A stretch of DNA of 35,600 nucleotides from Candidatus Iainarchaeum sp. Lineage in GTDB: Archaea > Iainarchaeota > Iainarchaeia > JAGGVJ01. How positions within the stretch are numbered: the stretch's first letter is position 1; every line of letters starts with the position of its first letter. Position numbers and translations under genes: made by a program. Positions 1 to 35,600 of the stretch are shown here, in pieces. The notes beneath the pieces are model-generated. The model worked only from the letters and a program-made list of their open reading frames with translations. It was not told the origin of the DNA and searched no databases. The DNA lies in NCBI GenBank assembly GCA_021158055.1, contig JAGGVJ010000005.1, forward strand, positions 1 to 35,600. Direction: 5' to 3'.

Positions 1-168
1 GAGGTCACTGCGGAAGCCACGAGAGTGAGTGATTCAGCTGAATTCGGCCCGTTCGCAGGAACAGGCGGGCAGGTGTCCATTGAAGTCCCGCCTGGGGTTT
101 ATAATATTCAGGCGTGCATTCCTGAATTCGTAAAGTGCAGCTGGAAATATAATGTGGAGCTTGCGTAA
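1..168 (+). CDS. 3' end of a DUF2341-type secreted protein (partial)
   Basis: The open frame enters from the left edge and stops at TAA 166-168, giving 55 residues of C-terminus. Residue by residue 42 of 55 match the C-terminus of the DUF2341 protein at 23012-24883, including the shared EVPPGVYN, ACIP and WKYNVELA segments, with no gaps. The missing upstream part is therefore probably also a secreted, multi-domain surface protein. The conserved end looks like a small beta-rich domain with two cysteines (ACIP and KC). There is no C-terminal membrane anchor. The frame and the paralogy are seen directly; the nature of the rest is inferred. Confidence 0.8.
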   Translation, partial: EVTAEATRVSDSAEFGPFAGTGGQVSIEVPPGVYNIQACIPEFVKCSWKYNVELA

Positions 169-207
169 GCAATCAGCTGAAAAATTGACAACTGTGTTGG
201 TGGGTAA

Positions 208-1302
208 TTGAACGAATTGAAAGAATTGAAAGAAACGGTTCATGTGGACGGGTCTTTCCTTGAGGGCGGGGGGCAGATTCTCCGCTCGTCAGTTGCGCTT
301 TCGTGCATCACCAAGCAGCCTGTGGAAATCAACAACATAAGAGCCGAAAGAAGAAACCCTGGTCTTGCAGCCCAACACCTGACAGGCATCGGCCTGGCTG
401 CAAAAATGTCCAAGGCAAGCGTTGAAGGGTTGAGGCCGGGTTCAAAGGAGTTAATTTTTTCCCCTGAAAAAATTGCCGGGGGAATGTATTCCGCAAACGT
501 CGGAACCGCGGGGTCAATCACTTTGGTTCTCCAGTCAGCTGTTCCGGTTGCGGCGTTTTCAGATTCAAAAACAAATGTAATGATCTCGGGGGGAACAGAT
601 GTCTTGTGGAGCCCGCCCGTGGATTACACTTCAAACGTGGTTTTTCCGGTTCTTTCAAAAATGGGTTTTTCATGCAGCCTCAAAACCAAGAAAAGAGGAT
701 ATTATCCGCGCGGAGGAGGGCTTGTCAAGTTCTGGTGCCTGCCTGCAAAAGAACTGAAACCGGTTGATTTTTCATTGGGATTAAAAGAAAAGGATTTCAA
801 AGTTGTGAGGGGGATCAGCCACTGCGCAGGGCTTCCTGAAGACATTGCGGAACGCCAGGCAAAGTCAGCGGGAAAAGCCCTTGAAGAAGTTTTCGGTGAT
901 GTGATAATTGACATTGAAGCCGCTCCAAAAAACAGGTCGCAGACCATCGGCTCAGGCATAACTCTTTGGCTTGAGTCAAAAAATGCAGTGATCGGTTCAA
1001 GTTCTCTTGGCGCTCAAGGAAAACCCGCTGAAAAAGTCGGGGCAGAAGCAGCTGAAATTCTCAAAAAAACAATTGAAAGCAAATGCCCGGTCGACGAACA
1101 CGCGTCAGACCAGCTTTTGATTTTCATGGCGCTTGCACGCGGAAGATCCTGCCTGCTCACAGATGTCCTTTCAAGCCATTCAAAGACAAACATGTACATC
1201 ATAGAAAAGTTTCTTCCTGTAAAGTTCAAAACAGAAGAAACCGATTGCGGGATTTTGATAAGTGTTGAAGGAGCAGGCGTCAAAAACCCTGATTTTAAGT
1301 AG
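208..1302 (+). CDS. rtcA: RNA 3'-terminal phosphate cyclase
   Basis: RtcA converts an RNA 3'-phosphate to a 2',3'-cyclic phosphate using ATP, through a covalent enzyme-AMP intermediate. The 364-residue protein has the family length. It opens with the signature DGSFLEGGGQILRSS (about residues 14-28), has RGYYPRGGG in the middle, and carries the nucleotidylated histidine at about residue 298 within CPVDEHASDQ. The start is TTG at 208; the sequence GGTGGG at 199-204 gives a ribosome-binding site a few bases upstream, and no in-frame ATG precedes the signature. It follows the surface-protein fragment by about 40 bases and is apparently monocistronic. RtcA family membership is firm; its RNA substrate in archaea is not shown by the sequence. 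Confidence 0.95.
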   Translation: MNELKELKETVHVDGSFLEGGGQILRSSVALSCITKQPVEINNIRAERRNPGLAAQHLTGIGLAAKMSKASVEGLRPGSKELIFSPEKIAGGMYSANVGTAGSITLVLQSAVPVAAFSDSKTNVMISGGTDVLWSPPVDYTSNVVFPVLSKMGFSCSLKTKKRGYYPRGGGLVKFWCLPAKELKPVDFSLGLKEKDFKVVRGISHCAGLPEDIAERQAKSAGKALEEVFGDVIIDIEAAPKNRSQTIGSGITLWLESKNAVIGSSSLGAQGKPAEKVGAEAAEILKKTIESKCPVDEHASDQLLIFMALARGRSCLLTDVLSSHSKTNMYIIEKFLPVKFKTEETDCGILISVEGAGVKNPDFK

Positions 1303-1324
1303 TGGTCGAAAGGAATCAGGCTAT

Positions 1325-1390
1325 TGTTTGGTTTTGTAAAACTATACAATTACCCCCATGTTTGGTTTTGTAAAACCAACCTTTATAAAT
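1325..1390 (+). promoter_or_regulatory. Direct/inverted repeat abutting a TATA box
   Basis: The 18-base sequence TGTTTGGTTTTGTAAAAC occurs at 1325-1342 and again at 1359-1376. The second copy lies inside a perfect inverted repeat with 8-base arms, TTGGTTTT and AAAACCAA around GT (1362-1379). This is followed at once by TTTATAAAT (1382-1390), a good archaeal TATA box. Paired operator-like sites next to a TATA box suggest a regulated promoter reading right, yet no gene lies downstream on that strand. Confidence 0.4.
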
Positions 1391-1411
1391 AAGTTTGGCG
1401 TAATTTAACTT

Positions 1412-1476
1412 TTTCGTAAGTCCCCTTCCGAAAGGGGGTAGTTCACTGAGCATTCCCTTGTGGTTGTTTTTATTAA
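1412..1476 (+). ncRNA. Possible small RNA downstream of the 1382 TATA box
   Basis: A transcript starting about 25 bases after the TATA box at 1382-1390 would run through a hairpin, CCCCTT (1422-1427), loop CCGA, AAGGGG (1432-1437), and end near the T-rich stretch around 1466-1476. No open frame of note exists here and the flanking gene is on the other strand. It does not fold as a tRNA and has no clear C/D box pair. Evidence is limited to promoter, hairpin and T-tract, so this is tentative. Confidence 0.25.
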
Positions 1477-1506
1477 TCTGTTAATGATTTCAAATAAGCA
1501 ATGGAT

Positions 1507-2388
1507 TCAGACAAGCGCAAAGACAAAATACATAAAGTCGCCGATTGCAAGGTTCAAAACCAGTGACAAAAAGATGAACGGCACAAAAGCAGGGCTTCCG
1601 CGGTAAACAGGAAGTGTCTTGATGTCGTGTTTTTTGCATTTTTCAATTATTTTTTCAAGGTCTTTTTGCTCAAGCACTTTTTTCGACCCTGTTTCAAGAA
1701 TGGCCGCGGTTTTTTCGTCGAGAAGCTCGGTTGCAAGGACTTCCTCGTCTTCTATTTCTTCCGGCTTCAGGTTTATTATTATGAATCTTTTGGTAATTTC
1801 ATTCTTGAACGCAAAAGAAAGCGAACCCGCAGCCAAAGGAAGTCCCACAAGAAGCCCCGCAGTGAAAGAGGCGCTGGTTGAAGAAACAAAAAACCAGGTC
1901 AGCCACGCAGTGAATGCAAGCATTGCCAATGCCGTAAGAAGTGTTTTTGCATTTGGTTTGAAATGTCTTGTTTTGTCAAGGAAGATCCTTGCAAGGTAAT
2001 AAGGAGACATGAAGCTCATTGCAAGGTATGCCGATACAAAGATCACTGGCAGTATGAACGGAAGGGAAATTACCATTGTTTCCGGTGCCTGCGCGAAAGG
2101 GTGGGTCGGAAGAAGCAAGACAAGGCCTGTGAAAAGAAGTATGTCTCCGCCGCCCATTTGTCCGGTATAGTAAATGACGTACCCGATTCCGAAAACCAGT
2201 GCAGCCATTGAAAAAGTTGAGATTATATAGGAAAAGTCAAGGGAAGCAAGAGTCAGGATTATCCCGAGCCCGATCATTGAATAAACTGTTTTCTGCGGGA
2301 CAAGTTTTGTTTTGGCATCCACTATTGCAGAGTAAAGCGTTCCGATGACTGCGATGGCTGTTTTTGCGACTGCCAGTTCAAAAATCAT
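1507..2388 (-). CDS. A24-family prepilin/preflagellin peptidase
   Basis: This is a membrane aspartyl protease of the type that cleaves class III signal peptides from archaeal pilins or archaellins. The two catalytic aspartates are visible: D24 in SAIVDAKTKLVP after the first membrane segment, and D82 in the GxGD motif (GGGD, 79-82) after YYTGQM. Several further hydrophobic segments follow, and a cytoplasmic stretch near residues 205-265 is acidic and lysine-rich. At 293 residues it resembles the longer FlaK/TadV-like archaeal members. Its ATG overlaps the pus10 stop by four bases (ATGA), so it is the last gene of the trmY-pus10 operon. No pilin gene is visible in the window, so the substrate is unknown. 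Confidence 0.88.
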   Translation of the reverse strand: MIFELAVAKTAIAVIGTLYSAIVDAKTKLVPQKTVYSMIGLGIILTLASLDFSYIISTFSMAALVFGIGYVIYYTGQMGGGDILLFTGLVLLLPTHPFAQAPETMVISLPFILPVIFVSAYLAMSFMSPYYLARIFLDKTRHFKPNAKTLLTALAMLAFTAWLTWFFVSSTSASFTAGLLVGLPLAAGSLSFAFKNEITKRFIIINLKPEEIEDEEVLATELLDEKTAAILETGSKKVLEQKDLEKIIEKCKKHDIKTLPVYRGSPAFVPFIFLSLVLNLAIGDFMYFVFALV

Positions 2389-3704
2389 TTTTTCTTTCTC
2401 CTGGCAACTGTTTTCTTTGGGATTATCTCAAGCACGTCAAGCTCAACGCATTTGCATTTCGCGCCGAGAACACTTGATACGTTTGGTTTTGTCCGTTCTT
2501 CGTCCCCGCTTACAAGTTCTTTTATGTATGTCCCGGCACTTGCCCTGACAAATAATTCAAATGTTTTTCCCCTTTTTGGTTTTTTCCATTCCATTGAATA
2601 AACGTATTTTTTCCGGCTCAAGTTGGCTCTCCTGTGAAGCACGCGCAAGGGGGTCTGCTGGATTATTTCCGATTCGGTGAATTCGCTGAGTTTTTCAAGC
2701 TCGCTTTTTTTGATTTCCCGCTCGCATTCAACGAGAGCGCGGTAGCTTTTGTCAAATTTTGCAAGTTTTAGCTCGCGTATTTTTTTCCTGCCGCACGATT
2801 CAAGGTTTTTTATTTCAACTGATCCTTTTGCAAAAGAATTGATTTTTTTTTCAAGTTTTTTCAAGTCAGTTTTTCGTTTTTTCGGGTTTTTCAGTTCCAG
2901 AACAAACGGCCTGCCGTCATTAAGCATTAACGCGTCAATGTCTTCTCTTCCTGCCCCGTGAAAGCTTTGGGTTTCGGCGCCGAATTCCTCAAGGCATTTT
3001 GCCGCAATGAGCTCTTCAACGCTTGTTTCATACTGCTTTCCTGTGCCCTTGCATTTTTCGCATCCTTTTCCCCTGCACGCCCTGCAGGGCCATTTTGTCT
3101 GGGGAATCCCTCTTTTCAGCTTGATGTAGTTTGCGCACAAAAACAAGGGGTTTATTTTGATTTCAAGGTCTTGCTCTGTAAAATCAACTATTATGTTTAC
3201 GTCAGGCAAGTCAAAGTCAACTTCTTTATCAAGTTTTTCTGAAATTTGCTTGCCTACCAGCCTGTTGAGGTTTTGTTTCAGCGGTTCGCTTGATTCGATT
3301 CCGATTTCAGTCCACATTGCTTCTTCTTTTTCAACCAGATCTTTTGGCACGCGCGAGCCCACAAGAAAAGTGTCGAATTCAATTCCTTCAAGGCTTTCTG
3401 CAACCCAGTCGGTTATTGTTTTCAGGTTTGTCAGCCCCTTGCAAAATCTGCATTCTGACGGCTCGTTTGCTTTTACCTTGAGTGCTTTTGCAATCTTATT
3501 CCCGCGTTCGCTGTTTGAAGTGCCTTTAACAGTGTTTATGAACTGCCTGCCAAGGCATTCGTTGCATGCTTTTTCTTTCAGCAGGAATTTCGCTTTTTCT
3601 TTCATTTTTTTTGAAAGAACTAAATCCCTGCTTTTTTTCAGGGTTTTTTCTGCTTTTGTTTTTGTCTTTGGTTTTTTCACTGAATCACTGTTCCCTGTGG
3701 TCAA
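2385..3704 (-). CDS. pus10: tRNA pseudouridine synthase Pus10
   Basis: Pus10 makes pseudouridine at positions 54 and/or 55 of the archaeal tRNA T-loop. The N-terminal half has paired cysteines for zinc (CNECLG, CRFC) and a THUMP-like region; a second cysteine cluster, CRACRGKGCEKCKG, lies near the middle. The catalytic region reads HGAGREDIDALML followed by GRPFVLELKNPKKR. The C-terminal motif GTYIKELVSGDEERTKPNVS is typical of the family. Where the family usually has DVRML, this protein has DALML. The start is uncertain: TTG at 3704 overlaps trmY by 20 bases, while GTG at 3680 would sit just after the trmY stop with GTGA before it. A lysine-rich tail ends the protein. The product of this enzyme at position 54 is the substrate of the upstream gene product, TrmY. 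Confidence 0.93.
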   Translation of the reverse strand: MTTGNSDSVKKPKTKTKAEKTLKKSRDLVLSKKMKEKAKFLLKEKACNECLGRQFINTVKGTSNSERGNKIAKALKVKANEPSECRFCKGLTNLKTITDWVAESLEGIEFDTFLVGSRVPKDLVEKEEAMWTEIGIESSEPLKQNLNRLVGKQISEKLDKEVDFDLPDVNIIVDFTEQDLEIKINPLFLCANYIKLKRGIPQTKWPCRACRGKGCEKCKGTGKQYETSVEELIAAKCLEEFGAETQSFHGAGREDIDALMLNDGRPFVLELKNPKKRKTDLKKLEKKINSFAKGSVEIKNLESCGRKKIRELKLAKFDKSYRALVECEREIKKSELEKLSEFTESEIIQQTPLRVLHRRANLSRKKYVYSMEWKKPKRGKTFELFVRASAGTYIKELVSGDEERTKPNVSSVLGAKCKCVELDVLEIIPKKTVARRKKK

Positions 3705-4311
3705 GTTCTATGTTGACAAAAGTTATGCATTGGCTTGAAAGGTATTCCTTGTTTCCGAGCGAAACCGGTTTTGCCTTGATTTTTTCAAGCAGTTTTTTTT
3801 GGTTTGGATCAAGCCCTTTGTTGTCGCCCAAAACCCATAAGGAGTTTTTTTCGGATTCTTTGCTTTCAATTTGTTTGATGTCTGTTCCGGCAAAGTCAAG
3901 AAAAAACACGTTTTTGTCTTTTGCAAAAGCCGAGAGCGTTTCTTCAAACCCTTTGTTTTGCACTTCAATTCCCTGAGGGGTTTCGTTTATGGTTTTTTCA
4001 GGCCCGCGTGCGTTTTCAGGCGGTCCGTTTGCAAGGTCAAGCGCTTTTTTTATCGCGAAAGCAATGCTTCTTTCGTCAGGCGAAATGCGTTTCAGTTTTT
4101 CCGGCCTGAAAACAAGGGTCATTGGCGGGTTTGGTTTTCCCCCGAGCACTGCCACGAATTCAGTGTTGTTTCTAAGCGACCCTGACAGCCACAATGCACT
4201 TGACAGGCACCTGCACACAATATCCATTCGCCCGCCTGCGCCCGGCAGGTCTTTTTCGTTCAGGTTTCTCCCTGTAAAAGCGTTGTTTGCGGCAATCAGA
4301 AATGTTTTCAT
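3685..4311 (-). CDS. trmY: tRNA pseudouridine(54) N1-methyltransferase
   Basis: TrmY uses S-adenosylmethionine to methylate pseudouridine-54 to N1-methylpseudouridine in archaeal tRNA. The family signature DLPGAGGRMDIVCRCLSSAL is at residues 21-40, and LGGKPNPPM and ISPDERS follow near 57-64 and 76-82, as in SPOUT-class TrmY. The start chosen is ATG 4311 (MKTFLIAANN), because the family begins with such a beta strand; an open frame extends to 4377 but that extension is unlike the family. The gene precedes and slightly overlaps pus10, whose product supplies the substrate nucleotide, so the operon encodes consecutive steps. An AT-rich TATA-like stretch lies near 4352-4370 upstream. Confidence 0.94.
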   Translation of the reverse strand: MKTFLIAANNAFTGRNLNEKDLPGAGGRMDIVCRCLSSALWLSGSLRNNTEFVAVLGGKPNPPMTLVFRPEKLKRISPDERSIAFAIKKALDLANGPPENARGPEKTINETPQGIEVQNKGFEETLSAFAKDKNVFFLDFAGTDIKQIESKESEKNSLWVLGDNKGLDPNQKKLLEKIKAKPVSLGNKEYLSSQCITFVNIELDHREQ

Positions 4312-4464
4312 GTCAGTTCCCTGCATTGGATTTTTTTGCTGGATGTAATCGAATGATAAAAAGTTTATTTTTGGCAAGATAAATGTAAGTGAAATGAATG
4401 GGGCTTACGTTCCTTATAAATATTTGAGGGCCGTTTTGGAAGTTATTAAATATGTGCAACAGTT

Positions 4465-4502
4465 TAGTTAGATTGGTTTATGCTAGTTAGGTTGGTTTGT
4501 GC
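4465..4502 (+). repeat. 19-base tandem repeat in the trmY/lemA divergent region
   Basis: TAGTTAGATTGGTTTATGC (4465-4483) is followed directly by TAGTTAGGTTGGTTTGTGC (4484-4502), with two A/G differences. It lies between the divergent trmY and lemA genes, shortly before a TATA-like GTTAAATAAATC (about 4522-4533) that could serve lemA. It may be a doubled regulator site or a chance duplication. Confidence 0.6.
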
Positions 4503-4605
4503 GGTCTGGCATTGGCTGACAGTTAAATAAATCAGCAGCATGAATAAAAAGTCGGCATAAATGAAAAAAAATCAGAACAACAAAAATTGTTGACAGAGGG
4601 ATATT

Positions 4606-5160
4606 ATGGATTTTGGACTTATTTTGGGCCTTGGGATTGCAGTAATTATCGCCGGGATATTTGTATATTATTACAACAAAGTAATTCTGCTTTCAAACAG
4701 GACAGATAACGCGTGGTCGCAGATTGACGTCCAGCTCAAGAAAAGGGTTGATTTGGTCCCGAACCTTGTTGAGACGGTGAAGGGTTATGCAAAACACGAA
4801 AAAGCAGCCATTGACAGCGTTACAAAAGCAAGAAAACAGATGATGGGAGCAACGACCCCAAAAGAAGCGGCGGCGGCGGACAATTTGCTTTCGGGCGCGT
4901 TGAAATCAATTCTTGCACTTGCTGAAAACTACCCTGATTTAAAGGCAAACGAGAATTTCAGGCTGCTTCAGGAACAGCTTGAAGGGATTGAAAACAAGAT
5001 CGCTTTTGCAAGGCAGTTTTACAACGATTCCGTGCTTGAGTACAATAACGCAGTCACAATGATCCCGAGTTCATTTATCGCCTCAATCATGAACAAAGCC
5101 CAACGCGAGTATTTTGAGATAGAGGAAACAGGACGCGAACCTGTAGAAGTTTCATTTTAA
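4606..5160 (+). CDS. lemA: LemA family membrane protein
   Basis: LemA proteins have one N-terminal membrane segment and a helical-bundle domain outside. Residues 4-25 are hydrophobic, then comes the typical [20 protein letters not shown] and [22 protein letters not shown] (about 23-66). The ending [15 protein letters not shown] is also family-like, and 184 residues is the usual length. The ATG at 4606 is preceded by GAGGGA. It is 44 bases upstream of htpX on the same strand, an arrangement known for many prokaryotes, which suggests a shared role in membrane-protein quality control (known association; biochemical role of LemA is unresolved). Confidence 0.93.
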
Positions 5161-5204
5161 GGTCTGAAAGTCCAGTGTTGTGACTGTCAGCCGTTGGTGG
5201 GTGC

Positions 5205-6113
5205 ATGGCGACGACTTCATTTTACGATGAAATAAGCAGAAACAAAAGAAATTCAATTTTGCTGACAGGGTTTGTGTTTTTGGTTCTTGCGGCGCTGATC
5301 TATTCTTTTTCTCTTTTCATTGACGACCAGGTAATTTCAACACTGTTTTTGGCTTTTGCATTTGTTTTGGCTTCCGCGCACATTTTTGTTTCCTATAACT
5401 ACGGGGACAAAATAGTTCTCAAATCAGTCGGGGCAGTTGAAGCAAACCGCAACGACGTAAAGGACGTGTATTTTGTAAACACTGTTGAAGGCCTTGCGAT
5501 TGCAGCAGGGCTTCCGGCTCCGAAAGCGTATGTCATCGACTCAGGGGAACTGAACGCTTTTGCAACAGGAAAAGACCCGAAACACGCGTCAATTGCAGTT
5601 ACAAGGGGCTTGATGAAGGTGCTGAAGCGGGAAGAGCTTGAGGGGGTTGTCGCTCACGAGATGAGCCACATCAAGAATTATGACATCAGGTTTGCAACCC
5701 TTATTGCAGTGCTGGTCGGGCTCGTTGCCATATTGAGCCATATGTTTTTGAGGTTCGGCAGGTATGGCCTTGGAGGAAGAAGCAGAGGCAAAGGAGGTGG
5801 GATTGTCGTGCTGATTATTGTTTTTGGGTTTGTGCTTGCGATAATCTCCCCGCTTGTAACAAGGATGGTGCAGGCTTCGATTTCCAGAAAGCGCGAGTTC
5901 ATGGCTGACGCGGGAGGGGCAAAACTTACAAGGTATCCTGAAGGGCTTGCAGGCGCGCTTGAAAAAATATCAAAAACAAACAAGGGGACGCTTAAAGTAA
6001 GCGAGGCGGTTTCGCATTTGTTTTTCGCAGACCCTGTAAGGAGCCATCTTGACGGGCTGTTTGCAACCCACCCGCCGATAGAAAAAAGAATAGAGGTTTT
6101 GCGCTCAATGTAA
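5205..6113 (+). CDS. htpX: HtpX-type zinc metalloprotease
   Basis: HtpX is an M48 membrane protease that degrades damaged membrane proteins. The zinc motif HEMSH is at residues 151-155 and the third ligand is probably E231 in REFMADAGGAKL. Two membrane segments precede the catalytic domain (about 17-37 and 44-63) and two hydrophobic stretches follow the HExxH (about 165-183 and 199-218). The C-terminal THPPIEKRIEVL motif is characteristic. At 302 residues it is full length. The ATG at 5205 has GGTGGG just upstream. It forms an operon with lemA and ends at a convergent boundary with a hairpin at 6201-6220. Confidence 0.95.
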   Translation: MATTSFYDEISRNKRNSILLTGFVFLVLAALIYSFSLFIDDQVISTLFLAFAFVLASAHIFVSYNYGDKIVLKSVGAVEANRNDVKDVYFVNTVEGLAIAAGLPAPKAYVIDSGELNAFATGKDPKHASIAVTRGLMKVLKREELEGVVAHEMSHIKNYDIRFATLIAVLVGLVAILSHMFLRFGRYGLGGRSRGKGGGIVVLIIVFGFVLAIISPLVTRMVQASISRKREFMADAGGAKLTRYPEGLAGALEKISKTNKGTLKVSEAVSHLFFADPVRSHLDGLFATHPPIEKRIEVLRSM

Positions 6114-6200
6114 TTGAAGTGACAACTTGCATGAAATGAATGTAAAATGAGTCCGGAAGAAGCAAAGGCAGGATAAGAAGATGATAAAAAAGAAGAAAAG

Positions 6201-6220
6201 CGGGGCATTTGTCTGCCCCG
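6201..6220. terminator. Bidirectional hairpin between convergent genes
   Basis: CGGGGCA (6201-6207) pairs perfectly with TGCCCCG (6214-6220) around a six-base loop. Read leftward on the minus strand it is followed by a T-rich tract (complement of the A-rich 6180-6199); read rightward a T7 run lies at about 6243-6249. It separates htpX from the convergent membrane-protein gene at 6265. Confidence 0.5.
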
Positions 6221-6264
6221 CGTTTGCTTGTCAAATTTTGCCTTTTTTTGCTAGTTTATCTGTT

Positions 6265-6576
6265 TTATTCCAGTTCAATTTCTATCGGGCCGATTTTGCC
6301 TGCTACAAAGTTGTAGAGTAAAGCGCAGACTGCGCTGCCAATGAAACCGAACACGGCATATATTATTGCACCCATGACTGTTCCAATCAACCCGGCAATC
6401 AGGATTCCAATGAAACCGGCGCTTGCATCCAGTCCCATTATTGGAGCCAATGCAGATCCCGACACAGCAACCAGCAATGTTCCCACAACGCCCACTATCA
6501 GCACCATGGTTCCCATAAGGGCAGCTTCTATTTTTGCAAGGGACATTACCCCGATTTTATTTATCTTTTGTGTCAT
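6265..6576 (-). CDS. Small membrane protein, DUF3566-like
   Basis: This 103-residue protein has two long hydrophobic regions (about 18-45 and 52-90) rich in glycine and alanine and ends with YNFVAGKIGPIEIELE. The pattern of an N-terminal MSLAKIEAALMG, two or three membrane helices and a terminal IGPIEIEL matches small archaeal membrane proteins often annotated as DUF3566-like; I recognise the pattern but cannot name a function. GTGATGG precedes the ATG at 6576, and ACTTAAAAATTT about 50 bases upstream on the minus strand is TATA-like. It is probably transcribed alone. Confidence 0.7.
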   Translation of the reverse strand: MTQKINKIGVMSLAKIEAALMGTMVLIVGVVGTLLVAVSGSALAPIMGLDASAGFIGILIAGLIGTVMGAIIYAVFGFIGSAVCALLYNFVAGKIGPIEIELE

Positions 6577-6679
6577 TTACCATCACTTCCTTTAGTTTTT
6601 GTTATTTTTTCGCTTCCAGTTAAAATTTTTAAGTGATATCTATTAGTTAACACGGTGTTAATAAATGTTGTTTTGCGGT

Positions 6680-7252
6680 TCACGGCGCCTGACGTATTTT
6701 TCCTGAATAGGCAACTGATTCAACCAGGTTTTTTCTTTCATCCAAAAACAGTTTTTTTACTTTGATTTCGACGCTTGATTTTGTTTCCGCCTGTTTTAGC
6801 TCAATCACAGCAACAGACTCTTCCTCGAGTTTTGCAGACCCCCATGCACCGGTTACAGTTCCCGGGTTCACGCAGACAACGCCGTTGATTTCTTTTGCTT
6901 CAAAAGTGTGGGTGTGCCCGCTTACGGCAATGCTGCAGTTCAGCTTTTTTGCGTGTTCTGCAACGGCTTCAATATTTCCGCGGCCAAACTGGTCGCCGTG
7001 CAAAAGAAGAATTTTTATGGATTCCAGTACCTTGATGACTTTCACCCGCTCTATCCCAAGGTTTTCCATGTTGCCGTTTACTGCTTCAACGTGGCCGAAT
7101 TTTTCAAGTGATTTCAAAACAAAGTATTCCGTGTGGTCTCCCGTGCTCAAGACAAGGTCAGGTGAAATCCGGAGGATTTTTTTTGATAACACGCTTGAAA
7201 TGGCTTGTTTTCTTTCAGGGATGTGCAGGTCCCCAAGGCACACAATAATCAA
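6680..7252 (-). CDS. YfcE/MJ0936-type metallophosphoesterase
   Basis: This is a calcineurin-like phosphodiesterase. The metal-binding motifs are in order: GDLH (about 7-10), STGDHT, VNGNM, LLHGD and SGHTHTFE, with VNPGTVTG after them. In the family these bind two divalent metals and hydrolyse phosphodiesters; the physiological substrate is unknown. At 190 residues it is slightly longer than the usual 160-170, with a short charged C-terminal tail. The start is TTG at 7252, with AAAGGTG five bases upstream. It is 25 bases downstream of SRP54 on the same strand and probably cotranscribed. Confidence 0.9.
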   Translation of the reverse strand: MIIVCLGDLHIPERKQAISSVLSKKILRISPDLVLSTGDHTEYFVLKSLEKFGHVEAVNGNMENLGIERVKVIKVLESIKILLLHGDQFGRGNIEAVAEHAKKLNCSIAVSGHTHTFEAKEINGVVCVNPGTVTGAWGSAKLEEESVAVIELKQAETKSSVEIKVKKLFLDERKNLVESVAYSGKIRQAP

Positions 7253-7277
7253 TCAAACACCTTTGACAGCAATTTTT

Positions 7278-8609
7278 TTATGTTCCGGGAAAACCCTGGT
7301 TTTCAAATTTTTTCATCAGCCCGCCGAGGGGACCGCGTTTTCCTTTTTTGAGCATTTTCATCATTTTCTGGGTTTTTTTGAATTCACGCAAAAGCTCGCG
7401 AATCTGCTCCGGTCTTGTGCCTGATCCCCTGCTTATGCGAAGGATTCTTGATTTGTTTAAAATATCTGAATTTAATGTCTCTTCTTCAGTCATGCTGTCT
7501 ATGATGTGCTTGAACCTCTTGAGCTTCTCCTCTGACTTTTTGAGTTCGCTTTTATCCAGCTGACCCCCAAGCCCCATCATCGAGACGACCTTGTTTAAAG
7601 GGCCAATTTTCTTTGCTGCCTCCAGCTGATCATAGAACATTTTCAAAGTAAAGTTGCCTTTCAGCAAATCTTCAGGTGAAAGGTCTGTTTCCGCTGTTAT
7701 CTCACGCACTTTTTCAAGCAGACCTTCAAGGTCTCCGTACCCCATTATTCTTGAAAGGTAGCGGTTTGCGTTGAATTCTTCGATGTCTTCAAGTTTTTCA
7801 CCGGTTCCGATAAAATAAACAGGGGATTCTGTTTTTGCGCACGCGCTTAAGACCCCCCCTCCTTTTGACGAACCGTCCATTTTTGTGACAATGACTCCGG
7901 TAACCCCCAAGGCGTCATGGAAAAGCTGCGCCTGTTTTCCTGCGCTCTGTCCCATGTCTGCTGACAGCACGAGAAGTATTTCGTGTGGCTGCAGTTTTTC
8001 TTTGATTGCCTTGATTTCAGTTATGAGTTCCTGATCAAGTCCGTGCCTTCCTGCGCTGTCAACCATTACCAGATCAAAGCCCTTGAATTTTTCAAGCCCG
8101 TGCCTGATTATCTCTACAGGGTCCTTGTTTTCAGGTTCACCATAGTATGGCACGTTGATTTTCTCGGCGTTTTGTTTGAGTTGTTCAAACGCCGCAGGCC
8201 TCCAGACATCTGCTGCTATGAGCCCGGTTTTCAAACCGCGTTTTGAGTAGTACTTTCCAAGTTTTGCAGTGGTTGTTGTTTTTCCTGCCCCGAACATCCC
8301 TACAAGAAGAACTTTTTTCCCGCGCGCGTCAAAAGTTTTTTTGGATTCGCCTCCAAGCACTTCAACGAGTTCGTCGTAAAATATCTTGACCAGCTGTTCT
8401 TTTCCTGAAAGCCCCATCATGGTTTTTTCCTTGAGGGCTCTTTTTTCTATTTTTTTTGATATTTCAAGGACTGTCTTTATGTTCACGTCGCTTTGAATGA
8501 GTGCACGCTGCATTTCCTTGATTACTTCTTTGACTGTTTTTTCGTCAATGAAAGTGGAGCCGCGTATTTTGTCCATTACCCCTTTTAGTTTTGTCCCAAG
8601 AAAATTCAT
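7278..8609 (-). CDS. srp54: Signal recognition particle GTPase SRP54
   Basis: SRP54 binds signal sequences and SRP RNA and docks with FtsY by paired GTP hydrolysis. The N domain occupies about the first 95 residues. The GTPase has a P-loop GMFGAGKTT near 104-112 (many relatives have GLQGSGKTT), DVWRPAA, the G3 motif DSAGR and TKMDGSSKGGG. The methionine-rich M domain at the end contains SRILRISRGSGTRPEQI, followed by QKMMKMLKKGKRGPLGG. The start chosen is ATG 8609; a TTG three codons upstream is possible. A TATA-like stretch lies about 20-25 bases upstream, so the mRNA may be nearly leaderless. The SRP receptor gene ftsY is in the next cluster downstream. Confidence 0.96.
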   Translation of the reverse strand: MNFLGTKLKGVMDKIRGSTFIDEKTVKEVIKEMQRALIQSDVNIKTVLEISKKIEKRALKEKTMMGLSGKEQLVKIFYDELVEVLGGESKKTFDARGKKVLLVGMFGAGKTTTTAKLGKYYSKRGLKTGLIAADVWRPAAFEQLKQNAEKINVPYYGEPENKDPVEIIRHGLEKFKGFDLVMVDSAGRHGLDQELITEIKAIKEKLQPHEILLVLSADMGQSAGKQAQLFHDALGVTGVIVTKMDGSSKGGGVLSACAKTESPVYFIGTGEKLEDIEEFNANRYLSRIMGYGDLEGLLEKVREITAETDLSPEDLLKGNFTLKMFYDQLEAAKKIGPLNKVVSMMGLGGQLDKSELKKSEEKLKRFKHIIDSMTEEETLNSDILNKSRILRISRGSGTRPEQIRELLREFKKTQKMMKMLKKGKRGPLGGLMKKFENQGFPGT

Positions 8610-8873
8610 TTTGATCAACGGTATTTATTTTGTCTTTTTATTTTGTCCTTAATAGTTTACTGTTTTTCAGCAATTTAATTGTTTTTCAGCATTGATTTTT
8701 GTTTGCCAATCGGCCATTGCCTGCTTTGCTGTTGGCAATTGTTTGTTTTGCCTGCTTTGCTGTTTTGTTTTAATGATTTCCTTTATAACTTTATAATATA
8801 GTATTTGGCTTTTATTACTTCTTTTATTACTATTTGTTTGTCTTCAGGCACTTTTTTTGTCTCAAGACAAACA

Positions 8874-8881
8874 TTTAAATA
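8874..8881 (+). promoter_or_regulatory. TATA box for a putative RNA gene
   Basis: TTTAAATA at 8874-8881 is a near-ideal archaeal TATA box. A start about 25 bases later would fall at 8901-8905, directly at GTGATGA (8903-8909). No protein-coding frame follows, which points to an RNA gene. Confidence 0.5.
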
Positions 8882-8900
8882 GCTGCTCTTCTAAGTTTTC

Positions 8901-9092
8901 TAGTGATGAGTATTATAGTCCCTACACCGAAGGCTAAGTGGAATTCAATGTATGCCTTTAGAGGCATTTGTACAGTCTTGGGAGTGTGGGGGATGAAGGT
9001 ATCTCATTAAAAGATTACCCGACCCGAAATAACTCAGATAAGTAACTTTTGGTTGATTGGGGGTCTAAAGCTCCTTCTTTAGTATTTTTCTT
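8901..9092 (+). ncRNA. Putative structured non-coding RNA, about 190 nt
   Basis: The stretch has its own TATA box and several hairpins: ATGCCT (8952-8957)/AGGCAT (8962-8967), with the outer TGTA/TACA arms extending it, and CTAAAG (9065-9070)/CTTTAG (9077-9082), the latter followed by a T-rich tract like a terminator. It starts with GTGATGA, a C-box-like motif, but I see no matching CTGA D box at the right distance, so it is not a standard C/D guide RNA. The SRP54 gene next door invites the idea of SRP RNA, but the helix 8 signature is absent. Identity unknown. Confidence 0.4.
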
Positions 9093-9124
9093 CTATATTT
9101 GTACCCATTTATAGATTTGGGGGA

Positions 9125-9163
9125 CTCTAAGGGCTTCTTTACCAAAAAGCTTTTATATTAGAG
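9125..9163 (+). other. Nested hairpin
   Basis: CTCTAA (9125-9130) pairs with TTAGAG (9158-9163), and AAGGGCTT (9129-9136) can pair with AAGCTTTT (9147-9154) with two G-U pairs; the two overlap slightly, so the helix is nearly continuous. The 3' arm includes TTTTATATT, which could also act as a TATA box for the next element, whose start would then fall near 9182. Confidence 0.35.
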
Positions 9164-9181
9164 GGGTTATATGTTTAAGTG

Positions 9182-9360
9182 TGGAGGTGGTTGAAGGTCT
9201 GGTTTGGTTTTGCCGGACAAACAACACACATAAGAATAATTGAGAGTGTGCGACGGGAACCATGGCCAAGGTCACCCAGCTAAATGGGAAATCACTGAAG
9301 AAGTGGCAAAAGGTTTTAGTCGATATATCAATTTGTAAAGGCGGGGTTTCCCTGCCTTTT
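9182..9360 (+). ncRNA. RNA-like element, copy 1, with terminator hairpin
   Basis: This carries the 19-base sequence AGAGTGTGCGACGGGAACC (9243-9261), then local hairpins CCCA/TGGG and CACT/AGTG, then a block TGAAGAAGTGGCAAAAGG... at 9296-9320. It ends in a strong hairpin, AGGCGGGG (9339-9346), TTT, CCCTGCCT (9350-9357), followed by T4 (9357-9360) and TATATT. Blocks recur in the same order at 9442-9511. Two short open frames exist, TTG 9191-9283 (30 aa) after GGAGGTGG, and ATG 9262-9387 (41 aa), but the hairpin and T-tract lie inside the second, so an RNA is favoured. Confidence 0.45.
9339..9360 (+). terminator. Hairpin with T-tract
   Basis: An 8-bp stem with one G-U pair and a TTT loop (9339-9357) is followed directly by a run of T. 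It looks like an intrinsic terminator for the element starting near 9182. Confidence 0.5.
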
Positions 9361-9441
9361 TATATTATTTTAACTATTAAAATTTAATAGCTATTTAAAC
9401 CCAGTTATCACTGTTTTAGCAGTTTTTATCAGAATTTGAAA

Positions 9442-9553
9442 AGAGTGTGCGACGGGAACCGTGTTTGAAGAGCGCCAGGTTTTAAGTAGGAAGGCGGTTC
9501 AAGTGATTCCCATCAAGCTTTGAGAATTCGTAGCATTATTTATGTGGATTCTC
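9442..9553 (+). ncRNA. RNA-like element, copy 2
   Basis: The identical 19-base sequence is at 9442-9460, followed after four bases by TGAAGAGCGCCAGGTTTTAA (9466-9485) and GGCGG (9493-9497), matching the order of blocks in copy 1 but without a 34-base insert. GAACCG (9456-9461) can pair with CGGTTC (9495-9500), and GGGAA with TTCCC. A further hairpin, GAGAATTC (9522-9529)/GGATTCTC (9546-9553), could close the unit. TATTTAAAC near 9391-9399 could be its TATA box. A 20-codon frame, GTG 9461 to TGA 9523, begins exactly where the ATG lies in copy 1. Confidence 0.4.
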
Positions 9554-9694
9554 CTTTATAAATCTTCCCCAATGTTTTTCGTTGTTTGCCGATACTTTTG
9601 GGCATCCGGGCGGATTTAATATGCGTTCAGCACATGTTTTTTTGTTTGTGTGTTTGCCGGTTGGTTTTTTTCAGAATTATCTTGCAAGATTCGG

Positions 9695-10282
9695 TTAGAT
9701 TAATAAATATATTGCAAGCACAACAAGTATCCTTGAAAGCACCGCAAGTTCGGTCTTGTTGGTTTTGTAAACAATTGCACCAAGTACGAGCCCTTCAGTT
9801 GCCGCAAATAACACGTTTCCAATCATTATGCCGTTGAAAAGCGTTGTTGCAGTCTGGCTCAATGCAAACAAAGCGGTTGTTATTGTTATTGCTGCTTTTG
9901 GGTTCATTTTGCAGCAGAAAAGTTTTTGAAGTGTTCCTCTCCAGAAAAATTCCTGCGCTGTCACAAACAAGAGAGTTCCCGCGAGAACCATCAGATCCAG
10001 TTCGTGCACAGGCCTGTTGAAAAACATGCCGATGCCGATGAATGCAACTGCAAGTGCCGCTGAAGCCGCAAGGCTTATTGCCACCCCGTTTTTGTCAGGC
10101 AGTTTTGGCTCAAAGTTCAGGGTGTAATTTTTTGAATATTTTTTTGTGAAAAAAACAAACGCCCCCAGCATAATGACTGCACTGAATACGTTTGCGATTA
10201 CGTCGTTTAGAAGAGAAAGACCGATAACAATTAAGGCAGTAAAAAATACCAGCCCGAAACTTCCTTTTTGATACCAAAGCAT
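9695..10282 (-). CDS. CPBP/CAAX-protease-like membrane protein, probably inactive
   Basis: The 195-residue protein is made of about six membrane segments and resembles the CPBP (Abi/CAAX-type) family: TAQEFFWRGTLQ at 108-119 corresponds to motif EExxxR, and FALSQTAT (139-146) to FxxxH. But the first glutamate is Q110 and the catalytic histidine is Q143, and the usual C-terminal HxxxN is not visible. It is therefore likely a non-catalytic relative, or the assignment is loose. It starts two bases after the ftsY stop, so it is cotranscribed with the targeting cluster. The role is unknown; prenyl-protein or bacteriocin-related functions of the family should not be assumed. Confidence 0.7.
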   Translation of the reverse strand: MLWYQKGSFGLVFFTALIVIGLSLLNDVIANVFSAVIMLGAFVFFTKKYSKNYTLNFEPKLPDKNGVAISLAASAALAVAFIGIGMFFNRPVHELDLMVLAGTLLFVTAQEFFWRGTLQKLFCCKMNPKAAITITTALFALSQTATTLFNGIMIGNVLFAATEGLVLGAIVYKTNKTELAVLSRILVVLAIYLLI

Positions 10283-10284
10283 GT

Positions 10285-11505
10285 TTACTCCTCCACAAGA
10301 TTTTCCGCGAATTCACCTGATTTAAATTTTTTTAAGTCAAAAAGTTCCTGCCCGGTGCCAAAAAAAGCAATCGGCACATGGCTTGAGTGAAATATTGACA
10401 GTGCTGTCCCTCCCTTTACATCTGTGTCAAGCTTGGTTAATATAACTGCGTTTACGTTTGATATTCTCTTGAATGTGTTTATCTGATTGATTATCCCGTG
10501 GCCGGATATTGATTCGCCCACGAACACGGTAAAATCAGGTTTTGACACCTTGACTATTTTGTCAAGCTCCTGCATTAGGTTGTGGCTTGTGTCTTGTCTT
10601 CCCGCAGTGTCTATCAAAACTGCGTCGATTTTTTTTGATTCCGCGGATCTGACCGCGTCAAAAACCACGGCTGCAGGGTCAGCGCCGTAGTCGTGCTTAA
10701 TGAGTTTAATGTCAAGGTTTTTTGCATGGGTTTCAAGCTGTTGAATGGCTGCTGCCCTGAATGTATCTGCCGCGCAAAGAATTGAATTTGTTGAATTGTC
10801 TTTTAGCATTTTTGCTATTTTTGCAATGGTGGTTGTTTTTCCGGCTCCGTTGGGACCGACGAAAAGGACAACGACGGGTTTTTTTCCAGCTGAAGCGCTT
10901 TTGATTTCTCCGATGAGGTCAAATTCGCTTCCCTGCATTGTTTCAAGCAGCACTTTTTTTATTTCCTGTCTGATTCTGCGGGAAATGTTTTCGCCTCTTT
11001 TTATTTCAAGCCCTTCAAGGTGTTCCCCGATATCATGGTTGATTTGCCGGGCGCAGTCCATGGAAACATCGCTTTCAATGAGCCCCAGTTCCAGTTCAAA
11101 CAATGCGTCCTTGAAGTCCTCTTTTTTGACTTTTATGCTCCCGAACACGCTTTGTTTTATTTTGGAAATTGTGTTCAGGCCAAATGTTTTTCCCCGGGAG
11201 ACACCTGTTTTTTCAGCAGGTGTTTCTTTGGCTTCCGCTGGTTTTTCACTGGTTTCCTGTGTGTCTTGCTGAATCAGTTTTTCTTCAGGCACGGCAAGTT
11301 GGGTTTTTGTTTCCGGTGCAACGGGTTCAGTGCCTGTTTTTGGCTCAGGCGCTTCAACTTCGCGTTCGTCGGGAGTGGGTTTTGTTTCCTGAAACGGTTT
11401 TTCAGGCTCTTCAAAAGTTTTTTCAAGCGGTTCCGGAGCAGCAGGGGGTTTATGCGATACTTGTCTGGTGAATTTTTCAATTTTTTTCTTGAGAAAATCA
11501 AACAT
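10285..11505 (-). CDS. ftsY: SRP receptor GTPase FtsY
   Basis: FtsY receives the SRP-ribosome complex at the membrane and releases its cargo to the translocon. After a short basic start (MFDFLKKKIEKF), residues 20-110 form an acidic, proline/glutamate/threonine-rich linker, the A domain, longer than in many archaea. The NG domain then has LFVGPNGAGKTTTIAKIA, AADTFRAAA, DTAGRQDT and TKLDTDVKGGTALS. The sequence ends FGTGQELFDLKKF, typical of the family. It starts four bases after the prefoldin alpha stop and precedes the CPBP gene, an order (prefoldin alpha, ftsY) common in archaea. All GTPase motifs are intact. Confidence 0.96.
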   Translation of the reverse strand: MFDFLKKKIEKFTRQVSHKPPAAPEPLEKTFEEPEKPFQETKPTPDEREVEAPEPKTGTEPVAPETKTQLAVPEEKLIQQDTQETSEKPAEAKETPAEKTGVSRGKTFGLNTISKIKQSVFGSIKVKKEDFKDALFELELGLIESDVSMDCARQINHDIGEHLEGLEIKRGENISRRIRQEIKKVLLETMQGSEFDLIGEIKSASAGKKPVVVLFVGPNGAGKTTTIAKIAKMLKDNSTNSILCAADTFRAAAIQQLETHAKNLDIKLIKHDYGADPAAVVFDAVRSAESKKIDAVLIDTAGRQDTSHNLMQELDKIVKVSKPDFTVFVGESISGHGIINQINTFKRISNVNAVILTKLDTDVKGGTALSIFHSSHVPIAFFGTGQELFDLKKFKSGEFAENLVEE

Positions 11506-11509
11506 AAAA

Positions 11510-11896
11510 TCAGTTGGATTTTTTTAGTATTGCTTGTGCTTTGCTGTCAAGTGTTTTAAGCTGTCCTTCAATTATTGTAATCTGTTTTTCAATTCCCTGT
11601 TTCCTTTCAGTGACCAGTTTAACGGCTTCTTTTATGGGTTTTTCAGCAAGCACGTTCGGACCAAGGTCAATTATTACTTTTTCCTTGTCAGTTGATTTTC
11701 CTTTCAAAAAACAGCCTGATCCCAAGGGAATTAAGATATCTTCTTTTTTTTGTTTTTCAACTGACTGAAGGCTTCCAACAGTCATGTTCATTTGCGTGAC
11801 TGCCTGATGCATTGCTTCAAGCTGTTCTTTCAACTGCTGGCCCTGTTCCTGGATTGACTGCAGCAACGAAGCGTTTTGAGGGTTGCTTTCGTTCAC
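11510..11896 (-). CDS. pfdA: Prefoldin subunit alpha
   Basis: Prefoldin is a jellyfish-shaped chaperone of two alpha and four beta subunits that delivers unfolded proteins to the thermosome. The 128 residues show an N-terminal coiled coil (about 10-48), the central beta hairpins DILIPLGSGCFLKGK and KVIIDLGPNVLAEKPIKEA, and a C-terminal coiled coil (about 90-125). GTG at 11896 overlaps the L18a stop as GTGA, indicating translational coupling. The gene is in the conserved LX-prefoldin alpha-ftsY order. Confidence 0.93.
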   Translation of the reverse strand: MNESNPQNASLLQSIQEQGQQLKEQLEAMHQAVTQMNMTVGSLQSVEKQKKEDILIPLGSGCFLKGKSTDKEKVIIDLGPNVLAEKPIKEAVKLVTERKQGIEKQITIIEGQLKTLDSKAQAILKKSN

Positions 11897-12084
11897 TTGC
11901 TCTCCTCCTCTTTTGATTCCTTTACTGAGTTTATTTTTATGCCGCGCCTTTTTACTTTGTGTTTGCTTCCGATCAAGGAAAGAATTTTTTCCTCAACCAG
12001 TTCTTTGTGGCTTACTTCTATTTCTTTTGTGAATATTTTTTTCTTGTTTGAGTCAATGAATTTCCCGGAAACAATAAATTTCAT
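11893..12084 (-). CDS. rpl18a: Ribosomal protein L18Ae (LX)
   Basis: A 63-residue ribosomal protein of the archaeal large subunit. The motif KILSLIGSKHKVKRRGIKI (about residues 33-51) is the hallmark of LX, and the N-terminus MKFIVSGKF fits. A short acidic/lysine tail (KESKEEESK) follows. Its stop overlaps the start of prefoldin alpha by four bases. It is separated from aIF6 by 144 bases without an obvious gene. Confidence 0.92.
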   Translation of the reverse strand: MKFIVSGKFIDSNKKKIFTKEIEVSHKELVEEKILSLIGSKHKVKRRGIKINSVKESKEEESK

Positions 12085-12228
12085 GGTTTTTCCTCCGCGT
12101 TTCTTTTTTGTTTTTGCCTGATCAGTTTGCTTTTGTTAAAACAATGGCCTGTTTCTTCTTATAACAACAAATTGCTTCTTGTTAAAATTATCTTTGTTTT
12201 GAACGGTTTTCTTTTGCCATACCGCCTG

Positions 12229-12945
12229 TTAAACTTGCTTTTGGCTGTTTTGTCTTTTTTTTGCTTTCGGTTTTTCTTCAAACAGCAAAGCGTCGTCTAT
12301 CCTTACAAGCTCGAACCCTGTGGTGAGTTTTCCGACAACTACCCCGTGGTTGTTTGAGATTATCGAGTTTCCGACAAAGCCGTCACCGCAGTTTGCTGTT
12401 CCCATTTCCCCTTTTACCTTGAGTATTTTTTCAATTGTTTTCATTTGGTCAGGGCTTGTTTCAGGGTGGGCTAAAAAACCCTTGTTGTTTGCTATGATGG
12501 TTGACCCGACGATGTCGATTTCTCCAGTGGTTGCTATTTTGGCTTCTACATCCAGGGTTTCCTCGATTGTGTCTTTTGCATCTCTTAAAAGGAACTTGTG
12601 CGCGACTGCGCCTTTGTCGTTTGCCGCAATCATGTTGCCTATTGCCGTGTTTCTTGTCGGAACTTTTGCGGCTTCAAAGCCGGTTTCTTTTTTTATGCTT
12701 TGGATTTCGTGTTCTTCAACAGTGCTTGGCAGGAGAATCCCGTTGTTGTTTGCAGCGCAAAACACCCCGATTAAAGGGCTTTCGCAAACAGTTGTTTTTA
12801 TTGCGTTGACGTTCAGGGTTTCCTCAATTGTCTGCATTTCTTTTTTTTGCATTGATAGCGGAACCAGTGCAAATTTGTCAGTTACAAGGCAGAATATCCC
12901 GATGTATGGACTGCCGTGAAAAGAGATGTTTTTTATTGATGACAT
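12229..12945 (-). CDS. eif6: Translation initiation factor 6
   Basis: aIF6 binds the large ribosomal subunit and prevents premature joining to the small subunit. The 238-residue protein shows the fivefold pseudo-repeat of the pentein fold: each unit has a pattern like S(P/Y)IGVFC-ANN-GILLPS, seen at GSPYIGIFCLVTDKFALVP, ESPLIGVFCAANNNGILLP, NTAIGNMIAANDKGAVAH, EIDIVGSTIIANNKGFLAH and GFVGNSIISNNHGVVVG. A basic tail, KPKAKKRQN, ends it. It lies between L31e and LX as in many archaea. Confidence 0.95.
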   Translation of the reverse strand: MSSIKNISFHGSPYIGIFCLVTDKFALVPLSMQKKEMQTIEETLNVNAIKTTVCESPLIGVFCAANNNGILLPSTVEEHEIQSIKKETGFEAAKVPTRNTAIGNMIAANDKGAVAHKFLLRDAKDTIEETLDVEAKIATTGEIDIVGSTIIANNKGFLAHPETSPDQMKTIEKILKVKGEMGTANCGDGFVGNSIISNNHGVVVGKLTTGFELVRIDDALLFEEKPKAKKRQNSQKQV

Positions 12946-13011
12946 GGTTTGTCCTGTGTTCCCTGGTTGTTTTCAGCGGTTTTCTGGTTTTTAAGCAACC
13001 GGTTTTGTTGT

Positions 13012-13668
13012 TTATTTTTGAAGTATGTTTACAGTTACGTTTTCATCGGTTTTCATGGTTTTGACTGTTATCTTTGAAGGCGGGTTTCTTGCGCCTCTTT
13101 TCCAGATTTCGGTGTTTAACTCGGTTGAGATAAGAACTTTGTCAACAGGCATTTTCGTGTGCCTTGCCGCGAGCTCCCTGATTATCTTAATTGCTTTTCC
13201 TGCTCTTCTGTTCAACGGAACTTCTTTTGCTTTCCTTAGCGGGAAAGTGTGGACTCGTTCTTCAGCGATTTGTTCTTTTTTCGCAGGCGCCTTTTTCACC
13301 GGCTTTGCTTCCTTTGAGGCAACTCCTTTTTCTGTTGTTTTGGTTTCGGTTTTTGCTTTGGTTTCGGTTTTTGTGCCTGTTGTTTTGGTTTCTTCTGTGG
13401 GTTTTGGTTTTTCGGTTTCTGTTGTTTTGTTTTTTTCAACAGGTTTTTCGTTCACTTCAACATCTCCAGCAGGTTTATCTGCTTCAGCTTTTTGGGTTTC
13501 TTTTGTCTCTTTTTTTGGTTCTGTTGTTTTGGTTTCGGTTTTTGCTTTGGTTTCGGTTTTTGTGCCTGTTGTTTTGGTTTCTTCTTTTGTTTTGGTTTCT
13601 TCTGTGGGTTTTGGTTTTTCGGTTTCTGTTGTTTTGTTTTTTTCAGTTTGTGTTTTTTCTTCAGCCAT
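13012..13668 (-). CDS. rpl31e: Ribosomal protein L31e with a long repetitive N-terminal tail
   Basis: The last 80 or so residues are a normal archaeal L31e: ERVHTFPLRKAKEVPLNRRAG near the start, ELAARHTKMPVDKVLISTELN, and GARNPPSKITVKTMK. The first about 135 residues are a low-complexity tail of T, E and K with some proline, containing a duplicated segment (for example TGTKTETKAKTETKTTE occurs twice). L31e usually is about 80-90 residues, so this is an addition of more than its own length. ATG 13668 is preferred because AGGTGA lies five bases upstream; a GTG at 13677 is the alternative. The tail is presumably disordered and solvent-exposed; its effect is unknown. Confidence 0.92.
   Translation of the reverse strand: MAEEKTQTEKNKTTETEKPKPTEETKTKEETKTTGTKTETKAKTETKTTEPKKETKETQKAEADKPAGDVEVNEKPVEKNKTTETEKPKPTEETKTTGTKTETKAKTETKTTEKGVASKEAKPVKKAPAKKEQIAEERVHTFPLRKAKEVPLNRRAGKAIKIIRELAARHTKMPVDKVLISTELNTEIWKRGARNPPSKITVKTMKTDENVTVNILQK
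13332..13645 (-). repeat. Internal duplication in the L31e tail
   Basis: A 65-base stretch at 13332-13396 is repeated exactly at 13521-13585, and the following 42 bases (13397-13438) recur at 13604-13645 after an 18-base insertion in the second copy. The copies are in the same reading frame, 189 bases apart, so the tail grew by in-frame duplication, apparently recently. Confidence 0.85.
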
Positions 13669-13695
13669 GATAATCACCTATGCATTAATTGTGTT

Positions 13696-13890
13696 TTATT
13701 TTTTTGTTATTTTGAGCCGCATTGACCTGATTCCACTCCCGATGTGAGTTGTCCTCCAGTTCTTCAGCCCCATTCTTCCGCGCTTTCGCTGCCTGTTTGT
13801 TTTCATGAACACCCATATTGGCGCGTCTCTTTTTTGCTTATTTTTTTTTATAAGCGATGTTTTAAACATTGATTCCCTGTTTTTTGCCAT
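13696..13890 (-). CDS. rpl39e: Ribosomal protein L39e
   Basis: L39e is a small basic protein that lines the exit tunnel of the large subunit. The hallmark is IWVFMKTNRQRKRG followed by KNWRTTHIG (family: WVmlKTnR...WRRs). At 64 residues it is slightly longer than the usual 50 or so. The ATG at 13890 is preceded by GAGGTTATCAC. The gene is directly upstream of L31e, the standard archaeal order. Confidence 0.9.
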   Translation of the reverse strand: MAKNRESMFKTSLIKKNKQKRDAPIWVFMKTNRQRKRGRMGLKNWRTTHIGSGIRSMRLKITKK

Positions 13891-13947
13891 GTGATAACCT
13901 CTTAGTGTTTATGTTATGTGATGATACAATAATCCATTCCTTTCTTT

Positions 13948-14277
13948 TCATACTCTTTTTATGGTGGGTTCCCTTTTGTTTGCAGTGATTTTTGCCAGTA
14001 TCACTTTCAGTTGCTCGTCAGTCACTTTTGATTTTACCTGCCCTGACTGCGCAAGGTAAAGCAAAAGGTCCTCGATTTTTTCTGCTTTTGCAGGGTCTGC
14101 GAGTTTTATGTTGGTAAGCCTGGATTTTGCAGGAGCTGAAAGTATCTGTGAGACCATTGCGTTTTTTTGTTCAGACATGACCTGCTGTGCCTGTTGCTGT
14201 TCTGTGTGTTCAGCTTGCTGTTTTGAGTATTCAGAAAGTTTTTTTCGTTTTATCTCTTCAAGTGGCTCCAAACTCAA
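13948..14277 (-). CDS. PDCD5/TFAR19-family DNA-binding protein
   Basis: The 109-residue protein matches the archaeal DNA-binding PDCD5 family: an N-terminal glutamine-rich helix (about 10-38), then the three-helix core with LSAPAKSRLTNIKLADPAKAEKIEDLLLYLAQSGQVKSKVTDEQLKVIL. The core phrase of R-L-x-N-I with a following KA...E..L....QSGQ is characteristic. The start is TTG at 14277. It is always found near S19e and L39e in archaea, but the exact role is unclear. Confidence 0.92.
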   Translation of the reverse strand: MSLEPLEEIKRKKLSEYSKQQAEHTEQQQAQQVMSEQKNAMVSQILSAPAKSRLTNIKLADPAKAEKIEDLLLYLAQSGQVKSKVTDEQLKVILAKITANKREPTIKRV

Positions 14278-14313
14278 TCAACCCCGTGCCGTGCTTTGAA
14301 ACGCCGGAAACAA

Positions 14314-14751
14314 TTATTTTTTAGCTTCTGCTGCTTCGCTTTCTTTTTTGATTTCTGTCGCGATTTTGTCAAGGAAAGATTTTCCTTTGGCAGTTATAAT
14401 CCGCCCGGTTTTGTTTTCAACAAACCCGACGCTTTCAAACCCCTGCATTATTTTCCTGATGGCGTTGCCGGATGCCTTGCCTTTTTTTTCAGGTTTTGCT
14501 CCGCGGTTTGTTTTTCCCCCGTATACTGATTTAAGGCTTGATGTTCCGATCGGGCCGCTTATGTAAATTTTCCTGAGGATTGAAGCTGCCCTGGTAAACC
14601 ACCAGTCTTCTTTTTCAGGTGCGCGCGTTGAGTGCGGACTGGTTTTCACAAATTTTGCCCATTCAGGGGGCTTGAGTTCGTTGAATCCCTGCAGTTTTGC
14701 AGATACTTTTTCTATTAACTTGGCTGGAGGCACGTCGTAAACTGTTGCCAT
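14314..14751 (-). CDS. rps19e: Ribosomal protein S19e
   Basis: S19e belongs to the archaeal/eukaryotic small subunit. Characteristic stretches are VYDVPPAKLIEKVSAKL (residues 4-20), KTSPHSTRAPEKEDWWFTRAASILRKIY and GPIGTSSLKSVYGGKTNRG, then NAIRKIMQGFESVGFVE. It is 145 residues, the usual length, ending in a K/E-rich tail. GGAGG lies upstream of the ATG at 14751. It follows YhbY in the cluster. Confidence 0.95.
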   Translation of the reverse strand: MATVYDVPPAKLIEKVSAKLQGFNELKPPEWAKFVKTSPHSTRAPEKEDWWFTRAASILRKIYISGPIGTSSLKSVYGGKTNRGAKPEKKGKASGNAIRKIMQGFESVGFVENKTGRIITAKGKSFLDKIATEIKKESEAAEAKK

Positions 14752-14775
14752 ATTAAATTCCTCCTTTGAGAAAGG

Positions 14776-15033
14776 TTATTTTTTAAAAATAACAAAAGTG
14801 TTTCCTTTTGTTTCAATTAGTTCAGAATTTGTCCCTTTAAGTACTTCGTCTATTATTTCCTCTTTTTTATCTTTTATACTTTTCTGAATTTTTATTTTTA
14901 TAAGCTTGTTTTTTTCAAATTGTGTTTTCACCTCTGAAACAAAATTGTCGGTAACACCTGATTTTCCCACAAAAAGCGCGGGCTCAAGATGCATTGCCTT
15001 GGATTTCATGGGTTTTTTGCTTTTTGCTTCCAT
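14776..15033 (-). CDS. YhbY/CRM-domain RNA-binding protein
   Basis: The 85-residue protein is a single CRM domain, as in bacterial YhbY, which associates with pre-ribosomal particles. The core is KSKAMHLEPALFVGKSGVTDNFV (about 10-32), with the GKSG loop standing for the usual GxxG, followed by KIKIQKSIKDKKEEII. ATG 15033 is taken as start; the open frame extends upstream to 15072 with an unlikely cysteine-containing lead. It heads the S19e-to-FtsY ribosomal cluster. A set of 20-base tandem repeats lies 70 bases upstream. Confidence 0.85.
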   Translation of the reverse strand: MEAKSKKPMKSKAMHLEPALFVGKSGVTDNFVSEVKTQFEKNKLIKIKIQKSIKDKKEEIIDEVLKGTNSELIETKGNTFVIFKK

Positions 15034-15470
15034 AAAGACGCCGTTGTTTGTTTTTTGCCTGCAGTGCAACAATTTGTTTTGCGTTTACCAGGTTTGTTGG
15101 CAGTTATTGGCAATATCAATGTTTTATTGGCAATATCAATGTTTTATTGGCAAAATCAATGTTTTATTGACAAATTGACAAGCAGTAATCAAATCAGGGA
15201 ACCCTTTACGGTTGTGAATTGCCCCTTGCTTTCGCAGGGGACTTACAATAGCTTACAATGGGTTAAATATAATATAACTAAACAGATTTAAAAGCCTTTA
15301 TTTTAAAAGGAAAAGCAGTTAGTTAGTGGACTACAGGTTTTCAGGATATTTAAATCGCTGCAGATTATTTGGGGTTTTGTTTTGAAAGTATTACCAATAG
15401 TTTTTCTACATTTTTTCTGTCTGTTCAAACCGTCTTTCCGATAACTGTCTTTCTTTTTCCCATTGTTCAA
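15034..15470. other. Gap upstream of the YhbY cluster
   Basis: No gene is seen. The stretch holds the 20-base tandem repeats (15106-15175), a hairpin CCCCT (15222-15226)/AGGGG (15236-15240), and an AT-rich zone around 15260-15310 with TATA-like GATTTAAAAG at 15288-15297. The sequence 15406-15470 is the former coding end of the acylphosphatase-like gene (see that entry). Confidence 0.5.
15106..15175 (+). repeat. 20-base tandem repeats upstream of YhbY
   Basis: The unit ATTGGCAATATCAATGTTTT occurs at 15106-15125 and 15126-15145; a third copy at 15146-15165 has a single change (CAAAATCAAT), and a fourth, partial and diverged copy follows to about 15175. Near-identity shows recent expansion. Lying in the likely promoter zone of the ribosomal cluster, it may multiply a regulator or TATA-like site (the minus strand of each unit contains AATAAAAC or AAAACATTG). 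Confidence 0.8.
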
Positions 15471-15500
15471 TTATTTTTCCCATTGTTCAATTATTTTTCC
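15461..15500 (-). repeat. Exact 20-base tandem duplication at the acylphosphatase 3' end
   Basis: CATTGTTCAATTATTTTTCC at 15461-15480 is repeated exactly at 15481-15500. Because 20 is not a multiple of three, it changes the reading frame of the gene and creates the present stop codon. Confidence 0.95.
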
Positions 15501-15920
15501 CATGCTTATAGGTATAACATGATATTTTTCATTTAAAGTGTTGAATTTATCGGATGTTTCAGTTCTGAAAAGATTCATGTAATTCATGCCTGTGGAAAAC
15601 CTTTGCGCCATTTCTTGTTTGGAATCATTATATATTTCATGAAATCCTTTTTCAATGCAATTTTCGTCAATCTGATTACATTTTATATCTTCAACAGATA
15701 CTAAAGGTGCTTCTTTTGGATTTTTTAATGTTATTTTATATTTAAATTCATTTAATGTCTGTTCGTCCCCCATGCACCTTATTTTTACACTTCCATCTGG
15801 TTGGTTTTCTACAGTCCCATCAATCTTTAGTTCTTGTCCTATTTTGGCAACAAAATCTCTATACCCCACCTTTTGGACATTTCCACATATGATAAATTCC
15901 AACGCCTTTACGTTATTCAT
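15471..15920 (-). CDS. Acylphosphatase-domain protein, C-terminus altered by a 20-base duplication
   Basis: Residues 5-95 form an acylphosphatase-like ferredoxin fold: NVQKVGYRDFV corresponds to the VQGVGFR loop with the catalytic arginine, and GTVENQPDGSVKI supplies the conserved asparagine. A helical region of about 55 residues follows. The 20-base unit CATTGTTCAATTATTTTTCC is present twice at 15461-15500, and the second copy shifts the frame to a stop at 15471-15473. With one copy the frame would run on through ERQLSERRFEQTEKM to a stop at 15406-15408. The start chosen, ATG 15920, has a TATA box (TTTTATATATC, 15941-15951) about 27 bases upstream, so the mRNA is probably leaderless. By eye the codon use is more AT-rich than in neighbours. 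Confidence 0.8.
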   Translation of the reverse strand: MNNVKALEFIICGNVQKVGYRDFVAKIGQELKIDGTVENQPDGSVKIRCMGDEQTLNEFKYKITLKNPKEAPLVSVEDIKCNQIDENCIEKGFHEIYNDSKQEMAQRFSTGMNYMNLFRTETSDKFNTLNEKYHVIPISMGKIIEQWEK

Positions 15921-15940
15921 AATGATTTTATAGAGTAATT

Positions 15941-15953
15941 GATATATAAAAGA
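15941..15953 (-). promoter_or_regulatory. TATA box of the acylphosphatase-like gene
   Basis: On the minus strand the bases read TTCTTTTATATAT, centred about 27 bases before ATG 15920. This spacing fits transcription starting at or next to the start codon. Confidence 0.55.
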
Positions 15954-16166
15954 ACTAATAACCTCTTTTTGGGTTTTTTTTTGTCCGACACAAAACAAAT
16001 GTATAAAAACATTGCAAATCCATAAATTATCAGGGATTCATTGCCTGTCGGTTATTAATCCGTTGGTATTTTATTATTTTAGCTAATATTTAAATTGTTT
16101 ATTTTGTTAATGTTAATCATATTGTTTAATCGTTTATTTTATTAATTGTAACTTAGAGGTGTTTTT

Positions 16167-17162
16167 TTGCGCAATTTTTACGAAGCAGATTACAAAAAGT
16201 ACCTGATTGTACCGCTTGTTTTGTTTATTCTATTCCTGTTCTTGATTCCGATGGTTCCTTTCGGCGTGGATCTCGAGGGGGGCATAATCCTGACTGCCAA
16301 GACAGACCACCCGGTTGATGTCCTGAAAGTGGAGTCCGCTTTTGAAGAAATCGGCGTTGATGCAGTTGTCAAGTCAATCATGTCCGGCGGCGTAATCGTG
16401 GAAGTTTCGCATGACAAAAACCACCTTCAGGCATCAGCCTTGTTTGAAACTGCGTTGTCGGAGAACAACGAGGCAAAAGCAAGACAAGCACTTGAAATGA
16501 TTTCCGTGCCTGACCCGGGTTTTTCTGGTGCTGAACTGTTTGATTTTGTTTCGGAATCAATTTTTGAAAAAAAGACAGAGTATAAGTCAAAACTCATGAC
16601 TGCAGTAAGCTCTTCAACAGGGCTGACTGACAAGTCCGCGTTTTCAATCCAGGAAGTGGGGCCCAGTCTCGGAGCATCTTTTTGGGAGTCTGCAAAACTG
16701 GTTGTGATAATGGCTTTTGTGCTTGTAACACTTTCGATTTTTGCATTTTTCCGCTCGTTTGTGCCTTCAATGGCAGTTGTCCTGGCCATGTTGTTTGATG
16801 TGATGGGTGCCCTTGCGCTTATGACTGTGTTCAACGTTGAATTGTCACTTGCTTCAATTTCAGCATTGCTTATGCTTATCGGTTACTCTGTTGACACAGA
16901 CATCGTGCTCACGACAAGGCTGCTCAAAAGCAGGGGTGGGTTGTCTTCTGAAAAAGTAATGAAAGCCATGGAAACAGGCCTTACGATGACAGGGACCACC
17001 TTAGCCGCTATTACCGTGCTGTTTTTTGTTTCCGCTTTCATGGGTGTTGCAATAATCAGCCAGATTGCAATTGTGCTTCTTTTCGGACTGGTTGCTGACC
17101 TGATCTCAACGTGGATGATGAACGCGCCGATTCTCCTGTGGTTTGTGGAGGGGAGGCGATGA
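16167..17162 (+). CDS. secF: Protein-export membrane protein SecF
   Basis: SecF works with SecD next to the SecYEG channel to aid protein export. It has one N-terminal membrane helix (about 13-33), an outside domain to about residue 180, then five helices. The diagnostic motif for archaeal SecF is SISALLMLIGYSVDTDIVLTTRLL, followed by ETGLTMTGTTLAA. The outer-domain motif reads GVDLEGGI, rather like the SecD version. The start is TTG 16167, with GAGGTG at 16156-16161. Its TGA overlaps the secD ATG (ATGA). At 331 residues the length is normal. Confidence 0.94.
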   Translation: MRNFYEADYKKYLIVPLVLFILFLFLIPMVPFGVDLEGGIILTAKTDHPVDVLKVESAFEEIGVDAVVKSIMSGGVIVEVSHDKNHLQASALFETALSENNEAKARQALEMISVPDPGFSGAELFDFVSESIFEKKTEYKSKLMTAVSSSTGLTDKSAFSIQEVGPSLGASFWESAKLVVIMAFVLVTLSIFAFFRSFVPSMAVVLAMLFDVMGALALMTVFNVELSLASISALLMLIGYSVDTDIVLTTRLLKSRGGLSSEKVMKAMETGLTMTGTTLAAITVLFFVSAFMGVAIISQIAIVLLFGLVADLISTWMMNAPILLWFVEGRR

Positions 17163-18925
17163 GCATGCTGAAAAATTTCAAAGCGCTGAAAAGCTTCAAA
17201 GTTATTTTTTTGATGGTACTTTTGCTGTTTTCAGTCACAGTGATTGCCGTGAAAGGCCTTGAGTTCGGAATTGATTTCAAGGGAGGGACAATGTTCAAGA
17301 TGCATTTTGAAAAAGCACTGACTCCCGAGCAAATGAACGAAGTCAAAAGCACCCTTGAGCAAAGGCTTAACTGGTCGGGTTTAATGGACCTTGACGTAAA
17401 GCCGTGGGGCGACGAGTATGTCCTGATTAACATTGCGGAAACAGACCCTGAAAAAGTGGAAAAAATAGAATCTGTTTTAAGCAAGCAGGGAAAATTCGAA
17501 ACCGCTTTCAACGGCAAAGTGATCTATGACGGAAAAAGCATTATGGACATGCCGTCCGGCGTGCAGAGCGGTTACGGGATAAAACAGGGAGGAAATTTGT
17601 TTGTTGCAACCCTGCCTTTTTCAATTGATTTTGACGCCGCAAAAGCTTTTGCAGAAGCCGCTTACCACACCTGCGAACACGCGGGAATGGGTTCTGACGG
17701 CAAACCGGTTTACGACTGCCCGAGTATCTTTCTTTTCCTTGACAGGCCGAAAGACGCTGTTTTGGTGATGGGCGAAGAATTGTTTGAGACGGAATCAATC
17801 ACCTATTCGGTTCCGGGAAGCGAGTCGACTGAAGTGCTGATAGATGACATAAAAGAAAATTCCGAGAGTGAAATAGTTGTCATTGAAGACACTGACGCAA
17901 ACGTTTCAGCTGAAATTTTAAGCGAGCTTGAGATGCTGTTTGAGGACGGCAGGACTTTGGCAGTGGTTCCGGAAGGAACTTCTGAAAACGTGACAGATTC
18001 CCTTGCCGAGATAGGATATGATGTCCGCGAAGTCCCGAAGACGGGAGAGTACTGGTTGTGGGACGCAACAGGTTTGAAATCCGTGATGAGTATCGGAGAA
18101 GGGCTTGCAAACATGAGTCAGAAAGACAAGTCTTCAATGCAGGTGTACCAAAAGCTGGTCATTACAATGACCAATTCAACGCTTGAAGGCGCCAACCAAG
18201 AGCTTGACAGCATGAGGATTCTTCTGAAATCAGGTTCGCTTCCGCTGCGCGTTGAATCCATTGACAAGGATGTCATTTCACCCGCGCTCGGGCGCGAGTT
18301 CCTTTCAAACGCGATGGTTGCGGGAATTGCGGCAATTCTTGCAGTCGCGTTCGTGTTGTTTTTGAGGTACAGGAGAATCATTTTAACTATCCCGATGATG
18401 TTTACTGCCTTAAGCGAAGTGGTCATCATTATGGGTTTTGCTGCCCTTACCGGGTGGAACCTTGACTTGGCGGCAATTGCCGGAATAATAGCCGCTGTCG
18501 GAACCGGTGTCGACGACCAGATCGTAATCACTGACGAGCTCATGCGCGGGGAAAGAAAAACAGGGGTGAGAAGCATTTTGGGCAAGGTAAAAAACGCGTT
18601 TTTCATTATTTTTGCAGCTGCCTCAACCACAATCGCGGCAATGTTCCCAATAGTGTTTATTGGTCTTGGAATGGGCAAGCTTGTCGGGTTTGCTACAGTG
18701 ACAATTTTTGGGGTTCTTGCGGGCGTGTTTGTGACAAGGCCAGCGTTTGCAGAAATCATGAAAGAAGTGGCTTACAACGAACTTTTCAGGAGAGGCGAAA
18801 AACCTGCTGAAGTTGAAGTGAGCAAGAAACCTGCTGAAGTTGAAGTGAGCAAGAAACCTGCTGAAGATGACGACGAAGCTGTTGAAGATGACAAAGCAGG
18901 CAAGGAATCCTCTGAAAAGCAGTAG
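17159..18925 (+). CDS. secD: Protein-export membrane protein SecD
   Basis: SecD is the partner of SecF. The ATG at 17159 lies in ATGA overlap with secF and has GGAGGGGAGG just upstream; the open frame extends further left but inside secF. After one membrane helix comes GIDFKGGTMFKMHF, then a large outside domain of about 370 residues, then five helices containing LDLAAIAGIIAAVGTGVDDQIVITDE, the archaeal SecD signature. The C-terminal tail (last about 45 residues) is a charged, cytoplasmic repeat, KKPAEVEVS, ending in acidic residues. 588 residues is in the archaeal range. Confidence 0.94.
   Translation: MSMLKNFKALKSFKVIFLMVLLLFSVTVIAVKGLEFGIDFKGGTMFKMHFEKALTPEQMNEVKSTLEQRLNWSGLMDLDVKPWGDEYVLINIAETDPEKVEKIESVLSKQGKFETAFNGKVIYDGKSIMDMPSGVQSGYGIKQGGNLFVATLPFSIDFDAAKAFAEAAYHTCEHAGMGSDGKPVYDCPSIFLFLDRPKDAVLVMGEELFETESITYSVPGSESTEVLIDDIKENSESEIVVIEDTDANVSAEILSELEMLFEDGRTLAVVPEGTSENVTDSLAEIGYDVREVPKTGEYWLWDATGLKSVMSIGEGLANMSQKDKSSMQVYQKLVITMTNSTLEGANQELDSMRILLKSGSLPLRVESIDKDVISPALGREFLSNAMVAGIAAILAVAFVLFLRYRRIILTIPMMFTALSEVVIIMGFAALTGWNLDLAAIAGIIAAVGTGVDDQIVITDELMRGERKTGVRSILGKVKNAFFIIFAAASTTIAAMFPIVFIGLGMGKLVGFATVTIFGVLAGVFVTRPAFAEIMKEVAYNELFRRGEKPAEVEVSKKPAEVEVSKKPAEDDDEAVEDDKAGKESSEKQ
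18800..18866 (+). repeat. 27-base tandem repeat in the secD tail
   Basis: A 27-base unit at 18800-18826 is repeated exactly at 18827-18853, with a partial third copy (AAACCTGCTGAAG, 18854-18866). It encodes repeats of KPAEVEVSK, in frame, in the cytoplasmic tail. Confidence 0.9.
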
Positions 18926-18954
18926 GGTGTAACAATAACAGGAACAACTGCCAG

Positions 18955-19644
18955 CTAGCCGATGTTGAACGTTATGCCTTTTCCGGTGACTGTGTAGCTT
19001 ATTTTGGATTCGTTTATTTTTGAAGACTCCATTCTTTTCACAGCGAGTTTTCTCGGGGACTCGAAAAAGGTTTCAATTGTCCCGTCTGTTGCGTGTTCAA
19101 TGAGTTTTTCGTCTTTTTCGTCAAAAATTCCTTTTTGAAGAATAGCAATAGCGACTCCGCGCCCGTTGTTCACCTTGTTTTGGAGAGCGCGCATAAATTT
19201 GAATGCCTCTGCCGGAGAGCTGTTCACCATGAGAGTCGATACATCGTCCACCAGGATTATTCCGCCCCAGTCAGGTTCTTTTTCAAGGACAAAGTCAAGC
19301 TTTTCAAGCACTTTGTTTGGGTCGCTTGGGTTTTTCACCAGATTGATGTGGTCGTTTTTGACTTCTTCGTTTCCTGAACAGTCCACGAAATAAATGCTTC
19401 TTGGGTGTTTTTTGAAGTCCCAGCCGAATTCATTCATTTTTTTGACGATTTTCATTGCGTTTTTTTCAAAGTTTATGATGATGAGCCGTTGGCCGTTTAA
19501 AACAGATTTGAAAGCAATCTGCATGGAAAGAATTGATTTTCCTGTCCCGTGAGGTCCGCAGACAAGAACGGTTTTCCCTCTTGGTATGCCGCCGCCAAGC
19601 ATTGCGTCAAGTGCGGCTATTTCTGTTTCTAAATATTCCAACAA
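18955..19644 (-). CDS. KaiC/RAD55-like RecA-fold ATPase
   Basis: A single RecA-like domain of 229 residues of the KaiC family. The Walker A motif GPHGTGKS is at 30-37, preceded by LDAMLGGGIPRGKTVLV, and Walker B is IILVDD near residue 130. After the P-loop the usual acidic pair (as in FEE/DE) is replaced by FEKN. It is one domain, unlike cyanobacterial KaiC. The start is TTG with AGGTG just upstream. It is divergent from a second KaiC-like gene at 19868 and convergent with secD. Such archaeal single-domain proteins are often linked to signalling or motility, but the role is not shown here. Confidence 0.88.
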   Translation of the reverse strand: MLEYLETEIAALDAMLGGGIPRGKTVLVCGPHGTGKSILSMQIAFKSVLNGQRLIIINFEKNAMKIVKKMNEFGWDFKKHPRSIYFVDCSGNEEVKNDHINLVKNPSDPNKVLEKLDFVLEKEPDWGGIILVDDVSTLMVNSSPAEAFKFMRALQNKVNNGRGVAIAILQKGIFDEKDEKLIEHATDGTIETFFESPRKLAVKRMESSKINESKISYTVTGKGITFNIG

Positions 19645-19828
19645 AACACCTTTCAGATTCTTTTTATTATTTTGAGTTTATCTATTATATTGAACACAGT
19701 TTGAATTTAACATTTGGTTTTTAAATTGTTTTTTCCATTATTTTCCGTTAAATTAAAATGATTCGTGTTTATTTATTACTTATGTTTAAATATAGCGGGC
19801 TTACGGATAAATTTATGTATAATATAAC

Positions 19829-19843
19829 AAATTATATAATAAG
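19829..19843 (+). promoter_or_regulatory. TATA box for the second KaiC-like gene
   Basis: AAATTATATAATAAG at 19829-19843 lies about 30 bases before the ATG at 19868, giving a start of transcription close to the start codon. The 223-base divergent region also has TATA-like sequence for the minus-strand gene near 19680. Confidence 0.5.
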
Positions 19844-19867
19844 TTGTGAACAGCGAGTTGGATTGAC

Positions 19868-20569
19868 ATGGAACGAGTTTCTACCGGAATAAAGGGATTG
19901 GACGAAATAATCGGCGGCGGGTTTTTGAAGGGTTCAACCACGTTTTTAACAGGGCCGTCAGGTTCAGGCAAATCAATCTGGTCAATGCAGTTTTTGACAA
20001 TGGCTGCGCTTGAGTCCGACGAGAGCGGGATATACATTCCTTTTGATGAAACAACCCGAAACATCACGCAGTCAAGTTGCAATTTTGACTGGAAAATAAA
20101 CGACCTTGCAGAACGCAACAAGGTTGTGATTTACAGGCTGAAACCTGTTGACCTTCACAACTTTGACCCTGACAAGATAGAAAACAATCTGTTGAACAGA
20201 CTTGCATCAGTCATAAAAAAGATAGATGCGACACGCCTGGTGCTTGACTCAATGCTTCCCATAATGCTTCGCATGCAAGACGAGCCGCATAAGTTCTACG
20301 CCATCCTCCAGTATATCACAGACGCGACAAAAGAGGTCAATGTCACGAACATGTTGCTTGCGCCGCAAATGGGCTGTTCTCTTTGCGAAACCGCCCTGAA
20401 GGTAGCCGCTGATAACATAATAGAGCTTTCCTTTGAACCGAAAGGAAACTCTTTTGTCAGGTGCTTTTCAATAAAAAAAATGAAGGGCTTAGACCACCCT
20501 CTTGGAAAACAATGCTTTTCAATAGGAAAAAAAGGAATAACAGTTGACCCTGGAAAAAAGTTCATTTAA
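19868..20569 (+). CDS. KaiC-like RecA-fold ATPase (second)
   Basis: A 233-residue single-domain ATPase. STGIKGLDEIIGGGFLKGSTTFLTGPSGSGKS spans residues 5-36 with Walker A GPSGSGKS at 29-36; PFDETTRNI carries the acidic pair after it, and Walker B is RLVLDSML near 143-150. It differs clearly from its divergent neighbour (for example in the middle region and the cysteine-containing segment near CSLCETA), so the two are not recent duplicates. It ends convergent with the archaeosortase-like gene, sharing stop-codon bases (TTTAA). Substrate and partner unknown. Confidence 0.88.
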   Translation: MERVSTGIKGLDEIIGGGFLKGSTTFLTGPSGSGKSIWSMQFLTMAALESDESGIYIPFDETTRNITQSSCNFDWKINDLAERNKVVIYRLKPVDLHNFDPDKIENNLLNRLASVIKKIDATRLVLDSMLPIMLRMQDEPHKFYAILQYITDATKEVNVTNMLLAPQMGCSLCETALKVAADNIIELSFEPKGNSFVRCFSIKKMKGLDHPLGKQCFSIGKKGITVDPGKKFI

Positions 20570-21282
20570 TTTTTTTGATCTTGTCCTTTTTTGTCTGCTT
20601 TCTGCTTTTCCCAGCTTATTTTTTCTGTTTTGTTCAAAAACAAGTACCAGCAAAAAAGCACAAAAAACGCTGTCAACACCCAGGTTTGCTCGTGAAGAAA
20701 CAGCACCGTGTCTTTTTCAAACATGCCGCTGCTTAAGATTACGACGCTTATTCTCAACGCGTTGAAAAAAAAGATAACAGGCAAAAAAGCAATTGACAAA
20801 ATTTTTTCTTTTGAAGTTGAAGGGTAAGTGAGGATAAGCGCTGCAAAAATAGACATTGACACGACTCCGGTGCAGAGCTGAATGATTGAAAAGTCAAAAC
20901 CGCCAAACAGTATTGATGTTCCGGCAAGCGCTGCTTTTGGCTCGACAATGCTTACAAAAAAATGAACAGTGGCTGCAACCGCTTTTTTCAGCGGTTCAAG
21001 TTCAATAGACGTTGTGAGAAAGTAAAGCACCAAAAACACTGAAAAAAACCTTGCTATTACCACGGAGTTTTTTATTGAAGTGTTTTTTAACAGGGGCTGT
21101 TTTGCGTTGTTTTTTACAGAATCTTTTGTGTTGCCGGCTGCCGGGTGTTCAGCTTTGCCTGCTGTGGGGTGTTTGGCTTTGCCTGCTGTGGGGTGTTTGG
21201 CTTTGCCTGCTGTGGGGTGTTCAGCTTTGCCTGCTGCGGATTGTTTCCCGGTATTTTCCTGTTGTCTGCCGTTCATTGCCAT
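20566..21282 (-). CDS. Archaeosortase/exosortase-family protein
   Basis: The protein has about six membrane helices and the three conserved residues of exosortases: a cysteine in IIQLCTGVVSMSIF, an arginine in FNALRIS, and a histidine in FLHEQTW (C139, R179, H199 counted from GTG 21288). These enzymes are thought to process C-terminal sorting signals of secreted proteins. The N-terminal 50 residues are tandem repeats of the type AGKAKHPT, cytoplasmic and unrelated to the catalytic part. The ATG at 21282 overlaps the carS stop (TAATG), so it is coupled to a lipid-synthesis gene. No substrate with a clear sorting tail is seen in the window. Confidence 0.82.
   Translation of the reverse strand: MAMNGRQQENTGKQSAAGKAEHPTAGKAKHPTAGKAKHPTAGKAEHPAAGNTKDSVKNNAKQPLLKNTSIKNSVVIARFFSVFLVLYFLTTSIELEPLKKAVAATVHFFVSIVEPKAALAGTSILFGGFDFSIIQLCTGVVSMSIFAALILTYPSTSKEKILSIAFLPVIFFFNALRISVVILSSGMFEKDTVLFLHEQTWVLTAFFVLFCWYLFLNKTEKISWEKQKADKKGQDQKN
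21142..21242 (-). repeat. 24-base tandem repeats in the archaeosortase N-terminus
   Basis: A 24-base unit containing GCCTGCTGTGGGGTGTTTGG is repeated about four times with few changes, encoding in-frame copies of an eight-residue unit like AGKAKHPT. Units differ mainly by one residue (AEHP versus AKHP). Confidence 0.85.
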
Positions 21283-21818
21283 TACCACGGCACTTTTTTT
21301 AGTTTTAGCTTGAATGCAAGCATGTTTGTTGCAATGTGAATCGGCGGTGTCATAATTACAGCTGTCGCAATGATTGTTATGCTCCAGATCTGGCCAAACC
21401 CGAGCAGATGCAGCGGCAGAGTGAATGCAATGGCCCCGGCTATGAAGTCAAGCTGGTCAAGAATAAACACAGGCTCTCCGCTTTTAATGTTTGTTCTCCT
21501 TTTTATGAAGCTTCCGGCAATGTCTCCGAAAATCGCGCCGGAACACATCAGCAAACCGATAACCGCGACTTCACTCACCGGCCGCACAGGGTTTGCAAAA
21601 TTCAGGGCAAGCGCAACCAAAAACCCCGCAAGCACCCCGAAAAAGCTCCCGGAAAAGGTTTTCCCGTCTCCGAATATGCGTTTTCCGTCGCTCCATTTCC
21701 TGCCAAAGTCAATGGGTTTCCACCCACCAAACACAATGGCTGCCGAGTTTGAGACATAAGCGGGAAATATCAGCAAAAAAGTGTCAAAAATTAAGATTAT
21801 TATTCCGGAAATTTCCAT
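21282..21818 (-). CDS. carS: CDP-archaeol synthase
   Basis: CarS transfers CMP from CTP to unsaturated archaetidic acid, making CDP-archaeol for membrane lipid synthesis. The motifs are PAYVSNSAAIVFGG (about 19-32), DGKRIFGDGKTFSGSFFG, GAIFGDIAGSFIKRR and LDQLDFIAGA. The protein is a membrane enzyme with several helices and is of the family length (178 residues). ATG 21818 is chosen; one codon upstream a TTG is possible. It overlaps the archaeosortase-like gene. Confidence 0.93.
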   Translation of the reverse strand: MEISGIIILIFDTFLLIFPAYVSNSAAIVFGGWKPIDFGRKWSDGKRIFGDGKTFSGSFFGVLAGFLVALALNFANPVRPVSEVAVIGLLMCSGAIFGDIAGSFIKRRTNIKSGEPVFILDQLDFIAGAIAFTLPLHLLGFGQIWSITIIATAVIMTPPIHIATNMLAFKLKLKKVPW

Positions 21819-21965
21819 CAAAACACAACTTTATAATGTATGGTATATCTTTATTTTACAACAAACACAATTTGGTTGTTGCCACATAAATAAGATGGTT
21901 GTTACAATAAATATATGTTTTTGGTTTAAAAGTTGCAATGTTGTTTGTTTGTCGAGAGTGGTTTG

Positions 21966-22880
21966 ATGCAAAAGTTGTTTTGGGTGTTTTTGGGTATTTT
22001 TTTTCTGGCAATAGCGATAGGGATTGTTTTTTCCGTGGTTGCTGAGATGAACCGCATTGAATTCCCTTCTTCAACGGGCGCGGTTGCCGTGATCACTATC
22101 AAGGGAGATATATTTTCAGAGTCCTCTGACAGCTTGTTTGCCTATGACTCTGCCTCCGCAAACAGGATAATTCCGCTGCTTGAAAAAGCAGATTCGGATC
22201 CGTCAATAAAAGCTATTTTTCTGGACATAAACACACCAGGCGGTTCTGTAGTTGCATCTTCCCGCATTGAGAAAAAAATAAGTTCAGTTGAAAAACCCGT
22301 TGTCGTGTGGATGGATGAATCAGCCACGTCCGGCGGGTATTACGTGGCAAGTGCTGCCGATTACATATACGCTGACGAAAACACCATTACCGGAAGTATC
22401 GGTGTGATTTCCTCGTTTATGAACATGGAAGAGCTTTTCAGGACCATCGGCGTGAAAATGAATGTGATGACTTCCGGCGAACACAAGGCAATGGGTTCCC
22501 CTTACACCACAATGACTGACAAGGAAAACCAAATGTTTCAGGAAGTGCTTGACGAAATGCACAAAAACTTCAAGGAGCGCATACTTGCGAACAGAAACGG
22601 GAAAATAAGCCGCGAAACCGTCGAAGAAATTGCAGACGGAAGGATAATCCTTGCAACCAAGGCAGTTGAATTCGGCCTTATTGACGAAGTCGGAACAAAA
22701 GAAGACGCAATAAACAAGGCAGCGGAACTTGCAGGCATTAAAGGAAACCCGATTCTTGTTGATTATTCTGTCAGGCCCATTTCTTTTTCAGATTTTTTCA
22801 TGAACGCGGGAACAATGTTTGCAAAAGGAATGATGGGTGAATTTGCAGCCAGTTCAGGTTCCGGGCTTTCAGTGAAATGA
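21966..22880 (+). CDS. sppA: Signal peptide peptidase SppA
   Basis: SppA cleaves leftover signal peptides in the membrane. It has a membrane anchor at about 4-26 and then a single protease domain of about 270 residues (short, archaeal-type). The catalytic serine is S122 in ESATSGGYYVAS and the lysine is K174 in GEHKAMGSP; LDINTPGGSV and TGSIGV are also family motifs. ATG 21966 is taken as the start since the membrane anchor follows at once. It is divergent from carS and upstream of the DUF2341 gene. Confidence 0.92.
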   Translation: MQKLFWVFLGIFFLAIAIGIVFSVVAEMNRIEFPSSTGAVAVITIKGDIFSESSDSLFAYDSASANRIIPLLEKADSDPSIKAIFLDINTPGGSVVASSRIEKKISSVEKPVVVWMDESATSGGYYVASAADYIYADENTITGSIGVISSFMNMEELFRTIGVKMNVMTSGEHKAMGSPYTTMTDKENQMFQEVLDEMHKNFKERILANRNGKISRETVEEIADGRIILATKAVEFGLIDEVGTKEDAINKAAELAGIKGNPILVDYSVRPISFSDFFMNAGTMFAKGMMGEFAASSGSGLSVK

Positions 22881-23011
22881 ACTTCAGGGCACTGAATAAG
22901 TTTTAATGATACCTTTTAGTATGCCTTTTTAATTACTTTATTTGTGTTTTGCTGCGCAGAGCCAGTGGGTCTTTTGGTTGAAAGAGGGAAAATGCAGGCA
23001 AGGTGTTGTTT

Positions 23012-24883
23012 TTGAATGTGTTGACTAAATCATTTGTTTTTTTGATTGTTGTTCTCTTTTTGTCCCCTGTTTTTTCAGCGGGCGCATGGTGGGATTCTGG
23101 CTGGGATTACAGGAAACAGGTTACTGTGACTGACACCAGTGGTTCTGATCTGGCTGATTTTCAGGTTTTGGTTGAGTTTAATTCTGCTTCTTTGGTTTCC
23201 GCCGGCACTATGAAGAGTGATTGTGGGGACTTGAGGTTTGCTGACAGTTCCGGCACACAAGAGTTGAGTTACTGGGTTGAGTCGGGTTGCGGCACCACAA
23301 ACACGAAGGTTTGGGTGAAGGTTCCAAGTGTTCCTGCAAACTCTTCAGTTGATATTCACATGTATTACGGCAACGCGGAAGTGGAGAGTGCAAGCGACGG
23401 CGAGGCGACTTTTGAGTTTTTTGATGATTTTGAGGGAACGAGTTTGGATGCCAGTAAATGGGTCAATAGTAAGGGTGTTTCATTGGATACGGTAAATCAT
23501 TATGCAAAAGTTGACGGTATTAGCACTTCAAATAATCAGATTGCTGTTGCTTTAATGTCAAGGAACAAACATGCTTATCCGTTTGTAATGGAGTCAAGGA
23601 CCAAAATAAAAACCGGCGGTTCATATAGTTCATACAATTACCATCATATCGGGACCCGTTCTTGCCAGACCCCAACCTATAGAGGGGATTGCATAAGGGA
23701 TGCATATTACCCTCGCGATACCAGCTGCAGCTGGAATACGAACTTCAGAGTCTATGGAGGCACATCAGTTGCTGGTGTTTTGCCGAAACCAACAGAAGGG
23801 GTTTGGTTTAGAAGCACTGTTCAATTGGCATCCGGTGATAGCAAGGTTATTTTCGGCGGCTCTGTCGCACCCACTGCTGACCCGATAATTGATGTGGATA
23901 ATTATATCTCATTTACAACTCGCTTTTGGGCAGGTGCGCACAATGAACAAATTGGCATTGATTGGACATTCTTGAGAAAGTATGCGTCCACCGAACCGAG
24001 TGTAAGTGTCAGTGTAGAAGGGATGATTAATGCCCCTATTGTTACGGATATCTCATTTGATTTGCCTTCGTTTGAAGTTGGCCAAAGCGTAACTGCAACA
24101 GCCACTGCAACTGATCCAGACGGAAACCCCGTCACTAGCTATGATTTCCGTGTCTTGGATGGTTTGGGAAACGAGGCTTTGAATCCCGCGGCTCAGGGTT
24201 CAGGTGTTTATTCGTTTGTCGCTGAAGGCGAGCCGGGTTTGTGGCAGGTAAGAGCAAAAGCAAGTGATGGTGAGTACTGGGGCGGTGAGTTTTCAAGAGA
24301 AGTGTTTGTGAATGATTCGAGTCTTGCAACTGCAGGTTTGGGTCTGTCTGACGGAGCGCATGACAACACCGAGTTGTCGGAAGGAAAAGTGATTCTTTCA
24401 GGCACGCAGTCAAGCGGGACTTTCACCACAAATGCAATTGAGCCGGTGAATTTCAGCAAGTGGGGTGTCGTGACTTTTTCAAAAACGACGCCTGGAGATT
24501 CAAGGCTTACTGTTGACATATTGGACGCGTCTGATGACAGTGTTTTGGTTTCAAATGTACAAAACGGGCAGAACATTTCAGGCCTTGAAGTTACTGCAAT
24601 TAAGCTGAGGGCAAATTTCACTTCAGGAAGCACTCCGTCTCTGGATTTGTGGGACGTGAGTTATTATACCCAATTCAAAATAACTGTAACTAATTGCTCG
24701 GCTATTTATTCCGGAGACGTCACTGCGGAAGCGGTGAGGGTGAGTGATTCAGAAGAGTTTGGCCTGTTCACCGGCACTGGCGGTCAGGTGTTTGTTGAAG
24801 TGCCGCCCGGGGTGTATAATTTGAAGGCATGTATTCCTGCAAACGAAAAGTGCAACTGGAAGTATAACGTAGAGCTTGCGTGA
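23012..24883 (+). CDS. Secreted DUF2341 / concanavalin-like surface protein
   Basis: A signal peptide (about residues 4-22, ending SPVFSAGA) precedes WWDSGWDYRKQVTVTD, the start of a DUF2341 domain which ends around MYYGNAEVES. A concanavalin/LamG-like segment follows (EFFDDFEGTSLDASKWV), then an Ig-like stretch (VGQSVTATATATDPDGNPV, near 345-430), a further beta-rich part and the C-terminal domain shared with 1-168. It is 623 residues from TTG 23012, which has AGGTG six bases upstream; GTG 23003 and TTG 23006 are other choices. Such proteins are exported surface proteins, possibly binding sugars or other ligands. There is no C-terminal anchor. Confidence 0.85.
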   Translation: MNVLTKSFVFLIVVLFLSPVFSAGAWWDSGWDYRKQVTVTDTSGSDLADFQVLVEFNSASLVSAGTMKSDCGDLRFADSSGTQELSYWVESGCGTTNTKVWVKVPSVPANSSVDIHMYYGNAEVESASDGEATFEFFDDFEGTSLDASKWVNSKGVSLDTVNHYAKVDGISTSNNQIAVALMSRNKHAYPFVMESRTKIKTGGSYSSYNYHHIGTRSCQTPTYRGDCIRDAYYPRDTSCSWNTNFRVYGGTSVAGVLPKPTEGVWFRSTVQLASGDSKVIFGGSVAPTADPIIDVDNYISFTTRFWAGAHNEQIGIDWTFLRKYASTEPSVSVSVEGMINAPIVTDISFDLPSFEVGQSVTATATATDPDGNPVTSYDFRVLDGLGNEALNPAAQGSGVYSFVAEGEPGLWQVRAKASDGEYWGGEFSREVFVNDSSLATAGLGLSDGAHDNTELSEGKVILSGTQSSGTFTTNAIEPVNFSKWGVVTFSKTTPGDSRLTVDILDASDDSVLVSNVQNGQNISGLEVTAIKLRANFTSGSTPSLDLWDVSYYTQFKITVTNCSAIYSGDVTAEAVRVSDSEEFGLFTGTGGQVFVEVPPGVYNLKACIPANEKCNWKYNVELA

Positions 24884-24889
24884 TACAGA

Positions 24890-25594
24890 TTACAGCACCA
24901 AAAACAAGTACTGTGCAACAAGCGCACCTGTTAGCGTGCAGAGCAGGTTCACAATCGTATTGTCTATGAACCACCTTTTTTCTATTGTGGCCCCGGCTAT
25001 CGTGTCAATGAGGTTTCCGGTGAAACCGCCCGCAGTAATGGCAATAAAAAGTGCTGCGTTTGATTCTATTTTGGGAAAAGGGCTTATTGAATTCAATCCG
25101 ACAAAAATCGCCGCAACCGCAAGTGCGCCCACAAGACCGGCGCCCATGCCAAGCAGGCTCACAGCCCCGTTTGTTCCGGGTTCAACGCGTTTCAGTCTCG
25201 TGGCGTGAATCGGTTTGCCTTTTGAAAGAACCCCCAGTTCTGAAGAAAGAGTGTCAGCGGTTGCGGCTGCAATCGCGCCTGCAAATGCGACAGGCAGGAA
25301 GTAAATTGCCGCTGTCAACGCGATTATTCCGTTGCCGACAACGTTTGATATCCCGCGGATTCCCTTGTTTTCCTGGCTTGTCTTCATTTCCTCTTTTTGT
25401 TTATACTTGTATTTTGTGGCCGCGTAGGAAACAAGCACAAAAAAAGCAATTGTGGCAAAAGAGACCCACCCGAGAAACCAGGGGATTATGAGCGCCAGCA
25501 CTCCGGAGCCGATTGCCCCAGTGGAGTCAAGTATTTTTTTCTTGTAGGCAATGACAGAAGTTGTTATCGCAGCCCCTATTAATTCAAGAATCAA
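24890..25594 (-). CDS. DUF92/TMEM19 family membrane protein
   Basis: The protein has about six membrane segments and the DUF92 pattern: STGAIGSGVLALIIPW, AATADTLSSELGVLSKGKPIHAT (about 125-147), LKRVEPGTNGAVSLLG and GGFTGNLIDTIAGATIEKRW. The family includes plant VTE6, a phytyl-phosphate kinase, so a polyprenyl-phosphate kinase role is possible in archaea, though this is inference. The start is probably TTG 25594 because AGGTGA lies five bases upstream; the frame is open further left to 25663. It lies between the surface-protein gene (convergent) and S3Ae. Confidence 0.85.
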   Translation of the reverse strand: MILELIGAAITTSVIAYKKKILDSTGAIGSGVLALIIPWFLGWVSFATIAFFVLVSYAATKYKYKQKEEMKTSQENKGIRGISNVVGNGIIALTAAIYFLPVAFAGAIAAATADTLSSELGVLSKGKPIHATRLKRVEPGTNGAVSLLGMGAGLVGALAVAAIFVGLNSISPFPKIESNAALFIAITAGGFTGNLIDTIAGATIEKRWFIDNTIVNLLCTLTGALVAQYLFLVL

Positions 25595-25702
25595 TTGTTT
25601 CACCTTTGCAGCACTCAGTTTTACCTTTGCAGACTTTGCATTTGCGGTTTTGCATGCAAACACTGCTTGTTTTTGCAGGCAGAATTTCGTGCCAGTGTAG
25701 TT

Positions 25703-26290
25703 TTATTCTTTTTTGACTGCAAGCTCGGTTTTTCTGATTTCAACTCTTCCGACGGGAACCATTTTTTTGGCTTTTTTGTAGATTTCCGCGCCGAGCTTTC
25801 CGAAAATTGCTTCCTGCACTACCTGGTCAGACCTTCTTTTTGTGCCGCGCATCCAGATTTCTTTTTCGGCAAGGGTCCTAAGGCCTTTTTTCTGCTCGGC
25901 AGTAACCTTGTTTTTTGTCACTATCATTGCTTTTACGCGCAGTTTTTCCCCGTCGGTTGTCGGGACTTCCACAACAGCGTTTACCAAAGATTTTTGCCTT
26001 CTTATGTTTCTTTTAAGGTACCCGGGAAGTATTTCATGCCCCACAAGCCGGGTGTATGCTTTTTGCCCTTTGACGTCATACACTTCAAATTTCAGTTTGA
26101 TGTGCGACTTGCTGTAGTCCCCTTTCAGGTCACGCAAAGTGGTTACAAGTCTTCTTCCGATGATCTTGCCTGCGTCGTCTGAAGGTGTTTCACCAAGTTC
26201 AATGCCGTTGAATGATTCCGGTGCAACTATCGTGTACCATTCTTTTTGCTTCCATTTGTCAACTATTTTTTTTGTTCTTTTTTTAGCCAT
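25703..26290 (-). CDS. rps3ae: Ribosomal protein S3Ae (S1e)
   Basis: The 195-residue protein of the small subunit starts MAKKRTKKIVDKWKQKEWY; IGRRLVTTLRDLKGDYSKSHIKLKF and the segment RLVGHEILPGYLKRNIRRQKS are typical. The stop of the 40-residue ORF lies in its ribosome-binding site (GGTGA), seven bases before ATG 26290, so the two are tightly coupled. It follows S15 as in other archaea. Confidence 0.95.
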   Translation of the reverse strand: MAKKRTKKIVDKWKQKEWYTIVAPESFNGIELGETPSDDAGKIIGRRLVTTLRDLKGDYSKSHIKLKFEVYDVKGQKAYTRLVGHEILPGYLKRNIRRQKSLVNAVVEVPTTDGEKLRVKAMIVTKNKVTAEQKKGLRTLAEKEIWMRGTKRRSDQVVQEAIFGKLGAEIYKKAKKMVPVGRVEIRKTELAVKKE

Positions 26291-26294
26291 AAAT

Positions 26295-26417
26295 TCACCC
26301 TTTAATGCATTTGTCTGCAATAAGCGCGTCGATTTTTTCAAGGGCAACCAAAGTGCCTCTGCATTCAAAAGACCTTGTCTGCGAGTCAATTGAAAGTTTT
26401 GCGCGCACTTTAGTCAT
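26295..26417 (-). CDS. 40-residue ORF between S15 and S3Ae
   Basis: The frame starts with ATG at 26417-26415, sharing a base with the S15 stop (TAATG), and ends TGA at 26295-26297, inside the GGTGA ribosome-binding site of S3Ae. The tight fit suggests a genuine, translated gene. The protein begins MTKVRAKLSIDSQTRS and includes ECRGTLVALEKID. In many archaea the slot between S15 and S3Ae holds RecJ-like and/or KEOPS Pcc1 genes. Its RGTL segment and hydrophobic pattern are reminiscent of the Pcc1 C-terminal helix (D..aLRgtlNS), but at half length. It might be a truncated Pcc1 or an unrelated small protein; no function assigned. Confidence 0.55.
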   Translation of the reverse strand: MTKVRAKLSIDSQTRSFECRGTLVALEKIDALIADKCIKG

Positions 26418-26872
26418 TATTTCACCATGATAGCCGCTTTTTCAGGGTTGTATTTCCATTCAGCAGGAATTTTGCCTGTTTTTTTGTAGTATTTAACAAG
26501 CCTTTTGATTTTTGCTTCAATGAGTTCCAACCCTCTCTTGTTGTGATTGTCTTTCGGGTTTTTTGCCATGTGCTTTCTAAGATTCACGGCCTTGACAATC
26601 AGGTTCATCATGTCTTCCGGGTATTCGACTTTAACACCGTTGTCAGAAAGGATTTCCCCGATTCTTTTGCCTGTAATTAGTTTTGTTGAAGGGACTCCGT
26701 AGTTGTCCCTTAAAATCAACCCGATTTCACTTTGGGTTTTGTCTTCATCGTTCAGGTCAAGTATTGTTTTTTCGATTTCCTTTGTGCTGAACTCAACCCA
26801 CTGTGGGATTGATTTGCTTGCCGGTCTTGTGCTGCCGGATTTTCCTCTTTTTCTAGCGTGCATCCGCGCCAT
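26417..26872 (-). CDS. rps15: Ribosomal protein S15
   Basis: The archaeal-type S15 of 151 residues begins MARMHARKRGKSGSTRP, then has the added N-terminal domain (WVEFSTKEIEKTILDLND, QSEIGLILRDNYGVPS) and the S15 core ending LIEAKIKRLVKYYKKTGKIPAEWKYNPEKAA. GAGGTGG precedes the ATG at 26872. It heads the S15-ORF-S3Ae operon. Confidence 0.95.
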   Translation of the reverse strand: MARMHARKRGKSGSTRPASKSIPQWVEFSTKEIEKTILDLNDEDKTQSEIGLILRDNYGVPSTKLITGKRIGEILSDNGVKVEYPEDMMNLIVKAVNLRKHMAKNPKDNHNKRGLELIEAKIKRLVKYYKKTGKIPAEWKYNPEKAAIMVK

Positions 26873-27074
26873 TTTTCCACCTCTGGTTTAATTTAACTGT
26901 TTAGTTACATGAATACAATCTGCTCACAACAGCGTGTGGTTTCATGAATGTGTTTTTGTTCTTTAGTTTATTTTTTATTAAAAAACAGCATAAATATAGA
27001 ATGTTATTACTGGGTACATTGTATTTAAAATATTTTTGCTATTTTCGGTCTTTGCGGCGAGAACGGTTGGATTG

Positions 27075-28313
27075 TCAGTCATGTCTTAATGCATCAACAG
27101 GTTTTAGTTTTGATCCCTGATATGCAGGCACGATTCCTGACAGTATGCCCACTATGACCGACACGGATAATGCCAGTATTATTGAGTTTGGTGAAACAAA
27201 TGTTCCGCCTTTTAACATATTTACGTTACCCATCAGTGAAGGTATTGCCCCGGAAAGCATTATTCCAAAAACTGTTCCGATAATGCCGCCTACTAAACCC
27301 AAAAGACCGGCGTAAAGTAAGAATATTAACATAATGTCTTTATTTCGTGCTCCGATTGCTTTCATTATTCCGATTTCTTTTGTTTTTTCAATAACTGATG
27401 TGAACATCGTGTTTGCAATCCCGATGGCACCCACAATCAATGAAACTGCAGCTATGGCTATTAAAAAAACATTCATTGAAGACATCATTTCTGATCTTGC
27501 TTCCTGCATTTGTTTGTTTGAAAATATTGAAAAATCTTTTGTTTTTTCATTAACGTGCCTTACAATCATGAGTTTGTTTTCAATTTTTTCAATTACTTCA
27601 TCCAATTGATTTTCATCTCTTATTTTTATGACGATGGAATCATAGACACCATTTTCCTTATTTTCAAACAGCTGATAAGCTCTCTGTATCGGCATATATA
27701 TTGTGGTAGCGCTATCGTCTAGTATCCCGACAATCCTGAATACATTTTCTTCAATTGTAATCATCTGGTTAATTCCCAATGGCTTGTCAAAATATGATTC
27801 CGCTAATCCCCCGCCGATTACGATAACGTTTTGATCAGCAGAATTAAGCATCCGTCCTTCTTTTAGCTTGGAATTTGTTATTTGAAACCATACTTTTTGA
27901 TCAACCCCGGTCAATGACACGGTTCCTGATTTTCCAAGATAGGACACTTCCACATTGCCGTTGATGTTTGTGTCAATAAGTGCAATGTCAGGTATTAATT
28001 TTAGTGCCTGCACATCTTTTCTGCTTAAAGTGACTTCTGTGGCGGAAGCGATTGAACCGGTCGTTTTACTGCTAAAGTTTTTTCCGCCGCCAAACATAGT
28101 GGTGCTTTTTGAATAACCGGCAGTTAGTGTCAGTATGTCCCCGCTTAAACTGTCCAGCTGGGTATTTAGTGCCTGCTGCAGGCCTTCACCGATTGACACA
28201 ATGGCTATTACTGCCGATACCCCGATTATTATTCCAAGTATGGTCAGCCAGCTTCTCAGCTTGCTATGCACAATCATGTTGAAGGCATGCTTTAAGCATT
28301 TAATGAATTTCAT
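27075..28313 (-). CDS. MacB/FtsX-type ABC transporter permease
   Basis: The permease has the MacB layout: an N-terminal membrane helix in LRSWLTILGIIIGVSAVIAIVSIGEG (about 19-44), a large outside domain of about 230 residues, and three C-terminal helices with GIGIAN-type sequence (GAIGIANTMFTSVIEKTKEIGIMKAIGARNKD) and SGIVPAYQGSKLKPVDALRHD at the end. Such transporters export or extrude substrates or transmit force rather than import. It is the last gene of the ABC module (ATPase, COG1361 protein, permease). By eye the three genes are more AT-rich than their neighbours. Confidence 0.92.
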   Translation of the reverse strand: MKFIKCLKHAFNMIVHSKLRSWLTILGIIIGVSAVIAIVSIGEGLQQALNTQLDSLSGDILTLTAGYSKSTTMFGGGKNFSSKTTGSIASATEVTLSRKDVQALKLIPDIALIDTNINGNVEVSYLGKSGTVSLTGVDQKVWFQITNSKLKEGRMLNSADQNVIVIGGGLAESYFDKPLGINQMITIEENVFRIVGILDDSATTIYMPIQRAYQLFENKENGVYDSIVIKIRDENQLDEVIEKIENKLMIVRHVNEKTKDFSIFSNKQMQEARSEMMSSMNVFLIAIAAVSLIVGAIGIANTMFTSVIEKTKEIGIMKAIGARNKDIMLIFLLYAGLLGLVGGIIGTVFGIMLSGAIPSLMGNVNMLKGGTFVSPNSIILALSVSVIVGILSGIVPAYQGSKLKPVDALRHD

Positions 28314-28353
28314 TTTATTTTCTCTTAAAAAATTATCTGTTTTAAAATTTGAG

Positions 28354-29643
28354 TTATTGGCCTTTCTTTTTATGCCTTAAATAAACCACGGCTACAGCTG
28401 CCAAAATGACTATGGCTGCAAAATACAAGGTGTAATCAGGAGAAGTTGGCTGTGGAGCACCTTTTTTAGAAAAACCAGTGGTAGATTTTGAACTGTCATT
28501 TAAAATCATTAAAGTCTGCTGATTTATAGGCAGTTGTTTTTCAATAAGTTGCCTGGTTCCCATTGTGTCAGTGTAAGCTATTTGCACCTTCAAAACGTTT
28601 GGGGGTTGTGTTTTCTGTTCTTTAACTGATGACTTTTCCTGCAAGTCACTGGCACTTGAAAGTGATTGAGTGGATTGCAGGCTGAAATTTGCAATCGTAT
28701 AATCGCCTTTATTCAAGTTTCCGATTATCATTGAATTTGAACCGGTTATTTTCCAGTCTGGCTGCTGAGGAATTATTACCGAAACAGAAAATGCAGGATT
28801 GCTGCCGATGTTTGCGACAGTAAACAATGTCTGTTCACTTGAAATTTCAGAAAAAGCCACGTCAAAATCAGTTTTCCCTCCGACGTATATTCCTGCAATA
28901 GTGTTGATTACCTGTTCATTTCCGCTTAAAGTGCCGTCATAGCTTAATTGTAATTTCAGTTCATATAGTCCGGCTTCGGCATTTGAATCAGCAATTATCT
29001 GATAATCTAATTCTGCACTTTCGCCGACATCAATGTATTTGATGTGCTTTGTATTGTCGCTGCCTACAGGAAGTATTATTTTGTCCTCGTTTATCCAGCT
29101 GAAGATAATATCTCTAAGCGGAGCAGCGCCAACGTTGTTTATTGTGAATTTAAGCGTATCTTGTTTTCCGGGAACAAGGGTTGTTTTATCAATGTGGATT
29201 ATTTCAGCGTTTTCTTTACTTTTTACGCTGAGAGACAATTTTGTAATCATTTCTGAAGAGTTATCTGAATATGATTTTAGTTTTAGTTCATGGTTTCCTG
29301 CTATTGCGTCTTTGTCTACTTTTAATTTGTATTTGACAATTTTTGTATTGTGCTGCCCCTGATATGCCATTATTGTTCCGATATTTTTAACAGAAGTTTC
29401 TTCAGGAAAAAGTTCAAACGGATAAATCGGTTTAAGTTCTAACATCATATTGGTTGCCGGGTTGCCCCCGCTGTTTGTAACTTCAAAACGAACTTCGACA
29501 GTACCTCCGGCTATTGCGGGATCCGGATCCTGATTTACAAGATTTATTGATATTGCGGCAATATCTGATAAGTCTGCGTGTACCACAGATATTGACATTA
29601 GCATTGTTAAAATTATTATAACAGGGCATATTGATTTTTTCAT
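28354..29643 (-). CDS. COG1361-type secreted protein with C-terminal membrane anchor
   Basis: A 429-residue protein: signal peptide at about 1-23 (ending VVHA), three or so Ig-like CARDB/COG1361 repeats (AGGTVEVRFEVTNSGGNPATN; VPGKQDTLKFTINNVGAAPLRD; and FTVANIGSNPAFSVSV), then a membrane helix (TLYFAAIVILAAVAVVYLRH) and a basic tail. It overlaps the ATPase stop (ATGA) and precedes the permease. In archaea such S-layer-like proteins often accompany MacB-type ABC transporters, perhaps as an outer partner; this role is inference. Confidence 0.85.
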   Translation of the reverse strand: MKKSICPVIIILTMLMSISVVHADLSDIAAISINLVNQDPDPAIAGGTVEVRFEVTNSGGNPATNMMLELKPIYPFELFPEETSVKNIGTIMAYQGQHNTKIVKYKLKVDKDAIAGNHELKLKSYSDNSSEMITKLSLSVKSKENAEIIHIDKTTLVPGKQDTLKFTINNVGAAPLRDIIFSWINEDKIILPVGSDNTKHIKYIDVGESAELDYQIIADSNAEAGLYELKLQLSYDGTLSGNEQVINTIAGIYVGGKTDFDVAFSEISSEQTLFTVANIGSNPAFSVSVIIPQQPDWKITGSNSMIIGNLNKGDYTIANFSLQSTQSLSSASDLQEKSSVKEQKTQPPNVLKVQIAYTDTMGTRQLIEKQLPINQQTLMILNDSSKSTTGFSKKGAPQPTSPDYTLYFAAIVILAAVAVVYLRHKKKGQ

Positions 29644-30383
29644 TTTTTATCCACCTCAGCATTTTCAGTTATATTTATTATTTCTCCGTCTTTCAATTCA
29701 ATTACAGTGTGGGCATATTTAGCCAGCTTAAGATCGTGTGTAACCATGATAATTGTTTTTCCTTGTTCTTTCCATAACCTGCTTAACATATTCAGGAGTT
29801 TTTTCCCGGTAACGCTGTCAAGAGCTCCGGTAGGTTCGTCAGCAAGGATGATTTCGGGATTGCTTACCAAGCTTCTTGCTATTGAAGTCCTTTGTTGCTC
29901 TCCGCCGGATAACTGGTTTGGCCTGTTGTGCATTTTTTCACTGAGACCCACGGTTGACAGTACTTCTTTTACTTTTTCAGTTGCTTTTTTATTGTTGTAT
30001 TCTAAAAATTCCAATGGAAGCATTATGTTTTCAAAAGCAGTCATCGATGGAATGAGGTTATACTGCTGAAAGATGAACCCGATGGTTTTTCCTCTGAGTG
30101 ACGCCAAATCTGATTCGTTGAGCTTGCTTATATTTTGCGATTTAAGGAAAATATCGCCTTTGGAGGGAGTGTCAAGACAGCCCATCAGGTTCATCATTGT
30201 TGACTTCCCGCTGCCTGAAGCACCGATGATGGCCACAAAATCACCGTTTTTGATTTTAACGTTTATTCCTTTCAATGCAGGTGTCTCTACTTTTCCCATA
30301 TTGTAAATTTTCCACACGTCTTTTAAGTGCAGAAGTATTTCAGACTTTGAATCAAGTTTATCAGTTGGGGATTTTTCTTTCAT
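29640..30383 (-). CDS. MacB/LolD-type ABC transporter ATPase
   Basis: The nucleotide-binding subunit of the ABC module. Motifs: Walker A GASGSGKST, Q-loop FIFQQYNLIP, signature LSGGEQQR, Walker B IILADEPTGALD, and H-loop VTHD. The length and the PSMTAFENIMLPLEF segment place it with the MacB/LolD group. ATG 30383 is chosen; TTG 30389 is possible. It starts shortly after the lysK stop and could be read from the lysK promoter. Confidence 0.94.
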   Translation of the reverse strand: MKEKSPTDKLDSKSEILLHLKDVWKIYNMGKVETPALKGINVKIKNGDFVAIIGASGSGKSTMMNLMGCLDTPSKGDIFLKSQNISKLNESDLASLRGKTIGFIFQQYNLIPSMTAFENIMLPLEFLEYNNKKATEKVKEVLSTVGLSEKMHNRPNQLSGGEQQRTSIARSLVSNPEIILADEPTGALDSVTGKKLLNMLSRLWKEQGKTIIMVTHDLKLAKYAHTVIELKDGEIINITENAEVDKK

Positions 30384-30401
30384 TTTCAATCATCAATCCG
30401 G

Positions 30402-31976
30402 TTAAACAGACAAAAACAATTTCTTGACGCGGTCAATTCCCACTGCCAGAATAAACGAACCCAGTTTCGGCCCCTTTGGTTTTTCCAAAAGCACAGAATA
30501 GCACGCCAAAAACAACTCTCTTGGTTTTACATCACTGCTTTTTGCGGTTTCAAACACAAGCTGTTGCACTTCGTCAGCTGTTTTGCAGCTGTCAAGATTT
30601 TCAGCGATTTGAGTGAAAAGAGGTTTTAGTTCTTTTACTTCTTCGCGTGTTTCCTGTGAAACGCTTTCAACCACTTTTATGATGACCTGTTCCGGCGCAT
30701 TGGATTCAACCCAGTTTTTCGCAGTGATAAGCCGTATGTTCAAAAGTTTTGTTTCTTCAGCACTCAATTGATTGTCTTGTTTTGCACTCAAAAGCTCTGC
30801 GGCTTTTTCAACCAAAAAATCATTTGGAACAACCTGGACCAAAGTGACTGCTTCTGAAAAAGGTAGCCTTCGCGGCAGTTTTTCAGGGATCATGTTTGTC
30901 TGGCTCAGCTCGTAAAGGCGTTTTTTTTTCTGCATGGCCTTGTCTGCAACAGCACCTGATTTGAATTCAAAATACGCAGTTTCTGCTTCGTCAAAGTAGT
31001 TGTACTTGTTGAAGATATCCATGTCAAAAGGAATGTCTATTGCCTTGTTTACCCTTGCGCCGTACATGAACCTCACAACTTCGGGTTCGTACACTTCAAG
31101 CAAGTCGCTTACGGTTACAACGTTTCCTTTAGACGAAGACATTTTCTCGCTCTGGCCTTTCAGATTAATGAATTCGTACATCGGTCCCACAGGAATTTTT
31201 CCGTCAAATATCTTTTCGCTGATAATTGTGCCGGTGTCCCAAGAGCCGCCGCGGGCCTTGTGGTCTTTTCCTGAGCTTTCAAAATCAACCTCAAAGTAAT
31301 TCCAGCGCGAAGGCCAGTCAACCCGCCATTTGAATTTAACGATTCCTGTTTTTCTGAAATCAATCTTGTTTGAATGGCCGCACTTGCAGGCATATTCAAG
31401 TTCGTAGCCGCCAAGATAAGTGACTTTTGTGGTGTCTTTTCCGCATTTTTCGCAATACGCAACGGCAGGCACCCAGTCTTCTTCAAGCGGCTTGTGCCTG
31501 AATCTGTCAAGGATTTCCCTGATTTCTTTTGTTTTCTCAAAACCTGTCTTGAGGTTTTCTGCAAAAGTGCATTTTTCATACAGTTTTGTTGCCGAAAGGT
31601 ATTTTGGCCTCACACTGATTTTTTCAAGCTCGGATTCCATTTTTTCCTTGAAGTGCGCAGCGTATGAATCGTGGCATCCCCACGGGTCAGGCACTTTGCT
31701 TACAGGCATCCCGATATACTGCTCCCATTTCGGGTTGACTCCTTTCGGGACTTTCCTGAACCTGTCAAAGTCATCCCATATGTACTGAAAAGTTGCCTTT
31801 GTCCCCTTGTCAAGAAGGGCCCTGTAAACTAGTTCCTGAACCATCACTTCGCGGAAGTTCCCGATGTGGACCACGCCGGACGGGGTGATTCCCGATTCAA
31901 CCATGTATTCTTTTTTATCCGGGTTGTTTTCAATCACAACCTGTGCGAATTTATCTGCCCAGTGCAGGTCTTCCAA
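30402..31976 (-). CDS. lysK: Lysyl-tRNA synthetase, class I
   Basis: Class I LysRS charges tRNA-Lys and is typical of archaea. The HIGH-type motif is HIGN at residues 37-40 (GVVHIGNFRE), and KMSSSKG at 278-284. A zinc-binding pattern, CEKCGK (175-180) and CKCG (197-200), lies in the inserted domain. The start is TTG 31976, with AAAGGTGA upstream and EDLHWAD directly after it; the open frame extends to 32069 but the extra residues are unlike the family. It is 524 residues. The promoter region has a 10-base inverted repeat. Confidence 0.95.
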   Translation of the reverse strand: MEDLHWADKFAQVVIENNPDKKEYMVESGITPSGVVHIGNFREVMVQELVYRALLDKGTKATFQYIWDDFDRFRKVPKGVNPKWEQYIGMPVSKVPDPWGCHDSYAAHFKEKMESELEKISVRPKYLSATKLYEKCTFAENLKTGFEKTKEIREILDRFRHKPLEEDWVPAVAYCEKCGKDTTKVTYLGGYELEYACKCGHSNKIDFRKTGIVKFKWRVDWPSRWNYFEVDFESSGKDHKARGGSWDTGTIISEKIFDGKIPVGPMYEFINLKGQSEKMSSSKGNVVTVSDLLEVYEPEVVRFMYGARVNKAIDIPFDMDIFNKYNYFDEAETAYFEFKSGAVADKAMQKKKRLYELSQTNMIPEKLPRRLPFSEAVTLVQVVPNDFLVEKAAELLSAKQDNQLSAEETKLLNIRLITAKNWVESNAPEQVIIKVVESVSQETREEVKELKPLFTQIAENLDSCKTADEVQQLVFETAKSSDVKPRELFLACYSVLLEKPKGPKLGSFILAVGIDRVKKLFLSV

Positions 31977-32007
31977 AAAATCACCTTTCAATCTGAATTT
32001 TATTAAA

Positions 32008-32030
32008 ATGCAATGCAAGGTGCATTGCAT
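32008..32030 (-). promoter_or_regulatory. Perfect inverted repeat before lysK
   Basis: ATGCAATGCA (32008-32017), AGG, TGCATTGCAT (32021-32030) form a perfect 10-base inverted repeat. It abuts the TATA-like TTTAATAAAA (about 32000-32008 in minus orientation), which is about 27 bases before the TTG start. It could be an operator or, if transcribed, a leader hairpin. Confidence 0.6.
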
Positions 32031-32072
32031 GTTGTTTGTTGTGCTTGTGCATAGTTTTGTTGTACACATGCA

Positions 32073-32095
32073 TAGTAAGGATATATAGTAAGGAT
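32073..32095 (+). repeat. Short direct repeat upstream of lysK
   Basis: TAGTAAGGAT occurs at 32073-32082 and again at 32086-32095. In the minus strand the region reads CTATATATCC, a second TATA-like site. Confidence 0.4.
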
Positions 32096-32134
32096 TCTGG
32101 ATTTATAAAATATCTTTGTGTTCAGTAACGGGTT

Positions 32135-32779
32135 TCAGGTGTAACGCGCTCTTTTTTCTATTTCAGCTATTTTTTCAATAACTTTTTTATCACAATATCC
32201 TTTTGTCACAGCATTCCAGTTTTTCGGAAAGCCGCGCGAGTGAGTGGACGAAAGGGTTTTTTTAAGCACAAGCAAGTCAACTGCCTTGTCTTCAACTTCT
32301 TTTGAGACAAAGCCGAGCCCGAAGTCAACAAAAGCGATTTTTTTGTTTTCATCTGCTTCTGCCGGTATTATGTTTGAAGTTGACAGGTCGCCGTGAATCA
32401 CGTCTTTTGAATGAAGCTGTTTTATGTTTTTCCCGACTGTTTCCCAGTCCTTTTCCCCGAACTTTTCCAGCGACAGGTCTTTTAACAGAGTGCCTTCCAT
32501 GAACTCCATGCAGATTTCAAAGTTTTTCAAATCCACTGAAAAAACAAGAGGGGTTCTGACACCGCTTTGTTTTGCTTTGCTTAAAAGCCGTGCCTCTGAA
32601 CGCGTGCGTTCCCTTCGAAGCCGCTCGTCAAGTTCTTTCGGGCGGTATGTTTTTTGAATCCGCCGTTTAAGGATTGCTTTTCGGCCGAGAAATTTAGCTT
32701 CAAACACTTCTGCTTCCGCGCATTTTGCAAGCGTTTTTTTTAAAGTGATTTCCAGGTTTTGTTTTTTTTCTTTGATCAT
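32135..32779 (-). CDS. bud32: KEOPS kinase/ATPase Bud32
   Basis: Bud32 is the small atypical kinase of KEOPS, which makes threonylcarbamoyl-adenosine-37 in tRNA. The invariant lysine is probably K38 (AILKRR), the catalytic loop HGDLSTSN is at 129-136 and DFG at 152-154; the C-terminus EIEKRARYT matches the family. Here it is a stand-alone 214-residue protein, not fused to Kae1 as in some archaea. The start ATG 32779 has GAGG six bases upstream inside a 19-base tandem repeat; ATG 32791 is the alternative. A possible partner Pcc1 fragment is the ORF at 26295. Confidence 0.94.
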   Translation of the reverse strand: MIKEKKQNLEITLKKTLAKCAEAEVFEAKFLGRKAILKRRIQKTYRPKELDERLRRERTRSEARLLSKAKQSGVRTPLVFSVDLKNFEICMEFMEGTLLKDLSLEKFGEKDWETVGKNIKQLHSKDVIHGDLSTSNIIPAEADENKKIAFVDFGLGFVSKEVEDKAVDLLVLKKTLSSTHSRGFPKNWNAVTKGYCDKKVIEKIAEIEKRARYT

Positions 32780-32850
32780 TTTAATCCTCATTGGTCATTT
32801 TAATCCTCATTGGTTATTTTAATCCTCATTGGTTATTTTAATCCTGCTTG
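32778..32850 (-). repeat. 19-base tandem repeats over the bud32 start
   Basis: Units of 19 bases at 32778-32796, 32797-32815 and 32816-32834, with a fourth, diverged and partial unit to 32850, each read on the plus strand as ATTTTAATCCTCATTGGTT or with one base different. On the minus strand each unit carries GAGG followed by ATTAAAAT, so the ribosome-binding site and start region are multiplied. Only the last unit's ATG (32779) leads into the kinase. Confidence 0.9.
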
Positions 32851-32897
32851 TGTTTTTTTAGCATTGCCTGAACCTGTATTTTGCAGGTTTTTTAGCA

Positions 32898-34085
32898 TTA
32901 TCGGAACCTGTCCAGTATTTCAGCTGCCAGCAAGCTTTTCGGCATTTCTTCAAGTTCTTCAACCGCATTTTTTGTGATTATGAAAACCTTGTTGTTTTCC
33001 GAGTTTATCGCCTCTTGCGAGTTTGCTATTATCATGTCGCAGTTCTTGTTTTTCAGTTTTTTTACTGCGTTTTCCATAAGGTTTTCGGTTTCAAGCGCAA
33101 ACCCCACAAGTTTTTGGGAACTCGTTTTTCTTCTCCCGATTTCTTTCAGAATATCAGGGTTTTTTGTCAGCTCAAGTTTGAGGGTTGCGTTGTTTTCTTT
33201 TTTTATTTTTTCTCTTGACTCATCCAACACCTTATAGTCAGAGACCGCTGCCGAGCATATCACAAGGTTTTTTCCCGCGAAGTTCTGCATGCAAGCATCG
33301 TACATCTCTTGCGCCGTGTTCACTTCAATCACTTTTACTCCCGGCTTTGCAATGCTTGCGGGACCGATTACCAGCGTGACGTCTGCTCCCATGGCTTTCG
33401 CGGTCTCAGCCAGCGCGTAGCCCATTTTTCCCGAGCTTTTGTTTGTGATGTGCCTTACAGGGTCAATCGGCTCGATTGTGGAACCCGCGGTAATCAGTAC
33501 GCTTTTGTTTTTTAGGGGTTCTTCAAGCAGCACCCTTGCCTTTTTTGCAATGTCGCCCGTGTCTGAAAGCCTTCCTACCGCGTGTCTGTTGCATGCAAGT
33601 CTTCCGGTTGCCGGACCTATGAAGAAATAGCCGAGTTTTTTTAGTTTTCCTGTGTTTTCCCGCATGATTGGGTTTGTGTACATATTGTTGTTCATCGCGG
33701 GTGCAATCAAAATCTTTGCTTTTGAAGCCATAATGGTTGTCGTCAAAAGATCGTCTGCGATGCCGTTTGCAATTTTTCCGATCAGGTTTGCGGTTGCAGG
33801 GGCAACCAGTATCAGGCCGGCTTTGTCTGCAAGAGAAATGTGCCCTATTTTTTCCCTTTCAAGGTAATCCCTGTAAGTCATGCCCGGCTGAAAAAGGCAG
33901 TCGCGCACGGGACAAAGCTTTTGGAATTTTTCAACTTCAATGAGTTTTTTTCCGCTTTGGGTAAGGATCACTTCAATATCGTAGTCCGCGCTCAGCTCTT
34001 TCACAAGCTCTTCTGCCTTGAACGCGGCAATGCTTCCCGTGATTCCAATCACTATCGTTTTTCTTTTTTCGTTTTTTTGTTCCAT
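32898..34085 (-). CDS. coaBC: CoaBC: phosphopantothenoylcysteine decarboxylase/synthetase
   Basis: The bifunctional CoA-biosynthesis enzyme. The first half is the flavin decarboxylase CoaC: GITGSIAAFKAEELVKEL at the start, the catalytic-histidine region HISLADKAGLILVAPATANLI, PAMNNNMY and LACNRHAVGRL with the active-site cysteine. The second half is CoaB: LITAGSTIEPIDPVRHITNKSSGKMG, CSAAVSDYK, KIKKE and LVGFALETEN. The 395 residues include both domains. ATG 34085 is used. It is divergent from hypCD. Confidence 0.95.
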   Translation of the reverse strand: MEQKNEKRKTIVIGITGSIAAFKAEELVKELSADYDIEVILTQSGKKLIEVEKFQKLCPVRDCLFQPGMTYRDYLEREKIGHISLADKAGLILVAPATANLIGKIANGIADDLLTTTIMASKAKILIAPAMNNNMYTNPIMRENTGKLKKLGYFFIGPATGRLACNRHAVGRLSDTGDIAKKARVLLEEPLKNKSVLITAGSTIEPIDPVRHITNKSSGKMGYALAETAKAMGADVTLVIGPASIAKPGVKVIEVNTAQEMYDACMQNFAGKNLVICSAAVSDYKVLDESREKIKKENNATLKLELTKNPDILKEIGRRKTSSQKLVGFALETENLMENAVKKLKNKNCDMIIANSQEAINSENNKVFIITKNAVEELEEMPKSLLAAEILDRFR

Positions 34086-34155
34086 TGCAATCAGTGCATA
34101 ATATTGCAGGTAATTGGTTTAAAACTTTTTCAGGCAGCTTTGGAGTTTTTGAAAC

Positions 34156-34166
34156 AATTTTAAACA
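34156..34166 (+). promoter_or_regulatory. TATA box of hypCD
   Basis: AATTTTAAACA at 34156-34166 lies about 25 bases before ATG 34186. No ribosome-binding site is seen, so the mRNA is probably leaderless. In the opposite direction AGTTTTAAACC near 34118-34128 may serve coaBC. Confidence 0.5.
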
Positions 34167-34185
34167 ACTCAACTCAAATTAATTC

Positions 34186-35424
34186 ATGTGCCTGGCAGTC
34201 ACAGCAAAAATACTAAAACTTGAAGGAAACGGTTTTGCAAAAGCCGATTTCGGAGGGATAACCAAAAGCATTTCAGTCAAGCTTCTTCCGCAAGCAAAGC
34301 AGGGGAGTTTTGTTCTGGTGCACGCAGGCTACGCAATACAGATTGTGTCAAGGCAAGACCACGAGTTTGCGTCAATTCAACCCCTGATTGCGTCAATTGC
34401 AGACCATCCTGTAAAAGAAGCGCGTATAATGCATATTTGCGGAACACACGAGCAAACCATTGCAAAAAGCGGCTTGAGGGATTTGCTTCCAAAAGGAATC
34501 GAGCTTATTTCAGGGCCCGGGTGCCCTGTTTGCGTGACCCATCCCTCAGAAATAAACGCAGCAATAGAAATTGCAGAAAAAGGCGCAATACTTACTTCTT
34601 TCGGAGACATGGTCGGTGTTCCGACAGGCTGCTTTGGGGAAAACTCCATTTCAAAAGCGCGGGAAAAAGGAAGTGATGTGCGCATAGTGTATTCAATAAG
34701 TGATTCAGTTGAGATTGCGCGAAAAAACCCGCAAAAGCAAGTGGTGCATTTTGCAATCGGGCTTGAGACCACGACACCGATGACTGCTTCTGCTCTTCTT
34801 GAAAATCCTCTTGAGAACTTTTCAGTGATCTGCTCGCACAGGCTGACCCCGCCGGCAATGAAAGCGCTTGTCTCTGACACAAAGATTGATGGGTTCTTAG
34901 ATCCCGGGCACGTGGCTTCAGTAGTCGGGCTTTTTCCGTTCAGGGAAGTGAATTCAGGTCTTTTGTCTTCAAAACAGGTTCCGCAGGCAGTAAGCGGTTT
35001 TGAAACAACAGATGTTCTGGTCTCTCTTTTAATGATTCTTGACCAGCTGCACCAGGGAAAACACATTGTTGAAAACCAGTACACAAGAGTGGTTCGGGAG
35101 CACGGCAACACGGATGCAAAACAAGTTATTGAATCTGTTTTTGATGTAAAGGATTCTTTCTGGAGAGGGCTTGGAAAAATCCCTTGTTCAGGGTATTTTC
35201 TGAAAAAAGAGTTTGAAGACTTTGACGCGCTCAAAAGGTTCGGCATTGAACTTGAAGAAAACGAAAACGAGTTTCAGGGCTGCCGTTGCGGGGAACTCCT
35301 GCAGGGAAAAATACACCCAAGCGAGTGCCCTTTGTTTGGCACTGCGTGCAAACCAAGTTCACCGAAAGGACCCTGCATGGTTTCAAGTGAAGGAACGTGT
35401 AGGATTCAGTTTGAAAACAGGTGA
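34186..35424 (+). CDS. hypD: HypC-HypD fusion, hydrogenase maturation
   Basis: The first 60 or so residues are a HypC: MCLAVTAKI with the essential cysteine at residue 2, then GSFVLVHAGYAIQIV. The rest is a full HypD: ICGTHEQTIAKSGLRDLLP (85-), SGPGCPVCVTHP (109-), FGDMVGVPTG, and a C-terminal cysteine-rich region (GCRCGELLQGK, HPSECPLFGTAC, GPCMVSSEGTC) for the iron-sulfur cluster. In the known pathway HypC and HypD form the complex on which the Fe(CN)2CO unit of NiFe-hydrogenase is built. The two are normally separate genes; here they are one protein of 412 residues. No hydrogenase or other hyp gene is in the window. Confidence 0.93.
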   Translation: MCLAVTAKILKLEGNGFAKADFGGITKSISVKLLPQAKQGSFVLVHAGYAIQIVSRQDHEFASIQPLIASIADHPVKEARIMHICGTHEQTIAKSGLRDLLPKGIELISGPGCPVCVTHPSEINAAIEIAEKGAILTSFGDMVGVPTGCFGENSISKAREKGSDVRIVYSISDSVEIARKNPQKQVVHFAIGLETTTPMTASALLENPLENFSVICSHRLTPPAMKALVSDTKIDGFLDPGHVASVVGLFPFREVNSGLLSSKQVPQAVSGFETTDVLVSLLMILDQLHQGKHIVENQYTRVVREHGNTDAKQVIESVFDVKDSFWRGLGKIPCSGYFLKKEFEDFDALKRFGIELEENENEFQGCRCGELLQGKIHPSECPLFGTACKPSSPKGPCMVSSEGTCRIQFENR

Positions 35425-35444
35425 ATAATCGGTTTTTAATAAAA

Positions 35445-35460
35445 AGTTATATATATAACT
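35445..35460. other. Perfect AT palindrome
   Basis: AGTTATATATATAACT (35445-35460) is a perfect palindrome, and AGCATATGCT at 35468-35477 is a second. They are in the gap between hypCD and the gene fragment at the right edge, and could be part of a terminator or regulator site. Confidence 0.4.
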
Positions 35461-35517
35461 AATATGTAGCATATGCTCTGTTGCATAATTCATATAAATT
35501 GAGCCTTGGTTATTGGT

Positions 35518-35600
35518 TTATGTTCTTATTTTGGCTTCTGCGTAGTCTTTCATGCTTTGGTGTGCCCAGAATTTCATGCGGATTTCGTGAATTATGTTGC
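35518..35600 (-). CDS. 3' end of an unidentified gene (partial)
   Basis: On the minus strand an open frame enters from the right edge and stops TAA at 35518-35520. The 26 or so residues include HEIRMKFWAHQSMKDY and end AEAKIRT, with a normal amino-acid mix. It is too short to identify and could be a chance frame; position after a convergent gap makes a real gene end plausible. Confidence 0.4.
   Translation of the reverse strand, partial: NIIHEIRMKFWAHQSMKDYAEAKIRT

Follow-up and report, generated by a model that had tools for sequence, protein, structure and literature searches.

Several classes of archaeal RNA invite comparison with the element described here. The archaeal SRP RNA (RF01857) and RNase P RNA (RF00373) are structured RNAs, as the element may be, and the spacer that holds it adjoins the SRP54 gene. 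The archaeal box C/D and H/ACA guide RNAs are likewise small noncoding RNAs found in spacers; by eye, however, the element has neither the C (RUGAUGA) and D (CUGA) box pair of the former nor the ACA-tailed pocket hairpin of the latter, and it matches neither class in Rfam. There remain the archaeal intergenic sRNAs, trans-acting or protein-binding, which, like the element, are short, intergenic, structured and terminator-ended, have no coding frame and show a narrow phylogenetic range; the element is assigned to them by elimination and is known from sequence alone. The earlier note had recognised no known archaeal RNA, and indeed no Rfam 15 match exceeded the gathering threshold in the window, that is, the whole 35.6-kb contig analysed. 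Comparison of the gap with Rfam at E values up to 10 returned only sub-threshold, taxonomically senseless matches. As to individual candidates, a tRNA or split tRNA was rejected (ARAGORN found none in the window, and a genome-wide search with the tRNA model gave no match in the contig), as were SRP RNA and RNase P RNA, neither of which the element matches; the copies of this genome are at C42:24296-24568 and C14:49077-49311, respectively. A search of the literature returned papers on sRNA discovery in general but none on the element itself.

The contig belongs to a genome of 1.15 Mb in 45 contigs (95% complete), which was compared with the 86 other members of a set of 87 phylum genomes, all of one class, where it is the sole member of its family. 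The neighbouring genes (ribosomal L31e-like, eIF6, L18a-like ribosomal (LX), prefoldin, FtsY, CAAX protease and SRP54) all lie on the minus strand. The element had been placed in the gap after SRP54, which holds in plus-strand coordinates; in the sense of the genes, SRP54 being on the minus strand, it lies upstream of SRP54 and follows the CAAX-protease gene. At 1076 nt, this upstream gap compares with a median of 62 nt and a next largest of 475 nt among 30 class loci, this one included, and is therefore an expansion specific to this lineage. No open reading frame of at least 60 aa is fully contained in it; one 83-aa frame extends over its right end into the CAAX gene. Islands of higher G+C content (8900-9050, 9200-9350 and 9400-9550) are separated by A+T-rich stretches. 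The reading that we tentatively prefer is that the gap holds a lineage-specific terminated small RNA (copy 1) together with a partial, decayed duplicate of it (copy 2). The features are as follows.

7278-8618, minus strand: SRP54 gene
8619-9694: noncoding gap between the SRP54 and CAAX-protease genes
9142-9160, plus strand: weak BRE/TATA-like candidate promoter CCAAAAAGCTTTTATATTAG, read by eye, about 25 nt before a possible start near 9180
9240-9331, plus strand: predicted multi-helix body of copy 1, with an outer helix, a GGAACC/GGUUUU helix and three small hairpins inside
9243-9264, plus strand: 22-nt core of copy 1 (19 nt exact, then ATG), contributing the 5' strands of both the outer helix and the GGAACC/GGUUUU helix
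9337-9364, plus strand: intrinsic-terminator-like hairpin AAAGGCGGGGTTTCCCTGCCTTT (to 9359), then a T-rich tail
9442-9463, plus strand: 22-nt core of copy 2 (19 nt exact, then GTG)
9466-9503, plus strand: stretch of copy 2 further downstream, carrying TGAAGA, GGTTTTA and GGCGG, weakly similar to 9296-9344
9437-9533, minus strand: alternative hairpin of copy 2, with TATA-like GATTTATAAAGG near 9555-9566 and an CTCTTTTC tail
9695-10282, minus strand: CAAX-protease gene, which comes after FtsY

The identical 19-mer AGAGTGTGCGACGGGAACC reported at 9243-9261 and 9442-9460 proved to be exact, and the repeat lengthens to 22 nt at 95% identity as AGAGTGTGCGACGGGAACC[A/G]TG. By our own arithmetic, an exact 19-nt repeat within 200 nt is expected by chance about 0.0008 times per genome. 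A 16-mer taken from within the 19-mer occurs at these two sites only in the window, even with 3 mismatches (0.09 expected by chance), and at these two sites only in the entire genome with at most 1 mismatch. A pair of identical 19-bp sites at a distance of 199 bp, intergenic and set among AT-rich stretches, might suggest an element acting at the DNA level, such as a repeated binding site for a regulator or nucleoid protein or a replication-origin box in an AT-rich spacer. We regard this as very improbable, given that the genome offers just the two sites at one mismatch or fewer, that the 19-mer is not palindromic and that no replication-initiator gene was present among the window genes scanned.

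It is possible, but on balance unlikely, that the repeat is a non-functional short local duplication in an expanded, drifting spacer, the fold and the hairpin described below reflecting chance plus an ordinary terminator. The unusual length of the gap would agree with such drift, as would the abundance of short local repeats in this genome and a second exact repeat, of 17 nt, within the gap itself (8717/8748). A GC-rich exact repeat with a spacing of 199 nt is unusual, however: in a survey resting on about 133 kb of the genome, the local repeats were mostly tandem (8-48 nt spacing) or part of coding repeats, and, among noncoding repeats of 16 nt or more, only one other was identified that is dispersed rather than tandem. 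The latter, a repeat between two tRNA-Leu genes, shows the pattern that one would expect of related RNA genes and weighs slightly in their favour, as against slippage.

Beyond the 19-mer, both copies were said to share the blocks TGAAGA...GGTTTTA and GGCGG in the same order. The blocks are present, with TGAAGA at 9296-9301 and 9466-9471 and GGTTTTA at 9312-9318 and 9478-9484, so that the ends previously given for the latter (9320 and 9487) need correction to 9318 and 9484; GGCGG is found at 9340-9344 and 9493-9497, as claimed. Similarly, 34 nt do separate the 19-mer from TGAAGA in copy 1, but copy 2 has 5 nt at this place, and the extra length of copy 1 is accordingly 29 nt rather than 34. The interval missing from copy 2 corresponds to two of the predicted small hairpins of copy 1. 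For colinear-block similarity past the 19-mer, p was 0.005, 0.07 and 0.38 when 40, 70 and 108 nt of copy 2 were considered; for colinear exact blocks it was 0.002 against shuffles, 0.010 against random genome pieces and 0.040 against wider pieces. Both windows and blocks were picked after the blocks had been seen, and similarity past about 22 nt is therefore suggestive only.

In its predicted fold, the body of copy 1 is closed by an outer helix in which UUGA, GUGU and CGAC pair with GUCG, AUAU and UCAA. The plus strand of 9240-9369, terminator included, has a folding z of -3.43, and none of 200 shuffles was equally stable; without the terminator, the z of the body is only -1.95. When the 19-mer was kept fixed and the remainder shuffled, 0.4-1% of the shuffles matched the stability of copy 1, and 0.03-0.13% were equally stable with the GGAACC helix formed. 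Values of z of -3 or below were nevertheless reached by about 1.2% of 100-nt pieces in a scan of both strands of the window, so that copy 1 does not stand alone and its fold is suggestive only; the same frequency counts in favour of a chance fold in a drifting spacer.

The hairpin with a T-tract said to end copy 1 is indeed strong (10 pairs, 6 of them G-C). It is also strand-specific: the T-rich tail is present on the plus strand only, and the single wobble pair, G-U on this strand, would be A-C on the other. Copy 1 thus has at its 3' end, on the strand of the putative RNA, the hairpin followed by a T-tract that marks an independently terminated small RNA, and the strength and strand bias of this structure speak against mere drift. 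Among about 60 terminator candidates in the window, the hairpin at 9337-9359 is one of the strongest, along with that at 6200-6221. The latter, G+C-rich, with a T-rich tail on the minus strand and a weaker one on the plus strand, is flanked by the convergent genes 5205-6113 and 6265-6576 and is likely a bidirectional terminator; from its position it serves as an internal control, indicating that terminators of this kind are probably in use in this archaeon. As no plus-strand frame of at least 60 aa precedes the terminator at 9337-9364 within the gap, a transcript ending there would be non-coding or would carry a tiny frame only. The promoter candidates were read uncalibrated, the upstream regions of the tRNA genes of this genome being too variable to serve as a standard.

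Could the repeat instead belong to a small protein gene or its remnant, represented by the frame RVCDGNHGQGHPAKWEITEEVAKGFSRYINL or by a frame starting from the [A/G]TG after the 19-mer? Copy 1 does contain a 32-aa frame from the TTG at 9240, and a start-like codon directly follows ACC in both copies. Yet the 32-aa frame lies at the 5th percentile of codon usage, a score reached by 23% of off-frame pieces; it is broken in copy 2, and a 41-aa frame crosses the terminator. Neither Pfam, NCBIfam nor PDB yielded a convincing match, and the small frames, the 32-aa peptide included, had no significant match in the phylum genomes. More generally, the frames of the gap carry no coding signature, their codon usage being at or beneath the bottom end of the range of real genes. 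A coding origin is, of the explanations weighed here, a most improbable one.

Copy 2 behaves differently from copy 1. On the plus strand it folds like its shuffles (z 0.02), and the covariance model built from copy 1 (R1) found copy 1 in the window and not copy 2. The GGAACC/GGUUUU helix does reappear, under a GAAG-containing hairpin cap like that of copy 1, in the minimum-energy fold of a 49-nt sub-piece of copy 2; about 38% of shuffles of this sub-piece are equally stable. The two copies have in common the 22-nt core and, at best, perhaps this one helix round a GAAG-containing loop, rather than a whole structure. The reverse complement of copy 2, on the other hand, folds well (z -3.24), plus-strand mismatches becoming G-U pairs on the minus strand.

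This strand preference raises the possibility of a convergent pair of small RNAs, with copy 1 encoded on the plus strand and copy 2 on the minus strand (from about 9533 to 9437), which could pair as RNA and antisense RNA through 19 nt of perfect complementarity. The TATA-like GATTTATAAAGG upstream on the minus strand and the CTCTTTTC that comes after would be in line with such an arrangement, as would a predicted duplex of -73.7 kcal/mol. The stability of the duplex is inevitable, however, because the 19-nt match is perfect, and the complementarity is that of the known repeat seen from the other strand. Moreover, a z of this size is a top-1% event among many windows and not unique, and the promoter and terminator were read by eye. 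We consider the arrangement improbable. Less probable again is its fuller form, in which convergent lineage-specific structured RNAs of a DPANN-type archaeon would have arisen by duplication and inversion of transcription, the 19-nt complementarity letting one regulate the other.

The earlier interpretation is supported in part, since copy 1 does resemble a small structured RNA ended by an intrinsic terminator on the plus strand. The differing folds of the two copies, together with the want of further members in the 86 other phylum genomes, leave the proposal of a family of structured RNAs unsupported. Conservation in related genomes had been suggested as a check, and none was found in these genomes; none of them is of the same family, which makes the check a weak one. 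Over the 87 genomes, the covariance model of copy 1 brought only copy 1 above noise. Its weak matches in L049 and L050 were rejected as homologues, both falling within protein genes, and so was the single match to the 16-mer pattern outside the genome itself (one mismatch; best L006), which is inside a long protein-coding frame. With 681 bp of the gap as query, blastn against the phylum genomes at E 0.001 returned the query alone; a looser DNA search gave a 25-nt match in one genome (E 0.004) that spans the terminator region only. A scan of genome contigs with SRP54 revealed no close relative. The 19-mer was absent from IMG/VR contigs, and the 681-bp piece from plasmids and phages. That nothing is conserved, in either the DNA or the covariance searches of the phylum, also speaks for non-functional drift.

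The preferred reading, a terminated small RNA with a decayed duplicate, has to bear this lack of homologues, together with the differing fold of copy 2, the z of the body without its terminator, a gap expansion specific to this genome and the abundance of short repeats. If it is nonetheless right, copy 1 would constitute the body of a small non-coding, lineage-specific RNA, transcribed on the plus strand from within the gap and starting probably near 9180-9240. The RNA would fold into a branched structure, and the hairpin and T-tract would end the transcript. Copy 2 may then represent a partial duplicate of the 5' core of copy 1, decayed or diverged, which would have lost the outer helix and the terminator. 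Most likely, such an RNA would work as archaeal intergenic sRNAs ordinarily do, either by associating with a protein or by base-pairing in trans with mRNAs. The element is ordinary in kind, an orphan sRNA candidate, and settles no open question by itself. Should it be real, it would add one more orphan small RNA to an archaeal lineage in which few non-coding RNAs have been characterised and would indicate that the normally tight ftsY-srp54 neighbourhood can open to house an RNA gene.

Some further observations concern the gap and the rest of the genome. On the plus strand at 8873-9090, a TATA-like ACAAACATTTAAATAG precedes an island (8916-8993) that is rich in G+C and forms hairpins, and a weak hairpin/T-tract comes next (9059-9090). 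The z is only -1.4; this may possibly be a second RNA unit in the gap. A second diverged duplication was seen by eye at 9056-9081 and 9113-9141 (TTGGGGGTCTAAAGCTCCTTCTTTA and TTGGGGGACTCTAAGGGCTTCTTTA). In L073 of the same genome (C42), at about 876-990 on the plus strand, there is a tRNA-Leu-like gene with a CTTAGGA anticodon-loop context and an encoded CCA, which neither ARAGORN nor the Rfam tRNA model detected. It has 24 nt in common with the tRNA-Leu(CAG) gene at 1501-1587 and bears in its D-loop region an insert of about 34 nt, possibly a non-canonical intron. The window contains tandem repeats of 19-24 bp at 15104-15170, 15454-15503, 21143-21236 and 32776-32845, and similar tandem arrays of 17-21 bp are present in other pieces of the genome. 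The lowest folding z of the window (-5.6) belongs to 20101-20200 on the plus strand, within the frame of a KaiC-like gene (19868-20569).
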